In this document: one piece after another, positions 1 to 64,000 of the stretch
How positions within the stretch are numbered: the first letter of the stretch is position 1
Layout: each line of letters begins with the position of its first letter
From: Haloplanus sp. XH21
GTDB lineage: Archaea > Halobacteriota > Halobacteria > Halobacteriales > Haloferacaceae
NCBI RefSeq assembly: GCF_023276355.1
Contig: NZ_JALLPL010000001.1
Coordinates: 62,001-126,000, forward strand
Reading direction: 5' to 3'
DNA length: 64,000 nt
Position numbers and translations under genes: made by a program
The notes under the pieces: generated by a model
Seen by the model: only the letters and a program-made list of their open reading frames with translations
Told to the model about the DNA's origin: nothing
The model's database searches: none

Positions 1-85
1 CGCCCGCTCGACGGGGGTGACCGTGCGGTGACCTCTCACAAACCCCCGGACGGCGCGGGGATGCTCTGTAACGCGTATCGAAATG

Positions 86-93
86 GTTTTAGG
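86..93 (+). promoter_or_regulatory. TATA-like element of tuf
   Basis: The sequence TTTTAGG lies about 55 bp before the tuf start codon. Haloarchaeal TATA elements sit about 27 bp before the transcription start, which predicts a start near 115 and an untranslated leader of about 30 nt. The same TTTTAGGTGG-type element precedes ilvE at 38.35 kb. Confidence 0.4.
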
Positions 94-143
94 TGAATCA
101 AGCGAATTATTCCTCACCAAGCGCCTTAGCGCGTGATTCCACC

Positions 144-1409
144 ATGAGTGACAAACCGCACCAGAATCTGGCCATTATCGGCCACGTCGACCACGGCAAG
201 AGCACGCTCGTCGGGCGACTCCTGTTCGAAACGGGGTCCGTACCGGAGCACGTCATCGAACAGTACCGCGAAGAAGCAGAGGAGAAGGGCAAGGGCGGCT
301 TCGAGTTCGCCTACGTGATGGACAACCTCGCCGAGGAGCGAGAGCGTGGTGTCACCATCGACATCGCCCACCAAGAGTTCGACACGGACGAATACTACTT
401 CACCATCGTCGACTGTCCGGGTCACCGTGACTTCGTGAAGAACATGATCACGGGGGCCTCCCAGGCCGACAACGCGGTGCTCGTCGTCGCGGCCGACGAC
501 GGCGTCGCGCCCCAGACGCGAGAGCACGTCTTCCTCGCGCGGACGCTCGGGATCAACGAACTGATCATCGGCGTCAACAAGATGGACATCGTCGACTACA
601 GCGAGGACACCTACGAGGAAGTCGTCGGTGAAGTCAAGAAGCTCCTCAAGCAGGTCCAGTTCGGAACGGAGGACGCGTCCTTCATCCCGATTTCGGCCTT
701 CGAGGGCGACAACGTCGCCGAGAAGTCCGGCAACATGGACTGGTTCGACGGGCCGACGCTGCTCGAATCCCTGAACGACCTGCCGGCGACGGAGCCGCCG
801 ACGGACGCGCCGCTCCGCCTGCCGATTCAGGACGTGTACACCATCTCCGGCATCGGGACGGTCCCGGTCGGCCGTCTCGAAACCGGGACGATGCACGCCG
901 GCGACAACGTCAGCTTCCAGCCGTCTGATGTCGGTGGCGAGGTCAAGACCATCGAGATGCACCACGAGGAAGTCGACTCCGCGGGCCCCGGCGACAACGT
1001 CGGGTTCAACGTCCGTGGCGTCGGCAAGGACGACATCCGCCGTGGCGACGTCTGTGGCCCGGCCGACGACCCGCCGTCGGTCGCCGAGACGTTCCAGGCA
1101 CAGGTCGTCGTCATGCAGCACCCGAGCGTCATCACGGCGGGCTACACGCCGGTCTTCCACGCCCACACGGCGCAGGTCGCGTGTACCATCGAGTCCATCG
1201 ACCAGAAGCTCGACCCCGCCAGCGGGGAAGTCGCCGAGGAGAATCCGGACTTCATCAAGTCCGGCGACGCGGCTGTCGTGACGGTGCGACCGCAGAAGCC
1301 GCTCAGCATCGAGCCGTCCTCGGAGATTCCGGAACTCGGGAGCTTCGCCATCCGTGACATGGGTCAGACCATCGCGGCCGGCAAAGTGCTCTCGGTCAAC
1401 GAGCGATAG
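144..1409 (+). CDS. tuf: Translation elongation factor aEF1A (EF-1 alpha)
   Basis: GTPase that delivers aminoacyl-tRNA to the ribosomal A site. The G1 loop GHVDHGKST is at residues 13-21, followed by the switch-II DCPGH and the NKMD base-recognition motif, then the two beta-barrel domains. At 421 aa it has the usual archaeal length. I chose the ATG at 144 because [20 protein letters not shown] is the family's normal N terminus; the frame stays open upstream to a TTG-type start at 93, but that adds 17 unconserved residues. rpsJ starts on the next base, so the two are translated from one message. In many haloarchaea the EF-2 gene lies just upstream. Confidence 0.97.
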
Positions 1410-1718
1410 ATGCAGCAAGCACGCGTCCGCCTGGCGGGTACGAGCCCCGAGGACCTCGACGACATCTGCGACGAAGTCCGCGACATCGCGGGCAAGACGG
1501 GGGTCAACCTCAGTGGGCCGATCCCGCTGCCGACCAAGACCCTAGAAGTCCCGTCCCGGAAGTCCCCCGACGGTGAGGGGACCGCGACCTGGGAGCACTG
1601 GGAGATGCGCGTCCACAAGCGTCTGATCGACATCGACGCCGACGAACGCGCGCTTCGCCAGCTCATGCGCATCCAGGTGCCGAACGACGTCAGTATCGAG
1701 ATCGTCCTCGAAGACTGA
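1410..1718 (+). CDS. rpsJ: 30S ribosomal protein uS10
   Basis: Small-subunit head protein of 102 aa, the archaeal S10 length. It carries the S10 core with the loop segment [19 protein letters not shown] and the conserved HKRLIDI strand. It begins on the base after the tuf stop codon (zero spacing), consistent with the conserved archaeal tuf-rpsJ operon and with translational coupling. The C terminus [13 protein letters not shown] is complete. Confidence 0.97.
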
Positions 1719-1816
1719 CGGGCATCGTCCGGCCTTCGACACGGCGCTAAGGCGTTCCACGCTTTTCCGTCGCGAACAGAAGGGTACAAGTGTGCCCGTC
1801 GGCTGTATCTAACTGC

Positions 1817-1888
1817 GGGCTCGTAGATCAGCGGTAGATCGCTTCCTTCGCAAGGAAGAGGCCCGGGGTTCAAATCCCCGCGAGTCCA
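1817..1888 (+). tRNA. tRNA-Ala (anticodon CGC)
   Basis: A full cloverleaf can be drawn. The acceptor stem GGGCTCG pairs with CGAGTCC and includes a G3-U70 wobble pair, the universal alanine identity element. The anticodon stem CTTCC/GGAAG encloses the loop TTCGCAA (anticodon CGC), and the T arm is CGGGG-TTCAAAT-CCCCG. The discriminator base is A at 1888; CCA is not encoded and no intron is seen. The 3' end is duplicated downstream (see the repeats at 1989 and 2071). Confidence 0.96.
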
Positions 1889-1988
1889 TCGGAGCGACCG
1901 AGTTTTTCGAGGGAGCGAGAATGGCGAGCGGGATTGAAGTAGACGAGTCGCAGCCCGCGCAGCGAAGCGAGCAGGACCGTCTCGGCGT

Positions 1989-2010
1989 GGTTCAAATCCC
2001 CGCGAGTCCA
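1989..2010 (+). repeat. Duplicate of the tRNA-Ala 3' end (att-like)
   Basis: These 22 bases are identical to 1867-1888, the T arm and acceptor 3' end of the tRNA-Ala gene, and lie 100 bp after it. A displaced copy of a tRNA 3' end is the classical trace of site-specific integration into a tRNA gene. No integrase gene is present, so this would be a scar rather than a living element. Confidence 0.7.
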
Positions 2011-2070
2011 CTCGACTCACTTCGTTCGTCTCGTTCCCTCGCGTGCCCCCACTCGCTGCGCTCGTGGGGA

Positions 2071-2096
2071 CCCCGCGAGTCCATTTAACTGCGGGC
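2071..2096 (+). repeat. Second tRNA-Ala end fragment plus copy of the tRNA upstream flank
   Basis: Bases 2071-2084 repeat 14 bases of the tRNA 3' end plus the T that follows it (1876-1889). Directly after, 2086-2096 (TAACTGCGGGC) repeats 1810-1820, which spans the leader and first bases of the tRNA gene. The junction therefore looks like end-of-tRNA joined to start-of-tRNA, as from an incomplete tandem duplication or nested integration and excision. Confidence 0.55.
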
Positions 2097-2197
2097 CGTT
2101 CCGAACTATCCGGTTAGGCGCCGGTATAGCGCCTCGTTCAGAATATTCGCAGGACAGCAATGATCTCACGGCCGGAAAATGTCGTCTGACCCATCGA

Positions 2198-2464
2198 CTA
2201 CTGCAGGAAGTCGGGGAGTTCTCGTTCTTCGTCGCTCGGCTCGATACCGAGTTCGTCCCGCAGGAAGGTGTCCGGATCGGAGATCCTCTCGCCGCCGCCT
2301 TCGTGAAGTGCGAGAACCTCGGCGAGTTGTGCGAGCGCCGCAGCACGGGTGTTGCCACCGCGGGTCAGCTCCGTTTCGAGGTCCGTAGCGGTGATACCCC
2401 CGTCGTCTTCTTTGGTGAAGACGACGCCCGCCGCTTCGTCGTGGCCACGCGTCGCGCTCGCCAT
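2198..2464 (-). CDS. HicB-like small protein (solitary antitoxin-type fold)
   Basis: Predicted 88-aa acidic protein. The middle segment, FTKEDDGGITATDLE then GGNTRAAALAQLAEVLALHE, has the beta-beta-beta-alpha pattern of HicB antitoxins, and the tail ELPDFLQ recurs in haloarchaeal members as I recall them. I chose the ATG at 2464, since the open frame further upstream is low-complexity. No HicA-like toxin (small double-stranded-RNA-binding fold) is visible on either side, so this is either an orphan or a relative with another partner. It lies next to the tRNA repeat scars, a common place for accessory genes. Confidence 0.65.
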   Translation of the reverse strand: MASATRGHDEAAGVVFTKEDDGGITATDLETELTRGGNTRAAALAQLAEVLALHEGGGERISDPDTFLRDELGIEPSDEERELPDFLQ

Positions 2465-2737
2465 TACCGTGAGATGGGGCCGACATCGACGATAAGCCTT
2501 CGGCCGAGCCGTCGCCAACAAAGGAGACTCCCGCCCAGCAGGTACACTCGATGCCCCCCACGCTTCGCTCCCCGCGAATCCGCTCCCACCGCTCGAAAAT
2601 ATTGTCACCAGTCATGAACTATTCAACACCCCCACACGTCCGTGGGGATGGGTCCCGAACACTCCCTGTACCATCGTCCCACTGGGACCCCTTCCACCAC
2701 TGGGAGAGTCCGCGGCCACGATGGGCCGTCTCCCTTT
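2465..2737. other. Intergenic region with no supported gene
   Basis: Open frames here have the shadow-type composition of GC-rich DNA and no recognisable domain. A short AT-richer patch (AAATATTG near 2600) could be promoter DNA. A CACGTCCGTGGGG-type inverted repeat near 2635-2650 could be a weak hairpin. Confidence 0.5.
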
Positions 2738-2939
2738 CTACGCGTCGAGTCGACACCAGCGGACGACCATCACCGCGACGTAGCCCATAGCGAGTCCGAT
2801 CGCGACCGCTCGCAGCAAGGCGACGTGCGCCGCCGATGGGTACTCAAAAAAGACGACGACGAGCAGCGCGGCTATCGCCCCCACGAGCGCGGAGAGCCCG
2901 TAAGCCTCCCGCAGGGTCGGACGGAGCGACCCCCGGCAC
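2738..2939 (-). pseudogene. Small two-helix membrane protein with apparent frameshift at a G run
   Basis: The minus strand encodes SLRPTLREAYGLSALVGAIA, a second hydrophobic stretch (VALLRAVAIGLAMGYVAVMV) and the basic end RWCRLDA before TAG at 2738. This is a convincing two-transmembrane protein of about 66 aa, but no ATG, GTG or TTG lies in this frame between an upstream TGA and Val codon 2884. A GTG at 2937-2939 lies one base out of frame, separated only by a five-G run (2931-2935). One base less in that run would give a clean N terminus beginning with GTG CCG. It is therefore a frameshifted gene, a sequencing error, or a shorter protein starting at GTG 2884. It lies 9 bp after the next gene in the same direction. 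Confidence 0.5.
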
Positions 2940-2948
2940 GGTAGGTGG

Positions 2949-3092
2949 CTAGAGCCCGCGATCAGTGAACCGGCCTTCCTGCTCGTAGATGTTCACGAGT
3001 TCCTCGATGAGTTCCTCGACGGTTTCGTCCTCGGCACGGTGGTCTTCGAGTCTGTCGGCCAGGTCGTCGCTCACTTCGATGGTCCGAGACAT
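2949..3092 (-). CDS. Ribbon-helix-helix-type small protein
   Basis: A 47-aa protein starting MSRTIEVSDDLADRLEDHR and ending EQEGRFTDRGL. The short N-terminal strand (TIEVSDD) followed by two amphipathic helices (LADRLEDHR, VEELIEELVNIYEQ) fits the ribbon-helix-helix fold of VapB/CopG-type regulators and antitoxins common in haloarchaea. No VapC/PIN toxin is adjacent. It is probably co-transcribed with the small membrane protein that follows. ATG at 3092 is the only sensible start. Confidence 0.7.
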   Translation of the reverse strand: MSRTIEVSDDLADRLEDHRAEDETVEELIEELVNIYEQEGRFTDRGL

Positions 3093-3157
3093 ACCGGAGG
3101 GCACGGACGGAGGGAGTAAAAGGTGGCCCCAAACCGTCCCCGACGTGATGACCGCGG

Positions 3158-4486
3158 TCAGTCCTCTTCGGGCGGCAGTCCGTTCTCGTCCAGCACCGTC
3201 CCGTCCTCGTCGACAGTGACGATACCGCGGTTGTTCACCGCGTAGGGATCGAGACCGATCTCCTCCATGAACCCTTTATACAGGCGTTCGACGGTCTCCC
3301 CGTCCTTCTGCCGGTCCGAGGCGCGGTCACAGAGCGCGATCAAGTCCTCGGGCACGTCGTTCTCGTGGACGATCCAGTGGTTGATCAGGTCGGAGAGCCG
3401 CCGGATCGGCGAGGTGAAATGGCCGTAGATGTCGAAGTTGAGGGCGTGGTGACCGCCGAAGGGGTCGTTCATGTACTTCGCGCGGGGCATCACCTTCAAC
3501 ACGGCGCGCTGAATCTTCGAGAGCATCCGGTCGGGCGCGGTTTCGAGCGCGCCGTTGACGGCCTTCCGGGGGTCGTCCCACTTGTCGGAGGGGATGGAGA
3601 CGCCGTTGAGCTCCTGAATCTCGCGGAGGGCGTCGTTCCACTGGTCCGGGGTCGGCTGTGGGTGGACGCGGTACATCGCTTCGACGCCGCGGTTCCACAT
3701 CAGTTCGTGCGTGACGGCCTTGTTGGCCTTTAGCATGCATTCCTCGATGATGGTGTGAGCGCGGTCCCGTCGGGGGTTGAGAACGAGCGAGCCGTCCTCC
3801 TTACGCTGTTCGTGCATCCGGTCGGCGAGTTCGAACGCGAGGGTGTTCTCCTCGTGCAGCGGCGCCTCGGGGTCCTCGAGACGCTTCTCACACTGACTGT
3901 AGGTGAGGCGCTCGTCGCTCCGAATGACGGATTTGTAGATGTCGATGGTCTCGAAGGAGAGCGTCTCGGGGTCGAGTTCCATCTCGACGGTGTGGGCGAG
4001 ACGGTCCTCGTCGGGCACGAGCGAACACACCGTCTCCGCGAGCGTCGGCGGAAGCATGTGGATGGTGTAGGACGGGAGATAGACGGTGTTCCCGCGCTCG
4101 ACGGCCTCCTCCCACATCGTGGAGTCGGGGTGGACGTAATGGGTCACGTCGGCGATGTGGACCCAGATGCGGTAGGCGTCGTCCTCCTCGCGGACGCTGA
4201 TAGCGTCGTCGAAGTCCTGCGCGTCGATAGGGTCGGTCGTCCAGGCCGTCAGATCCCGCAGGTCGCGACGCTCGTCGAGTTCGTCCTCGATCTCCTGCTG
4301 GACGCCCTCAGTTCGTTCGCGTGCCTCCCGGAGCACCTCCGGGGGAAACTCGTCGCGAATCTCGAACTCCTCGAACAGTTCCTCGCGCTTCTCCTGCAAC
4401 TGGCGCGCTTCGGCCGGCGAAACCTCGACCGGACCTTGGCCCTCGGCCGTCCCGGCCTGGGCCTGCGCCTCCGCGTCGTTCGTCAT
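3158..4486 (-). CDS. rnr: RNase R/RNase II family 3'-5' exoribonuclease (RNB domain only)
   Basis: Degrades RNA processively from the 3' end in the cytoplasm. The RNB catalytic motif DPIDAQDFDDA is at residues 85-95 and supplies the metal-binding aspartates (D85, D91, D93, D94). Other conserved blocks are the WVHIADVTHYV segment and GHFTSPIRRLSDLINHW near the C terminus. At 442 aa it lacks the N-terminal cold-shock and C-terminal S1 domains of bacterial RNase R, which is typical for the haloarchaeal enzyme, a group without an archaeal exosome. I chose ATG 4486 (MTNDAEAQ); an upstream in-frame extension to 4654 is unconserved-looking. Confidence 0.93.
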   Translation of the reverse strand: MTNDAEAQAQAGTAEGQGPVEVSPAEARQLQEKREELFEEFEIRDEFPPEVLREARERTEGVQQEIEDELDERRDLRDLTAWTTDPIDAQDFDDAISVREEDDAYRIWVHIADVTHYVHPDSTMWEEAVERGNTVYLPSYTIHMLPPTLAETVCSLVPDEDRLAHTVEMELDPETLSFETIDIYKSVIRSDERLTYSQCEKRLEDPEAPLHEENTLAFELADRMHEQRKEDGSLVLNPRRDRAHTIIEECMLKANKAVTHELMWNRGVEAMYRVHPQPTPDQWNDALREIQELNGVSIPSDKWDDPRKAVNGALETAPDRMLSKIQRAVLKVMPRAKYMNDPFGGHHALNFDIYGHFTSPIRRLSDLINHWIVHENDVPEDLIALCDRASDRQKDGETVERLYKGFMEEIGLDPYAVNNRGIVTVDEDGTVLDENGLPPEED

Positions 4487-4584
4487 GGCGTACACTACAC
4501 GTGACGGGTAGTTAGACGTGTCGGGCGGCGACGCGAAGCCGTATAGGGCTTGTGAACGCCGGCGCGATGGTTGGGTCGGGTCAG

Positions 4585-5168
4585 TCAGCCGGACGGCTCG
4601 TTGACGATCTCCGCGTTCGACGAGTTCGCCATCACGCTCCGGAGTCCCTTCCACGCGTTGTGTTTGCGGCTGTACCCCTCACCGGAGGTAGCGATACGTT
4701 GCCGTTGCGGTGGCGGAGTCGCCAGCGCCACTCCCCGCTCCGGTCACGGAAGACCTCGAACCGGGCAAGCGACTGCGACCCGTCGGCCGCACCCCCCGGC
4801 GCTGGGGCTGCATTCGCGACCTCTTCGTCCGGGACTTGGGCTGCATCCGACGCCTCCCCGTCCGGCGTCGTCGCCGGTGTGGAGGCCGTCTCTGCCGCCT
4901 CCTCGTCCGGTGACGCCGCTGCCTCGGTCGTCGCTTCGGAATCCCCGTCCGTTGGCCACTCCAGTTCGAGTTCCAGGCTCGACCCGTCGGCGTCGGTCTC
5001 GAACTCGATTTCGAAGGTCGCCTCGGCGGGCGCGTCGACGGTGATGGCGTCCGCCCCCTCGCCCAACTGGATGGCGCCGGTGAGCAGTCCGTCAGCCACG
5101 CCACTCAACACGGCGGCGATGGCCTCGCGACTGGCGATCCATTCGGCTTCGTAGTCGTTTCGGGACAC
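4585..5168 (-). pseudogene. Amphi-Trp domain plus DUF1508-type protein, single-base frameshift
   Basis: Starting at GTG 5168 (VSRNDYEAEW), residues 5-70 form an amphi-Trp domain (alternating FEIEFETDADG, ending LELELEWPTDG), then an acidic Ala-rich linker, then FEVFRDRSGEWRWRLRHRNGN of the DUF1508/YegP-like family. At 4696-4697 the frame breaks. In the original frame translation runs into an unrelated tail to 4632, whereas the neighbouring frame continues with the expected family sequence (IATSGEGYSRKHNAWKGLRS) to TGA at 4585. Exactly one base is missing in the codon after AAC. It could be a real mutation or an assembly error. The intact protein would be about 194 aa. Confidence 0.8.
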
Positions 5169-5251
5169 GCTGGGGCTCACGAGACGCTGCGTGTTAAAGC
5201 GTCGCGAGGGATGCAGCGGTCGGCGGCGGAGGCACCGAGGGCACCGCCGTC

Positions 5252-5560
5252 TCAGGACTCCGGCTCCTCTCGCGATTCGTCGCGTTCCTCGACGGCGCCG
5301 TAGTAGCGTTTCAGAAACGCCTCCTGCGAGATGTCGTCGTCCGCGATGTCGACGAGCATGGCTTCGAGGTCGTCGCGTGGCTGGTGACAGAGACCGCGGT
5401 AACACTCCTTACAGAGGTGTTCGAAGTCCTTGCCGCGACGGCTCCAGCGGTCGCCTTCCTTGTCGTACTCGCGAGCGTCGGCGCGGGGGAGCGATCCACC
5501 GCACGCGATGCAGACGACCGTCGTTTCATCCCCGGAGCCATCCGGTCCCGAGCGCCACAT
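5252..5560 (-). CDS. Zinc-ribbon protein, haloarchaeal family
   Basis: A 102-aa protein with CIACGG near residue 17 and CKECYRGLC near residue 50, which together could hold one zinc ion. The rest is charged and helical (DDLEAMLVDIADDDISQEAFLKRYYGAVEER). Function is unknown; the family appears restricted to haloarchaea (tentatively DUF7562). It reads away from the PUA gene, so the 98-bp gap to 5659 probably holds divergent promoters. Confidence 0.8.
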   Translation of the reverse strand: MWRSGPDGSGDETTVVCIACGGSLPRADAREYDKEGDRWSRRGKDFEHLCKECYRGLCHQPRDDLEAMLVDIADDDISQEAFLKRYYGAVEERDESREEPES

Positions 5561-5658
5561 GTCCGACAGCAGGTACCACGCCCACTTAGCGTTTGTTCCG
5601 GTCGCGGTTGGCGGTCCATCCGGGCGACTTATCCGCCGAGCGGTCCCACGCCACCAGT

Positions 5659-6138
5659 ATGGAGGTCAAATCACGCCACCACCTGCGGAGCGACGAAATA
5701 CGGGAGTTGGAGACGACGCTCGCCGAGGCGCTGGGCGTCGACCTCGACGGCGACACCTACGAGCGCGTCGACCTCGTGGGGACGGAGTTCGATCTGGTGC
5801 TCGTCGACGGCGTCCCGGCCGTCTTCGTCTTCGAGGGCGAGCCGTTCCTGACGGTTCGCGGGGCCAACGCCTACCCGCCGGAACGACGGGTCGTCACCGT
5901 CGACGCCGGCGCCGTCCAGTTCGTGAGCGACGGCGCGGACGTGATGCGCCCGGGCATCGTCGACGCCGACGAGGATATCGATCCCGGCGACTTAGTCGTC
6001 ATCGTCGAAGAGACCCATGACAAGGCGCTGGCGGTCGGTCGCGCGCGCGAACCCGGCGACGACATGGTCGGTGACTCGGGCAAAGTCGTGGAGTCGGTCC
6101 ACCACGTCGGCGACGACCTCTACGAGTTTTCGGTCTGA
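5659..6138 (+). CDS. PUA-domain RNA-binding protein
   Basis: A 159-aa protein. Residues 1-70 form an N-terminal domain (MEVKSRHHLRSDEIRELE...) and residues 75-155 a PUA domain recognisable by VVTVDAGAVQFVSDGADVMRPGI and GDLVVIVEETHDKALAVGRA. The arrangement matches archaeal PUA proteins related to MCT-1/Tma20, which bind structured RNA or the small ribosomal subunit; the exact role is inferred. ATG 5659 gives the family N terminus. Its 3' end overlaps the convergent DUF1028 gene by 19 bp. Confidence 0.85.
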   Translation: MEVKSRHHLRSDEIRELETTLAEALGVDLDGDTYERVDLVGTEFDLVLVDGVPAVFVFEGEPFLTVRGANAYPPERRVVTVDAGAVQFVSDGADVMRPGIVDADEDIDPGDLVVIVEETHDKALAVGRAREPGDDMVGDSGKVVESVHHVGDDLYEFSV

Positions 6139-6782
6139 TAGCGGTCGAGCGCGGCCTCGTAGCCGTGTTTCGCGCGCCGGTACGTCTCTCGCAGCTCCGC
6201 CACCGGCGACTCGTTCGCGTCGACGCGGAGATCGTGATAGAGCGGCTCCGGCTCGGAGCCGGGCGTCGTCACGACGACGGCGGCGCTCCCCACCGGGAGA
6301 TCGGTCCGTCGATCGCCGCCCGCCCGCTCCGCGGCCGCGAGCGCCGTGATCAGACGGCGGACGAGCGGGGCGTCGCGTTCGTTGTCGCGGTAGCCCTGAG
6401 CGAGGGCGGCAAGGACTTCGTCGTCGGCGAGCGACGTGCCCGCGACGCTGTAGCCATCCCCCGAGGCGTGAGTCGCGACCGGCCGGCAGTCGGCGCCGGT
6501 GTGGGCCGCCGTGGCGTGAGCGTCGACGCCGTGAATCTGGAGGGTCGGCGCGTCGGCGGCGCGGGTCGCCACCACGTCGTCGATGCGCCGCCCCGCCGCG
6601 AGGTCGGCGAGGGACCGCAGACCGAGGTCGGCGTCGGTGACGCCGGCGGTCGCAACGGCACCCTGCTCGCTCACGTGCGGGCAGACGCTTCCCACCGCCG
6701 GGAGCCGCGTCGCGGCGGCAACGCCGAACCGCGGCGCGTCGGCGCCAGCGACCTGCTCACGGACACAGAGACTGTAGGTCAC
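6120..6782 (-). CDS. DUF1028 family protein (Ntn-hydrolase-like)
   Basis: A 220-aa protein beginning MTYSLCVREQ, followed by FGVAAATRLPAVGSVCPHV, EQGAVATAG and a SVAGTSLADDEVLAALAQGY segment. This is the DUF1028 pattern, a family predicted to have an Ntn-hydrolase fold and no settled substrate. The residue after Met-Thr-Tyr is Ser4, a plausible nucleophile position. It is transcribed toward the PUA gene with a 19-bp tail-to-tail overlap. Confidence 0.8.
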   Translation of the reverse strand: MTYSLCVREQVAGADAPRFGVAAATRLPAVGSVCPHVSEQGAVATAGVTDADLGLRSLADLAAGRRIDDVVATRAADAPTLQIHGVDAHATAAHTGADCRPVATHASGDGYSVAGTSLADDEVLAALAQGYRDNERDAPLVRRLITALAAAERAGGDRRTDLPVGSAAVVVTTPGSEPEPLYHDLRVDANESPVAELRETYRRAKHGYEAALDRYQTENS

Positions 6783-6883
6783 GGTGGCTCCACGGGGGCG
6801 ATCCTGAAAAGCCCGCTCACCGGCGTCGCACAGGGCGGATGTCTGACGTAAGAACTAATGAGACGGTGGTCGCTGTAGATAGT

Positions 6884-7237
6884 ATGGGCATCATGAGCAA
6901 GATCCTCGGCGGGGGCGGCACGCACAGCACTGACGACTACGTCGAACTGAACCTGGACGATTTCGATACGGCGCGGGCCGAAGCGAGCATGCAGGTCCAC
7001 ATCGCCGAAATCAGCGAACAGCGTGACGCCATGGCGATCAAAGACGCCGTCTACGACGGCGACCTCGTCATCGCGGACATCACGCGAATGAGTCCGAGCG
7101 ACAACGTGGTCGACCGCATCCTCGAGGACCTCCGGCAGGTGGCGCGCGAAGTCGACGGCGACGTGGTGCAGAAAGGCGACGACCAGATCATCATCGTGCC
7201 GACGGGCGTGAAGATCAGCCGAGAGAAGCTGTCCTGA
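6884..7237 (+). CDS. sepF: Archaeal cell-division protein SepF
   Basis: Membrane anchor of FtsZ in archaea. The 117-aa sequence starts MGIMSKILGGGG, an N-terminal amphipathic membrane-binding helix, then has an acidic linker and the compact SepF core (MQVHIAEISEQRDAMAIKDA, GDLVIADI, VVDRILEDLRQVAREVDGDVVQ, QIIIVPTGVKIS). In Haloferax volcanii SepF recruits FtsZ2 to mid-cell. I preferred ATG 6884; ATG 6893 would remove part of the membrane helix. No ftsZ is nearby. An intergenic palindrome follows the stop codon by one base. Confidence 0.92.
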   Translation: MGIMSKILGGGGTHSTDDYVELNLDDFDTARAEASMQVHIAEISEQRDAMAIKDAVYDGDLVIADITRMSPSDNVVDRILEDLRQVAREVDGDVVQKGDDQIIIVPTGVKISREKLS

Positions 7238-7307
7238 GAGGGTATCGGAAGCCAGCAGCGAGTCTCACCCGAGTCGGTGAGAATCTATCGACAGTTACGA
7301 TACCCCC
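7238..7307. repeat. Intergenic palindromic element, copy A
   Basis: Begins GAGGGTATCGGAAGCCAGCAG and ends GACAGTTACGATACCCC, with GAGTCTCACC and GGTGAGAATC forming an inner stem. Its right half matches the copy at 46.69 kb at 22 of 24 bases, and its left end matches the copy at 51.17 kb (TATCGGAAGYCAGCAG). It starts directly after the sepF stop codon, so it may also act as transcript-end structure. Confidence 0.75.
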
Positions 7308-7351
7308 GAAACCGACAGGGTTTCAGCGGTCAAGCCCCCAGTCGGGCGTAG

Positions 7352-10324
<2,973 letters not shown>

Positions 10325-10337
10325 CCGTCTCCGTCGC

Positions 10338-10345
10338 AATAAAAT
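10338..10345 (+). promoter_or_regulatory. TATA element AATAAAAT for the FAU-1 transcript
   Basis: The element is centred about 26-27 bp before the ATG at 10368, the spacing of a leaderless haloarchaeal promoter. A GC hairpin (CCCGGGG at 10348-10354, CCCCGGG at 10360-10366) lies between TATA and the predicted start and may serve as the 3' end structure of the uvrA message. Confidence 0.6.
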
Positions 10346-10367
10346 CCCCCGGGGCCCAACCCCGGGT

Positions 10368-10427
10368 ATGATGTACGTCGAACCCCCGACTGGTCCCGCC
10401 GCCCACGACGCGGGTCGACCCGCATGA
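10368..10427 (+). CDS. 19-codon upstream cistron coupled to FAU-1
   Basis: This frame encodes MMYVEPPTGPAAHDAGRPA and stops with TGA inside an ATGA overlap with the FAU-1 start codon. Its ATG lies at the predicted transcription start, so it would be translated as a leaderless message and could deliver ribosomes to the FAU-1 start. No signal or domain is seen in the peptide. It may be a leader peptide or chance; position and overlap are the only evidence. Confidence 0.4.
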   Translation: MMYVEPPTGPAAHDAGRPA

Positions 10428-11818
10428 ACGTCCGCATCCGCGGCATCTACACGACAGCGCTCACGCGCCGATTTCTGGACGCCGACCACCGCGTCGTCGA
10501 CGCGTCGCCACCCATCCGCGAGCGATTCGACGCGGCCCTCTCGACCGGCCCGGCCGACATCGACATCGAGACGAGCGACGACCGACAGGGCGTGCGCGTC
10601 GGCGGCGACCCGGACGCGGTGCCGACGGCCGTCGACCGACTCACGACGGTCGCCCGCGACGCGTTCGCGTGGCCGTCGCCGGCCCCGGAGGGGGCCCTCT
10701 TCGATGCACGGGTCACCGAGACGCTCGGCCGGGGCGCCGTGTGTGACCTCGGCGACGGCGACGGCTTTCTCCCCTACGACAACGTCGACACGCACGTCGA
10801 GGTCGGCGATCGAGTCCGGGTTCGAGTCGCGGCGTCGATGCCCCCGTGGGCCAACCGCCGGCCGGTCCTCGACACCGACATCGAGATGCGGGCCGGTCCC
10901 GCGACGCTCGTCCACGGCGGCTCGGGCGTGACCGTCGACACCCGCGACGACGCCGCCGGGCGCGAACTCGCCGGCATGACCGACCTCCTCGGCGTCGACG
11001 TGCCCGACGGGTGGGGGTTGCGGTGGACGGAGACGGCGACCGACGCGGACATGGATACGCTCGCGGCGGCGCTGGAACGGGCCGTAGACGAAGTGGCCGA
11101 CATCGAAGTGACGCTCGACGAACCGGTCGAGCCGACGCGGCGACTGGCGGCGCCGACGGCGACGACCTGGGTCTGGTTCGGCCGCGAATCCCGCTTTGCG
11201 CTGGACGAAGACCGTCGGCGCGTGACCGAGACGATGACTGGCCACCACCGCATCAAGGCGGCATCGAGCGAGGCGAGTCGCGCCGTCGACTTCGCGGAGG
11301 CGCTCCAGGCCGGCTCGTCGGAGTTCCCCTTCGAGGCGGTGACGGAGACGTTCGGCCCCGACGTGGGCGACCACGTTCGTCTCGATCACGGCAAACCCGA
11401 CGGACGGCGCATCGTCCTCGGCCGGGCGGAGGTGATCGACCGCGGCGCCGACGGCACGCTGACCGTCCGCCGCGAGATGACGGCTGGCGGCACCTACGAC
11501 GCCCTTCCCGTCGACCGCGAGGACGGCGATGTCGCCATCACGAAACTCCGCGAAGGCCGGTGGTGGTATCCGACCGTTTACCGCGACGAGGACGGCGAGC
11601 GCAAGGGGACCTACGTCAACGTCTGCACGCCCGTCGAATGTTTCCCGGACGCCGTCCGCTACGTCGACCTCCACGTCGACGTGGTGAAGGGCCCGTCGGG
11701 TGAGGTGCGCCGCGTCGACGACGACGAACTCGACGCCGCGGTCGACGTTGGCTACGTCTCACCGGCGCTGGCGGAGAAAGCCCGCGCCATCGCGTCGAGC
11801 CTGGAGAACGCGGTCTGA
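10424..11818 (+). CDS. fau-1: FAU-1 type ribonuclease/RNA-binding protein (RNase E/G-like, DUF402)
   Basis: A 464-aa protein. The N-terminal half resembles the S1-containing RNase E/G-like region (GRGAVCDLGDGDGFLPYDNVD, then GDRVRVRV). The C-terminal third is a DUF402 domain with the signature KGTYVNVCTPVECFPDAVRYVDLHVDVV. Archaeal FAU-1 binds AU-rich RNA and has been reported to process 5S rRNA precursors; the specific role here is inferred. The start ATG overlaps the stop of a 19-codon upstream frame (ATGA). A degenerate repeat-like sequence follows the stop. Confidence 0.88.
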   Translation: MNVRIRGIYTTALTRRFLDADHRVVDASPPIRERFDAALSTGPADIDIETSDDRQGVRVGGDPDAVPTAVDRLTTVARDAFAWPSPAPEGALFDARVTETLGRGAVCDLGDGDGFLPYDNVDTHVEVGDRVRVRVAASMPPWANRRPVLDTDIEMRAGPATLVHGGSGVTVDTRDDAAGRELAGMTDLLGVDVPDGWGLRWTETATDADMDTLAAALERAVDEVADIEVTLDEPVEPTRRLAAPTATTWVWFGRESRFALDEDRRRVTETMTGHHRIKAASSEASRAVDFAEALQAGSSEFPFEAVTETFGPDVGDHVRLDHGKPDGRRIVLGRAEVIDRGADGTLTVRREMTAGGTYDALPVDREDGDVAITKLREGRWWYPTVYRDEDGERKGTYVNVCTPVECFPDAVRYVDLHVDVVKGPSGEVRRVDDDELDAAVDVGYVSPALAEKARAIASSLENAV

Positions 11819-11833
11819 GACGGCCGTTGTGCG

Positions 11834-12790
11834 TCAGTTCCGGCGGTCGCCCGTCCCACCGGTTATCGCGCTCGCCAGCGCCCCGAGAACGACGGCGTCG
11901 TCGCCGTGGTCGGTCAGGCGGACCGTCGGAACGTCGGTCGTCACCCGCTCGGGAAGTCGCTCGCGGAGCGGTTCGAGCACACCATCGGCGTTGTGTCTCG
12001 CGACGCCGCCGCCGACGACCACCGTCTGCGGCGCGTAGACGTGGACGACCGTCGCGACGCCGATGGCGTTCCAGCGAGCGATGCGCTCGACGGCGCGAGC
12101 GGCGAGATCGTCGGTCTCGGCGTGGGCGAACACGTCGGCGGTGGAAAAATCATCGTCGTCAAGCGGGAGCGCCGTCGGCTCGCCCGCGTGGAGAGAACGG
12201 GCGTAGTCCGGGATGTTCGCGCCAGCGCAGTACGCCTCCCAGTGACCCGCACCGCCACAGCCACAGGGTCGCTGTCCGTCGGGGTCGACGGTGACGTGGC
12301 CTACCTCCCCCGCGTTGCCGTTCCAGCCGGACAGCACGGCCCCGTCGACGACCGCCCCCGCACCGATACCCGTCGAAAGCGTGAGATACACCATATCCTC
12401 GGGCGCGTCGGCGAAAAAGCGCTCGCCGATGGCGCCGGCCGTGGCGTCGTTGTGGAGGAAGACGCGCCCGGTCGCACACAGGGTTTCGAGCGGTCCGGTG
12501 AGCGGGATGCGACCGACGCCGGCGGGCAGGTTCGCGGGGGCGACCGCCGCCCCCTCCGCGGGGTCGATCGGTCCGACCGCGCCGACGCCCGCCGCGGCGA
12601 CCGACTCGGGCGCGACGCCCGCGTCGGCACATGCCTCGCGGGCCGCGTCGACGACGGCCTCGGTGACCGCGGCCCCGCTCGCCGTCCGCGGCGTCGCGGC
12701 GCGGTGCGTGCCCACCACGTTGCCGGCGCGGTCGCCGACGACCGCTCGAACCGATGTCGCCCCGAGGTCGACACCGAGATACGTCGCCAT
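11834..12790 (-). CDS. ROK family sugar kinase (glucokinase-like)
   Basis: Predicted ATP-dependent sugar kinase of 318 aa. It begins with the ATP-binding motif GVDLGATSVRAVVGD, has the phosphate-2 segment LSTGIGAGAVVDG, and the ROK zinc site GHVTVDPDGQRPCGCGGAGHWEAYC. The second adenosine motif region is VVGGGVARH near residue 270. Glucose is the most likely substrate by family, but specificity cannot be read from the sequence. ATG 12790 was chosen because MATYLGVDLG is the family start. The SDR gene diverges from it 82 bp away. Confidence 0.88.
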   Translation of the reverse strand: MATYLGVDLGATSVRAVVGDRAGNVVGTHRAATPRTASGAAVTEAVVDAAREACADAGVAPESVAAAGVGAVGPIDPAEGAAVAPANLPAGVGRIPLTGPLETLCATGRVFLHNDATAGAIGERFFADAPEDMVYLTLSTGIGAGAVVDGAVLSGWNGNAGEVGHVTVDPDGQRPCGCGGAGHWEAYCAGANIPDYARSLHAGEPTALPLDDDDFSTADVFAHAETDDLAARAVERIARWNAIGVATVVHVYAPQTVVVGGGVARHNADGVLEPLRERLPERVTTDVPTVRLTDHGDDAVVLGALASAITGGTGDRRN

Positions 12791-12872
12791 CGATCCGTGT
12801 TCGTCGCCGCGGCAGTTATACGCTCGGTCCCGGACCACCCATCTCTTTGCGCGGGCGCTCCGAGAGCACGGT

Positions 12873-13610
12873 ATGCTCACTACCGACCTCTCCGACCGCG
12901 TCGCGCTGGTGACGGGGAGCGCGACGGGCATCGGCCGCGAACTCGCCCTCTCGATGGCGGAGGCGGGGGCGTCGGTCGCCGTCCACTACCACACGAGCGA
13001 GGAGGCCGCCCGCGCGACGGCCGCGGTCGCTCGCGAGACGAGCGGCGAGGCGACGACGGTGCAGGGCGACGTGACCGACCCCGACGAGGTCGACGCGATG
13101 TTCGACGCCGTCGAGGCCGACCTCGGCACCGTCGACGTGCTCGTCAACAACGTGGGCGATTTCGCACCCAAACACTGGGAGGATATCGATGTCGAGACGT
13201 GGAACCGCGTGCTAGACACGAACTTCAACGGCACGTATCTCTGCTCGAAGCGGGCGTTGCCCGAGATGCGCGAGGCGGGGGACGGCCGCATCGTCAACAT
13301 CGGCTACGCGGGCACGGAGAAGGCGCTCGTCTACCCGAAGAACTTCCCCTATCTCGTGGCCAAGACGGGCGTCATCATGTTCACGCGGATGCTCGCGAAC
13401 GACACGAACGAGGACGGCATCACCGTCAACTGCATCTCGCCGTACGTGGTCGAAAACTCCGACGAGTTCCCGGCGGAGGCGCCGCGTGGCCGATGGGCCT
13501 CATTCGCGGATCTGCGGCAGGTGCTCTTTTTCTTCCTCGACGCCGACAGCGACTACGTGAGCGGGGAGAACGTCGAAGTAGACGGCGGGTGGATTCCCGA
13601 GGCGCTCTAG
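12873..13610 (+). CDS. SDR family oxidoreductase, catalytic Ser not evident
   Basis: A 245-aa Rossmann-fold dehydrogenase. It has the cofactor loop TGSATGIG (residues 14-21), the NNVGDF motif (NNAG equivalent), and the YxxxK pair in FPYLVAKTG. The C terminus VSGENVEVDGGW is typical of 3-oxoacyl-reductase-like SDRs. The strand before the active site reads IVNIGYAGTEKALVYPKN, where the usual IVNISS serine is replaced by Gly/Tyr and a few residues are inserted, so the Ser-Tyr-Lys triad is incomplete. Substrate is unknown. Its stop overlaps the convergent DUF5611 gene by 4 bp. Confidence 0.85.
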   Translation: MLTTDLSDRVALVTGSATGIGRELALSMAEAGASVAVHYHTSEEAARATAAVARETSGEATTVQGDVTDPDEVDAMFDAVEADLGTVDVLVNNVGDFAPKHWEDIDVETWNRVLDTNFNGTYLCSKRALPEMREAGDGRIVNIGYAGTEKALVYPKNFPYLVAKTGVIMFTRMLANDTNEDGITVNCISPYVVENSDEFPAEAPRGRWASFADLRQVLFFFLDADSDYVSGENVEVDGGWIPEAL

Positions 13611-13999
13611 GCCGACGGCACGTCGTCGGGGTCGTCCTCGACGGACCGTTTCATGGAGTCACGGCGGGATTTGGCGTCCCGCTTCGTCACTTCGAGCAGG
13701 AAGTCGTTTTTCGCGCTGACCGCGTCCTCGGCGGCATCGGCGTTGCCCTCCTCGATGACCTGCGCGGCGTCTTTCTCTTCGAAGTGGACCGCGAGGCGGT
13801 CCTTCTTCCCGCTGTATTCGGCGGCGCCGGCGACGATGCGTTCGAAGACGGGATTGTCAGGGTCCCCGACGACGTAGAGGTCGTTGCCCTCATACTCCTC
13901 GGTTCCGGTCACCGGGCCGAAATACTCCTCGATAGTGCCCTCGAGATCGGGGGCGTTCTCGTCTAAGGTTTCCCCGCGACGCATCTTGTACTCCTTCAT
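13607..13999 (-). CDS. DUF5611 family protein
   Basis: A 130-aa soluble acidic protein starting MKEYKMRRGETLDENAPDLE, with EEYFGPVTGTEEYEG and VVGDPDNPVFERIVAGAAEY in the middle and a charged helical tail. This matches DUF5611, a conserved haloarchaeal/methanogen family with no assigned function. ATG 13999 is preferred over an upstream start that would add a disordered stretch. The gene converges on the SDR gene with a 4-bp overlap. Confidence 0.8.
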   Translation of the reverse strand: MKEYKMRRGETLDENAPDLEGTIEEYFGPVTGTEEYEGNDLYVVGDPDNPVFERIVAGAAEYSGKKDRLAVHFEEKDAAQVIEEGNADAAEDAVSAKNDFLLEVTKRDAKSRRDSMKRSVEDDPDDVPSA

Positions 14000-14139
14000 G
14001 GCCACCGCTTCGGAAGGCGACGGTTTACGAGTTTCGTCCTCGGAGTCGGGGGACGCGACGCATACGTCTGGCTGTCCGTCGATACCGCTGGTCGCCACTC
14101 GGAGTGGCGACTATCGTGAGACAGGGATCGCCGGCAGTG

Positions 14140-15072
14140 TCACCGCTCGCGTTCGGCGATATACCCCTCGTGACACTCGGGGCAGATGTCGCCCGCACGC
14201 ATCGACGACTCGCCGGCGGTGCGGACGTACTCGCAGTTCGGACAGAAAAACTCCGTCTCGCCAGCGCTGTCGTCGCCGACGCGTTCGACCGTCTCGGCGG
14301 CGACGAACTGCTTACCCGCCGCCTGGCCGTCGGCCGCGGCCCCGTTCGTGGCCGCGGTGTCGGCCTCCGCGTCGCCCGCCGACTCCGGCGCCAGGCCGCC
14401 GCCGAAGTCGACATCGGCCGGAGTGCCGTCGGCCGCCTCGGCGTCGAACCCCTCGTCCGTCCCGTCGGGCGTGGGCCAGTCGTCGTCGTCGCTGACGACC
14501 GTGGCGCCGTCGTCGACGGTGTCGGCGTCAGCACTCGGCGCCGTCTCCGCCGTGTCGGCGGCCGCTTCGGCGTCCTCGACATCCGCGTCAGGCCACTCGC
14601 CGCGGGAGCGCTCCGGTTCGGCGTCGTCCGAGTCGTCAAGGATGATCGCGTCGTCGACGCCGTCGTCCGTCTCGACCGGGGCATCGCCCTCGGCGGCGAC
14701 AGGATCGGTCTCGGAAGCGGTGACAGCATCGGGTGATTGCGCGGCATCGGCGGTCGCGTCGGGCGACGGTGCGTCGGCGGTCGCGTCGCCCGGCGTGTCG
14801 CTCTCGGCGTCGGCCGCGGCGGTTTCGTCCGGCGATCCGTCACCGGGGTCGGGCGTCACGCCACCGCCGCCGAGACCCGTCGACACCGACTCTTCCTCGG
14901 AGGTCCGCACGGGTCGCACTTCCTTGTTCTCGCTGACGGTCCGGCGTTCCCCACAGCGATCACAGGTTTCGACGGTCCGGTAGGTTACGACCACCTCATT
15001 GCCGCGTTCCTCCCGCTCACGCTCCACCTCGCGGTTCGCGTATTCGTGTCCCAGCAGGCACCTGAGTCCCAT
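14140..15072 (-). CDS. Acidic linker protein with two zinc-binding ends (haloarchaeal, DUF7093-like)
   Basis: A 310-aa protein. The N-terminal part (MGLRCLLGHEYANREVE... CDRCGERRTVSENKEV) carries one CxxC pair. Residues about 90-255 are a low-complexity Asp/Glu/Ala region. The C terminus has a zinc ribbon, FFCPNCEYVR and GDICPECHEGYI. The form, two small metal-binding heads joined by a disordered acidic linker, suggests a scaffold or nucleic-acid-associated protein, but no function is established. Family name is tentative. ATG 15072 begins at the conserved first block. Confidence 0.75.
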   Translation of the reverse strand: MGLRCLLGHEYANREVEREREERGNEVVVTYRTVETCDRCGERRTVSENKEVRPVRTSEEESVSTGLGGGGVTPDPGDGSPDETAAADAESDTPGDATADAPSPDATADAAQSPDAVTASETDPVAAEGDAPVETDDGVDDAIILDDSDDAEPERSRGEWPDADVEDAEAAADTAETAPSADADTVDDGATVVSDDDDWPTPDGTDEGFDAEAADGTPADVDFGGGLAPESAGDAEADTAATNGAAADGQAAGKQFVAAETVERVGDDSAGETEFFCPNCEYVRTAGESSMRAGDICPECHEGYIAERER

Positions 15073-15180
15073 TGCGCGAAGGTAGGGGACCGCTACACCA
15101 AAAGCGTCCGTCAGACGCACGTCCGACGCGGCCACGGCCGGGCGGTACAGGTAAACCGTCCGCGGCCGTTACCCCCGCCT

Positions 15181-15480
15181 ATGAAGGCCAAACGGGAGTT
15201 CCGGGACCGCGAGGACGTGGAGGTGGACATCCTCGATGCGCTGGTCGACCGGGGTAGCGAGGGGATGACCGTCTTCGAACTCCGGGCGGCCGCCGACGTC
15301 GATATCGACACGCTGGAGGACGCGCTCTCGGAACTGAAATCGGATTCGCTCATCTCGGTCGAGACGGAAGACGGGCGGACGGTCGTGCTCCCGGACGACC
15401 GCGTGGTTCCCGACCCCGGAGAGGCGCCGGACGAGGACGAGAGCCTCTTCGACGCGGTGCGCGAGCGCCTCGGTCTCTGA
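15181..15480 (+). CDS. Winged-helix-like small protein (DUF6432 type)
   Basis: A 99-aa protein. Residues 15-70 (VEVDILDALVDRGSEGMTVFELRAAADVDIDTLEDALSELKSDSLISV split into helix-turn-helix and wing) look like a MarR/ArsR-type winged helix, followed by the acidic tail DEDESLFDAVRERLGL. Likely a DNA-binding regulator or protein-interaction module; its target is unknown. It diverges from the gene at 15072 with 108 bp between them. A palindromic element follows the stop. Confidence 0.78.
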   Translation: MKAKREFRDREDVEVDILDALVDRGSEGMTVFELRAAADVDIDTLEDALSELKSDSLISVETEDGRTVVLPDDRVVPDPGEAPDEDESLFDAVRERLGL

Positions 15481-15481
15481 G

Positions 15482-15557
15482 ACGGTTCTTGTGAGTCAGC
15501 ACCGCCGATCCGCCGGCCCGTCTCGGCGAACAACCGGTACACAGTTACAACGATCCG
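15482..15557. repeat. Intergenic palindromic element, copy at 15.5 kb
   Basis: Left end GACGGTTCTTGTGAGTCAGC and right end ACAGTTACAACGATCCG are imperfect inverted copies of each other. The right end with its flank (ACCGGTACACAGTTACAACG) matches the minus-strand sequences just before the start codons at 27708 and 46581. It lies immediately after a stop codon and about 110 bp before the YgfZ-like gene. Confidence 0.65.
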
Positions 15558-15669
15558 TATGAGACGGAGGGTACCGTTCACCGGTAGTCGCCGACCACTG
15601 GAACAAAACGGTCCGGTTGCCCCCGCCGCGACCGCGTCCCTTTTTCCCACCGCCCGCGTAGTCCCGTCG

Positions 15670-16749
15670 ATGACACGGGGTCTCCACGCCGACTACGGCG
15701 CCGAGTTCGAGACGCGGAGCGGCCGAGAGATCGTCGCTCACTACGGTCGCCCCGAGCGGACGCACCTCGCGATCCGCAACGGCGTCGGCGTCATCGAGAT
15801 GGCCTACGGCGTCGTCGTCGTGGAGGGGTCCGACGCCGTCGGCTTCGTCGACAACACCGTCTCGAACCGCGTACCCGAGGCCGACGGCGAGGGCTGTTAC
15901 GCCCTCCTGCTCGACGCCCAGGGCGGCATCGAGACCGACCTCTACGTCTACAACGCGGGTGAGCGACTGCTCTGTTTCACGCCACCCGACCGCGCCGAAC
16001 CCCTCGCCGAGGACTGGAGCGACAAGGTGTTCATCCAAGACGTTACCGTTCGCGATGCCTCGGCGGAGTTCGCCGTCTTCGGCGTCCACGGCCCCAACGC
16101 GACGGAGACGGCCGGGACGCTGCTTGCGGGCGCTGAAATACCGGAGGCGTCGCTCACCTTCGTTCGGGGCGCCATCGCCGACGCCGGCGTGACCGCCATC
16201 GCGACGGACGAGCCGACGGGCGAGACGGGCTACGAAATCGTGTGTGCCAGCGACGACGCCGTGGACGTGTTCGACTCGCTGCTCACTCGCGGCACGCCAA
16301 CGACGCCCGTCGGGCACCGGACGTGGAACACGCTGACGCTCGAAGCCGGCACACCGCTGTTCGAGTCGGAACTCGAAGGCCGGATTCCGAACGTCGCCGG
16401 CGTGCGCAACGCCCTCGATTTCGACAAGGGGTGTTACGTCGGCCAGGAGGTCGTCTCCCGCGTCGAAAACAAAGGGCGACCGAGCAAGCGTCTCGTCGGC
16501 CTGACGCTCGATGCCGTCCCCGCGCCCGGCGCGGCGGTGTTCGACGGCGACGACGCCGTGGGCGAGGTGACCCGCGGCGCCGAGAGCCCGTCGCTCTCGC
16601 GACCCATCGCGATGGCGTACGTCGACAGCACGACAGCGGCGACCGAACTCGCCGTGCGCGTCGACGGGACGGACATCGACGCCAGCGTCACCACCCTGCC
16701 GTTCGTGGAAGGGAGCGGCCGGTCGGCGCGCGTCCCGCGTTACGACTGA
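15670..16749 (+). CDS. ygfZ: YgfZ/GcvT-like folate-binding protein
   Basis: A 359-aa protein of the aminomethyltransferase fold. The YgfZ hallmark KGCYVGQEVVSR, with the conserved cysteine, lies near residue 255. The N terminus (FETRSGREIVAHYG, AIRNGVGVIEM) aligns with GcvT folate-binding domains. Bacterial YgfZ and mitochondrial IBA57 support maturation or repair of some Fe-S enzymes; that role is inferred here. ATG 15670 gives the family start; earlier in-frame starts add a Pro/Arg-rich leader. It overlaps the convergent reductase gene by 10 bp. Confidence 0.88.
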   Translation: MTRGLHADYGAEFETRSGREIVAHYGRPERTHLAIRNGVGVIEMAYGVVVVEGSDAVGFVDNTVSNRVPEADGEGCYALLLDAQGGIETDLYVYNAGERLLCFTPPDRAEPLAEDWSDKVFIQDVTVRDASAEFAVFGVHGPNATETAGTLLAGAEIPEASLTFVRGAIADAGVTAIATDEPTGETGYEIVCASDDAVDVFDSLLTRGTPTTPVGHRTWNTLTLEAGTPLFESELEGRIPNVAGVRNALDFDKGCYVGQEVVSRVENKGRPSKRLVGLTLDAVPAPGAAVFDGDDAVGEVTRGAESPSLSRPIAMAYVDSTTAATELAVRVDGTDIDASVTTLPFVEGSGRSARVPRYD

Positions 16750-17906
16750 CCGCGGTCGCCGTCGGCGCTCCCCGGCGGCGCGTCGTCGCGTCCGTCGGGG
16801 CGCTTGGCGTCGTCGCTGTCGACCCATCCCGAGACGAGCGCGCGGAGGTGCTCGATCGACAGGAAGGAACTGGGACGGTCCATGTGGACGCCGATCTCGC
16901 CGTCGAGGGCGCGCAGGCCGAGGCGCTGGATCGGCGCTGGGAGCGAGTAGGCTCGCCGTATCATGTGGCCCAGTCGAATCTCCCGGGAGAGGTCGTCACG
17001 CCACGCCCGTTCGTAGTCGGAAAGGGTCGACGGCCGTGTGGGATCGATGGTCTCGGCGGCTCGGTCGGCCGCCGTCATCCCGTAGAGGATGCCGCCGCCG
17101 GTGAAGGGCTTGGTCTGGGCGGCGGCGTCGCCGATGAGAAAGGCCCGGTCGCTCGTCACGGTGTCCGGCGGGCCGATGGGAATGGCGCCGGAGCAGACCC
17201 GCCCCGTGTCGGCGCCGTAGTCGTCGAGCAAGCGGTCGAACCGCTCGGTCACGTCGGTACCCGGCGGCGCCGCGAGGCCGTACTCCACGCCCGCCTCGCC
17301 CCGGGGGATGCGCCAGGCGAAAAAGCGCGGCACCGTCAGGTGGACGTCGACGAAGTCACCGTGGTCGGCGTCGTCGGCGAACGCGAGGACGCCGTGGAGG
17401 CGCTCGTCGGAGTCGGGGAGTCCGACCTCTCGGCGTACTCGCGAGACGGGGCCGTCACAGCCGGCGACCAGCCGCGCCTCGAACGTTCGGGTCTCCCCCT
17501 CCGTGCTGGCGGTCACCGTCACGCCATCCGCGTGTTCCTCGAGGCCAGTGACGGTGTGTCCCTCGCGCACGTCGGCGCCCGCCGCCCGCGCGGCGTCGGC
17601 GAGGATGCGGTCGAGTTCGACCCGGTCGATGACGTTCGACACCTCTTCGGACTTGTAGAAGGGGTAGGCTCGGGAGTCCGGCCCGCCGAGGCGGAAGTTC
17701 GCGCCGTACACCCGGTTCTGGAGGAGGGCGGCTTTCGCGTCTCCGGGGACGTAGTCCCAGATGTCGGTGCTGACGTGGCCGGAACAGGCGAGCGGCGTTC
17801 CGACCGTCCCCTTCTCCAGGGCGAGCACGTCGTACCCGGACTCGGCCGCCCGACGGGCAAAACGGGCGCCCGCCGGCCCGACGCCGACCACGACGAAATC
17901 GTACAT
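16740..17906 (-). CDS. Geranylgeranyl-reductase family FAD oxidoreductase
   Basis: A 388-aa flavoprotein with the dinucleotide-binding start FVVVGVGPAGARFARRAAE, the CSGHVS motif typical of geranylgeranyl reductases, GCDGPVSRVRR, and the FAD ribityl-binding segment RAFLIGDAAAQTKPFTGGGI. Relatives saturate the isoprenoid chains of archaeal lipids or menaquinone. Several paralogues occur per haloarchaeal genome, so the exact substrate is uncertain. The C-terminal 30 residues are an acidic disordered tail. A divergent promoter region (112 bp) separates it from the PrsW gene. Confidence 0.87.
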   Translation of the reverse strand: MYDFVVVGVGPAGARFARRAAESGYDVLALEKGTVGTPLACSGHVSTDIWDYVPGDAKAALLQNRVYGANFRLGGPDSRAYPFYKSEEVSNVIDRVELDRILADAARAAGADVREGHTVTGLEEHADGVTVTASTEGETRTFEARLVAGCDGPVSRVRREVGLPDSDERLHGVLAFADDADHGDFVDVHLTVPRFFAWRIPRGEAGVEYGLAAPPGTDVTERFDRLLDDYGADTGRVCSGAIPIGPPDTVTSDRAFLIGDAAAQTKPFTGGGILYGMTAADRAAETIDPTRPSTLSDYERAWRDDLSREIRLGHMIRRAYSLPAPIQRLGLRALDGEIGVHMDRPSSFLSIEHLRALVSGWVDSDDAKRPDGRDDAPPGSADGDRGQS

Positions 17907-18018
17907 GGATGAGAGGACCGGACAGAGCTATAAAAAGAGACCGAGTGGGGACGGAATGCCGGGGCGAGGCGTTCCGGTCGGGCCAAGAACTTAATCGCTG
18001 GCCACCCACCCCACGTTC

Positions 18019-19029
18019 ATGTCGCGTAGACGGGACCCGGTCGAGAAACGCGCCGACGACGCTGTCGACCTCTACGACATCGCTACCTGGGAGCGCCGCG
18101 GTGTCATCGACGGCATCGCGTCCGGAATCTATCGCGTGCTGGTCGCCTCGGCGCGACTGTTCATCGTCGTAGTCGCGTTGCTCATCCTGGTCGGCATCGG
18201 CGGGTTGAGCGCCCTGACCGACCCACAGATCGGGGCGCTGACGCTTCTCTCGGCACTCCCGGCGCTCGGCCTCGCCATCTACGTCCGCCGCTCCGACATC
18301 ACGAGCAACGAACCCCTCTCCCTGCTCGTCGCGACCTTCCTCCTCGGCGTCCTGACGGCCAACTTCGCGGCGGTGCTCAACTCCGCGTTGAAAGGCGTCT
18401 TCTCCACGCTCGGCTTCGTCGGCACCATCCTCTTTTTCTACCTCGTCGTCGGCCCCGTCGAGGAGACGGTGAAACTGCTCGCGGTGCGCCTGTACGCGTA
18501 CGGCACTGAGAGTTTCGAGGCGGTCGTCGACGGCGCGGTGTACGGCGCCGTCGCCGGACTCGGCTTCGCCACCATCGAGAACGCCCTCTACATCACGCAG
18601 AACCTGGACGCGCCGACGGCGACGACGGCCGGCCTCGGTCTCATCGGTGCCGGGGGGGGCATCACCGCCATCCGCGCGCTCGCTGGCCCGGGACACGTCA
18701 TCTACTCCGCGTTCGCGGGGTATTATCTCGGCCTGGCGAAGTTCAACCCGCAAAATCGTGGCCCGATCGTCATCAAGGGCCTCCTCGTCGCCGCGCTCAT
18801 CCACGCCACCTACAACGCCACCGTCGGCATCGGAACGGGACTGATCGCGTTCGCGACCGGCCTGTCGCAGCTCCCCGCCTTCCTGGTGTACGTCCTGCTC
18901 TACGACGGGATCTTCGGCCTGCTGCTCGTCGGAAAGATCCGGCGGTACAGCACGGCGTATCGCCAGGCCCACGCGGCCGAGGAGCGCGACGAGTCGTCGT
19001 TCGACGTCGAGTCGACCGAGTTCGAGTAG
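18019..19029 (+). CDS. PrsW-type intramembrane metalloprotease
   Basis: A 336-aa polytopic membrane protein. After a charged cytoplasmic N terminus there are about eight hydrophobic segments. The catalytic EExxK motif appears as GPVEETVKL near residues 145-153, followed by the second-motif helix GLGFATIENALY (FxxxE) and the histidine-containing ALIHATYNATVG, which together form the glutamic/metalloprotease-like site of the PrsW/CAAX-protease superfamily. Its substrate, perhaps an anti-sigma-like or membrane protein, is unknown. The C-terminal tail is acidic. Confidence 0.88.
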   Translation: MSRRRDPVEKRADDAVDLYDIATWERRGVIDGIASGIYRVLVASARLFIVVVALLILVGIGGLSALTDPQIGALTLLSALPALGLAIYVRRSDITSNEPLSLLVATFLLGVLTANFAAVLNSALKGVFSTLGFVGTILFFYLVVGPVEETVKLLAVRLYAYGTESFEAVVDGAVYGAVAGLGFATIENALYITQNLDAPTATTAGLGLIGAGGGITAIRALAGPGHVIYSAFAGYYLGLAKFNPQNRGPIVIKGLLVAALIHATYNATVGIGTGLIAFATGLSQLPAFLVYVLLYDGIFGLLLVGKIRRYSTAYRQAHAAEERDESSFDVESTEFE

Positions 19030-19076
19030 GCGTAACGGAGTTCTCGATAGAACGATCCGGGGAGTATCTGCCCCTA

Positions 19077-19658
19077 TCAGACCAGCCGCTCGACGTATTT
19101 CGCCACCACGTCGACCTCGACGTGAACCGGATCGCTGGGCGATTTCGCCGAGAGCGTCGTCAGATCGTACGTGGTCGGGATGATGGCGACCGACACGGTC
19201 CCCGCGTCGTCGTCGAGTTCGGCCACGGTGAGGCTGATGCCGTCGAGCGCGATGGACCCCTTGGCGACGACGTACTGCCGCAGGTCGTCCGGGAGGGCGA
19301 AGGTAAAACGCCAGTCGTCGCCGACGCGTTCGATGGCGTCGACGGTCGCCACGCCGTCGACGTGGCCCTGGACGATGTGGCCGTCGAACCGGCCGTCGGC
19401 GGGCATCGCCCGCTCCAGATTGACCTCGTCGCCACCGTCGACCGTGCCGAGATACGTCTTCGCGACCGTCTCCTCCGCGAGAAACACCTCGAACCAGTCA
19501 TCGGCGTGGCGTTCGACGGTGAGACAGACGCCGCTGACGCTGATGGACTGCCCGTGGTCGACCGCATCGAACTCGTGGCGCACGCGAAGCCGTCGGCCGT
19601 CGGCGCTCTCCTCGACGGCCACGACCGTGCCCGTCTGCTCGACGATGCCCGTGAACAT
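19077..19658 (-). CDS. ribE: Riboflavin synthase, alpha-type
   Basis: Dismutates two 6,7-dimethyl-8-ribityllumazine molecules to riboflavin. The 193-aa protein has the two tandem lumazine-binding barrels: MFTGIVEQTGTV with SVSGVCLTVE, and DGHIVQGHVDGVA with SIALDGISLTVAE. This is the bacterial/eukaryotic-type enzyme rather than the unrelated archaeal RibC type; haloarchaea are known to use it. No other rib gene is adjacent and I see no FMN riboswitch. Confidence 0.95.
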   Translation of the reverse strand: MFTGIVEQTGTVVAVEESADGRRLRVRHEFDAVDHGQSISVSGVCLTVERHADDWFEVFLAEETVAKTYLGTVDGGDEVNLERAMPADGRFDGHIVQGHVDGVATVDAIERVGDDWRFTFALPDDLRQYVVAKGSIALDGISLTVAELDDDAGTVSVAIIPTTYDLTTLSAKSPSDPVHVEVDVVAKYVERLV

Positions 19659-19766
19659 ACCGCTCGTTGGCGGTCGCCGGAGTAAGGGGTTCCGATACGC
19701 CGCACGCGTCGCGAACGGATCTGCCGGACGAAGACGATATGGGCGGGCGACCCGTACTGACGGCCG

Positions 19767-20009
19767 ATGCGACTCGGCATTCTAGAGACCGTCGGCCTCG
19801 CGGCGACGCTGATTTTCGCCATCCCGGTCGGCCTGTTCGGCATCGAGACGCTGCTCGCCGGGCAGACGGCGCTCGGGACGGGCCTCGTCGTCGTCGCGGT
19901 GTTGATGGTCGTCCTGCCCCGACGGCTCACGACGCCCGCTGATCTGCCGGGGGCCATCGCGGAGCGCGTGGTCGGCCGCGCGGTGAAAGACCCGGACGAG
20001 GAGAACTAG
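19767..20009 (+). CDS. Small two-helix membrane protein
   Basis: An 80-aa protein with transmembrane segments at about residues 8-30 (TVGLAATLIFAIPVGLFGIE) and 35-52 (ALGTGLVVVAVLMVVLP), and a basic then acidic soluble tail ending VGRAVKDPDEEN. I recognise it as a conserved haloarchaeal hypothetical type without known function. Its stop overlaps the end of the convergent M24-like gene by 4 bp. Confidence 0.8.
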   Translation: MRLGILETVGLAATLIFAIPVGLFGIETLLAGQTALGTGLVVVAVLMVVLPRRLTTPADLPGAIAERVVGRAVKDPDEEN

Positions 20010-20680
20010 TACGCCACCGGCGACAGGGATGTCGGCGTCGCGTCGAGAACGCGACAGCCGGATTCCGTGACGGCGTAACACGTGCCGATGCGGACGTGGC
20101 CGTGGTCCGGGGCCGGGGCCGTCGCCGTCGGCGCGAGCGCGAACACCTGCCCGGCGGCGAGCGAATCGTCCGTGGAGAAGTCGGGCGGATCCCCGTCGGC
20201 CACGCGAACCCCCCGCGCCACGTCGCCCGCGGCCGTCAGTCCGTACGCACCGAGTTCGGCGACGGCCTCCTCGACGACCCGCCGCGCCGGCAGGGTGGGT
20301 TCGACGACCCGCCGGACGGCGTCGTGGGCCATCCCCACCGCGACGGCCGCGCGCCGTTCCCAGCCACCCGCGCCGTCCACGACGAACGTGCGCGAGAGGG
20401 GCGTAGTCACCCCGTCGACGCGGGGCGTGAGAGAGACCATGATGGGCGTGCCCGCCCGGAGCGTCCCAGCGGGTTCGACCGTCGTGTCGGCGGCGTCGCC
20501 GCCGTGTCGAGCGACGGCCGCGTCGGCGACGCGTTCGAGGTCGGCCGCCGTGAGCGGGTCGCTCTCGGCGTCGTGGAGACGGTCGTCAGTCACCGTCGCG
20601 TCCGCGAGACGGGTCGCGACGGCGACGACGCCCGCGCTGGCGGCCGCGAGCGCCGGTTCGGCCGCCGCACCGGCGGTCAC
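20006..20680 (-). CDS. M24 (creatinase/aminopeptidase P) fold protein, probably inactive
   Basis: A 224-aa protein whose C-terminal two thirds follow the pita-bread fold: GTPIMVSLTPRVDGVTTPLSRTFVVDG, GWERRAAVAVGMAHDAVRRVV, VVEEAVAELGAYGLT and DSLAAGQVFALAP. The metal-ligand histidine motif (GHGIG) and the final glutamates of active M24 peptidases are not visible, so catalysis is doubtful. Its start codon overlaps the helicase stop (ATGA), so its synthesis is coupled to the helicase. It may be a binding partner of the helicase or an unrelated passenger. Confidence 0.65.
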   Translation of the reverse strand: MTAGAAAEPALAAASAGVVAVATRLADATVTDDRLHDAESDPLTAADLERVADAAVARHGGDAADTTVEPAGTLRAGTPIMVSLTPRVDGVTTPLSRTFVVDGAGGWERRAAVAVGMAHDAVRRVVEPTLPARRVVEEAVAELGAYGLTAAGDVARGVRVADGDPPDFSTDDSLAAGQVFALAPTATAPAPDHGHVRIGTCYAVTESGCRVLDATPTSLSPVAY

Positions 20681-22515
20681 GGTTCAGGAACCGGCGTCGC
20701 CTGAGCCTCCTCCAGCATCTCCTCGACGTCTTCGTCGCGGAGTTCGTTGTGGAGGAGGACGCTGACCGGCAGGGTCGGCGCGCCGCCGATGAGGTTCTCC
20801 AGCAGCACCAGCCGTTCGCGTGCCCGACTCATGCCGACGTAGAACACGCGGCGTTCGTTGTCGGTGAGAATCGGGACGGGACTTGTGTGGGCGGTGAACT
20901 CCTCGACGCCCTCAACGGCGGTCGGATCGTCGACGCTCGCGGCCATCTGCTCGACCACCTTCTCCGTGAGGTCCGTACAGACGAAGACGTGATCGGCCTC
21001 GCGACCCTTCGCGGAGTGGATGGTGCCGACGCGGACGCGACTCGGATCCATCCCGTGGTAGTCGGCGTCGAAGTAGGCGTCGACGGAGTTGCGCTGGAAG
21101 CTCGTTACCTTGCGCACCATGTCTCCCGCGGACTCGACACCGGGCAGGAACGGCGCGTGGTCGATGACGGCCGCCGGCGGCACCTCGAGTTGGGCGATGT
21201 CGTCGACATCCGCCTCTTCCTCGCGGTCGTCGAGGTAGTCGTAGAAGTCGTCGCGGTCGTTCGTCCCGAACGCCGAATCCTGGAGCATGTCGGCGAGGCG
21301 GCGCGCCTCCAACCCGGTGATGGGGTCGTCGGCGTCCAGTTTCTCGATGGCGCGGACGTACTGGGTGAGGCGGTCGGTCCACATCCGCTGGTCCGTCATC
21401 GCGGAGAAGGGGATGCCCTTCGGGAGGAAGTCGTCGATGAACTGGAACATCTGGTAGCGGGCGCGAAAGAGGATCATCACCGTCTCGTCGGTGGTGTCGA
21501 CGGTGTGCTGGACGTTCCGCACCACTTCGAACATCGACGGACTCTGGATACCTTCGACGACGCCACCCTCCTTGCGCGGGTTGAGGTCTTTCTCCTGGCG
21601 CTTGTCGATGTGGCGGATCTCCCGGTTGACGACGTTGAGGATGCGCGAGGGGAGGCGATAGGAGTTGGGCAACACCACGTCCTCGTCGACGTCCGCATCG
21701 AGCAGGATGTTGGGGTCGGCACCCTGCCACGCGTAGACGACCTGGTCGTCGTCGCCGGCGATCAGCACGCCCTCCATGTGGGGTTTCCACTCCTCGAAGA
21801 CATCGTACTGGAGGGTAGTGATGTCCTGGAACTCGTCGATGACGAGGTAGTCGACGTGGGGGACGAGCGAGCGCTGGGCCACCCGTTCGAGCATGTCCGC
21901 GAAGCCGACCAGGCCGTGTTCGCCCTTGTACGACCGCCAGGCGCGGATGACCGCCGGCACGTCGATCCGTTCGTCGCCGGTGGGCCAAGTCGGCGTGTAC
22001 TTGTTCCCTTCCTGGGCCTCGGGGTCGATCTCCGGGGGCAGACGCACTTCCTCCACGTCCCACTGGAAGGGGACGTCGTACCAGTCGGCGACATCGCGCT
22101 GGGTGCGCTGGAGCCACTGGCTGGTGGCGATGATCTTGTTGCCGAGCGTCGTCGACCGGGCGGTGCGGCGGCCGGCACCGCCGTACTCGTCCTCGTACTC
22201 GACGCCGTACTCCTCGCAGAACGCCTCCTTGTCGTCCTCACCGACGACGTCGCCACGCGAGAGGTCGAGGAGTTCGTACGCCTTCGCGTGCATCGTACAG
22301 ACGTTCCCCTTGAGCGCACGGGGGGACTTATCGAGGCGCTCGGCCAGGCGTTCGCGAACCTCGGCGGCCGCGGCGCGGGTGTAGGAGACGACCAGAATAT
22401 CGCGAATACTCACGTCGTCCTCTTCGAGTAGTTCGTCAACGCGGTCGAGGAGGGCAGTGGTCTTCCCGCTCCCGGGGCCGCCGAAAAGACGGGTGACCGT
22501 GGCGTCGTTGCTCAT
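20677..22515 (-). CDS. UvrD/Rep-type superfamily 1 DNA helicase
   Basis: A 612-aa ATP-dependent helicase. Walker A GGPGSGKTTALL is near residue 15, motif Ia VVSYTRAAAAEVRERL follows, motif II is VIDEFQDITTLQ, motif III AGDDDQVVYAWQGAD, motif IV NSYRLPSRIL, motif V VGTIHSAKGREADHVFV and motif VI VFYVGMSRARERL. Such enzymes unwind DNA in repair or replication restart. I chose ATG 22515; a TTG codon directly before it is an alternative. The downstream M24-like gene is coupled by ATGA. Confidence 0.92.
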   Translation of the reverse strand: MSNDATVTRLFGGPGSGKTTALLDRVDELLEEDDVSIRDILVVSYTRAAAAEVRERLAERLDKSPRALKGNVCTMHAKAYELLDLSRGDVVGEDDKEAFCEEYGVEYEDEYGGAGRRTARSTTLGNKIIATSQWLQRTQRDVADWYDVPFQWDVEEVRLPPEIDPEAQEGNKYTPTWPTGDERIDVPAVIRAWRSYKGEHGLVGFADMLERVAQRSLVPHVDYLVIDEFQDITTLQYDVFEEWKPHMEGVLIAGDDDQVVYAWQGADPNILLDADVDEDVVLPNSYRLPSRILNVVNREIRHIDKRQEKDLNPRKEGGVVEGIQSPSMFEVVRNVQHTVDTTDETVMILFRARYQMFQFIDDFLPKGIPFSAMTDQRMWTDRLTQYVRAIEKLDADDPITGLEARRLADMLQDSAFGTNDRDDFYDYLDDREEEADVDDIAQLEVPPAAVIDHAPFLPGVESAGDMVRKVTSFQRNSVDAYFDADYHGMDPSRVRVGTIHSAKGREADHVFVCTDLTEKVVEQMAASVDDPTAVEGVEEFTAHTSPVPILTDNERRVFYVGMSRARERLVLLENLIGGAPTLPVSVLLHNELRDEDVEEMLEEAQATPVPEP

Positions 22516-22569
22516 CAATGCCTTACACGCCCCGAGGAACCCTGAATCTTGCCCTGTACGGGCGTCGGC

Positions 22570-22761
22570 CTACGCGGCCGACTCCGGGTCCCAGCCGCAG
22601 ACCGAGCAGTCGGTCGCGGATTCGTCGTGGAGTGCTCCACAGTCCGGGCACTGCAACTTGTTATAGGAACGCTCCCAGCGTACCGGTGTCGTCTCGTGAC
22701 CGTTGGTCTCGAGGAACTGGTCGAACAGTTCGTCGTCGTGTTCGCTGGGTCCTGCTGCCAT
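22570..22761 (-). CDS. HVO_0416-type small zinc-finger protein
   Basis: A 63-aa haloarchaeal zinc-finger protein. The two knuckles are CPDCG and CSVCG near the C terminus (LQCPDCGALHDESATDCSVC), preceded by the family start MAAGPSEHDDELFDQFLE. Such microproteins are abundant in haloarchaea and generally unassigned. The ATG at 22761 lies 27 bp from a TATA-like CTAAGTA on the minus strand, which supports a leaderless transcript. Alternative upstream ATGs at 22770 and 22785 would fall within the promoter. Confidence 0.82.
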   Translation of the reverse strand: MAAGPSEHDDELFDQFLETNGHETTPVRWERSYNKLQCPDCGALHDESATDCSVCGWDPESAA

Positions 22762-22770
22762 ACACGCCAT

Positions 22771-22783
22771 GGTATGGCATACC
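22771..22783. promoter_or_regulatory. Inverted repeat GGTATG-G-CATACC between TATA and start
   Basis: Perfect 6-bp arms around one base, placed between the minus-strand TATA element (about 22784-22792) and the start codon at 22761. This is a position where a dimeric repressor would block the promoter of the zinc-finger gene. Confidence 0.4.
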
Positions 22784-22830
22784 ACTACTTAGGCGTACCG
22801 GTGTGGGTAAGTCTCACACGAACGGCGAAG

Positions 22831-24330
22831 CTACAGGTCGTACAGCGCGCCGTATTTCGCCGTCGCGTAGTCGACGAAGGCGTCGGCCGCGACGTCCTCG
22901 CCGGTCGCGCGGCGAACGAGTTCGTTCGTCTCGTAGCGCTTGCCGTGACGGTGGATGCGGTCGGTCAACCACTCGTGGAGCGGGTCGAACTCGCCGCGCC
23001 GAACGTGGTCGGTGAGGCCGTCGATGTCGCGTGCGGCGGCGTCGAACAGCTGTGCGGCGATGACGCTCCCCAGGGAGTACGTGGGGAAGTAGCCGAAACT
23101 GCCGTGGGACCAGTGGATGTCCTGCAGGCAGCCCTCGGCGTCCGTCTCGGGGCGCACGCCGAGATACGACTCCATCTTGTCGTTCCAGACGGCGGGCACC
23201 TCGCTCACGTCGAGGTCACCGCGCACCAGGTCGCGTTCGATTTCGAACCGGAGGACGATATGCAGGTGGTAGGTGAGTTCGTCGGCCTCGACCCGGATCA
23301 GGTTCGTCGGGTCGACGGCGTTGACCGCCTCGTAGGCCTCGGCGGCGCTCACGGTGCCGAGCGCGGGGAAGTGGTCGACGACGCGGGGGAGGAACCCCTC
23401 CCAGAAGGCCTGCGAGCGGCCGACGTGGTTCTCCCAGAGCCGAGACTGGGACTCGTGCACGGAGAGGTCCCGCGCTTCCCCCAGCGGCGTCCCGTAGGCG
23501 TCGTCGGGCAGACCGAGCGTGTAGGTGGCGTGGCCGAACTCGTGGACCGTCGAGAGCAGGGCGTCGATCGGATCGCTCTCGTCGTAACGGGTGGTGATGC
23601 GGGCGTCGTAGGTCGTCCCCGTCGAGAACGGGTGCGGAGCGACGTCGAGACGGCTGCGCTCCCAGGGGTAGCCGAGAGTGTCGAGCGCGTCCCGCATCAG
23701 CGCCTCCTGGCGGTCGGTGTCGTAGGTGCCGGCGAAGGCGTCCGTCGCCAAGTCGGCGTCGGCGGCGCGGATGTCGTCGACGAGGGGGACGACCGCCTCG
23801 CGGAGCGTGGTCAGCACGTCCTCGGCGTGCGAGAGGGGGAGGCAGGGTTCGTACTCCTCGAACAGCACGGCGTAGGGGTCGCGGTCCGGGTCGATGTGGT
23901 CCGCATACGCCCGCTTGAGCGCGAGGTGTTCTTCGAGATGGGGCGCGAAGGCGTCGAAGTCGTCGTTCTCCTTCGCGTCACGCCACGCGGGCAGGGCCTC
24001 CGAGGACGCCGCAGAGATGCGTTCGACCAAGTCCGTCGGCACGCGCACCGCGCGCTCCTGTTCGCGACGCACCTCGCGGACGACGGCCGCCTGGTCGTCG
24101 TCGAGGTCCGTGGCCGCCAGTGTATCGAGGAGGTCGTCGAGTTCGTCGGCGGTGAGCAGGTCGTGGTGGACCGCCGACAGCGCCGATAGCTGGCGCGAGC
24201 GAGCGGGGGTTCCCTCCTCGGGCATCATCACCTGCTGATCCCAGGAGAGCAGGTCCGAGGCGTTCGAGACGGTGGTGATCCGTCCGATGCGGTCGAGCAA
24301 GTCGTCGTACGTGGCCGGCGTATCGCTCAT
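22831..24330 (-). CDS. M32 family metallocarboxypeptidase (Taq-type)
   Basis: Zinc carboxypeptidase that removes C-terminal residues from peptides in the cytoplasm. The HEFGH motif is at residues 263-267, and ESQSRLWENHVGRS, carrying the third ligand Glu, follows about 30 residues later. Other family blocks are WDQQVMMPEEGTPARSRQ near the N terminus and TYHLHIVLRFEIER. At 499 aa it has the standard M32 length. ATG 24330 (MSDTPATYDDLL) is the family start; an upstream in-frame extension is Arg/Pro-rich. Confidence 0.95.
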   Translation of the reverse strand: MSDTPATYDDLLDRIGRITTVSNASDLLSWDQQVMMPEEGTPARSRQLSALSAVHHDLLTADELDDLLDTLAATDLDDDQAAVVREVRREQERAVRVPTDLVERISAASSEALPAWRDAKENDDFDAFAPHLEEHLALKRAYADHIDPDRDPYAVLFEEYEPCLPLSHAEDVLTTLREAVVPLVDDIRAADADLATDAFAGTYDTDRQEALMRDALDTLGYPWERSRLDVAPHPFSTGTTYDARITTRYDESDPIDALLSTVHEFGHATYTLGLPDDAYGTPLGEARDLSVHESQSRLWENHVGRSQAFWEGFLPRVVDHFPALGTVSAAEAYEAVNAVDPTNLIRVEADELTYHLHIVLRFEIERDLVRGDLDVSEVPAVWNDKMESYLGVRPETDAEGCLQDIHWSHGSFGYFPTYSLGSVIAAQLFDAAARDIDGLTDHVRRGEFDPLHEWLTDRIHRHGKRYETNELVRRATGEDVAADAFVDYATAKYGALYDL

Positions 24331-24449
24331 AGCCGGACGTGGACCCGCGCCGTAATACGGGTGTCGTCCGTGCGGGGCCGCTGGTGCGCGCCACCGGATC
24401 CTACCACGGAGTGGTAACACCTTTGAGGGCGAGGCGTCGACCGGTGGGC

Positions 24450-25814
24450 ATGACCGATACGAACGCGGGTGGCTCGGCGCCGAGTCTCACCGCGCGATTC
24501 GAGGCGTATTTCTCCGAGATGGGACCGTCGTGGGTCGCTGGGGCCATCGCGGCCGGACCGGCGACCATCGCCAGCCTGGTGACTGGGGGCGCGCTGTTCG
24601 GCTACAGTCTCCTCTGGGTGGTCGTGCTCTCGGCGGGCGCCGGCGCACTCGTCCAGTATCTATCGATGCGGCTCGGCCTGCTGACCGAGCGGGGCATCGT
24701 CGCCGTGGTCGAGGACCACCTCGGCGAAACCTGGGCGTGGCTCCTGGTCGCCGACGCCGTGATCGCGTCCGGCGTCGCCCAGCTCGTCATCATGAAGACC
24801 GTCGCGACGGTGTCGGCGACGGTGACGGGCGTCGACGCGCGCGTCTGGGGCGTCGCCTGGGCGCTCATCCTCGCCGTCGGCCTGGCGGGGCGTGGCTATC
24901 GCTTCCTCGAACTGGCCGCGAAACTCCTCGTCTCGCTGGTCGTCGTCGCGTTCGTCGCCAGCCTGTTCGTCGTCCCCGTCGACTACGGCGCGGCCGTCGC
25001 CGGCCTCGTGCCGAGCATCCCCTCCGGCGGCGCACTGGTCGCCGCCGGCATCCTCGGCGGCGCGGTCCACATCACGCTCATCACGATGCAGTCCTACACG
25101 ATGCGCTCGCGTGGCTGGACCCGTGACGATTACGACACCGCGACGTTCGACATCGGCGCGTCGATGCTCGTCGCGTTCGGGATCTACAGCCTTGCCATCT
25201 TCCTCGTGACCGCGAGCGTTCTCACGCCCGACAACACCCTGACGGCCGTCGGCGCGGCGCAAGCGCTCGGCCCGCTGGTCGGCGCCAACGCCAAGTGGCT
25301 GTTCCTGCTCGGTCTCTGGGGCGCGGCCGTCTCGACGCTCGGCGGCAACACCATCGTCCCGCCCTTCCTCCTGGCCGACAAACTCGGCTGGGGAACGACC
25401 ATCGACGACTCCCGCTACCGCGGCCTGCTCGTCGTCGTCGCCCTCCTGTCCGCCCCAGGGGCGTTCATCGGCGGCGCCGTGCTGGGCCAACTCGTCCTCG
25501 TCCTCGCGCTCGGCACCGTCGGCACGCCCTTCGCCATCGCCATCGTGCTCTACCTGCTGAACTCCGACGCCGTTCCCGACCGGAACTCCACGCTCGCCAA
25601 CGTCGGCGGCGTGGCGCTTTTGGGCGTCACGGTCTACCTCGCCGCCAACTTCGTCCGCGAACAGGTGCCCGATGGCGTCGACCCGCTTGCCGGAAACATG
25701 GCCGGACTCGCCAGCATCGACCCGCTGCCCGGCGCCGTGCTCGCGTTCGCCATCGCACTCGGCATCGCGATGGCGGGGCTGGGCGTGAAATACGTCGCGG
25801 AGGAACTCGTCTGA
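24450..25814 (+). CDS. Nramp-related transporter lacking the canonical metal site
   Basis: A 454-aa membrane protein with about eleven hydrophobic segments and the LeuT-like order of the Nramp family. In true Nramp manganese/iron transporters helix 1 contains DPGN and helix 6 contains MPH. Here helix 1 reads AGAIAAGPATIASLVTGG and helix 6 reads GGAVHITLITMQSYTM, so the Asp, Asn and Met ligands are absent. It may transport another ion, as the Mg-transporting NRMT branch does, or a small molecule. The next gene starts 7 bp later. Confidence 0.78.
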   Translation: MTDTNAGGSAPSLTARFEAYFSEMGPSWVAGAIAAGPATIASLVTGGALFGYSLLWVVVLSAGAGALVQYLSMRLGLLTERGIVAVVEDHLGETWAWLLVADAVIASGVAQLVIMKTVATVSATVTGVDARVWGVAWALILAVGLAGRGYRFLELAAKLLVSLVVVAFVASLFVVPVDYGAAVAGLVPSIPSGGALVAAGILGGAVHITLITMQSYTMRSRGWTRDDYDTATFDIGASMLVAFGIYSLAIFLVTASVLTPDNTLTAVGAAQALGPLVGANAKWLFLLGLWGAAVSTLGGNTIVPPFLLADKLGWGTTIDDSRYRGLLVVVALLSAPGAFIGGAVLGQLVLVLALGTVGTPFAIAIVLYLLNSDAVPDRNSTLANVGGVALLGVTVYLAANFVREQVPDGVDPLAGNMAGLASIDPLPGAVLAFAIALGIAMAGLGVKYVAEELV

Positions 25815-25821
25815 ACGGGTC

Positions 25822-26382
25822 GTGAGCGACCCCTCCGTTCCCCTTGCGGGCACGACGCTCGTCGTCGGGCCGTCGAACGCCGGCAAGACCCGACTGACCG
25901 CCGAGGCGTTGCAGTCGTGGGTGGAGCACGAGGGGACAGCGGGCGTCGCCATCCTCGAGTTCGCTCCCGAACTCGAGCGCGACGGCCGGATTCTCGGCGG
26001 CCGTCTCGACCGCTTTCTCACGCCGCCGGCCGACGCGTGGCAGGGTGTCCTCGACGCCCACGCACCGCGGACGACGGCCGACTCGCCGTCCGAGGCGGTC
26101 GAACTCGCCGCCGACAACGCCCGCCGTGCCGACACCCTGTTCGACGCCGCGCCCGACGCGCCGCGGGCCGTCTTCGTCAACGACGCCACCATCCCGTTCC
26201 AGCACGCGGACGCCGACCCGACGCACCTGCTCGACTACTGTGCCGACGCCGAGATGGCCGTCCTGAACGCGCTGGAGGCGGACGAAATCGTGGGCGACGA
26301 CGCCGTCTCGCGGGCCGAGCGGCGGACCCTCGACGCCTTCCGGTCGGCGGCGGACCGCGTGATTCGCCTGGATGACGGGTGA
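25822..26382 (+). CDS. P-loop NTPase of unknown role
   Basis: A 186-aa acidic protein starting at GTG 25822, 7 bp after the transporter, so probably in its operon. Residues 12-21 contain a P loop (VVGPSNAGKTRLT). A candidate second strand is RAVFVNDATI, but no clear Walker B or further signature is visible. GTP- or ATP-dependent action linked to the transporter is only an inference from spacing. Confidence 0.65.
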   Translation: MSDPSVPLAGTTLVVGPSNAGKTRLTAEALQSWVEHEGTAGVAILEFAPELERDGRILGGRLDRFLTPPADAWQGVLDAHAPRTTADSPSEAVELAADNARRADTLFDAAPDAPRAVFVNDATIPFQHADADPTHLLDYCADAEMAVLNALEADEIVGDDAVSRAERRTLDAFRSAADRVIRLDDG

Positions 26383-26421
26383 CACCCCCATCTCTATCCG
26401 CCCACCGACCGATGCGGGCGT

Positions 26422-26616
26422 ATGGTCCCGCTACAGATACCCGGCCTGCCCGAACTGCTCGTCATCGTCTTCATGTTCGGCCTGTGGCTCGCACTCCCGG
26501 CGTTCGTCGCGCTCGTCGTCTACCAGTTCATGGACGGTCGAAACGCGGACGAGGAGCGCATCGCAGCACTGGAAGCCGAAATCGAGGACCTCCGGAACGA
26601 ACTACCGGACGAGTGA
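26422..26616 (+). CDS. Small single-helix membrane protein with coiled-coil tail
   Basis: A 64-aa protein: a long hydrophobic segment (LLVIVFMFGLWLALPAFVAL) at residues 12-36 followed by DEERIAALEAEIEDLRNELPDE, a short acidic heptad coiled coil. Likely a membrane-anchored adaptor; function unknown. It shares the direction of the P-loop gene 39 bp upstream. Its last 15 bases overlap the 3' end of the convergent M20 gene. Confidence 0.78.
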   Translation: MVPLQIPGLPELLVIVFMFGLWLALPAFVALVVYQFMDGRNADEERIAALEAEIEDLRNELPDE

Positions 26617-27708
26617 TTCGGCGGCCCGCCGGTAGAGCCGTTCGCACCGCTCCAGCACGTCGATACTGACGCTCTCGTGCTCGGTGTGGGCCTCGCCGGG
26701 TTCGGCGGCGCCACAGACGACACACGTCGTCCCCGCCGCCGCCAGCCACCCCGCGTCGGTCGCGTGGGGTTTGGCCACCCGTTCGGGCGTCCCATCCTGC
26801 GATTCTCGTGCCGCCGCGAGCACCGCGTCGGCGAAGGCTGCGTCGTCACACGCCATCGGCGGCAAGTCCTGATCGACCTCCCACTCGACATCCTCGACCG
26901 ATTCGGTGCGTTCGAGCGGCGCGCGCTCGCCCGGAACGGTGCGCTCGTCGACAGTGACGGTACAGCGGTCGGGCACGACGTTCCACGCCGATCCGCCCTC
27001 GATTTCGGTGACGGAGACGGTGCCGTCAAGGTGTTGGCCGAGGACCGTCGTCTCGGGCGCGTCCATCTCGCGGACGATATCGACCGCGTCACACGCCCGA
27101 TACACCGCGTTGTCGCCCGCCTCGGGTTCGCTCGCGTGGGCGCCCTCGCCGCTGGCGACGAGCGTGCTCCCGCGACGGCCCATGTGGGCGACGGCGACAT
27201 CGGTCACGCCCGGCACGGAGTAGCCGGTCGACCCCTCGCCGACGACGGCGAAGTCGGGGGCGAAACCCTCGTCGATGGCGGCCCGAGCGCCGACGCCGCC
27301 CTGCTCCTCGCCGACGAACGAGGCGAAGACGAGTTCGTCGACCGGGTCGACGCCGGCGGGCGTCCGCTCGTCGAACGCGGCGTCACGAAACGCTACCATC
27401 GCGGCCGCCAGACTCCCCTTCATGTCCGCGGTACCGCGGCCGTAGAGACGGCCGTCGCGCTCCTCGACTACGTAGCCGTCGCCGTCGACCTGCTCGTCGG
27501 CCGGTGGCACCACGTCGTGGTGACCGACGAGGGCGAGCGATCGGGGGCCGTCGCCGCGCCGCGCGATGACGTTGCCGCCCGAATCACGGTGGACGGTCGC
27601 GTCCGTCTCCTCGCGGAGCCACGACGCCACGGCGTCGCCCGCGTCGCGCTCGTCCTCGTGGCTCGGAATCGATACCAGACGGCGAGTCAGCGCCACCACG
27701 TCGCTCAT
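26602..27708 (-). CDS. M20 family metallopeptidase (ArgE/DapE/CPG2-like)
   Basis: A 368-aa amidohydrolase with the di-zinc motifs in order: LALVGHHDVVP (HxD), GRGTADMKGSLA (bridging Asp), FVGEEQGGVGA (catalytic Glu and Glu ligand) and HTEHESVSI (C-terminal His). Members deacylate N-acyl amino acids or cleave dipeptides. Context gives no substrate. ATG 27708 (MSDVVALTRRLVSIPS) is the family start. A TTACAATAC element, part of the 27.7-kb repeat copy, lies about 27 bp upstream and would make the message leaderless. Confidence 0.9.
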   Translation of the reverse strand: MSDVVALTRRLVSIPSHEDERDAGDAVASWLREETDATVHRDSGGNVIARRGDGPRSLALVGHHDVVPPADEQVDGDGYVVEERDGRLYGRGTADMKGSLAAAMVAFRDAAFDERTPAGVDPVDELVFASFVGEEQGGVGARAAIDEGFAPDFAVVGEGSTGYSVPGVTDVAVAHMGRRGSTLVASGEGAHASEPEAGDNAVYRACDAVDIVREMDAPETTVLGQHLDGTVSVTEIEGGSAWNVVPDRCTVTVDERTVPGERAPLERTESVEDVEWEVDQDLPPMACDDAAFADAVLAAARESQDGTPERVAKPHATDAGWLAAAGTTCVVCGAAEPGEAHTEHESVSIDVLERCERLYRRAAESLVR

Positions 27709-27726
27709 GGGCGCGTCCACGTGATA

Positions 27727-27751
27727 CGGAGTATTGTAACTGTCTTCCGGT
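27727..27751 (-). repeat. Half copy of the palindromic element, overlapping the M20 promoter
   Basis: On the minus strand this reads ACCGGAAGACAGTTACAA followed by TACTCCG. It matches the sequence before the start codon at 46581 and the right end of the 15.5-kb element. Here the TTACAATAC part falls at the expected TATA position of the M20 gene. Confidence 0.6.
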
Positions 27752-27896
27752 GAGTTGCCGATCCGTCTTGGCGATTCACGGGAGCGATTTATACGGGACA
27801 GACCACGCCGCCGTCCACCGGCTATCCGCACCAGGCAGGCCGCTCCCGTGACAATCAGTTGAATACCCTTTTCCGTCTCGCCCCCCGAATTTGGAT

Positions 27897-29768
27897 ATGA
27901 ACATCGTACCCGATACGAGTGCGGTTATCGACGGACGCGTCTCCGAGCGCGTCGAATCGGGGATCTACGAGGGGGCGACGATCACCGTCCCCGAGGCCGT
28001 CGTTGGCGAACTCGAATGGCAGGCCAACGAGGGCCACGACACCGGCTGGGAGGGCATCGAGGAGTTACAGCGCCTCGTCGAACTCGCCGAGACCGGCGAC
28101 ATCTCCATCGACTACTACGGCGAGCGCCCGAGTGCCGGGCAGAAACGCGAGGCCGACGAGGGCGAGATCGACGCCATCGTCCGCGACGTGGCCTCGGATC
28201 TCGACGCGACGCTCCTGACGAGCGACGTGGTGCAGGCCGAAGTGAGTCGGGCGAAGGGTCTCGATGTCGAGTACGTTGAACCCCGCGGGCGCGACGCCGA
28301 GGGCCTCGAAATCGAGTCCTTCTTCGACGAGACGACGATGAGCGTCCACCTCCGCGCCGGGTCGAAGCCGAAGGCCAAGCGTGGCGACATCGGCGACATG
28401 CATTACCAGGTCATCGGCGACGAGGTGACCACGGAAGCGGAGATGAAGGAGTTCGCCCACGACGTCAAGGAGACGGCGCGGGCGAGTCCGGACGGCTTCA
28501 TCGAACTCGACGAACCGGGAATGACCATCGTCCAGTTCCGGTCGTACCGCATCGCCATCGCCCGGCCGCCTTTCGCCGACGGGTTCGAGATCACCGCCGT
28601 CCGTCCCATCGTCAAGACCGAACTCGACGACTACGAGTTCGCGGACGAACTCAAAGACCGCCTGCTCGAACGCCAGCGTGGCGTGCTCATCTCCGGCGCG
28701 CCCGGCGCCGGGAAGTCCACGTTCGCCCAGGCCGTCGCGGAGTTCCTCTCCAGTCACGACAACGCGGTGAAGACGATGGAGAAACCGCGCGACCTGCAGG
28801 TCGGGCCGGACATCACACAGTACACCGCCCTCGGCGGCGACATGGCCAAGACGGCCGACTCGCTGCTGCTGGTCCGACCGGACTACACCATCTACGACGA
28901 GGTGCGCAAGACCGACGACTTCGAGGTGTTCGCCGACATGCGCCTCGCCGGCGTCGGCATGGTCGGCGTCGTCCACGCCACCCGCGCCATCGACGCCCTC
29001 CAGCGACTCGTCGGCCGCGTCGAACTCGGCATGATCCCGCAGGTGGTCGACACGGTCATCTACATCGAGGCCGGCCGCGTCGAGACCGTCTACGACGTGA
29101 CGACGCAGGTGAAGGTGCCCGAGGGCCTCACCGCCGAGGACCTCGCCCGCCCGGTCATCCAGATCGCCGACTTCGAGACCGGCAAGCCCGCCTACGAAAT
29201 CTACACCTTCAACCGGCAGGTCGTCACCGTTCCCCTCGACGAGGACGGCGAGGAGAGCGAGACGGGCGTCTCCCGCCTCGCGCGCAAGGAGGTCGAACGC
29301 GAGATTCGCTCGATCGCGCGCGGCCACGTCGAAGTCGAACTCAAGGGCCAGAACGAGGCCGTCGTCTACGTCGAGGAAGACGACATCTCCTACGTCATCG
29401 GCAAGGGCGGCGGCCGCATCAGCGACGTCGAGGAGCGACTCGGCCTCAGCATCGACGTGCGCACGCTCGACGAGAAGCCGGGGGGCGGCGGTAGCGGTAG
29501 CGGTGACAGTGGCGGCGAGACGGGCGGCGCCAGACCCGCACAGGAAACCGTCGTGACGCCCGAAGTCACCTCGCGGCACGTCGTCATCGACGTGGCCGAC
29601 AGCGTCGACATCGGCGAGACGGTCGAAGTGCGCGCGGACGGCGACTACCTCTTCACCGCGACGGTGGGTCGCGGCGGCGAGATCCAGGTGTCACGCGGGA
29701 GCGCCATCGCTGACGAACTCGAAGACGCCATCGACCACAAAAAGCGGATCACCGTCGTTCCGGCCTAG
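27897..29768 (+). CDS. PINA-type ATPase (PINc nuclease domain, ATPase, KH domain)
   Basis: A 623-aa protein. Residues 1-130 form a PIN domain (VPDTSAVIDGRV, EGEIDAIVRD, LLTSDVVQAEVS). Residues about 150-400 are a secretion-type/PilT-like AAA ATPase with Walker A SGAPGAGKST near 268. Near 500 lies a KH motif (VIGKGGGRIS), then a Gly/Ser-rich linker and a TRAM-like C-terminal domain. In Sulfolobus, PINA is a hexameric ATPase linked to Holliday-junction processing. I chose ATG 27897 over a TTG six bases earlier. It overlaps the convergent winged-helix gene by 4 bp. Confidence 0.9.
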   Translation: MNIVPDTSAVIDGRVSERVESGIYEGATITVPEAVVGELEWQANEGHDTGWEGIEELQRLVELAETGDISIDYYGERPSAGQKREADEGEIDAIVRDVASDLDATLLTSDVVQAEVSRAKGLDVEYVEPRGRDAEGLEIESFFDETTMSVHLRAGSKPKAKRGDIGDMHYQVIGDEVTTEAEMKEFAHDVKETARASPDGFIELDEPGMTIVQFRSYRIAIARPPFADGFEITAVRPIVKTELDDYEFADELKDRLLERQRGVLISGAPGAGKSTFAQAVAEFLSSHDNAVKTMEKPRDLQVGPDITQYTALGGDMAKTADSLLLVRPDYTIYDEVRKTDDFEVFADMRLAGVGMVGVVHATRAIDALQRLVGRVELGMIPQVVDTVIYIEAGRVETVYDVTTQVKVPEGLTAEDLARPVIQIADFETGKPAYEIYTFNRQVVTVPLDEDGEESETGVSRLARKEVEREIRSIARGHVEVELKGQNEAVVYVEEDDISYVIGKGGGRISDVEERLGLSIDVRTLDEKPGGGGSGSGDSGGETGGARPAQETVVTPEVTSRHVVIDVADSVDIGETVEVRADGDYLFTATVGRGGEIQVSRGSAIADELEDAIDHKKRITVVPA

Positions 29769-30049
29769 TCGCACTCGACGCAGGGCGCGTCGGTGTCGCC
29801 TTTCTGTTTTGCCACCGCGGCCTCGTCGAGCTGGTAGAGGTTCTGTCGTGCGTCGGCGAAGTAGACATCCTCGTCGACGACGCCGATATCCTCGAGTCGT
29901 TCGAGCGCGTATCGGACGGTTCGAGCCGACAGCATCGACTCCTCCACGATCCCCTTCTGGGTCAGTGACCCGTTGTATTCGAGGACCTTGAAAACCAGTT
30001 TCGCGCTCGGGGGAAGGTCGTCCAGACCCTCCTCTTCAGTTCCAGCCAT
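29765..30049 (-). CDS. Winged-helix (MarR-like) regulator
   Basis: A 94-aa protein with a clear winged-helix core: SAKLVFKVLEYNGSLTQKGI, EESMLSARTVRYALERLEDI (recognition helix) and the wing VVDEDVYFADARQNLYQL. The C terminus APCVECD has a lone CxxC. Such single-domain proteins act as transcription regulators; the target is unknown, but the divergent EMC6-like/ABCE1 operon begins 95 bp away. I preferred ATG 30049; a GTG one codon earlier is possible. Confidence 0.82.
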   Translation of the reverse strand: MAGTEEEGLDDLPPSAKLVFKVLEYNGSLTQKGIVEESMLSARTVRYALERLEDIGVVDEDVYFADARQNLYQLDEAAVAKQKGDTDAPCVECD

Positions 30050-30144
30050 CACGTTGATCGAACGGGGCCACCGGCATAAATCTTCACCGACACGGGGTTG
30101 GTCGTATCGAACCCCTTTTCATGTCCGGTGCCGGAGAGTCGTGT

Positions 30145-30459
30145 ATGGCTACGGAAACGCAAACCGGTCTCACGGGGCACGTTCGCGGGGTGACGGTCAC
30201 CACGCTGGCCTGTCTCGCCGGCGTCGCCGCGGCGGTCGTCTCCGCCGCCGTCGTCGGGACTGGCCCGGAGGCAGCGAGCAGCGTGCGGACGCTCGCGTTC
30301 CTGGTCGCGGCCATCGCCGGCCAGTACCCCCTGCTGAAGGCCGTCGGCGTCGACGTATCGGAGTTCGGCGCGAAAGACCACCTCTACGTGGCGTTTATGA
30401 CGTTCTCGCTCTGGTTCGTCTCGTTCGCCATCCTGCTCACTACCGGCGCGTCCCTCTGA
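30145..30459 (+). CDS. EMC6-like small membrane protein
   Basis: A 104-aa protein with three hydrophobic segments (VTVTTLACLAGVAAAVVSAA, RTLAFLVAAIAGQYPLLKAV, and YVAFMTFSLWFVSFAILLTT). The last block is highly typical of haloarchaeal proteins annotated as EMC6-like, relatives of the ER membrane complex subunit that helps insert membrane proteins. Its stop codon is 2 bp from the ABCE1 start, so the two form an operon. The membrane-insertion role is inferred from distant family relationship. Confidence 0.75.
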   Translation: MATETQTGLTGHVRGVTVTTLACLAGVAAAVVSAAVVGTGPEAASSVRTLAFLVAAIAGQYPLLKAVGVDVSEFGAKDHLYVAFMTFSLWFVSFAILLTTGASL

Positions 30460-30461
30460 TC

Positions 30462-32291
30462 ATGGCCCGGGACAGTATCGCGGTCGTCGACCTCGATCGG
30501 TGTCAACCCGACCGCTGTAACTACGAGTGTGCGAACTTCTGCCCCCCGAATCGCACGGGAGAGGAGTGTATCGTCACGCTGGAGGAGCGCCACGACGATC
30601 CCGACCTCTACGAGGGCGGCCCCGAGCAGATCAGCATCTCCGAGGAGCTCTGTCTGGGCGAAACCTGCGGCATCTGCGTCGAGAAATGCCCCTTCGACGC
30701 CATCGAGATCATCAACCTCCCTCAGGAGTTGGAGGACGAACCCATCCACCGCTATGGCGAGAACGCGTTCTCGCTGTACGGCCTGCCGGTGCCCGAATCC
30801 GGCACGGTCACGGGGATGCTCGGTCCGAACGGCATCGGGAAATCCACGGCCGTCCACATCCTGGCCGGCGAAATCCTGCCCAACCTAGGCAACTACGACA
30901 CCGACCCCAACTGGGAAGCGGTCCTCGACCGCTACCGCGGCACGGCGCTCCAGAACTACCTCGAACGCCTGAAGGAAGGCGAGGTGAGCGTCGCCCGCAA
31001 ACCGCAGTACATCGACCGCATCCCCGACCAGTTCGACGGGAAGACCCGGGCGTTGCTGGAGAGGACCGACGAGCGCGGCGTCGTCGACAACCTCATCGAC
31101 CGCCTCTCGATCCGGCCGGTCATCGACCAGCCCATCGACACGCTGTCGGGCGGTGAACTCCAGCGCGTGGCGCTCGCGGCGACGCTCGCCCGCGACGCCG
31201 ACTTCTACTTCCTCGACGAAATCACGCCCTACCTCGACATCGGCCAGCGCGTGACCGCCGCGCGCCTCGTGCGCGAACTCGCCGAGGATGAGGACCGCTC
31301 GATGCTCGTCGTCGAACACGACCTGGCCGTCCTCGACCTGCTCGCCGATACGCTTCACGTCGCCTACGGTGAGCCCGGTGCCTACGGCGTCATCACCGAC
31401 CCCAAATCCGTTCGCAACGGCATCAACGAGTATCTCCAGGGCTACCTCGACAACGAAAACATGCGCATCCGCCCGAACGAGATCACGTTCGAGGAGCACG
31501 CGCCACGGGAGTCCACGACGGGGACACCGCTCGTCGACTATCCCGATCTGACCAAATCCTACGGCGAAGGCGAGTTCTCGCTCGACGTCGAGGGCGGCAC
31601 CATCTACGAGAGCGAAGTCCTGGGCGTCGTCGGCCCGAACGGTATCGGGAAGTCGACGCTGGCGAAACTGTTCGCCGGGTCGCTCGAACCCGACGAGGGC
31701 GAACTCGACTTCAGCCTGGATATCGCGTACAAGCCGCAGTACGTCGAAGTCGACCAGCCGATGCGCGTCGACACGTTCCTCTCCTCGATCACCGACGACT
31801 TCGGCACCTCGTTCTGGAACACCGAAATCGCCCAGCCGCTCCAACTGGAGCGCATCATGGAACAGCAGTTGACGGACCTCTCGGGCGGGGAGCGCCAGCG
31901 CGTCGCCATCGCGGCCTGCCTCTCGGAGGAGGCCGACCTCTACCTGCTCGACGAACCCTCGGCCCACCTCGACGTCGAACAGCGGGTGCAGGCCACGACG
32001 GCCATCCGGCGCTACGCCGAGAACCACGACGCCACGGCGATGGTCATCGACCACGACATCTACATGATCGACCTGCTCGCCGACCGCCTGATGGTCTTCG
32101 ACGGCGAACCCGCCGAACACGGCCACGCCTCGACACCACAGGGCATGCGCTCGGGCATGAACGACTTCCTCGCGGACCTCGACATCACGTTCCGCCGCGA
32201 CGAGCGGACCGGACGTCCCCGCATCAACAAGCCCGACAGCCAGCTCGACCGCAAGCAGAAACGGCAGGGCGAGTACTACTACACGCCGTAA
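30462..32291 (+). CDS. Ribosome recycling ATPase ABCE1 (Rli1)
   Basis: Splits ribosomes after termination. The 609-aa protein has the N-terminal Fe-S domain with cysteines at 14, 19, 23 and 27 and a second cluster (CLGETCGICVEKCPFD, 64-79). It has two ABC modules with Walker A GPNGIGKST (121-129) and a second GPNGIGKST, signatures LSGGELQRVA and LSGGERQRVA, and a hinge. The start CQPDRCNYECANFCP is canonical. It is co-transcribed with the EMC6-like gene. Confidence 0.97.
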   Translation: MARDSIAVVDLDRCQPDRCNYECANFCPPNRTGEECIVTLEERHDDPDLYEGGPEQISISEELCLGETCGICVEKCPFDAIEIINLPQELEDEPIHRYGENAFSLYGLPVPESGTVTGMLGPNGIGKSTAVHILAGEILPNLGNYDTDPNWEAVLDRYRGTALQNYLERLKEGEVSVARKPQYIDRIPDQFDGKTRALLERTDERGVVDNLIDRLSIRPVIDQPIDTLSGGELQRVALAATLARDADFYFLDEITPYLDIGQRVTAARLVRELAEDEDRSMLVVEHDLAVLDLLADTLHVAYGEPGAYGVITDPKSVRNGINEYLQGYLDNENMRIRPNEITFEEHAPRESTTGTPLVDYPDLTKSYGEGEFSLDVEGGTIYESEVLGVVGPNGIGKSTLAKLFAGSLEPDEGELDFSLDIAYKPQYVEVDQPMRVDTFLSSITDDFGTSFWNTEIAQPLQLERIMEQQLTDLSGGERQRVAIAACLSEEADLYLLDEPSAHLDVEQRVQATTAIRRYAENHDATAMVIDHDIYMIDLLADRLMVFDGEPAEHGHASTPQGMRSGMNDFLADLDITFRRDERTGRPRINKPDSQLDRKQKRQGEYYYTP

Positions 32292-32365
32292 CGGGTGGGC
32301 GCGGGGCGTGCGGCGACTGCGGGACGCTCGCAACCATTAACGCGCTCGACGCCGGGGCATTCGAC

Positions 32366-33901
32366 ATGACCGAGGCCGCCGACCTCCTGTTGACGAACGC
32401 GGAGGTACATACGCTCGCCCGCCCCGACGAGACCCACGAGGCGGTCGCCGTCCGCGACGGCCGGATCGTCCGCGTCGGCGACGCCTACGAACTCGACTTC
32501 CTGGCGGGCGTCGGGACGCGGACGGTCGACCTGGGGGGTCGGGTCGTCCTCCCCGGATTCGTCGACGCCCACACTCACCTCGAACTGCTCGGTCGGAAGC
32601 GCGTTCACGCCGACCTCTCGGAGGCGACGAGTCGCGACGAGGCGCTCGGCCGACTGCGGGCCCGCGCCGACGCCGTGGAGGCGGGCGAACCCGTCCTCGG
32701 CTTCGGCTACGACGAGAGCGCGTGGGACGACCGGCGCTATCTCACCCGGGACGCGCTGGACGCCGTCGACGCCGCAGGCCCGGTGGTCGCCGTCCGCGAG
32801 GACCTGCACGTCGCCTCGCTCGACTCGACCGCGCTGGAGCGGTTCGGCGGCGCGTTGCCCGAGTCCGACGTGCGGCGCGAGGCCGGCGAACCGACGGGCG
32901 TCGTCGTGGAGGCCGCAGCCGAGGCACTCCTCGACGCGCTCTCTCCCTCGCGGTCGCAGCTGGACGACCTGCTCCGAGCGGCCCAGCGTCACGCCAACGA
33001 GCGCGGCGTGACGGGCGTCCACGACATGGTGCGGCGCTCCCGGGCGCCGGCCGTCTACCGCGACCTCGACACGGACGGCGACCTCACGCTCCGGGTTCGG
33101 CTCAACTACTGGGCCGACCACCTCGCCGCCCTGCAGGAGACGGGACTGCGCACGAACCACGGCGGCGGGATGGTCGACGTGGGCGCAATCAAGACGTACA
33201 CCGACGGAAGCCTCGGCGGGAGGACGGCCCGACTCAGCGAACCCTACGCCGACGCGCCCGACGAACGGGGCGCGTGGACGGTCGACCCCGACGCGTTCCG
33301 GGACCTACTCGACCGGGCCGAGTCGTCGGGGTTCCAGGTCGCCGCTCACGCCATCGGCGACGAGGCCGTCGACATCGTCACCGGGGCGTTCGCGGAGCGG
33401 GAGGATCCGGGCACGGCCCGCCACCGAATCGAACACGCGGAGCTCGCGAGCGACGACGCCACCGACCGCCTCGCCGAGACCGGCGTCGTCGCGTCGGTTC
33501 AGCCGAACTTCCACCGCTGGGCGGGCGAGTCGGGGCTCTACGCCGACCGACTGGGCGACCGACGGACGAAGACGAACCGCCTGCGCCGACTCGCCGACGC
33601 GGGCGTCCACCTCGCGTTCGGCAGCGACTGCATGCCGCTCGATCCACTCTACGGCGTCCACCAGGCGGTCACCGCGCCAACGGCGGCCCAGCGGCTGGAC
33701 GTGACCGAGGCGCTGCGGGCGTACACGCTGGGGAGCGCGTACGCGGGCTTCGACGAGGACAGACTGGGCACGGTCGAACCGGGCAAATGCGCCGATCTAG
33801 TCGCCGTAGAACGGTCGCCGTGGCAGCAGCCGGACGCCATCGCCGACATCGACGTGGCGCTGACCGTCGTCGACGGCGACGTGGTGTACGACGGAATTTA
33901 A
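32366..33901 (+). CDS. Amidohydrolase family protein (YtcJ-like)
   Basis: A 511-aa metal-dependent hydrolase. The metal motif GFVDAHTHLELLG lies near residue 70, followed by GAIKTYTDGSLGGRTARL (YtcJ type), AAHAIGDEAVDIV, HRIEHAELA and FGSDCMPLDPLYGV. YtcJ-like enzymes hydrolyse amides or formamides of unknown identity. The C-terminal small barrel is complete (DVALTVVDGDVVYDG). pyrF starts 25 bp downstream, but a metabolic link is not obvious. Confidence 0.88.
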   Translation: MTEAADLLLTNAEVHTLARPDETHEAVAVRDGRIVRVGDAYELDFLAGVGTRTVDLGGRVVLPGFVDAHTHLELLGRKRVHADLSEATSRDEALGRLRARADAVEAGEPVLGFGYDESAWDDRRYLTRDALDAVDAAGPVVAVREDLHVASLDSTALERFGGALPESDVRREAGEPTGVVVEAAAEALLDALSPSRSQLDDLLRAAQRHANERGVTGVHDMVRRSRAPAVYRDLDTDGDLTLRVRLNYWADHLAALQETGLRTNHGGGMVDVGAIKTYTDGSLGGRTARLSEPYADAPDERGAWTVDPDAFRDLLDRAESSGFQVAAHAIGDEAVDIVTGAFAEREDPGTARHRIEHAELASDDATDRLAETGVVASVQPNFHRWAGESGLYADRLGDRRTKTNRLRRLADAGVHLAFGSDCMPLDPLYGVHQAVTAPTAAQRLDVTEALRAYTLGSAYAGFDEDRLGTVEPGKCADLVAVERSPWQQPDAIADIDVALTVVDGDVVYDGI

Positions 33902-33925
33902 GGTCTCGCCCCGCCGACTCCGTCC

Positions 33926-34735
33926 ATGACCGCCTTCTTCGACCGCTTGCGCGAGCGCATCGACCGGGTCGACAGCGTCGTGTCGGTGGGTCTGGATGCC
34001 GACCCGGACCGACTCCCGGAGTTCCTTTCCGACCGCGACCTGCCACGGTGGGCGTTCAACCGCCGGATCATCGACGCGACCCACGAACACGCCGCCTGCT
34101 ACAAGCCGAACGCCGCGTTCTACGAGGACGCCAACGGCTGGGGGGCGCTCCGGGAGACGGTGGCCTACGCCCACGGGAAGGACGTGCCCGTTCTCCTCGA
34201 CGCCAAACGCGCCGACATCGGCAACACCTCGCGCCAGTACGCGGAACTGCTCGACACCGTCGACGCCATCACGGTGAATCCCTACATGGGCCGGGACTCG
34301 CTCGACCCCTTTCTCTCGCGCGAGGAGGCGGGCGTGTTCGTCCTCTGTCGCACGTCGAACCCGGGCGGGGCCGACCTGCAGGACCTCGAACTGGAGACGG
34401 GCGAACCCTTGTACCGACGGGTCGCAGCGCTGGCCGACCTCTGGAACGAACACGGCAACGTCGGCCTCGTCGTCGGCGCGACGGCGCCGGAAGAACTCGA
34501 AGCGTTGCGGGCCGAGGTGCCGGACATCCCCTTCCTCGTCCCCGGCGTGGGTGCCCAGGGCGGGGACGCCGAAGCGGCCGTCGAGTACGGCCTCGCCGAC
34601 GGCGTCGGCCTCGTCAACTCCTCGCGGGGAATCATCTTCGCGGGCGAAGACGCCCCCGATGGTGAGGACGCCTACTTCGGCGCCGCAGGCGAGGCGGCCA
34701 AACGGCTCAAGAAACGCCTCAATCAGTACCGGTAG
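33926..34735 (+). CDS. pyrF: Orotidine 5'-phosphate decarboxylase
   Basis: Last step of UMP synthesis. The 269-aa protein belongs to the long OMP decarboxylase group, with SVGLDADPDRLP at the N terminus, the catalytic block LLDAKRADIGNTS (Lys-Asp-x-Lys-like LDAKRADI), YMGRDSLDPFL and the phosphate-binding PFLVPGVGAQGGD and GLVNSSRGIIFAG. pyrE lies 6 kb downstream in the same direction. Its last 13 bp overlap the convergent zinc-finger gene. Confidence 0.95.
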   Translation: MTAFFDRLRERIDRVDSVVSVGLDADPDRLPEFLSDRDLPRWAFNRRIIDATHEHAACYKPNAAFYEDANGWGALRETVAYAHGKDVPVLLDAKRADIGNTSRQYAELLDTVDAITVNPYMGRDSLDPFLSREEAGVFVLCRTSNPGGADLQDLELETGEPLYRRVAALADLWNEHGNVGLVVGATAPEELEALRAEVPDIPFLVPGVGAQGGDAEAAVEYGLADGVGLVNSSRGIIFAGEDAPDGEDAYFGAAGEAAKRLKKRLNQYR

Positions 34736-34893
34736 GGCGGGCCGTCCGACCCGTGGCGCGTCTCGGACGCGCAGTGTGAACACAGCCCCGTCGCGCGGTC
34801 GTAATGCTCGGTGCAGACGAGTGCCCCGCAGTTGTCGCAGGTGTGGCGGGCGACTGCGTTCTCACACACTTGGCACACGCCAGCGACGCTCAT
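34723..34893 (-). CDS. Small treble-clef/zinc-finger protein
   Basis: A 56-aa protein read from the minus strand. It contains CQVCENAVARHTCDNCG, then CTEHYD and CSHCASE, giving eight possible Cys/His ligands for two zinc ions in a B-box/AN1-like arrangement. The end GSDGPPYRY overlaps the pyrF 3' end. Haloarchaeal zinc microproteins of this kind are mostly unassigned. The ATG at 34893 is the only start before the first finger. Confidence 0.75.
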   Translation of the reverse strand: MSVAGVCQVCENAVARHTCDNCGALVCTEHYDRATGLCSHCASETRHGSDGPPYRY

Positions 34894-35016
34894 AGTTGGT
34901 GTAGGGGGCGCGATGCCTTGAGCGTCCGGGCGAGATACTTCGGGCGTTCCACCAGTCGCGACTCACCCCACCGAACCGACGATCAGAGTTACAGTCGTGG
35001 ACGACGGAGGGAGACC

Positions 35017-35499
35017 GTGGACCGGGACCGACTCGTGTTTGGGCTGTCGGCCGTGTTCGCCGGCATCACCGTCGTACTGGTGGTGCTCGCGTTCGCCCGC
35101 CAGCTATTCCTGCTGTTCCTCGCGCTCCCCTTCGGGGCGACATCGTACATCATGTGGCAACACGCGACGGGACGGTTAGCGGACCGGGCCCGGCGAACGA
35201 CTCGACGGACGGGACGGACGCGGCGGGCCTCGTCCCGAGAGCGACGGGCGCCGGGCGGATTCGGCGCGACGGCCGGCGGCACGGGATCTCGAACCAGAGA
35301 GCGGAGCGCGGGCACGCGCGACTCGGTGCTGACTCGACGCGAGGCCTACGAGACGCTGGATCTCGACTCCGATGCGGGCGAGGAAGCGGTACGGCGAGCG
35401 TACCGCGCGAAAGTCAAGGACGTCCATCCCGACGCCGACGGGGGCGACGAGGAGGCGTTCAAGCGGGTGAACCGGGCGTACGAGCGCCTACAGGAGTGA
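35017..35499 (+). CDS. Membrane-anchored DnaJ-domain protein
   Basis: A 160-aa protein starting at GTG 35017. Residues 6-45 hold two hydrophobic helices (VFGLSAVFAGITVVLVVLAF, LFLLFLALPFGATSYIMW), residues 50-105 an Arg/Gly-rich basic linker, and residues 107-160 a J domain with the VHPDADGG motif. It would recruit DnaK/Hsp70 to the membrane. The J domain at the C terminus with no client-binding region marks it as a class-III-type J protein. Confidence 0.88.
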   Translation: MDRDRLVFGLSAVFAGITVVLVVLAFARQLFLLFLALPFGATSYIMWQHATGRLADRARRTTRRTGRTRRASSRERRAPGGFGATAGGTGSRTRERSAGTRDSVLTRREAYETLDLDSDAGEEAVRRAYRAKVKDVHPDADGGDEEAFKRVNRAYERLQE

Positions 35500-35580
35500 C
35501 CGCTGCCAGGCTACGAACACTGTGACAACTATACCCACACGACGGAAAGCGTTTTGGCAGGTCACGGCCTAACACGCCCC

Positions 35581-37173
35581 ATGACCGCCGACCGGGCCGT
35601 ACTGCAGGAGGCCCTGGACCGTGGCGAAGAGGAAGGTGGGCCGATCGAGTTCAAGGAACGTCTCTCGCGTGACGTCCACCTGGTCGACGGCCGCATGGAG
35701 AGCCTGGCTGCCCAGTTGCGCCACCGCGTGCTCTCGGGCGACGGCGAGGCGACGTACGTCGTCGGCGTCACGGACGACGGCCGCGTGGCCGGCATCTCCG
35801 CGTCGGCGTTCTCCGAGACGATGGACGTGCTCTCCTTGCTCGCCGAGGAGGCCGGCGCTCATATCGAAGACGTGGAGACGTGGGGCGTCGACGAGGACGG
35901 ACTGGTCGGCGTCGCCACCGTGCGCGAGGGGTCGATCCTCGACACCGACGACTCCCACATCGTCGTCGGCACCGCGGGCCACGTCGACCACGGCAAGAGC
36001 ACGCTGGTCGGCACGCTCGTCACCGGCCAGGCCGACGACGGCGAGGGCGGGACCCGCTCGTATCTCGACGTCCAACCCCACGAGGTGGAACGCGGACTCT
36101 CGGCGGACCTCTCCTACGCCGTCTACGGCTTCGACGGCGACGGCGCGGTCCACCTGGACAACCCCCACCGCAAGACCGACCGCGCACGGGTCGTCGAGGA
36201 GGCCGACCGGCTGGTGTCGTTCGTCGACACCGTCGGCCACGAACCGTGGCTTCGGACGACGATCCGGGGACTGGTCGGCCAGAAACTCGACTACGGGCTG
36301 TTGACCGTCGCCGCAGACGACGGCCCGACCGAGACGACGCGCGAACATCTCGGCATCCTGCTCGCGACCGAACTCCCGACGATGGTCGCCATCACGAAGA
36401 CGGATCTGGTGAGCGACGAGCGGGTTCAGGAGGTCGAACGCGCCGTCGAGCGTCTCCTGCGCGACGTCGAGGAGACGCCGCTCCGCATCGAGCGCCACGG
36501 CGTGAACGCGGCCGCCGAGGAGATCGGCGACGTGGTGCCGATCCTGCAGACCAGCGCCGTCACGGGAACGGGGCTCGACGCCCTCGACGACCTGTTCGAG
36601 CGCCTGCCCAAGACCAACGGCGGCGACGGCGACTTCCGGATGTACATCGATCGCACGTACGCGGTGACGGGCGTCGGCGCCGTCGCCTCCGGCACCGTCA
36701 ACTCCGGCACCGTCGAGGCGGGCGACGACCTCCTGCTCGGCCCGATGCCCGACGGCTCCTTTCGCGAGGTGGAGGTTCGCTCCATCGAGATGCATTACCA
36801 CCGCGTCGACCGCGCGGAGGCGGGCCGCATCGTCGGCATCGCGCTCAAGGGGGTCGACGAGGCCGAGGTGGAACGGGGGATGGTGCTCCTGCCCGCCGAC
36901 GCCGACCCCACGCCCGTCCGCGAGTTCGAGGCCGATGTCGTCGTGCTCAACCATCCGACGCGCATCGGGACGGGCTACGAACCCGTCGTGCATCTGGAGA
37001 CCGTCAGCGAGGCGGCCATCTTCCGGCCCGAGGACGGCCACCTCCTGCCCGGCGACCACGGCACCACGACCGTCGAGTTCAAGTTCCGGCCGTATCTGGT
37101 CGAGGAAGGCCAGCGGTTCGTCTTCCGCGAGGGGCGGAGCAAGGGCGTCGGCACTGTCACCGACATCACGTAA
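35581..37173 (+). CDS. GTPBP1-like translational GTPase family protein
   Basis: A 530-aa GTPase. Residues 1-120 form an N-terminal domain with GDGEATYVVGVTDDGRVAGI. The G domain has GHVDHGKST (133-141), FVDTVGHEPW and ITKTD, and two EF-Tu-type barrels follow (TYAVTGVGAVASGTVNSG; FEADVVVLNHPTRIGTGYEP). This matches the archaeal/eukaryotic GTPBP1 family, linked in eukaryotes to elongation and RNA turnover; the archaeal role is not settled. ATG 35581 is preferred. The next gene starts 2 bp after its stop. Confidence 0.9.
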   Translation: MTADRAVLQEALDRGEEEGGPIEFKERLSRDVHLVDGRMESLAAQLRHRVLSGDGEATYVVGVTDDGRVAGISASAFSETMDVLSLLAEEAGAHIEDVETWGVDEDGLVGVATVREGSILDTDDSHIVVGTAGHVDHGKSTLVGTLVTGQADDGEGGTRSYLDVQPHEVERGLSADLSYAVYGFDGDGAVHLDNPHRKTDRARVVEEADRLVSFVDTVGHEPWLRTTIRGLVGQKLDYGLLTVAADDGPTETTREHLGILLATELPTMVAITKTDLVSDERVQEVERAVERLLRDVEETPLRIERHGVNAAAEEIGDVVPILQTSAVTGTGLDALDDLFERLPKTNGGDGDFRMYIDRTYAVTGVGAVASGTVNSGTVEAGDDLLLGPMPDGSFREVEVRSIEMHYHRVDRAEAGRIVGIALKGVDEAEVERGMVLLPADADPTPVREFEADVVVLNHPTRIGTGYEPVVHLETVSEAAIFRPEDGHLLPGDHGTTTVEFKFRPYLVEEGQRFVFREGRSKGVGTVTDIT

Positions 37174-37175
37174 CC

Positions 37176-38126
37176 GTGGGTCGGGCCGGACCGCTCCTGT
37201 GGAGCGCCGTCGCCGTGCTCACTCTGTTCGTCTACGCCGCGCTCGCCTTCGTCACCTATCGCGCGCTCCTCCTGCTGTGGGCACAGCGCCCTGCCACCCT
37301 CACGACCGCCGTCGTCGTCGTCGGCCTCGCGGTCGTGTTCGGCTACGCGAGCTATCGGGTGGGAACGGCGCGGCTCCGGTTCGCGCTCGACGCGGTCGAA
37401 CTGCCTCGGCGAGCGGCGCCGCGCCTGCACCGCCGCGTCGACGACCTCGCCGAGCGGCTGGGCGTCGAGTCGCCGCGACTGCTGGTCGCGTCGATGAACC
37501 AACCGAACGCGCTCGCCCTGGGCGGCGCCCGCGACGGCGACGTGGTGCTCGACCGGTCGCTGTTTCGCCTGCTGACGGCGCCGGAACTGGAGGCCATCGT
37601 CGCCCACGAACTCGCGCACCTGCAGCGGTGGGACAGTCTGGTGAAGACGCTTGGCTACAGCCTCGTCCGCATCCTGACGGGCCTCGTCTGGCTCGTTCTC
37701 CTGCCGGTCGCCCTGCTCGTCGTCGGCGTCGCTCGCGCCCTCGCGCTGGCTCGGGGCGGTGATCCCGGGACCGTCCACCGGGCGGCCCGCGTCGCCGACG
37801 CCGCGGTGACGAGCCTGGTCGTCGTCTGTCTGTTCGGCCTGTTGGCAGTGGTCCAAGCGTACTCCCGTCACCGGGAGTTCGCCGCCGACGGGACCGCGGC
37901 GCGACTGACCGGCCGGCCGCTGGCGCTGGCGAGCGCACTGGAGAAGATCAACCGCGCGACGACGCCCGGGGGACTCCTGTCTCGGCTGGTGATCCACGGC
38001 GAGGAAGAGCGGCTGGGGACCGATCTGCTGGCGTCGCATCCGCCGATGACCGCGCGGATCGAGCGCCTGCGGGAGCGCGCGGAGGGCGACGAAAAGGCGG
38101 TGCAACGGGAGCGCATCCGGCGGTAG
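37176..38126 (+). CDS. htpX: M48 family membrane metalloprotease (HtpX-like)
   Basis: A 316-aa protease starting at GTG 37176. Two N-terminal membrane helices precede the zinc motif VAHELAHLQRWD (HExxH near residues 144-148), with the third ligand in YSRHREFAADGTA. Two further membrane helices lie between them. HtpX-type enzymes degrade misfolded membrane proteins with the active site facing the cytoplasm. The 2-bp gap to the GTPase gene indicates translational coupling. Confidence 0.9.
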   Translation: MGRAGPLLWSAVAVLTLFVYAALAFVTYRALLLLWAQRPATLTTAVVVVGLAVVFGYASYRVGTARLRFALDAVELPRRAAPRLHRRVDDLAERLGVESPRLLVASMNQPNALALGGARDGDVVLDRSLFRLLTAPELEAIVAHELAHLQRWDSLVKTLGYSLVRILTGLVWLVLLPVALLVVGVARALALARGGDPGTVHRAARVADAAVTSLVVVCLFGLLAVVQAYSRHREFAADGTAARLTGRPLALASALEKINRATTPGGLLSRLVIHGEEERLGTDLLASHPPMTARIERLRERAEGDEKAVQRERIRR

Positions 38127-38382
38127 CGGCTCCCGATGAAATCCTCGACGAAGGAGGGCGTGCATGGCTCTAATCGGGCAGTACAGAGGATATACCCGCC
38201 GCGAGCGAACGGAGTGAGCGAGCAGGGAAAGAGCCGACCGCCGGGAGGGTCGCAGGCTTTTGATCGAGCTTTTGTCAGGGAGGCGCCGAAGGCGCCGACC
38301 GCAGCAAAAGGTCGGTTCGCCGTTCGGCGACGAATTCGCCCGGATCCTTACCCTTTTAGGTGGTTCCTCCCGGATTTAGCGT
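38127..38382. other. Structured intergenic region between htpX and ilvE
   Basis: This 256-bp stretch has no convincing gene. It contains a hairpin GGCGCC-GAA-GGCGCC at 38282-38296, a GAGCGAACGGAGTGAGCGAGC palindrome near 38195, and GCTTTTGATC/GAGCTTTTGTC repeated near 38250 with CAGCAAAAGG opposite. These could form transcript-end structures or be an old mobile-element scar. At the right end CCTTTTAGGTGG (38351-38361) is the TATA element of ilvE, spaced for a leaderless or nearly leaderless message. Confidence 0.5.
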
Positions 38383-39321
38383 ATGGGATTCGACGAGATG
38401 GATGTGGATACGATATGGATGGACGGCGAGTTCGTGGACTGGGACGACGCCCAGATCCACGTGCTCACACACGGACTCCACTACGGAACGGGGATCTTCG
38501 AGGGCGTTCGCTGTTACGACACCGAAGAGGGGCCGGCGATCTTCCGCTGGGACGAGCATCTGGATCGGTTCTACAACTCGGGCAAGCCCTACAACCTCGA
38601 TATCCCCTTCGAGAAGGAGGAACTGACGGCGGCGACGAAGGAACTCATTCGCCGGCAGGACCTGCCCTCCTGTTACATTCGCCCCGTCGCCTACTACGGC
38701 TACGATATGCTCGGCCTGAACCCCGAGAGCTGCCCGGAACAGGTCGCCATCGCCGTCTGGCCCTGGGGTGCGTACCTGGGCGAAGACGCCCTCGAGAAGG
38801 GCGTCGAGGTCACCGTTTCGTCGTGGCGAAAGTACTCCTCCTCCCAGATCCCGACCAACGCCAAGACGGCCGGCCCCTACGTCAACAGCGTGCTGGCGAG
38901 CCTGGAGGCCGAACGCGAGGGCTACGTCGAGGCCCTGCTGCTCAACGAGCAAGGCAACGTCGCCGAAGGCCCCGGCGAGAACCTGTTTCTCGTCCGCGAC
39001 GGCGAAATCTACACCCCGGGGCTCGCCGAGGGCATCCTCGGCGGCATCACCCGCGACACCGTCATCACGCTGGCCCGCGAACTGGGCTACACCGTCCACG
39101 ACGACGTCAGCATCAGCCGCGGCGAACTCAACACCGCGGACGAACTGTTCTTCTCCGGCACGGCGGCCGAAGTCACCCCCATCCGCAAGGTCGACAACGT
39201 CGTCGTCGGTGAGGGAACGCGCGGCCCCGTGACGACTGAGATCCAGCAGGCCTTCTTCGACCTGGTCGAACGCCGGACCGACGACCACCCCGAGTGGTTC
39301 GAGTTCGTCGGGATGGAGTGA
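38383..39321 (+). CDS. ilvE: Branched-chain amino acid aminotransferase
   Basis: PLP enzyme making Leu, Ile and Val from their 2-oxo acids. The 312-aa fold-type IV protein has DDAQIHVLTHGLHYGTGIFE at the N terminus, SCYIRPVAYYG, the PLP lysine in TNAKTAGPYVNS, and ALLLNEQGNVAEGPGENLF with the GILGGITRDTVI phosphate-binding segment. ATG 38383 sits 27 bp from the TTTTAGG element. No other ilv gene is adjacent. Confidence 0.96.
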   Translation: MGFDEMDVDTIWMDGEFVDWDDAQIHVLTHGLHYGTGIFEGVRCYDTEEGPAIFRWDEHLDRFYNSGKPYNLDIPFEKEELTAATKELIRRQDLPSCYIRPVAYYGYDMLGLNPESCPEQVAIAVWPWGAYLGEDALEKGVEVTVSSWRKYSSSQIPTNAKTAGPYVNSVLASLEAEREGYVEALLLNEQGNVAEGPGENLFLVRDGEIYTPGLAEGILGGITRDTVITLARELGYTVHDDVSISRGELNTADELFFSGTAAEVTPIRKVDNVVVGEGTRGPVTTEIQQAFFDLVERRTDDHPEWFEFVGME

Positions 39322-39408
39322 GACGGGCCGTTGTAACGGTGTCCCGTCGGTCGCCGCCCACGGGAGCGGTGATCGCCGGAGCTGACTTCCAACAGTCCGA
39401 CTGAGGTC

Positions 39409-40032
39409 TCACGGCGCGTCGTCGCCGTCGTCGTCCGCGCCGCCACCGTCGCCTTCCGCCGCGACCGCGATGTCGACGGCGCCGGTCTCTTCTTCCGCGA
39501 AGCCGGCGCTGAGGATGCGCGTCAGCGCCTCCTCGACGCTCTCGCCCGTCTCTTCGATGCGGTCGGGATCGACTTCGATGACGAACCCCGTGGTGATGTT
39601 GGGCGCGGTCGGCATGAACAGGACGTCCTGCCCGTCGGGCGTGGTCTTGCCCGTTTTGAACGCGGTCATGCGGATGCCAGGCCAGGTCTCCAGCCGAACC
39701 GGTTTCTGGAGGTCTTCGGTACCCGTCAGCGCCGTCTCGACGGCGAGTTTCGACGCGTTGTAGAGGATGCGGATCAGCGGGACGCGGTTCATCGCGCTGT
39801 CGAGGCCGCGCTCGACCAGTCGCCCGGCCGTGGTGCGCATCAGATACCCCACCGACAACACCAGCATGACGAACACCACGAGCGCCACTGGCACTCCGTA
39901 GTAGGGCGGAAGCGTGTCGATGATGGGAAGGTCCGCCACCCGGGAGTAGAGCCAGTTGAGGACGACGAGCGTGACGAGGATCGGGACGAGGACCACCAGC
40001 CCGCTTGCGATGTCGCGTCTCCACGAGGACAT
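39409..40032 (-). CDS. DUF502 family membrane protein
   Basis: A 207-aa protein with two membrane helices ([20 protein letters not shown] and [19 protein letters not shown]) and a soluble beta domain containing [19 protein letters not shown], the most conserved DUF502 block. The C-terminal 25 residues are Gly/Asp-rich. Function is unknown in archaea; plant relatives (COV) affect vascular patterning through trafficking. It diverges from carS. Confidence 0.88.
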
Positions 40033-40171
40033 TGTCGAGATGGACGAGGGCCGGGACCTTCAGCGTGTTCACCCACCGCGACGGACGGTGGGAGCCGCGC
40101 GGATCGACACGGGAACACCTTCCGTGGCGCGAATACGCACTATTAACACGCCCCGTGTATCTACTCGTCGT

Positions 40172-40714
40172 ATGGTCATCTCGCTCGTCGCGGGCGCGCT
40201 CTGGGCGATGCTGCCGGCGTACGTTCCGAACAACGTCGCGGTGCTCGCCGGCGGCGGCCGCCCCATCGACGCCGGCCGGACGGTCGGCGGGCGGCGCCTC
40301 CTCGGCGACGGCAAGACGTGGCGGGGCACGGCCGCGGGCACGCTCGCGGGCGTCGCACTCGCCCTCGTTCTCAACGCCGTCCGGCCGAGCGTCGCGACGG
40401 CTTTCGGCGTGTCCCTGCCGTCCTTTCCGCTGCGGGCTGCGGTCGGCCTCGCGCTCGGAGCGATGCTCGGCGACATCGGCGCCTCGCTACTCAAACGGCG
40501 CATCGGCCGCGAACGCGGCGCTGCCGTGCCGGGACTCGATCAACTGGATTTCGTCGGCGGCGCGCTCCTCCTCACGCTTCTCCTCGCGCCGTCGTGGACG
40601 CTGTCGACGTTCACGCCCGCGCGGCTGGTCGTCGTCCTCGTCGCCACGCCGCTGTTGCACGTCGTCACCAACGCCGGCGCATACCTCCTTGGGCTGAAGA
40701 CCGAACCCTGGTGA
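40172..40714 (+). CDS. carS: CDP-archaeol synthase
   Basis: Membrane CTP:archaeol cytidylyltransferase in polar lipid synthesis, activating digeranylgeranylglyceryl phosphate. The 180-aa protein has the family motifs [25 protein letters not shown] near residues 44-52, and [29 protein letters not shown] (split around the cytoplasmic loop), with four to five helices. The ATG at 40172 gives the conserved start. pyrE follows by 46 bp. Confidence 0.93.
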
Positions 40715-40760
40715 GCGCGGACCGTCCCGTTTATGGTCGTTCCCGGCGGCGAACACGCTA

Positions 40761-41282
40761 ATGGCGAATCAGGAACTCATCGAGGCGCTCCGGGCCGCGG
40801 ACGCAGTGAAGTTCGGCGAGTTCGAACTCTCCCACGGCGGCACGAGCGACTACTACGTGGACAAATACCTGTTCGAGACCGACCCGCAGTGTCTGCGCCT
40901 CATCGCGGCGGCCTTCGCCGACCGCGTCGGCGACGCGAAACTCGCGGGAGTCGCCCTCGGCGCGGTGCCGCTGGTCGCGGTCACGAGCGCCGAAACCGGC
41001 CGCCCCTACGTCATCGCGCGAAAGCAGGCCAAGGAGTACGGCACCGGTAACCGCATCGAGGGCCGACTCGACGAGGGCGAGCACGTGATCGTCCTCGAAG
41101 ACATCGCCACGACGGGGAAGAGCGCGCTCGAAGCGGTCGGGGCACTCCGGGAGGCGGGCGCCGTCGTCGACCGGGTGCTCGTCGTCGTGGACCGCCAGGA
41201 AGGGGCCCGAGAGCGCCTGGCCGAGGCGGGCATCGAACTCGAGGCGCTGCTCACGGCGGACGACCTGCTCGCGGACGAGTGA
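40761..41282 (+). CDS. pyrE: Orotate phosphoribosyltransferase
   Basis: Transfers orotate to PRPP to form OMP, the substrate of the pyrF product encoded upstream. The 173-aa protein has the type-I PRTase fold: [49 protein letters not shown] and the PRPP loop [17 protein letters not shown]. It lies between carS and the NCS2 permease in one direction. Confidence 0.95.
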
Positions 41283-41293
41283 ACTCGCCATGC

Positions 41294-41307
41294 CAACTGT
41301 TAAGTTG
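41294..41307. promoter_or_regulatory. Inverted repeat CAACT-GTTA-AGTTG at the permease promoter
   Basis: Perfect 5-bp arms surround the TATA-like GTTAAG, which is centred about 34 bp before the permease ATG at 41334. A regulator bound here would occlude the TATA-binding protein. The target, if real, would be nucleobase uptake. Confidence 0.35.
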
Positions 41308-41333
41308 CGTTTCGCGGATATGCTCAGTCATAT

Positions 41334-42737
41334 ATGGCCTTACGTGACTCGCTAGCGGACTTTTTCGAGTTCGAGGAGCATGGGACCGACCTCCGAACGG
41401 AAGTGCTCGCGGGACTCACCACGTTCCTGACGATGTCGTACATCGTCGTGGTGAACCCGAGCATCCTCGCCGGGATTCCGGGCGAGAAACCCGGAATCGT
41501 GGTGTCGGGCTACGGCCACGGCGAAGTCGTCTCGATGCTCGCCGTCGTCACTATCATCGCGGCGGCGACGGCGACGCTCATCATGGCGCTGTACGCGAAC
41601 CGACCGTTCGGACAGGCGCCCGGCCTCGGTCTCAACGCCTTCTTCGCGTTCACCGTCGTGGGCGCGCTCGGCATCTCCTGGCAGACGGCGCTCGCGGCCG
41701 TCGTCGTCGAGGGCGTCATCTTCATCGCTCTCACCGCCATCGGCGCCCGGGAGTATATCATCCGGGTGTTCCCCGAACCCGTCAAATTCGCCGTCGGGAC
41801 CGGTATCGGCCTGTTCCTGGCCGTCATCGGCCTGCAGGCGATGCGCATCGTCGTCGACGACCCCGAAACGCTCGTCCAGTTGGGACCGGTGGCCTCCGAT
41901 CCGGTCGCCATCGTCTCTGCCGTCGGCCTGTTTTTCACCTTCGCGCTGTACGCGCGGGGGGTTCGTGGATCAATCATCATCGGCATCCTCGGTACGACGG
42001 CGCTCGGCTGGGTCGTCGCTAACTCGGGGCTGGTCGGGAGCGACGCGGCGTCGCAACTGGTCGCCGGCGGCGCGAACGCCACCTACGACATCACCCCGCT
42101 CGCGGGGGCGTTCGTCACCGGCTTCGCCGACATCGAGGCGTTCACCTTCGCGCTCGTCGTGTTCACGTTCTTCTTCGTCGACTTCTTCGACACCGCAGGG
42201 ACGCTCACGGGCGTTGCCCAGGTCGCGGGCTTTCTCGACGACAAGGGGAACCTCCCCGACATCGACAAGCCGCTGATGGCCGACGCTATCGGGACCACCG
42301 TGGGCGGAATGCTCGGCACCTCGACGGTCACCACCTACATCGAGTCGGCGACGGGCGTCGAGGAAGGCGGCCGGACCGGCATGACCGCGCTCGTGGTCGC
42401 GCTCCTCTTTCTGGCGTCGCTCGCCGTCGTCCCGCTGGCGGCGGCCATCCCCCTCTACGCCTCCCATATCGCGCTCGTCGTCATCGGCGTCGTGATGCTG
42501 AGCAACGTCGTCGACATCGCGTGGGACGATCTCTCCTACGCGATTCCGGCGGGAATGACCATCCTCGTGATGCCGCTCACCTACTCCATCGCGACGGGCA
42601 TCGCGGCGGGCATCGTCACCTACCCCATCGTGAAGGCCGCACGGGGCGAATGGGCGGACGTGCGCCCCGGGCACTGGGTGCTCGCGGCCGCGTTCGTGCT
42701 GTACTACGTCGTGCGGACGCGAACGCTCGCGGCATAG
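41334..42737 (+). CDS. NCS2 (AzgA-type) nucleobase permease
   Basis: A 467-aa transporter with about 13-14 membrane segments. Diagnostic blocks are FLTMSYIVVVNPSILA, GQAPGLGLNAFFAFTVV, FAVGTGIGLFLAVIGLQ, FVDFFDTAGTLTGVA and GTSTVTTYIESATGVEEGGRTG, as in the AzgA adenine/guanine/hypoxanthine family. It is a proton-coupled importer of nucleobases. Placement 51 bp after pyrE suggests nucleotide salvage. Confidence 0.93.
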   Translation: MALRDSLADFFEFEEHGTDLRTEVLAGLTTFLTMSYIVVVNPSILAGIPGEKPGIVVSGYGHGEVVSMLAVVTIIAAATATLIMALYANRPFGQAPGLGLNAFFAFTVVGALGISWQTALAAVVVEGVIFIALTAIGAREYIIRVFPEPVKFAVGTGIGLFLAVIGLQAMRIVVDDPETLVQLGPVASDPVAIVSAVGLFFTFALYARGVRGSIIIGILGTTALGWVVANSGLVGSDAASQLVAGGANATYDITPLAGAFVTGFADIEAFTFALVVFTFFFVDFFDTAGTLTGVAQVAGFLDDKGNLPDIDKPLMADAIGTTVGGMLGTSTVTTYIESATGVEEGGRTGMTALVVALLFLASLAVVPLAAAIPLYASHIALVVIGVVMLSNVVDIAWDDLSYAIPAGMTILVMPLTYSIATGIAAGIVTYPIVKAARGEWADVRPGHWVLAAAFVLYYVVRTRTLAA

Positions 42738-42788
42738 CCACGCACAGCCCCGCCGCCCTCAAGTTCGCGGAGCGCGTAGCGGGATTCG

Positions 42789-43046
42789 ATGACACTCGAA
42801 CTCTACGAACTGCCAAGCTGTCCGTACTGCGCGAAAGTGAAGACGAAACTGGACGACCTCGGCCTCGACTACGTCTCCCACGAAGTACCGCGATCACACG
42901 ACGAACGGACGGAAGTCGAAGAAGTGAGCGGCCAGACCGGTGTGCCGGTGCTCGTCGACACGGAACACGGCGTCGAGGGGATGCCGGAAAGCGACGACAT
43001 CGTCGAGTATCTGGAAGAGACGTACGGCGCTCGCGCCGAGAATTAG
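42789..43046 (+). CDS. Glutaredoxin-family protein
   Basis: An 85-aa thioredoxin-fold protein with the active site PSCPYCAKV (C11 and C14), the cis-proline in TGVPVLVD and the GMPESDDIVEYLEETYG C-terminal helix. Haloarchaea use gamma-glutamylcysteine in place of glutathione, so the physiological reductant is probably different from bacterial glutaredoxin. The stop codon is the first part of a palindromic repeat copy. Confidence 0.9.
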   Translation: MTLELYELPSCPYCAKVKTKLDDLGLDYVSHEVPRSHDERTEVEEVSGQTGVPVLVDTEHGVEGMPESDDIVEYLEETYGARAEN

Positions 43047-43112
43047 GGATTATCGGAACGGTCGATAGATTCGCGCCGGATCGGGCCGGTGCGGATCCAT
43101 CATGACTCCGGA
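43046..43112. repeat. Intergenic palindromic element, copy B
   Basis: Its first 27 bases (43046-43072) are an exact inverted copy of 46694-46720 in the 46.6-kb element. The right arm (GACTCCGGATAAGCTC) is a weaker inverted match. The element touches the glutaredoxin stop codon and ends about 13 bp before the 3' end of the convergent regulator gene. Confidence 0.8.
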
Positions 43113-43124
43113 TAAGCTCTATAA

Positions 43125-44096
43125 CTAGCTCTCGGCGGGCGACTGGGCCCGTTCGAGGATGAGGTCCCGAAGGTCGTCGGCGTCGCGCAACGAGGAGAGT
43201 TCGTCCTCGCTGATCAGGGCAGTGCCCGCGACCGAATCGCGTTTCTCACGCTCTTCGGTGACGTACACCGAACGGGTGCGCGTCACCCTGCCGAGCGAGG
43301 ACATGATGCGGGCGCGTTTCTCCGCGCTGCTGGTGAACGCGGAGTGCCCCGTGAGCAGGCTCTCGGAGCCGCGGTCGCCGTCCTCGCTGACGGCAGTGAA
43401 GGGCGCGCGCGTCGTCGGATGGACGGTGAAGCCGACGCGGGCGAGCACCGCGAGGACGTGGTCCTCGTCTGGGTCGACCGCGGGGTCCTCGGGGGTGGGG
43501 TCGGCCTCGCGGACCGACTCGGCCCCGTTCAACACGTCGACGGGGTCGCTGAAGGGCTGGTCGAACAGGTCCTCAAGTTTGACCGCCACCTCGATGCTGG
43601 CGTTCATCCCGTCCTCATATTTCGAGACGGTGCGCCGCGAGACGCCGAGTTCGGTCGCGAGACGGCCCAGACTCCAGCCGCGTTCCTCGCGCTCGTCCGC
43701 CAACAGGTCGCCGTCGATGTTGACGTAGAGACCGCCGGGCGCCGCGTAGATGAGCGGCGGGACGTTTTCGACGAACTGGTCGAACGCGGTATCGGGGTTG
43801 ATGACCGGCACGCCGTGGCGGAAATACACCACCTCGGGTTTGAGTTCCTCGTCCCGAGTTCGAAGGCCGATGACCAGCGGTGTCGCCGACAGATACGAGC
43901 CGAGCCGTCGCATCTCCATGCCGGTTTCGGCGTCGAGACTGTCGACGTTGGCGAGGATCTTCACCAACAGGAGGTCGTCACCGCGCCGCGCCGCAAGGTC
44001 GAAACTCTTCGGCCGAATCGAACACCGGTCGCTCACCGCGAAGTCCGCGTCCTGAAGCATCGCAGTGATGTTTCCGACCAGTGCTGACCGTGACAT
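43125..44096 (-). CDS. HTH transcriptional regulator with nuclease-like N-terminal domain
   Basis: A 323-aa protein of the conserved archaeal HTH regulator type. Residues 1-110 form a restriction-nuclease-like or ligand domain ([21 protein letters not shown]). Residues about 125-180 are a Cro/C1-type HTH ([40 protein letters not shown]). The C-terminal half is an effector region. A TATATATA-type box at 44121-44128 is 27 bp from the start codon, so the message is leaderless. AACG-TAAG-CGTT at 44102-44113 lies between TATA and start, fitting autoregulation. Confidence 0.87.
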
Positions 44097-44101
44097 ACCC
44101 A

Positions 44102-44128
44102 AACGTAAGCGTTCCGCGACATATATAG
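44102..44128 (-). promoter_or_regulatory. Promoter and possible operator of the HTH regulator
   Basis: ATATATAG (44121-44128) is an unusually clear TATA box in this GC-rich DNA and is placed for a leaderless transcript of the minus-strand gene. The 4-bp-arm inverted repeat AACG/CGTT at 44102-44113 lies between it and the start codon. Confidence 0.55.
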
Positions 44129-44226
44129 GTTGCGTCGGTGATCCGCTCCCCGTCCGGCGATTGGACCAACGACCCGCTGCGCCGGCGACGCGAAACCGCT
44201 TTCCTCGTCGTGGGCGTAAGGCGCTC

Positions 44227-45495
44227 GTGACGCTCGTCGGCATCGACGACACCGACTCCCGCGACCGGGGAATGTGTACGACGTACGTGGCGGCCCGCGT
44301 CGCCGACGCCATCGCGGCCGGCGGCGGCACCGTCGAGCGACGGCGCCTCGTCCGGCTCAACCCTGCCGTCGAGTTCAAGACGCGCGGCAACGCAGCGCTG
44401 TGTATCGAAACGGATCTCGATCCCGCCCGGGCGTTCGACCTCGCCGCCGCCGAAATCGAGCAATTCGCCGTCGTCGACGACCCGCGAACGAGTCCGGGCG
44501 TGGTCGTCGCCGACGCGACGGCAGAGACGGTGGCCGACCCGGTCGTCGACTTCGCCCGTCGGGCGCTCCACGACCGCCTCGACCCCGACGAGGCAGTGAC
44601 GTGTCTCGAGCGCCAGGGCTACCGGCATCGCGGGTGGGACGGCGGCCGGGGGCGTGTCGGTGCCCTCGCGGCCATCGGCGCCGCCCGGGCGTTCGACGAC
44701 TGGACCTACGAACACATCGTGTACCGCGAACTCGACCGGTGCGGGACGCCGCGGAAAGTCGACCGCGAGAGTGTCTTCGCAGCGGCCGAGGCGGCCTATC
44801 CAGACGCCTGGGATACGGTCGACCGCGCGGAGGACGAACTCGTCTGCGTGCCGTCGGCGCCCGGCCCCATCCTCTACGGCATCCGCGGCGACGACGCCGA
44901 GACGGTCCGATCGGTGGCGGCAGCCATCGAGAGCGAACCCGTCGAGCGCGAGGTGACGTATCTCACCAACCAGGGGACCGACGCCCACCTCCAGCAGGGG
45001 CCGGTCGAGACAGTGCGCGACGACCGGGCGTATCGCGTCGACGGCGCCGTCGACGACCCCCCCGAGACCCGCGCGGGCGGGCACGTCCACCTGACGCTCC
45101 GCGATGACGACGCGACGCTCCCCTGCGTGGCGTTCGAACCGACCAAGCGCTTCCGCGACCGGGTGCGGGCGCTCCGGCCCGGCGACCGGGTGACGGTCTG
45201 TGGCGAGGTGAGTCAAGGAACGCTCAAACTCGAAAAGTTCGCGCTGCGAGACCACGTGACGACCGAACGCGTCGTGCCGGCCTGTCCCGACTGCGAGCGA
45301 TCGATGAAAAGCGCCGGGCGCGACCAGGGATACCGGTGCCGTGACTGCGGAACGAGCGCACCGGGGCGTGTCGACCGCGAACTCGACCGCGAACTCGACC
45401 CCGGATGGTACGAGGTGCCGCCGTGTGCCCGCCGGCATATCGCCAAACCGCTCGTTCGCGGCGGGTTCGACGCGCCGACCCATCCCGAGCGGTAA
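44227..45495 (+). CDS. tiaS: tRNA(Ile2) 2-agmatinylcytidine synthetase
   Basis: Modifies C34 of tRNA-Ile(CAU) with agmatine so that it reads AUA. The 422-aa protein starts at GTG 44227 with [20 protein letters not shown], the family N terminus, then [39 protein letters not shown], and an OB-fold region near residue 290. A C-terminal zinc ribbon is present ([20 protein letters not shown]). Length and domain order are as expected. Confidence 0.94.
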
Positions 45496-45501
45496 GCGTA
45501 C

Positions 45502-46581
45502 TTATTTCGCGTCGCCAGTCAGCGGGAGGACCACGTCGGCGTCGGCGTCGGCGTCGAGGACGCCCCGCTCGCGGTAGATGCGGAGTCCGGCCGGCGCGGC
45601 CGCGGCCGTCGGTTCGACCTGGAAGCCGCGGCGTTGGAGGTCGTCACGGGCGCGGGCGACGGCGTCGGCCGACACCGAGATGGCGTCGCCGTCGGTTTCG
45701 TCGATAGCCGCGTCGATGGCGTCGCGGCGAACGGGGTCGCGGATCTGGATGCCGTCCGCGAGGTCGTTCGATCCGTCGTCGCCGTCGCCCCGCGCGGTCG
45801 CGACGGGGGCGTAGCCCGCCGCCTGTACCGCGAGCAGGCGGGGCATCGCGTCCGTCCAGCCTGCATCGCGGAGCGCGCGAAAGCCGCGGTACGCGCCGAG
45901 AAAGAGCGTGCCGTGGCCGAGGGGGAGGACGAGGGCGTCGGGCACCGACCAGTCGCGCTGGGCGGCGAGTTCGATGCCGAAGGTCGCCGTCCCGGCGAAG
46001 AAGGCGGGGTTCCAGGCGTGGCTGGCGTACCAGCCCTCGCCGTCCTGGACTGCCTGTCGGCAGGCCGCGGCCACCGCCTCGCGGTCGCCCTCGACCTGAA
46101 CGGCCGTGGCCCCCGTCGCCTCGATGGCTCGCCGTTTCGCCGCCGTGACCGACGCCGGGACGTAGATGTCGGCGTCGAGACCCGCGCGGGCGGCGTAGGC
46201 GGCGATGGCCGCGCCGGCGTTGCCCGACGAGTCCTCGATCACGCGGTCGACGCCGAGTTCGAGCGCCCGCGAGATGACGGCCGCCGCGCCGCGGTCCTTG
46301 AAACTCCCCGTCGGCGAGACGTACTCCAGTTTGAACGACGCGTCCCAGTCGGGGGCGTCGAGCAGCGGCGTGAACCCCTCGCCGAGGGTGACGAGCGGCG
46401 GGACTGGCAGGAAATCATCGAAGGCACCGATCCCGCGCCGGGAGTCGAACGACGCGAACGCGGGCGGCGGACCGGTCGGCAGGGGCGTGGTGGCGAACTC
46501 GAGCGGCGCGCCGCAGGGACATCGCCAGCGGTCGTCGAACGTTTCCCCGCACCGGGGGCAGATGAGCGAGGCGGACATCAT
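45502..46581 (-). CDS. Threonine synthase-like PLP enzyme
   Basis: A 359-aa fold-type II PLP enzyme. The N terminus carries a zinc ribbon (LICPRCGETFDDRWRCPCG), as in archaeal threonine synthases. LGEGFTPLL precedes the PLP lysine in YVSPTGSFKDRGAAAV, and DSSGNAGAAIAAYAARAG and PLGHGTLFLGAY complete the active-site set. The phosphate loop reads GHGT where GGGT is common. It could be a threonine synthase paralogue; the main ThrC is not in the window. Two start codons (46581, 46578) are adjacent. Confidence 0.85.
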   Translation of the reverse strand: MMSASLICPRCGETFDDRWRCPCGAPLEFATTPLPTGPPPAFASFDSRRGIGAFDDFLPVPPLVTLGEGFTPLLDAPDWDASFKLEYVSPTGSFKDRGAAAVISRALELGVDRVIEDSSGNAGAAIAAYAARAGLDADIYVPASVTAAKRRAIEATGATAVQVEGDREAVAAACRQAVQDGEGWYASHAWNPAFFAGTATFGIELAAQRDWSVPDALVLPLGHGTLFLGAYRGFRALRDAGWTDAMPRLLAVQAAGYAPVATARGDGDDGSNDLADGIQIRDPVRRDAIDAAIDETDGDAISVSADAVARARDDLQRRGFQVEPTAAAAPAGLRIYRERGVLDADADADVVLPLTGDAK

Positions 46582-46582
46582 G

Positions 46583-46640
46583 CGGATTATTGTAACTGTC
46601 TACCGGTGGATCGCAAAGACTGTTCGGGGAGCAACCGGTA
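46583..46640. repeat. Palindromic element copy C1, abutting a start codon
   Basis: Starts CGGATTATTGTAACTGTCTA, with CCGGT next, and ends GCAACCGGTACTGAT. On the minus strand the left end reads ACCGGTAGACAGTTACAATA then ATCCGCATGATG, so the element runs into the start codons of the threonine-synthase-like gene. Confidence 0.65.
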
Positions 46641-46722
46641 CTGATAGGAATTATCGGCAGTCACTATAGATTCTCGCCGTGACGGGTCGGCGAGAATCTA
46701 TCGACCGTTCCGATAATCCCTC
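46641..46722. repeat. Palindromic element copy C2, best-preserved copy
   Basis: An almost complete inverted repeat of about 33-bp arms. Left arm begins GGAATTATCGGCAGTCACTA and ends GATTCTCGCCG; right arm is CGGCGAGAATC then TATCGACCGTTCCGATAATCCC. The inner 11 bp (GATTCTCGCCG/CGGCGAGAATC) are perfect, with an 8-bp loop. Bases 46694-46720 match copy B exactly in inverted orientation. Confidence 0.85.
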
Positions 46723-46741
46723 TGACTTACAATAAACCGCA

Positions 46742-47698
46742 TCAGTAGGTGTCCACGTTCTTGCCGACGGAGCAGACGTACTCCCCGCTTGCGACCTGCG
46801 GGAGGCGGCGACTCCGCCAGAAGATGCCGTCGTTGTCGGCGGTGACCCGGGCCTTCAGTTCGCCGAAGGTGTCGGTCACCTCGAACAGGATCTCGTCGGC
46901 GCTCACCCGGTCGCCGAGGTCGTGTTTGAACCGGACGAGGCCGCCGACCGGCGAGCCGTACTGGTCGAACGACTTGGCGCGCGTCTGGTCCGTGATGTCG
47001 GGATCACCGTCGAGGAAGCCGTACCCCTGCAACACGTTGAACACGCCTTCGACGCCGGTGGCGATGCTCTCCTCGTCCCACCCGACGGCACCGCCGAGTT
47101 CGGGATCGATGGCGGGCGTGCCGTCGGCGGGCGCGACGCGGGCGAGTTGGCCGTCCGGCCCCTTCTGGTCGAGGATGTGGCCACAGCCGAACGTCTTCGC
47201 GAGGTCCAGACACTCGGAGTGGAGGCGGTGTCGGCGGCCACACCGCACCCGTACCTCGTCGATCATCCGACTGGTCGATCCCTGATGGAGGTCGAGAATG
47301 AGGTCGGCGTTCCGGGCGACATCGTAGGTCGCGGCGGCGATGCGCTCGCTCGACGTGCCGGTTTCGTCGCCGGGGTACGCCCGATTCATCTTCGTATCGT
47401 CGATGGGGTTGCGGTGTTCGGCCACCTGGAAGGCGTGGTAGTTGACGATGCCGACGACGATCACCGTGCCGGCGAGTTCGTCGGGGTCGAGGCGCGGAAC
47501 GACGCGTTGCACCACGCCGACGCCGTTGAGCTCGTCGCCGTCACTGGCCGCCTGGATATAGAGCGTCTTCCCATCGCGGGCGCCCTCCACGACCGCGACC
47601 GGCAGCCCGAACGTACTCCCGTCCCGTGTCTCGCCGACTTCGAGACGGCCGGTGTCGGTCGTTCCCGGCGACGCGTCCGCGCTTCCCACCGAAGTCAT
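46742..47698 (-). CDS. Succinylglutamate desuccinylase/aspartoacylase family protein
   Basis: A 318-aa M14-fold zinc hydrolase. The blocks are LYIQAASDGDELNGVGV (HG-E site variant DGDELNG), NYHAFQVAEHRNPIDDTKMNRAYPGD, LILDLHQGS (zinc ligand His) and a C-terminal barrel ending SVGKNVDTY. The first zinc motif reads SDGDELN rather than HGDE, so one ligand differs from the classical family; related haloarchaeal proteins share this as far as I recall. Substrate unknown. Confidence 0.82.
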   Translation of the reverse strand: MTSVGSADASPGTTDTGRLEVGETRDGSTFGLPVAVVEGARDGKTLYIQAASDGDELNGVGVVQRVVPRLDPDELAGTVIVVGIVNYHAFQVAEHRNPIDDTKMNRAYPGDETGTSSERIAAATYDVARNADLILDLHQGSTSRMIDEVRVRCGRRHRLHSECLDLAKTFGCGHILDQKGPDGQLARVAPADGTPAIDPELGGAVGWDEESIATGVEGVFNVLQGYGFLDGDPDITDQTRAKSFDQYGSPVGGLVRFKHDLGDRVSADEILFEVTDTFGELKARVTADNDGIFWRSRRLPQVASGEYVCSVGKNVDTY

Positions 47699-47816
47699 TG
47701 TTCGACCCACGAACTCATCCCCTTTGAGCGATTCGGTCGGGAGCGACACCAGACCGAACGCCCGCGTACCGACACACAACGACGAGGCTTTGGCGGTCGG
47801 TCCCGATGAGCCGAGC

Positions 47817-48116
47817 GTGAGCGACGACACACCCGACCGGCCGCCGGTGGCCGGCCTGCTCGACGCCCTGCGGGTGCGGCGCAACGCGACCATCGGCGCC
47901 GTCGCCGGCGTGGTCCTCGCCGGCCTCGGCTATCTCGTGCGCGTCTTCGAGTTGATCGGGCCCGTCGCCGGCACGCAGTCCTACCCCGTGGTCGGCCCCG
48001 AGGGCTGGTATCTCCTCTTGAGCGTCGTTCTCGCGTCGGCGACGGCGCTGCTCGTGACGACGCTCCTGACGGCCGCGACGGCGTACCGACTCGTCGGCCG
48101 CCAGCAGGGAGAGTAG
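47817..48116 (+). CDS. Small two-helix membrane protein
   Basis: A 99-aa protein starting at GTG 47817 (VSDDTPDRPPVAGLLDALRV). It has hydrophobic helices at about residues 24-48 (ATIGAVAGVVLAGLGYLVRV) and 65-90 (WYLLLSVVLASATALLVTTL) joined by a loop with GPVAGTQSYPVVGPEG. A conserved haloarchaeal hypothetical without known function. It is divergent from the AstE-like gene. Confidence 0.75.
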   Translation: MSDDTPDRPPVAGLLDALRVRRNATIGAVAGVVLAGLGYLVRVFELIGPVAGTQSYPVVGPEGWYLLLSVVLASATALLVTTLLTAATAYRLVGRQQGE

Positions 48117-48145
48117 GGCCGACTGGCGATCAGAAGCGCCTCCCG

Positions 48146-49348
48146 TTAGTCGAAGGGGTCCTCGTCGCCCGTCAGTTCGGCGAGTCGCGTCGCCCCGGCG
48201 CGGGTGCCCTTGGCGATGAGCACGTCTCCGGGATGGACGGTCGTCCGTGGACCGGGCGAGACGACCCAGTCGCCGTCGCCCCGCCGCACCGCGATGACGC
48301 GCATCCCCGTCTCGGTTTTGACCTCCAGTTCGCCGAGCGAGGCGCCGGCGAGATGGCTGCCGGCCCGGACGCCGACGCGGACGATCACCTCGTCCGACTC
48401 CTCGACCGCGGCGGCGACGACGGGATGCGTATCGAGGCCACGGAGGACGCCCTCGCTGATCTCCAAGGCAGCGTCGCTGATGACCTCGGTCGCGCTCGCG
48501 AGATGGACCAGCCCGCGGAGCGTGATGGGGTCTTCCACCCGTCCGGCGGCGCGCAACACCCACGCCTCGAACCGCGATTTCAGGGCGTCGACCTCGGCTT
48601 CGAGTTCGACCACCTCCTCGGCCACCCCTTCGCTGTCGAACAGCACCGACCCGTAGGCCAGGTCGACCGCGAGTTCGCTCATGTTTTTCATCAGGACGAT
48701 GGAGTCGACCGCGCGGTCCAGGTCGTCGATGGAGGACGGCACCGAATCGGGCGGGGTGTAGGTGTCGCCGGTGACGGTTTCATACACCGGGGAGAGCGCG
48801 GTTTCGGTGCCCCGAAGGAGGACGACATCGTCCGCATCGAGCGTGGTGTCGCGGTCGGGGTTGGCGACCCAGTCGCCCGCCCGGCGGAGCGCGATGACGC
48901 GCACGCCCGTTTCGGTCTCCAGGTTGAGATCGCCGAGCGTCCGGCCGGCGTAGTCCGACGCGGAATCGATCTGTCCCCGGACGACGGTTTCGACCGCCTC
49001 CGGGATCGCCGCGCGCATCGCTTCGGGGACGCCGATGTCTTGGAGGACGATCTTCGCGATGTCGCCCGCGGCGTCGCTGATCTTCTCGGCGGCGCCGACG
49101 ACGCCGAGAACGGGGGCCAGCCCCTCGGCGTCCTCCGGGCTTCGAGCCGCCATCAGGAGGCTCATCCGCGCCTGTAGCTGCAACACGTCCATCCGCTCTT
49201 CGAGTTCGAGCACCTCGGCCGCCACCTCGTCGCTCCCGTGGAGCACGGCCGAATACGAGAGATCGATGAGGAGTTCGGCCGTGTCCTTCATCTCGACGAG
49301 GACGTTCTTCACGCTGACCGGTTCGTACTCGACGTCCCCCGGATCCAT
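48146..49348 (-). CDS. PhoU/TrkA-C protein, potassium channel regulator type
   Basis: A 400-aa soluble protein made of two similar halves. Each half has a PhoU-like helical bundle (VKNVLVEMKDTAELLIDLSY; VDSIVLMKNMSELAVDLAYG) followed by a TrkA-C/RCK-C domain (GRTLGDLNLETETGVRVIALRR; GASLGELEVKTETGMRVIAVRR). The arrangement fits cytoplasmic ligand-binding regulators of K+ or other ion transporters; no channel gene is beside it. The duplication is clear from the repeated TETG[VM]RVIA motif. Confidence 0.9.
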   Translation of the reverse strand: MDPGDVEYEPVSVKNVLVEMKDTAELLIDLSYSAVLHGSDEVAAEVLELEERMDVLQLQARMSLLMAARSPEDAEGLAPVLGVVGAAEKISDAAGDIAKIVLQDIGVPEAMRAAIPEAVETVVRGQIDSASDYAGRTLGDLNLETETGVRVIALRRAGDWVANPDRDTTLDADDVVLLRGTETALSPVYETVTGDTYTPPDSVPSSIDDLDRAVDSIVLMKNMSELAVDLAYGSVLFDSEGVAEEVVELEAEVDALKSRFEAWVLRAAGRVEDPITLRGLVHLASATEVISDAALEISEGVLRGLDTHPVVAAAVEESDEVIVRVGVRAGSHLAGASLGELEVKTETGMRVIAVRRGDGDWVVSPGPRTTVHPGDVLIAKGTRAGATRLAELTGDEDPFD

Positions 49349-49510
49349 ACTCCCCCTCGGACCGCCGGAGGGATAAAAGCCACCGGGCGAGGGGAGCGGT
49401 TGGTTTCGGTTGCACACGCAGTCCCACGATCACGTGCGCGGACGTACAGACGGCCACTTCGGAGCGGCGGGAACGCTTACCTTCCCAGGCGGCGTACGTC
49501 CGGGCGTTCG

Positions 49511-50047
49511 ATGGCCATCGACCCGCGAAACTACGACGTGGACGAACTCCGGGCGGTGAGCGGCAGCGAATCGCCGGGTCGCGCAGTCCCATGGCCGGGA
49601 GGCTTCGAGGCCGCAATCGAGCCAGCGGACTGGCCGGGTGAGTTCGAGCCAGCGGTCGACGCGTTCGAGGCGGAATCGGCCCGCCCGGCGGCGACCGTCG
49701 CGTTCGAGGCGGCAGTGCGGCGTGCTCTCGCGAACCTCGATCAGGCGGCCGGCACCGTCGAGCGACCGTATCTGCCCACCCTGCCGGCGTCGCCGGCGGC
49801 CGAGCGGCTCGTGTTCGAGTGGCTGGAGTTTCTGTGCTTGCAGGCCGGCCGCGAGTCCGTGGATGACGCAGTAGCGCTGTACGAACGGGTCGACTGGATC
49901 GGCGAGGACGCCGCCGCCGAACTCGATGCATCTCTCGCGGAACTGGAGGTGTCGCGGGCGAACGAGGACAACGAACTCGACACCGCAGATCACCAGGTGA
50001 GCCTCCGATACATCGCACGACTCGCAGCGCTGATAATCGGGGAGTGA
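49511..50047 (+). CDS. Archaellum D/E-domain protein (FlaD/FlaE-like)
   Basis: A 178-aa protein. Residues about 95-178 (RPYLPTLPASPAAERLVFEW, LEFLCLQAGRESVDDAVALY, RVDWIGEDAAAELDASL, then HQVSLRYIARLAAL) match the D/E domain of archaellar accessory proteins, which link archaella to the chemotaxis machinery. The N-terminal 90 residues are acidic and unassigned. No archaellum or chemotaxis gene is near. It is followed 34 bp later by the actin homologue. Confidence 0.8.
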   Translation: MAIDPRNYDVDELRAVSGSESPGRAVPWPGGFEAAIEPADWPGEFEPAVDAFEAESARPAATVAFEAAVRRALANLDQAAGTVERPYLPTLPASPAAERLVFEWLEFLCLQAGRESVDDAVALYERVDWIGEDAAAELDASLAELEVSRANEDNELDTADHQVSLRYIARLAALIIGE

Positions 50048-50081
50048 GTTATTTACCACGTCCGAGAGAACCGGGTTGCGT

Positions 50082-51170
50082 ATGAGTGACTCGGACGCGG
50101 GGAGCGACGAAGACGAAGCTGAAGCGGTAGCCAACGAGGGCGACGAACCGACGCCCATCGGCGTCAAACTCGGGAGCACCCGAACCGTCATCGCGATTCC
50201 GGAGGACGGCGGCCTACGGACGGTGAAGACGCTGACCTGTCTCGCCACCTACGAGGACGCCATCACGGGCGAGGAGAAAGTCCTCTACGGCGAGGAGGCG
50301 GCCCGGGAGTATCCCGACCGAGTGCAGTACACGCTCCGGTCGGGGCTCCCGGAGGACGAAGACGCCGCCGAGTTGACGGCGACGTTTTTCGAATCGGTCA
50401 TCGAGGCCAACGACGTGCCCACGGACAGCGCCGTGGTGTACGCCATCCCGACCATCGACAACGAACGTGGCCTGTCGAACCTCGAATCGGTCATCGAGGG
50501 GAGTTCGATCGGCGAGACGCTGATCCGAAGCTACCCCGAATCGCTGTGTGGCGCAGTCCCTGCCCTCGGCGCGGACCTCGAAGCCATCGACGACATCTTC
50601 GTCACCGTGAACATGGGATCGACGAACCTCGAAGCGTCGGCCTACCGGCGCGGTGAGCAACTCATCCCGTTCACCACCGGCGCCGTCACCGGCAACGAGG
50701 TGGACCGCCGCATCGCCAACTACGTCGAGGAGGAGACCCAGGGACGCGTGAACATCGACACGACGACCGCTCGAGAGTACAAGGAAGAGCACGCCGACTT
50801 CGTGGATTTCGAGCCGTTCACGGACATCATCCAGCAACCCGGCGGTGGCTCACACGAGTTCACCATCGAACGGAGCGTCATGGACGCCGTCGACGAGTAC
50901 GTCGACGAAGCCGTCGAGGAGGTGGCCAACGCCTTCCTCCCTGACCTCGCCAACGACTACATCAAGGTGTACCAGTTGGCGCTCGACCGACCCATCGTGC
51001 TCACGGGCGGGATGACGTGCATCCCGGGCATCGTCGAGGAGTTCGAGGAGCGGTTGAGCGACGAACTCGAACGCGACGTTGACGTGGTGGCGCCGGACGA
51101 CCCCTCCCTGTCGGCAGCGGTGGGCGCACAGCGCATCGCCGCCCGCCTCGTCGACGCCGACGCGTACTGA
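50082..51170 (+). CDS. Actin-superfamily protein, salactin-like
   Basis: A 362-aa protein with the actin/MreB layout. Phosphate-1 segment [15 protein letters not shown] is near residue 30, then [16 protein letters not shown] (phosphate 2, near 185), and the adenosine motif [18 protein letters not shown] near 310. The composition and blocks fit the haloarchaeal salactin group as I recall it; H. salinarum salactin is a dynamically unstable polymer at cell poles. The usual acidic residues of both phosphate motifs are replaced (Lys and Asn). ATG 50082 has its own TATA-like GTTATTTA 27-30 bp upstream, inside the stop region of the preceding gene. Confidence 0.8.
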
Positions 51171-51270
51171 GAGGAACTATCGGAAGTCAGCAGAGCCGTT
51201 TATTGGAAGTCAGTACCGGTGGGTCGCCGGGACGGTCCGGCAAGAATCTCCAGACAGGTGCGATACTCCC
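51171..51270. repeat. Intergenic palindromic element, copy D
   Basis: Begins GAGGAACTATCGGAAGTCAG directly after the actin-homologue stop and ends GACAGGTGCGATACTCCC. A second GGAAGTCAGTACCGG unit inside suggests a composite of two elements. The left end matches copy A (TATCGGAAGYCAGCAG). Confidence 0.65.
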
Positions 51271-51319
51271 TCTGACCCGGACCGACGACGCTTTGGCCCG
51301 GCCGGACCAGTCGACGGGT

Positions 51320-51658
51320 ATGAAGCAGGCCATCGTCGCGCGGACCGACCTCGGGATGGGACAGGGAAAGCTCGCGGCGCAGGTCGCCCACGCCTCGCTG
51401 TCGGCCTACGAGGACGCCAGTCAGCAGACTAGACGGGCGTGGAAGGGTGGAGGACAGAAGAAAGTCGTGTTGAAAGCGAGCGGCGAGTCCGAACTGTTCG
51501 AGCTGGCCGACGCGGCCGAGCGCGCGGGGCTGCCGCACGCCATCGTCCGAGACGCGGGGCACACCCAACTCGATCCGGGAACGGTGACGACGCTGGCCGT
51601 CGGCCCGGCCGAGGACGAGGCGGTGGATCGGATCACGGGCGACCTCTCGCTGTACTGA
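51320..51658 (+). CDS. pth2: Peptidyl-tRNA hydrolase, Pth2 type
   Basis: Frees tRNA from stalled peptidyl-tRNA. The 112-aa protein is a compact Pth2: [43 protein letters not shown], and [19 protein letters not shown] with the conserved active-site Asp/Thr/His set. ATG 51320 is the family start. truD follows 71 bp later. Confidence 0.96.
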
Positions 51659-51729
51659 TCGAGGGCGGCCCGGCAGTATGAACCGATAGGATCACCCGTG
51701 ATGGCGGCGAACGACTCCATCGACACCGA

Positions 51730-53064
51730 ATGCGCGAGGCACACCCACTGGAACGGCAGGTCGGCATCGAGTACTACGTGAGCGACGGCCCCGGCGTCGG
51801 CGGGCGCCTGCGCGAGGACCCCGAGGATTTCCGCGTGCGGGAGCTAGAGACGTTCGACCCGGAACCGCTCGACGCCGATCCGGCGCCGTACCCACATCTG
51901 TTGGTGCGGGCGACGCTCACCGAGTGGGACACCAACGACTTCGCGGGCGCGCTCTCGGACGCCCTCGGGATCAGTCGCGAGCGAATCTCCTGGGCCGGCA
52001 CCAAGGACAAACACGCGGTCACGACGCAACTGTTCTCGATTCGCGGCGTGGACGCCGCCGACCTACCGGACCTGCGGAACGCCGACATCGACGCCATCGG
52101 TCGGATCGGACGCAACCTGGAGTTCGGCGACCTGGCCGGCAACGCCTTCGAGATTCGGGTTCGCGACCCGGAACGGCCGGATCGAGTCGACACCATCACC
52201 GACGCGCTCGAAGCGTTCGGCGGTGGGAGCGTCGCCGTGCCGAACGTCTTCGGCCACCAACGGTTCGGCAGCCAGCGACCCGTCACCCACGAGGTCGGCC
52301 TGTGCATCGCCCGCGAGGAGTGGCGCGAGGCTGTCCTGACGTACGTCGCCAACCCCGCGGAGACGGAACCGGAGCGGACCCAGGAGGCCAGATCCCGCGT
52401 CGCGGCGGTGGCCGCGAGCGACGATCCCGACTGGCAGGCCGCGCTCGACGCGATGCCCGGCCACCTCGGCTACGAGCGGTCGATGCTTCACAAACTGGTC
52501 GAAACGGGAGGAACGACGCCGGACGATTTCCGCGCCGCGCTGGAGACGGTGCCGTGGAACCTCCAGCGCCTGTTCGTCAACGCGGCGCAGTCCTACGCGT
52601 TCAACCGCATGCTCTCGGAACGACTGCGTCGCGGCCTGCCGTTCGACCGTCCCGTCGCCGGCGACGTCGTCTGTTTCGCCGATACTGACGCACCCGAAGG
52701 CGTGACGCTGACCGACACCGACCGCCTCCAGCGCGTGACCGAAGATCGAGTGGACGTGATCACCCGCCACTGCGAGCGCGGGCGGGCGTTCGTCACCGCG
52801 CCGCTCGTCGGCACGGAGACGACGCTCGGCGACGGCGACCCCGGTGACATCGAGCGCGCGGTGCTCGACGACCTGGACCTCGAACCGGGCGATTTCGACC
52901 TCCCCGGGAACTTCGATTCGACGGGGACGCGCCGGGAGATCCTCGTGGCGACGACCCTGTCGGTGGCGCGAGAGCCGCTGACGCTCTCGTTCTCGCTGCC
53001 GCGAGGGTCGTACGCGACGGCCGTCCTCCGGGAGTATCTGCAAGTGGACCCGCGGGATCTGTGA
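51730..53064 (+). CDS. truD: tRNA pseudouridine(13) synthase
   Basis: Converts U13 in tRNA to pseudouridine. The 444-aa protein has the TruD core: [31 protein letters not shown] (catalytic Asp in the GTKDKHA block), [21 protein letters not shown], and [15 protein letters not shown], plus the archaeal insertion domain between residues 190 and 270. It belongs to the pth2-truD pair common in haloarchaea. Confidence 0.95.
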
Positions 53065-53082
53065 CAGGGGTCCGAATCCCGC

Positions 53083-54429
53083 TCAGTGTGCCCGTCCGTC
53101 CCGTTGCGCGGCGTCCGGCAACCCGTACCCCAACAGGAACAGCGGAACGCTCGCGACGACGCCGGCGAGGGCTCCGAACGTGACCAGCGCGACGCCGAGG
53201 AAGTAGAGCGACCCGCCCTGTGAGGCGACGGAGAACGTCGTGAGCGGGACGAGCGCGAACGCGCCGGCGGCGAGCACCAGCGACCACCGGAGGCGGTCCG
53301 TGTCGGCCGCGTAGCCGACGAGTGCGGCCGTGTAGACGGGGAGCGCCGGCAGGACGAGTCGAGCGGGGGTGGCGTCGGCGCGGGGTGAGAGGTCTCCGAG
53401 CGGGAGCGCCTGCAACGCGAGGGCGGTCCCGGCGGCGACGGCGAACGCCAACCCGACGATGGCAGCGAGACGGCCGACCGAAAGCCGCTCACGAACGGCG
53501 GGACGGGCGAGTGCGCCGCCGAGCGCCGCGGCACCCACGGCGACCGCGAACAGCGACGGTGAGGTCCCGACGAAGGCGAGATCGCCGTACAGCGGGTGGG
53601 CGGCCAGAACGAGGGCGAGCGCGACGACGACGAGCGCGGGGCGGTTGGTGAGGGCCTCACCGTCGAGGTCGGTGGTCGAAACCGCCCACGCGACGGCGCG
53701 GAGGCCGCCGGCGAACAGGAGCGACGGAACGGCAACCAGCAGGAGCGCGTTCCGTGCCACGACCGATCCGATCGGGAGGGCGATCGCGAGGAGGCTCCAC
53801 AGCGGTCCGGCCAGCGCCCCCTCGGGGACGAGCGTCACGAAGGGTCCGTCGCCCTCGCTGTCGAAGTCGGTAACCGTCATCCGACGACTCGAGACGTTCG
53901 CACCGGGAAGTCCTCGGTCGACGACCATCCCCGGTGGGGCGACGAGGGTCAGACGATCGGCACCGAGGTCGGTGTACGTCCGCAGACTGGAGTCGCGGAA
54001 CTGTTCGACCCGGAGGACGCCACCGGGGGCCCGGGCTGCGGCGTCGGGCGTCCGGTAGCGCATCCGGAGCGTATCGTCGGCCATCCTCGTCGACAGCAAC
54101 GTTCCGTCGTGGACGCCGACCGCCTCGCGCGCGACGGCCCGTCGGAGCGTCTCGTTTTGCCGAAACGCCGACGCGGCGGCCGCGTCGAGGCGGTTCTCGA
54201 CGGTCCACGTCGCGCTTCCGTTCCGGTGGACGCGCATCGTGGCGGTACTGCGTTCGATGCGGACATCGACGTCGTGGCCGTGGGCGGCGGAGACGAAGCC
54301 GCGGTCACAGGGGGCACAGACGGAGATAGGACGAGGGCTGGCCGCCGTCGGGCCCGCGGCAACCGAAACGAGCGCCCCGACGAGGAGCACACCCACGAGT
54401 ACGCGGGGGAGGTGGCTGCGGGGGACCAT
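53083..54429 (-). CDS. Haloarchaeal membrane protein with signal peptide and extracytoplasmic domain
   Basis: A 448-aa protein. Residues 1-30 are a signal peptide (VLVGVLLVGALVSVAAGPTA). Residues about 40-200 form an exposed domain with CAPCDRG and a strand-rich region that ends DGPFVTLVPEG. After residue 205 there are about nine or ten hydrophobic helices, among them NALLLVAVPSLLFAGGLRAV. Not recognised beyond conserved haloarchaeal type. It may be a sensor or transport accessory. It diverges from the DUF2103 gene. Confidence 0.72.
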   Translation of the reverse strand: MVPRSHLPRVLVGVLLVGALVSVAAGPTAASPRPISVCAPCDRGFVSAAHGHDVDVRIERSTATMRVHRNGSATWTVENRLDAAAASAFRQNETLRRAVAREAVGVHDGTLLSTRMADDTLRMRYRTPDAAARAPGGVLRVEQFRDSSLRTYTDLGADRLTLVAPPGMVVDRGLPGANVSSRRMTVTDFDSEGDGPFVTLVPEGALAGPLWSLLAIALPIGSVVARNALLLVAVPSLLFAGGLRAVAWAVSTTDLDGEALTNRPALVVVALALVLAAHPLYGDLAFVGTSPSLFAVAVGAAALGGALARPAVRERLSVGRLAAIVGLAFAVAAGTALALQALPLGDLSPRADATPARLVLPALPVYTAALVGYAADTDRLRWSLVLAAGAFALVPLTTFSVASQGGSLYFLGVALVTFGALAGVVASVPLFLLGYGLPDAAQRDGRAH

Positions 54430-54513
54430 ACACGACGTGTGTCATCGATCACCAAAGAAGATTGTGTCGCGACGAAGGACGAACTTATCCCACGCGACCG
54501 CCTGCGATCGAAC

Positions 54514-55233
54514 ATGGACTGCCGGCGGTGTGGCTCCCCGCTCGATCGCCCGGGTGACTACTGCCTGGTCTGTCACACCGGCAACTGCGACGCCGTCGTG
54601 CTCGACGTGGCCGAGGACCGAGCGACGTTGACGATGCTCGACGAGGAGACGATTCTCGGGGAGACAGCGATCACCACCCGCCCGGAGACGGAGGGCCGAA
54701 ACCGGGTGATCGAGCGGCGCAACTTCGCCGGGCTGATCGGCGACGAGATCCGGCGCAAGCGCCCGGAGACGGTGTTCGCGGCGGGCGACCGCGAGATCAT
54801 CCGGGCGGTGCGGGCCGATACCCACTACGAGTTCTACCGCGTCCCGGGCGAGGACCCCGTGGCGGCGGTGCTCGACCGGCGTGGCGAGCGGGCGCTGGAG
54901 GTGGTGGAGACGCCGCCGAAGGAGAAGCTCGGCGGGCGGCACACGACGCTGATCGGCGGCCGGGACGGGCGGAAGGCCATCTCGACGGTGGCCGAACACC
55001 CGCACGTCAAAAAGATCGTCCCGGGCCCGATCGACGCCAGCGGGACGGGGTCGCAGTCGGGACTGCGGGCGAAGGTGACGCGGGCCGACGGCAACGGCAA
55101 CGTCCGCCTGCTCCTGCGCGACGGATCGAGCGTGCAGGAGAACCGCATCGTCACGACGGCGATGAACCGCGAGACGGGCGAGCGCGTCCGGGACGACCTG
55201 AACGACGCGCTGGCGACTGCGGATCTCCAGTGA
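54514..55233 (+). CDS. DUF2103 family protein (zinc ribbon, predicted metal binding)
   Basis: A 239-aa protein starting MDCRRCGSPLDRPGDYCLVC, a four-cysteine zinc ribbon, followed by a central domain and the conserved DUF2103 block GGRHTTLIGGRDGRKAISTV, EHPHVKKIVPGPIDASGTGS and LLLRDGSSVQENRIVTTA. The family is archaeal and commonly lies next to rpl37ae/rpoP; a translation- or tRNA-related role is suspected from context only. Confidence 0.88.
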   Translation: MDCRRCGSPLDRPGDYCLVCHTGNCDAVVLDVAEDRATLTMLDEETILGETAITTRPETEGRNRVIERRNFAGLIGDEIRRKRPETVFAAGDREIIRAVRADTHYEFYRVPGEDPVAAVLDRRGERALEVVETPPKEKLGGRHTTLIGGRDGRKAISTVAEHPHVKKIVPGPIDASGTGSQSGLRAKVTRADGNGNVRLLLRDGSSVQENRIVTTAMNRETGERVRDDLNDALATADLQ

Positions 55234-55286
55234 CCGCGCCGTGACTCGCAGGGTTTATCCGTTCGGTGACGGTATCAAACGGTACT

Positions 55287-55568
55287 ATGGCCGAGAACAA
55301 GGCACGCAGTACCGGGAGCGCGGGTCGGTTCGGCGCGCGATACGGGCGCGTCGCCCGCCGCCGCGTCAAAGAGATCGAAGGGGACATGGAGAGCGCGACG
55401 GTCGACGGGGACAGCGTCACCCGGATCGGCACCGGCGTGTGGGAAAACGAGGAAACGGGCGAAGTGTTCACGGGCGGCGCGTACCGCCCGGAGACGCCCG
55501 GTGGGCGGACGGTCAAACGATCGATCCGCGCGGCGCTCGCGACTGACGAAGACGATTCCGAGGAATGA
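55287..55568 (+). CDS. rpl37ae: 50S ribosomal protein eL43 (L37Ae), zinc finger absent
   Basis: Large-subunit protein of 93 aa. The N terminus [22 protein letters not shown] and the C-terminal [22 protein letters not shown] are typical. The normal CxxC...CxxC zinc finger between them is missing: the segment reads [20 protein letters not shown] with no cysteine. Loop length is kept. It may have lost the zinc, or a second eL43 copy exists elsewhere. Its stop overlaps the rpoP start (ATGA). Confidence 0.9.
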
Positions 55569-55699
55569 GCTACAAATGTTCGCGGTGTAAGCGCGACGTC
55601 GAACTCGACGAGTACGGCGGCGTCCGCTGCCCGTACTGCGGCCACCGCGTGCTCCTGAAAGAGCGCGCACCGACGGTCAAGGAAGTCGACGTCGAGTAG
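55565..55699 (+). CDS. rpoP: DNA-directed RNA polymerase subunit P
   Basis: Archaeal Rpo12, a zinc-binding subunit that stabilises the Rpo3-Rpo10 platform of the polymerase. The 44-aa protein [16 protein letters not shown] plus [20 protein letters not shown] has four cysteines in two pairs, the family pattern. It is too short for long-frame screens. It overlaps rpl37ae by ATGA and is followed by pcc1 after 2 bp. Confidence 0.96.
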
Positions 55700-55701
55700 T
55701 C

Positions 55702-55968
55702 GTGGCCGATTCGGACGACGCGCCACACCGTCTCTCTCTGCAGTTCGACTACGCCGACGAGCGCCGGGCACGGATCGTCGAGCGGAGCGTCCGGGTCGAG
55801 GTGGGCGAGATCGACGACGCCCGATCGGCGGCGCGGGTCGACCGCGACGGCAAGCAGGTCCGGGTGCGGATCGGCGCGGCCGACCTCGTTGCCCTCCGCG
55901 CAGGGGCGAACACGTGGACGCGACTGCTCGACGTTGCCGAGACGGTGGCGGCGACGGGCGGCGAGTAA
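55702..55968 (+). CDS. pcc1: KEOPS complex subunit Pcc1
   Basis: Dimerisation subunit of the KEOPS complex that makes the t6A base at position 37 of tRNAs decoding ANN. The 88-aa protein starts at GTG 55702 (VADSDDAPHRLSLQFDYADE) with the Pcc1 pattern, IVERSVRVEVGEIDDARSAA and GAADLVALRAGANTWTRLLD. Other KEOPS genes are not in the window. Confidence 0.93.
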   Translation: MADSDDAPHRLSLQFDYADERRARIVERSVRVEVGEIDDARSAARVDRDGKQVRVRIGAADLVALRAGANTWTRLLDVAETVAATGGE

Positions 55969-56010
55969 GGAATACGGGGCTTTTTCACTCCGGATCACCT
56001 CCATCCGTTC

Positions 56011-56409
56011 ATGCAAGGAAATCTGCCGCCGGAAGCCCAAGAAAAGCTCGAAGAACTGCAGGACCTTCAGGAGACGGCCCAGCAGGTCGCCGCACAGAAA
56101 CAGCAGTCTGAGACGACGCTCAACGAGTCCCAGACGGCGCTCGAAGCCCTCGAAGACATCGACGAGGACACCGTCATGTACCGCGAGGTCGGCGAACTGC
56201 TCGTCGAGACGGACTACGAGGACGCCTACGAGGACCTCGAAGAGAAGGTCGAGAACCTGGAAGTCCGCGTCGAGCAGCTGACCAAGCAAGAAGAGCGCGT
56301 TCAGGAGCAGTTCGAGTCCCTCCAGGAGGAACTGCAGCAGATGCTTCAGGGCGGCGCCGGCGGCGCCGGCGGCGGCCCGATGGGACCGGGCGGCGCCGGC
56401 GGCGACTGA
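56011..56409 (+). CDS. pfdB: Prefoldin beta subunit
   Basis: Chaperone subunit that with the alpha subunit forms the hexameric jellyfish complex holding unfolded proteins for the thermosome. The 132-aa protein has two long coiled coils ([20 protein letters not shown] and [20 protein letters not shown]) around the hairpin [20 protein letters not shown]-type segment (here [20 protein letters not shown]). The C-terminal Gly-rich tail [19 protein letters not shown] is unusual but common in haloarchaea. Confidence 0.95.
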
Positions 56410-56416
56410 GGGCGCC

Positions 56417-56671
56417 GTGCCCGACGACGCTCCTGACGACGAAACCGTCGTCCAGACGGCCGCCGAGGCCGCCGAGGGCGTGGTCTTCGCGCAGTACCGC
56501 CAATCAGACGTGCGCGATCTCGACGTGACGGTCACCTTCGAGGACGGCGTCCTCGATGTCGACGTGTATCTGCACGTCCCGGACGCGGAGACGGATCCGG
56601 AAGCGGTCGCCGACGAAGCAGTGGAGGCGGCCCACGACGCAGTCGCGGATCTTTTCGAACGCGAAGCGTAG
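56417..56671 (+). CDS. DUF3194 family protein
   Basis: An 84-aa protein starting at GTG 56417, 7 bp after pfdB. It has VVQTAAEAAEGVVFAQYRQS, DVTVTFEDGVLDVDVYLHVP and the helix DEAVEAAHDAVADLFER. DUF3194 proteins lie beside prefoldin beta in many archaea and are structurally related to Pcc1-like folds as I recall; function unknown. Confidence 0.85.
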   Translation: MPDDAPDDETVVQTAAEAAEGVVFAQYRQSDVRDLDVTVTFEDGVLDVDVYLHVPDAETDPEAVADEAVEAAHDAVADLFEREA

Positions 56672-56736
56672 CACGGAGGCGGTCACCCGCGACGCCACCG
56701 GGCAAGGTACTTCCGTACCGATTCCTAACGGGGGGT

Positions 56737-58305
56737 ATGCGAAACGGGGTAGCCGTCGTTTTCGCCGTACTGATCGTCCTATCGTCGGTCGGTCCGGCGG
56801 TGGCAACGGGTCAACAGCCAGCAGCCATCGACACCGGCCAGCAGGTCGCTCCCCAGCGCGACGACCCTGACGAGGACGTCATCGGCTGGGAAGGGGGGTA
56901 CTGGCACGACGAATCGATCGACATCAACCAGTCGGACGGCCTCACCGACGAAGAAGTGGACGCCTACGTCGCGAGAGCGATGGCCCGCGTCGAATATCTC
57001 CGGCAAGAGGAGTTCGAGAGCGAGGTGCCGGTGGAAGTGCTCTCGCGGTCGGAGTTCCAGCAGCGATCCAGCGAAAACGCCACCAGCAACGCGTCGTACG
57101 ACGCGTGGAACGACCAGGTGTGGGAGGCGCTGTTCGTCATCGGCGAGGACCAAGGGGCGAACTCCGCCCTCCAGGGAGCGACCGGCCAGACGACCGCCGG
57201 CTTCTACGCACCCAGTGACGACCGCATCCGGATCATCACCGACTCGCCGGACAGTCCGACGATAGACAACGCGACGCTGGTCCACGAACTCGTCCACGCG
57301 CTCCAGGATCAGAGCGGGGACCTGGGCGAGCGGATCAGCAGCGCAGAGACACAGGACGCCGACCTCGCGACCGACGGCGTCGTCGAGGGGGAAGCCAACT
57401 ACATCGAGGCGCAGTACACCGATCGGTGTGGCGTCGAGTGGGAGTGCGTCTCGACGCCGAGCGACGGCGACGGAGCGGGCCAGCCGCCAAATCTCGGCAT
57501 CCTCCTGACGCTGCTCCACCCCTACTCCGACGGGCCAGCGTACATCCACGACCTGTATCAGGAGGGGGGCTGGGACGCCGTGGACGCGGCGTTCGCGGAT
57601 CCGCCGGAGTCGACCGAACAGATCATCCACCAGACGGACGCGGAGCCGACGCCGATAGCGTTCGAGGACCGCGCCCGCGAGGGATGGGAGACGTTCCCCG
57701 CCCAGGGTGAGAACGGCTCCGACACCGTGGGCGAGGCGTCGATGTACGTCATGTTCTGGTATCAGGCACGGACATCCGGCGCGAACCGCAACCTGGCGAA
57801 CTCGCTGTTCCGGACGAGCGGCGAGTACGACATGTACAACTACGACGCGGAGCCGTCGGCGGGGTGGGGGAACGACCGGGTGTTCCCGTACCAGCGGACC
57901 GCAGCGGGCGAGACGCAGTACGGCTACGTCTGGGTGACCGAGTGGGACAGCGAGCGCGACGCCACACAGTTCGTCGAGGCCTACCGCGCCATCCTCGACG
58001 CGCACGACGCGACCGAACGGAACGGCACGCACGTGATTCCGAACGGCGAGTTCGCCGACGCCTTCCGCATCGACCGCGACGGCACGCGCGTCACGATCGT
58101 CAACGGGCCGACGCCGACGGCGGTGAGACAGATCCGACCGGCCGAGGCGGCGGATGGCAACAGTAGCGGTGGCTCGACGGCGACGGCCGCGCCGGGTGAA
58201 CCGACCGACGGCTCGACGGGGCTCGAAGCCCCCGGATTCGGTGCGCTGACGGCCATCCTCGCCGTCATCGGTGCGGTCGCCGTCCTCGCCCGACGACGCG
58301 CCTGA
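56737..58305 (+). CDS. Hvo_1808-type surface protein, metalloprotease-like, PGF-CTERM anchored
   Basis: A 522-aa exported protein. Residues 1-28 are a signal peptide (VAVVFAVLIVLSSVGPAVAT). Near residue 184 lies HELVHALQDQ, an HExxH zinc-metallopeptidase signature, with VVEGEANYIEAQY (third-ligand-type Glu) further on. A Ser/Gly/Thr-rich stalk leads to the C-terminal PGF sorting signal (APGFGALTAILAV then a basic RRR end), processed by archaeosortase and lipid-attached. A paralogue lies next to it. Confidence 0.88.
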   Translation: MRNGVAVVFAVLIVLSSVGPAVATGQQPAAIDTGQQVAPQRDDPDEDVIGWEGGYWHDESIDINQSDGLTDEEVDAYVARAMARVEYLRQEEFESEVPVEVLSRSEFQQRSSENATSNASYDAWNDQVWEALFVIGEDQGANSALQGATGQTTAGFYAPSDDRIRIITDSPDSPTIDNATLVHELVHALQDQSGDLGERISSAETQDADLATDGVVEGEANYIEAQYTDRCGVEWECVSTPSDGDGAGQPPNLGILLTLLHPYSDGPAYIHDLYQEGGWDAVDAAFADPPESTEQIIHQTDAEPTPIAFEDRAREGWETFPAQGENGSDTVGEASMYVMFWYQARTSGANRNLANSLFRTSGEYDMYNYDAEPSAGWGNDRVFPYQRTAAGETQYGYVWVTEWDSERDATQFVEAYRAILDAHDATERNGTHVIPNGEFADAFRIDRDGTRVTIVNGPTPTAVRQIRPAEAADGNSSGGSTATAAPGEPTDGSTGLEAPGFGALTAILAVIGAVAVLARRRA

Positions 58306-58362
58306 CGGCGGACACCGACGCCGACGGCATCCTTTTCACGCACCGACGCCGACACCGACGAC

Positions 58363-59784
58363 ATGCGTGGCGCGTCCCTGCTCCTGGCGCTCCTCGTCGT
58401 CCTCGCGGGCTGTGGCGGCGGCGCGATGACGGAACGGGAAACGGCGACGCCGACGCCGACGGAGACGGCGTCGACAGCGACGGAACCGGCGACAGCGACG
58501 CCGACGGCCACGACGCCCGATCCCTCGCCCGCCGACTTCGGCGATCCGGCGGCGGACCGCCTCGGCTGGGAGGCCGGCTACTGGTACGACGAGCCACTGG
58601 CGATCAACGCCTCGAACGGACTGAACGAGAGCGAGCGGTCGGCCCTCGTCGCGCGGACGATGGCTCGGGTCGAACGACTCCGGGGACTGGAGTTCGAGTC
58701 GACGGTCCCGGTCGAGGTGGTGTCGCGCACGGCGTACCGGACCGAGGAGAACGTGACCGCGACGGCGTGGGACGAGCAGGTGTGGGAGGCGCTCCTCCTG
58801 GTCGGCGAGGACCGCTCGGTCGCCGAGGTGTTCAGGTCGCTGTACGGCGAGTCGGTGCAGGGCTCGTACGTGCCGAGCGAGGACCGCATCGTCCTGGTGA
58901 GCGAGACAGCACAGCCGACCATCGACCGGCAGACGCTCGCCCACGAACTCGTCCACGCGCTGCAGGACCAGCAGTTCGGCGCGGTGTTCGATCGGGAAAA
59001 CCTCACGCGCGACACCCGACTCGCTCGGCAGGGGTTGATCGAGGGCGACGCGGGCTACGTCGCGGAGCGATACGAGCAGCGATGTAGTGGGGACTGGTCG
59101 TGCGTGGCACGCCCCCCGGCCGGCCCAGGTGGATCGCTCGGCGACGACATGGGCGTCTACGTCGCGGCCTACCAGCCCTACAGCGACGGGCCGGCGTTCG
59201 TCCACCGCCTCCGGCAGCGCGACGGGTGGGCCGCGGTGAACGCCGCCTACGACGACCCGCCGACCAGTACGAGCCAGGTGATCCACCCCGAACGCTACCC
59301 CGACTGGTCGGCAACAACGGTGCGGATTCCGGACCGATCGACCGACGACTGGGAGCGGTTCGAGCGCTCGCCCGCGGGGGAGACGGTCGGCGAAGCGTCG
59401 GTGTTCGCCACACTCTGGGCGAACGGTGAAGTCGAGACGTTCCACTTACAGCAGACGACGCGTCCGTACCGCGCGTACAACTACACCCACTCGACGTCGA
59501 CGGGGTGGGTCGGCGACCGGATCGTCCCCTACCGGAACGGCGACGGCGCGTACGGCTACGTCTTCCGGACGGAGTGGGCGACGGAGGGCGACGCCGCGGC
59601 CTTCGCCATCGCGTACCGTCGCCTCCTGCGAACGCGCCGAGGGGCCGAGCGACGCGAGGGCAACGTCCTCGTCGTGCCCGCCGGCCCCTACGCCGACGCC
59701 TTCCGCGTCACCCGGAACGGGACGACGGTGACGGTGGTGAACGCGCCGACGGTCGCGGAACTCGGCGGGGTTCACGCGGGCTGA
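58363..59784 (+). CDS. Hvo_1808-type lipoprotein, metalloprotease-like
   Basis: A 473-aa paralogue of the preceding protein. The N terminus carries a lipobox (ALLVVLAGCGGG), followed by a Thr/Pro-rich stalk (TPTPTETASTATEPATATPT), then the catalytic-type motif AHELVHALQDQQ near residues 194-199 and GLIEGDAGYVAERY. The paralogues share the block DRLGWEAGYWYDEPLAINAS and ELVHALQDQ. It lacks the C-terminal PGF signal, so it is anchored at the other end. Confidence 0.87.
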   Translation: MRGASLLLALLVVLAGCGGGAMTERETATPTPTETASTATEPATATPTATTPDPSPADFGDPAADRLGWEAGYWYDEPLAINASNGLNESERSALVARTMARVERLRGLEFESTVPVEVVSRTAYRTEENVTATAWDEQVWEALLLVGEDRSVAEVFRSLYGESVQGSYVPSEDRIVLVSETAQPTIDRQTLAHELVHALQDQQFGAVFDRENLTRDTRLARQGLIEGDAGYVAERYEQRCSGDWSCVARPPAGPGGSLGDDMGVYVAAYQPYSDGPAFVHRLRQRDGWAAVNAAYDDPPTSTSQVIHPERYPDWSATTVRIPDRSTDDWERFERSPAGETVGEASVFATLWANGEVETFHLQQTTRPYRAYNYTHSTSTGWVGDRIVPYRNGDGAYGYVFRTEWATEGDAAAFAIAYRRLLRTRRGAERREGNVLVVPAGPYADAFRVTRNGTTVTVVNAPTVAELGGVHAG

Positions 59785-59889
59785 GACCGCCGCACGTTGA
59801 TATGGACCGGGGCGGATGAAGAGGAAACCTCTTCGACACGATCGACCGAACGAACGGGTTTTTCACCGGGGGGAGCGAACGCGAGGGCG

Positions 59890-61038
59890 ATGCCACCGTT
59901 CGACATCGTCGGACCCGAGTCGATCCGCGACGGGACGGCGACCGACGCCTACTTCCTCCAGACGGAGCGGACGCTCCGACACGCCGACCGCAATCCGACG
60001 GTCGTCGCCGAGGTGACGGCCGATCAGTTCCCGGACGGCGAGTTCGAACTCTTCGCCGGCGTGAAAGACGCCGCCGCCCTGCTGGAGGGGTACGCGGTGG
60101 ACGTCGACGCGATGCGAGAGGGGCACCTGTTCGACGGCGGACCGGTCCTCCGCATCGAGGGGCCGTATCTGGAGTTCGCCCGGCTGGAAACTTCGTTGCT
60201 CGGCTTCCTCTCGCACGCAAGCGGGATGGCGACGGCAGCGCTGGAGGCGCGGCGGGCCGCCCCCGAGTCGACCGTCCTCTCCTTCGGCGCGCGACACGTC
60301 CACCCCTCTATCGCGGCGGTGGTCGAACGGAGCGCGCTGGTCGGCGGCCTCGACGGCTTCTCGCACGTCGCCGCCGGCGAGGTGCTGGACCGGGAGGCGG
60401 GCGGCACGATGCCCCACGCCCTGTTGATCTGTTTCGGTCGCGGAAACCAGGAGGCGGCGTGGCAGGCCTTCGACGACGCGACCGATCCCGAGGTACCCCG
60501 TGTGGCGCTCTGTGACACCTACACCGACGAAGTCGACGAGGCGCTCCGTGCGGTGGAGACGCTGGGGGACGACCTGGATAGCGTTCGCCTCGACACGACG
60601 GGGTCGCGACGCGGCGACTTCCGACACATCCTGCGCGAAGTGCGCTGGGAACTCGACGCCCGCGGCGTCGGCGATGTGGACCTGTTCGCAAGCGGCGGCC
60701 TCGACCCGGCCCAACTGCGGGCGCTCCGAGACGTGGTCGACGGGTTCGGCGTCGGGGGCTACGTCTCCAACGCCGACCCGGTGGATTTCGCACTCGACAT
60801 CGTGGAAGTCGACGGCGAGCCGGCGGCCAAGCGCGGGAAGTTGTCGGGGACGAAACAGGTGTACCGGACGCCGAACGGCGGTCACCACGTCGGTCTCGCG
60901 GATCGGGCGGGGCCGAGCGACGGCGAACCGCTGCTCGAACCGCTGCTGCGGGATGGAGAGATCGTTCGCGAATTCGACATCGACGCGGCGGCAGAACGGG
61001 CGCTGTCGGACGCGGAGCGGGTCGGCTTCGGCGAGTAA
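59890..61038 (+). CDS. pncB: Nicotinate phosphoribosyltransferase
   Basis: Forms nicotinate mononucleotide from nicotinate and PRPP for NAD synthesis. The 382-aa protein has TDAYFLQTERTLRH, ASGMATAALEARRAAPESTVLSFGARHVHPS, GGLDGFSHVAAGEVLDREAGGTMPHALLICF (active-site His and PRPP residues) and FASGGLDPAQLRALRDVVDGFGVG. ATG 59890 is the family start and lies 27-30 bp after a GTTTTTC TATA-like element. A palindromic element follows. Confidence 0.93.
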   Translation: MPPFDIVGPESIRDGTATDAYFLQTERTLRHADRNPTVVAEVTADQFPDGEFELFAGVKDAAALLEGYAVDVDAMREGHLFDGGPVLRIEGPYLEFARLETSLLGFLSHASGMATAALEARRAAPESTVLSFGARHVHPSIAAVVERSALVGGLDGFSHVAAGEVLDREAGGTMPHALLICFGRGNQEAAWQAFDDATDPEVPRVALCDTYTDEVDEALRAVETLGDDLDSVRLDTTGSRRGDFRHILREVRWELDARGVGDVDLFASGGLDPAQLRALRDVVDGFGVGGYVSNADPVDFALDIVEVDGEPAAKRGKLSGTKQVYRTPNGGHHVGLADRAGPSDGEPLLEPLLRDGEIVREFDIDAAAERALSDAERVGFGE

Positions 61039-61039
61039 C

Positions 61040-61115
61040 TAGAGTGAGTATGTGACTGTCGGTAGATTCGCATCGGGACTTCCGGAGAATCTACCGTGAC
61101 TTCCGAGACACTCTA
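61040..61115. repeat. Intergenic palindromic element, copy E (diverged)
   Basis: Starts GAGTGAGTATGTGACTGTCG, then GGTAGATTC-GC...GAGAATCTACC form the inner stem, and ends GACTTCCGAGACACTC. It lies between two convergent genes, pncB and AMMECR1, occupying nearly the whole gap, and could serve as a bidirectional terminator. Confidence 0.55.
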
Positions 61116-61718
61116 TTAGAGTTCTTCGACGCTGCCGCCGCCGGGGCGCTCGCGGAAGACCTGGCCTTCGAACAGCGTGATCATGGTGTCCTCGTCCTGC
61201 CAGGCGAGCGGCGAGATGCTGGCTTTCCGGCAGGCGTGTGTGAGGAACTCCTCTTCGCTCCAGTCGTTCTCGACCGGCAGGGTGGGGTACATCCAGGCGT
61301 GCTGGCCGTCGGCGTCGATGGCGACGCCGTGGGTGCCGAGTTCGAGGTCCGCGAGCGGATCGTTCGTGAGGACGTGATTGCAGACGACACAGATGGAGAT
61401 GTTGAGGCTCTCCAGTTCGGGGGGTTCGATCTCCGAACCACAGGAGTCGTCGGAGGCGGCAGTGATGGCCGCGTCGACGATGGCGTGACCGAGCTGGTCG
61501 GAGCCGCGATACGCGCCGGCACAGCCGCGGAGACGGCCGCGGCCACGGGTCGACGTGACGCGGACGAACGCTCCGGTGCGGGCGTAGAAGGCGTCTCGCA
61601 TGCTCCCCGGCTGTTCCCGCTGCCCCTGTAGCACGTACGCCTCTACGGCTTCACGAGCCAGTTCGACCGCTCGGGCCCCATCGTCGTAAGAAAGCCGTAG
61701 CGTCTGCGCCTCGGACAT
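61116..61718 (-). CDS. AMMECR1 domain protein
   Basis: A 200-aa protein of the AMMECR1 family (archaeal TIGR00296 type). Diagnostic segments are GRLRGCAGAYRGSDQLGHAI (the LRGCIG-type motif), AASDDSCGSEIEPPELESLN, HGVAIDADGQHAWMYPTLPVE and CRKASISPLAWQDE. Function is not established; a nucleic-acid or redox enzyme role has been proposed for the family. It ends within 1 bp of the intergenic palindrome. Confidence 0.92.
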   Translation of the reverse strand: MSEAQTLRLSYDDGARAVELAREAVEAYVLQGQREQPGSMRDAFYARTGAFVRVTSTRGRGRLRGCAGAYRGSDQLGHAIVDAAITAASDDSCGSEIEPPELESLNISICVVCNHVLTNDPLADLELGTHGVAIDADGQHAWMYPTLPVENDWSEEEFLTHACRKASISPLAWQDEDTMITLFEGQVFRERPGGGSVEEL

Positions 61719-61828
61719 ACCGCGTACGTGGCCCCGAATCGACTTGAACCCTTCCTTTCCGACAGGGAGAATCGTGATAGATCGGGGCGACCGAACGGCT
61801 TATTCGGGCGCCCGAACTACGGCTAGAC

Positions 61829-62225
61829 GGCAGAGAGAGCCCGGCCCCCGTGCCTTCGGGCATGAGGAAAGTCCCCCCACCGTCCGGACAGGTGACCGGG
61901 CGCAAGCCCGGAGTCGGAGACGGCTGGCTCTGGAACAGAAACGAGACCACTCGGTCCGACCGATGAGGTGTGCGAACCCGAGCGCAAGCGAGGGGAGTTA
62001 ACCCACCGAGGGCAGGGAGATGCCACGTGGGAGATACCACGTCTCTCCGAGGCGTGCGATGCTACTGCGCGCCTTCGGGACCCGTCGGGTCCCGTAACGA
62101 CCGAGAACGGATGGAACGGCGAATCCTCACCGGTGCAAGTCCGCCTCGTCAAGGTAGTCCGGACGCGGAGGTAGACGCTCAGCCGAATGCCGGGTCGAAC
62201 AGAAGGGGGCTTACTCCTCTCAGCC
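61829..62225 (+). ncRNA. rnpB: RNase P RNA
   Basis: Catalytic RNA that trims the 5' end of pre-tRNAs. The universal P4/CR-I segment GAGGAAAGTCC is at 61862, the CR-V partner ACAGAAGGGGGCTTACT lies near 62199-62215, and the P1 helix can be drawn between GGCAGAGAG (61829) and CTCTCAGCC (to 62225) with one mismatch. Conserved central bits include GGGCGCAAGCCC and CGAACCCGAGCGCAAGCGAGG. Ends are approximate. A TATA-like CTTATT at 61799-61804 is 27 bp before the predicted start. Confidence 0.95.
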
Positions 62226-62945
62226 GCTTTTCCCGCCGAGCCACCGGTGTAGTGGATAGTCGGTTATCAGTTCATCGGCGCCCGTCGCGTCGGCGTCGGC
62301 CGCCTGACGCCGCGTGCGGATGGTCCAGACGGCCACCGTTCGGCCGGCGTCGTGAGCGGCCTCGACCACCGCCTCGTCGACGGCCGACCGCGACAGGTGG
62401 ACCGCACCGGCGTCGTACCAGTCAGCGAGTTCGGCAGCCGTCGCCGCGTCCCGAGACAGGGGCGCGAGCGGGACCGTGGAATCACGCTCCCGAACCGCCG
62501 CGAGCGCCCCCTCACGGAACGAGGAGAGGCGAATCTCGCGGCCGTCGATGGCGTCGAGCACTCGGTCCACGAAGGGTTGCCAGCGCTCGCGGGGAGCGTC
62601 GTCCCCCGCTGCCGGACGCTTGAGTTCGACGTTGAGCGGCGCGTCCGTGGCGTCGAGGAGGTCGTCGAAGGTCGGCACCGTCTCGCCGCTCTCCAGGACT
62701 TCCGCGGCGGTCACCGTCTCGGGCGGCAGGTCCGCGACGGCGCCGTGGCCGTCGGTGATGCCGCGACTCCCGCTCTCGCCACCGAGTCGATGATCGTGAA
62801 AGACGACCGGCGTGCCGTCCGCGCAGGCGACGACGTCGATTTCGACCATATCGGCGTCGGGAGCGGCGGCGTTGACAGCCCTGATCGTGTTCTCGGGGGT
62901 GACGCCCGCGAATCCGCGGTGGGCGATGACCATCGGATCCGTCAT
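62220..62945 (-). CDS. Glycerophosphodiester phosphodiesterase
   Basis: Hydrolyses glycerophosphodiesters to glycerol 3-phosphate and alcohols. The 241-aa TIM-barrel protein has VIAHRGFAGVTPENT, the metal set EIDVV and FHDHRL, and LNVELKRP further on. Its stop codon (62220-62222) lies inside the RNase P RNA 3' end on the other strand. The start overlaps the stop of the aminopeptidase gene (ATGA). Confidence 0.92.
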   Translation of the reverse strand: MTDPMVIAHRGFAGVTPENTIRAVNAAAPDADMVEIDVVACADGTPVVFHDHRLGGESGSRGITDGHGAVADLPPETVTAAEVLESGETVPTFDDLLDATDAPLNVELKRPAAGDDAPRERWQPFVDRVLDAIDGREIRLSSFREGALAAVRERDSTVPLAPLSRDAATAAELADWYDAGAVHLSRSAVDEAVVEAAHDAGRTVAVWTIRTRRQAADADATGADELITDYPLHRWLGGKSG

Positions 62946-64000
62946 CCGTCGGCGTCGAAACCGTCCTCCCACCGGAACGTGCCGTTTCGCTGGATCGTCT
63001 CGCCGTCGACCACGAGCCGCGACCCCTCGTCCATGCGCGTGATGAGGTCGACGTGGACGGCGCTGTCGTTGCCGGTGTCGCCCGCGGGGAGACAGGCGTC
63101 GTAGGCGCGGCCGAGCGCGAGGTGGACGGTTCCACCCATCTTCTCGTCGAAGAGCGTGTTGTCCGTCGCGCGGGTGATGCCGCGGTTCATCCCGACGCCG
63201 AGTTCGCCGAGACGGCGCGCGCCGTCGTCGGTGGCGAGGAGGTCCGCGAGAGCGTCTTCGCCCTCCGCGGCCGCGTGGTCGACCACCTCACCGTCCTCGA
63301 AGACGAGGCGGGCGTCGCGGACGCGCCGCCCTCGCACGGTGATGGGCACGTCGAAGGTCACTTCGCCCTGCGTCGCCGTCGGCGCGGTGAACACCTCGCC
63401 GCTCGGCAGGTTGTGTGAGTCGTAGGCGACGGAGGCGGCGCTGTTGACCGCGGTTCGGTTCGCGATGGACATGGTGAGGTCCGTCCCCTCGGCGACGAGC
63501 CGGACCTCGCTCCCGGCGTCGAGGATGTCCTTCAACTGCGCCATCTCGGCGGCGAGGGCCTCCCAGTCCCGGAGGACGGCGTCGTAGACGAAGTCGCGGT
63601 AGGCCTCGTAGGACATGCCGGCGGCCTGGGCGAGCGACCGGGTGGGGTGGACCGTCGACACCCAGTCGGTCGCCATGCGGGCCTCGCGTACGTCCTCCCG
63701 GGCCCGGGCGTGGGCGCTCTGGGTCTCGCCGGACACGTCGGCCGTGGCAGCGGTGTTGCGGCTGCCGCCGAGCGAGAGATAGACGTCGGCGCGGTCGTAG
63801 AGGGCACGTTCGGCGTCGGCGGGCGCAAAGTCGCCGTCGTGGGCGCGGAGATAGGCCCGGGTCACTTCGTCGGCGCCGTAGGTGGCGACGAGGTTCGCGC
63901 CGCGAGCGCCGAGTTCGGCCGCGACGGCGACGGCGAGGTCGTGGGCGCCCTCGGCGACGCGCACCACCACGTCGTCGCCGGATTCGACGCGGGCGCTCCA
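62942..64000 (-). CDS. M29 family aminopeptidase (AmpS/PepS-like), 5' end outside window
   Basis: The window holds 352 residues, and only about ten N-terminal residues appear missing because upstream codons (WSARVESGDDVVVRVAEGAH) continue in frame to the last base. Active-site blocks of M29 are visible: NLPSGEVFTAP (Glu ligand), ELGVGMNRGIT, GTVHLALGRAYDA (His, Tyr) and VHVDLITRM (His, Asp). It releases N-terminal residues from peptides. ATGA overlap with the GDPD gene indicates one operon. Confidence 0.93.
   Translation of the reverse strand, partial: WSARVESGDDVVVRVAEGAHDLAVAVAAELGARGANLVATYGADEVTRAYLRAHDGDFAPADAERALYDRADVYLSLGGSRNTAATADVSGETQSAHARAREDVREARMATDWVSTVHPTRSLAQAAGMSYEAYRDFVYDAVLRDWEALAAEMAQLKDILDAGSEVRLVAEGTDLTMSIANRTAVNSAASVAYDSHNLPSGEVFTAPTATQGEVTFDVPITVRGRRVRDARLVFEDGEVVDHAAAEGEDALADLLATDDGARRLGELGVGMNRGITRATDNTLFDEKMGGTVHLALGRAYDACLPAGDTGNDSAVHVDLITRMDEGSRLVVDGETIQRNGTFRWEDGFDADG

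Follow-up and report, generated by a model that had tools for sequence, protein, structure and literature searches.

The question raised by this locus is why a gene for an archaellum-type protein should lie directly before a gene for a cytoskeletal actin, in the same direction and away from any other archaellum gene. The locus is part of a window of 64,000 nt (the whole stretch of DNA that was analyzed; positions 62,001 to 126,000 of the forward strand of contig NZ_JALLPL010000001.1) from Haloplanus sp. XH21. A sequence-only reading had described a D/E-domain protein and a polar-filament-type actin homolog encoded 34 bp apart, and had proposed a positioning device in which the former serves as an adaptor for the actin polymer.

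An arlD-type gene next to a salactin gene

The spacing and common direction of the two genes were borne out, and the locus consists of the following features (window coordinates).

49511..50047, + strand: arlD-type D/E-domain gene, 178 aa (PF04659 1.3e-21; no FlaC_arch match; tree position outside the ArlCE clade)
49511..49555, + strand: residues 1-15, the N-terminal motif M-x-[IL]-[ND]-P-R-x-Y-D-[LV]-x-E-L-R, which typifies ArlD-type proteins and which ArlCE lacks
49760..50026, + strand: C-terminal D/E domain, residues 84-172, a predicted helical bundle (PF04659; pLDDT >90 over most of residues 91-170)
50048..50081, + strand: intergenic gap of 34 nt, holding TTATTTA (50049-50055) 27-33 nt before the salactin ATG
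50082..51170, + strand: salactin, 362 aa, actin fold plus acidic N-terminal tail (PF25229 3.6e-187; NF053533 1.3e-180)

The arlD stop codon occupies 50045-50047 and the salactin ATG starts at 50082; the TTATTTA between them may act as the TATA box of a leaderless salactin transcript. The D/E domain of the first protein was confirmed (PF04659, Arch_fla_DE, at 76.8 bits against a cut-off of 21, with no other Pfam match). The second protein is indeed an actin homolog of the polar-filament type and can be named more sharply as salactin itself: it reaches 599.8 bits on the NF053533 equivalog (cut-off 400) and also exceeds the PF25229 cut-off, and the Pfam/NCBIfam models for MreB, volactin and MamK match it weakly. 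By curated cut-off, it belongs to the same family as Salactin of Halobacterium salinarum, and it is 88% identical to the salactin of Haloplanus ruber. The flanks are housekeeping rather than motility genes, with a PhoU/TrkA-C protein on the other strand and Pth2 followed by TruD downstream. The former (48146-49417, - strand), divergent from arlD, carries two PhoU and two TrkA-C stretches.

The predicted fold of salactin is the actin fold, matching MreB and MamK (Foldseek 4.7e-19 to Mbl and 3.1e-16 to MamK, for the model of a Haloarcula homolog to which the window salactin is 75% identical). The predicted ArlD model matched no PDB structure at E <1, and a PDB sequence search with both window proteins gave nothing significant. 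An AlphaFold2 model was also made of a fused ArlD-salactin protein, from loci with both genes in one frame and with stops read as glycine. It reached a pTM of 0.61, had low confidence in the N-terminal motif, and contained no confident ArlD-salactin interface or relative placement; it was discarded as evidence of contact.

Identity of the D/E-domain protein

In most species, the D/E protein stands alone and has about 160-180 residues. It begins with an invariant motif, continues with a variable linker and ends in the D/E domain; motif positions P5, Y8, D9, E12, L13 and R14 do not vary among 24 diverse sequences. ArlCE proteins lack the motif and have a FlaC domain; the window protein has no match to PF05377 (FlaC_arch) and thus is not ArlCE. 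The tree separates it from the ArlCE clade (97/92) and puts it on the side of the ArlD encoded in the Halobacterium arl cluster; the deep forks are poorly supported, and only the topology of the tree is used here. Halobacterium ArlD matches the profile of the salactin-linked D/E proteins over its full length (5e-44), and Halobacterium-like genomes (f2 g26) have a full-length match to this profile directly before arlCE-arlF-arlG-arlH, in the arlD position. Based on these comparisons, the salactin-linked protein is best read as ArlD.

The window protein resembles ArlD (FlaD) of the ArlCDE switch complex (PMC6509185) in being a stand-alone D/E-domain protein. However, ArlD orthologs are found in the arl cluster in Halobacterium-like genomes and beside cheYCD in Haloferax, whereas the window gene has an actin gene as its neighbor, and its genome yielded no further archaellum gene. 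It should be noted that ArlD with the motif also occurs where salactin is missing (family f6 and some g26 and g3 genomes), so the motif must have another use at least there. The f6 genomes likewise weaken the idea that the motif is a strict salactin-binding site.

Conservation of the pairing

Of 391 sampled Halobacteria, 186 have a salactin above the cut-off and 305 have D/E domains. A salactin and a full-length linked-type D/E match were both listed for 123 genomes. In 101 of these, the D/E gene immediately precedes salactin in the same direction, with a median of 133 nt between match ends. Chance adjacency, for which the expectation is about 0.02 genomes, was rejected. Another 25 salactin genomes with a weaker D/E match were checked by hand, and 22 show the same arrangement; one of the other three (G110) has the D/E gene convergent and just downstream, and two lack the arrangement. 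Of 67 named loci, 56 have the D/E gene immediately before salactin and in the same direction.

The two genes stay paired in at least 12 named genera, with other neighbors changing around them, so that in this synteny check across haloarchaeal genomes they do not separate freely. Using heuristic gene calls for 21 genus-level groups, ArlD is the most widespread neighbor of salactin, and no other flanking family is present in more than 6 of the 21 (the next best being ParA and CheW, at 6/21). In most Halorubrum, the arlD stop and the salactin start overlap by 4 bp as ATGA. Overall, the arrangement is kept in well over a hundred haloarchaeal species.

The exceptions are mainly Halobacterium, Halosimplex and a few genera of Haloarculaceae. 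In Halobacterium, arlD is in the arl cluster and salactin is elsewhere, which indicates that adjacency is not needed. One genome (G165) keeps the adjacency with one gene inverted, and in two others (G161 and G275) the pair is 5 kb apart. Unlike in the window, the salactin gene of H. salinarum is away from arlD, and a partnership with ArlD is absent from the paper that described it (PMC10746226). That paper reports poor synteny for salactin (Zheng et al. 2023), which we attribute to the split pair in the reference genus.

Both proteins were already known. The sequence-only reading knew of no account of their pairing, and we found none in the literature searched. The closest is a 2026 transcriptome (PMC13286277), which gives ArlD/HVO_1202 of Haloferax volcanii as one transcription unit, up along with the arl and che units in a csmR mutant, without naming an actin. 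The gene order in every Haloferax che-arl locus examined, together with a match of H. volcanii to the Salactin family (in the control set), indicates that HVO_1202 is very probably a salactin homolog.

The pair in a genome without archaella

The absence of archaellum genes near the locus had been pointed out before, correctly but with understatement. The host genome assembly (2.94 Mb, 95.8% complete) has one salactin gene and two D/E genes, and a genome-wide search of it found no FlaC_arch, archaellin, CheF or CheW. Archaellum positioning therefore cannot be the sole job of the pair, and, as the motility and taxis families searched for are missing genome-wide, a purely archaellum-related role was rejected for this genome.

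Motility was apparently lost within the genus Haloplanus while the pair stayed. One congener (G281) encodes archaellins and CheW and has a che-arl cluster; a congener locus (L113) shows such a cluster in full. In another that keeps arlD-salactin (G290), the archaellin gene (G290:C1:2099980-2100333) carries two in-frame stops, a sign of recent motility loss. Further afield, all of genus g69 (G183, G277, G337 and G360) retains the pair and lacks archaellins. Salactin has expanded in this archaellum-less lineage, with as many as five matches per genome.

The two proteins, and the two ends of ArlD, appear to have fared differently after the loss. In two archaellum-less Haloplanus genomes, identity of the D/E domain to archaellated species is 62% and 77%, compared with 82-86% among archaellated species, whereas the N-terminal motif (92% and 99%) and salactin (89.6% and 92.4%) hold. 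Although limited to two genomes, this drift fits a D/E domain that faces the archaellum and an N-terminus that faces something else.

A second stand-alone D/E protein, with a variant N-terminal motif, is encoded outside arl clusters at three loci (G000:C1:2359393-2359656, at L002; L063:8407-8847; L065:6119-6577). At L065, its gene is just downstream of another salactin.

Motility, chemotaxis and partition genes around salactin

In other haloarchaea, the surroundings of the pair are rich in motility and chemotaxis genes. Haloferax, Halogeometricum and Halobellus rarus have the order cheY-cheC-cheD-arlD-salactin, and in Haloferax this arlD-salactin block is beside the arl cluster. Salactin is within 13.1 kb of arlCE in 14 sampled genomes. 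In Halovenus, it is inside the archaellum operon, in the order arlCE-arlF-arlG-salactin-arlCE-arlH-salactin-arlCE-arlH (L068:2540-11032; also L162 and L163), where the second salactin comes with a tandem duplication of the salactin-arlCE-arlH block. Archaella are present in 176 of 186 genomes with salactin and in 119 of 205 without it (Fisher 1e-18, phylogeny being ignored). There are nevertheless many archaellated families that lack salactin, including Natrialbaceae-like ones. Of 17 archaellated Haloferacaceae without salactin, 12 have other D/E genes but no ArlD-type protein either, which suggests that loss of salactin tends to go with loss of ArlD.

In Haloarcula, Halomicrobium, Halorhabdus, Salinibaculum and relatives, the pair is accompanied by divergent genes for a ParA-type ATPase (AAA_31 3.8e-37) and a CheW-domain protein (4.4e-22) with a long acidic N-terminal tail. 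The divergent ParA-CheW operon next to arlD-salactin is found at L036:2293-4166 and at 16 other Haloarculaceae loci. In Vibrio, ParC and ParP are a pair that positions chemosensory arrays at the pole. By analogy, with a ParA ATPase and a CheW-domain protein encoded back to back, the Haloarculaceae genes are a possible archaeal counterpart of ParC/ParP, although the Haloarculaceae set adds an actin and a D/E-domain protein. No ParA or CheW gene is beside the window pair, and CheW is absent genome-wide.

Taken together, the che and arl linkage and the ParA-CheW pair support a role for arlD-salactin in spatial organization. In this respect the proposed positioning device is partly supported, with its adaptor best read as ArlD.

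Outside the haloarchaea, salactin has other partners. At six of eight f15, f16 and f35 loci (including L199-L202, L205 and L206), genes for salactin, a coiled-coil protein and a ParA/MinD ATPase follow in that order; the f15 and f35 genomes we take to be Archaeoglobi. At L199, the salactin operon comes directly after genes for a T2SSE ATPase, a T2SSF protein and a pilin-like protein (type IV pilus-like). In f19 genomes, presumably Methanocella, salactin follows a gene for a large surface-type protein. That ParA/MinD ATPases recur beside salactin speaks for a role in positioning or partition that predates the association with ArlD.

What the pair may do

Several published observations bear on function. 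In H. salinarum, salactin forms dynamically unstable filaments that grow from polar foci and shrink back, and cells without it have normal motility and a disturbed DNA distribution at low phosphate (PMC10746226). ArlD-GFP forms polar, mobile foci in H. volcanii, of which small ones move between the poles, and archaella are missing without ArlD (Li et al. 2019, PMC6509185). MinD2 and MinD4 affect the ArlD foci (PMC11588486), and CheF docks on ArlCDE (PMC9126983).

Our main reading, to which we give a probability of about 0.45, is that arlD-salactin is an ancient haloarchaeal module in which ArlD is a two-ended polar adaptor for salactin filaments. The published observations and the retention of the pair without archaella all fit a reading in which ArlD serves salactin, rather than one in which salactin is essential for archaella. 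The module would often be co-transcribed and sometimes translationally coupled. The C-terminal D/E domain of ArlD would belong to the ArlCDE switch ring of the archaellum, the docking place of CheF, and the N-terminal motif and flexible linker would face a second polar partner, most likely the salactin system. In the mechanism that we favor, ArlD would nucleate or anchor the dynamically unstable salactin filaments at the pole. The machinery there (archaella and taxis arrays, in species that have them) would thereby be tied to filaments that extend into the cell and help to distribute both polar complexes and DNA when the cell divides. In archaellum-less species, such as the source of the window, the pair would retain its function in anchoring and partition. 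We infer that ArlD and salactin touch, which of them depends on the other, and what each end of ArlD does. Pairs of this kind have precedents in MamK with its adaptor and in ParM-ParR, where an actin filament gene is likewise next to a small candidate adaptor; the difference is that the candidate here is a motor switch protein, and that the window pair has, as far as is known, no DNA site or magnetosome.

The model of the sequence-only reading is more specific. Salactin would be the effector and ArlD the cargo adaptor, and filaments would deliver pre-assembled, ArlD-containing motor complexes to the pole, or hold them there, and at the new pole after division. The che and arl linkage of the pair, the strong association of salactin with archaella, and the dependence of archaella on ArlD, whose foci move between poles (PMC6509185), all fit this model. 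Yet motility in H. salinarum is unchanged without salactin (PMC10746226), many archaellated families do without it, and the pair is kept in the host genome and a whole genus (g69) that lack archaellins. We thus consider such a positioner rather unlikely. Slightly less probable still is that the two genes share only their expression: arlD would have moved beside salactin in an early haloarchaeon and stayed because rod-shaped, motile cells need both at the same time, with no physical contact between the products. Joint regulation of the ArlD/HVO_1202 unit with the arl and che units (PMC13286277) would be expected in that case, as would the separation of the pair without loss of either gene in Halobacterium and Halosimplex. 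However, the two-gene unit outlasts the loss of all the other motility genes searched for, its adjacency survives replacement of the flanks and even an inversion, and the 4-bp overlap in Halorubrum also speaks against it.

For the window species alone, the pair might be a decaying relic of a recently lost motility locus, given the broken archaellin gene of congener G290 and the unusually diverged D/E domain of the window genome. We regard this as improbable, since both frames are intact, salactin and the N-terminal motif are conserved, and genus g69 has the pair and several salactin copies without any archaellin.

Implications

A broader reading, which we hold only tentatively and below the main one, is that archaea have a dedicated actin-based polar organizer. 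ArlD, known to date solely as a component of the motor switch, would anchor and nucleate salactin at the pole and link the filaments with archaella and, via the ParA-CheW neighbors, with chemosensory arrays, and the Archaeoglobi-like archaea would have a MinD-coupled version. If this is true, salactin would be a general positioning filament and not a chromosome-only device. The pairing also gives HVO_1202 a likely identity and explains the poor synteny reported for salactin.

For the polar placement and inheritance of archaella and taxis arrays, the literature searched implicates only MinD2, MinD4 and cell shape, and what holds salactin at the pole is not stated in the paper that describes its filaments (PMC10746226). 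The conserved pair is a candidate answer to both questions, and suggests that the cytoskeleton of archaea is connected with their motility apparatus at the pole.
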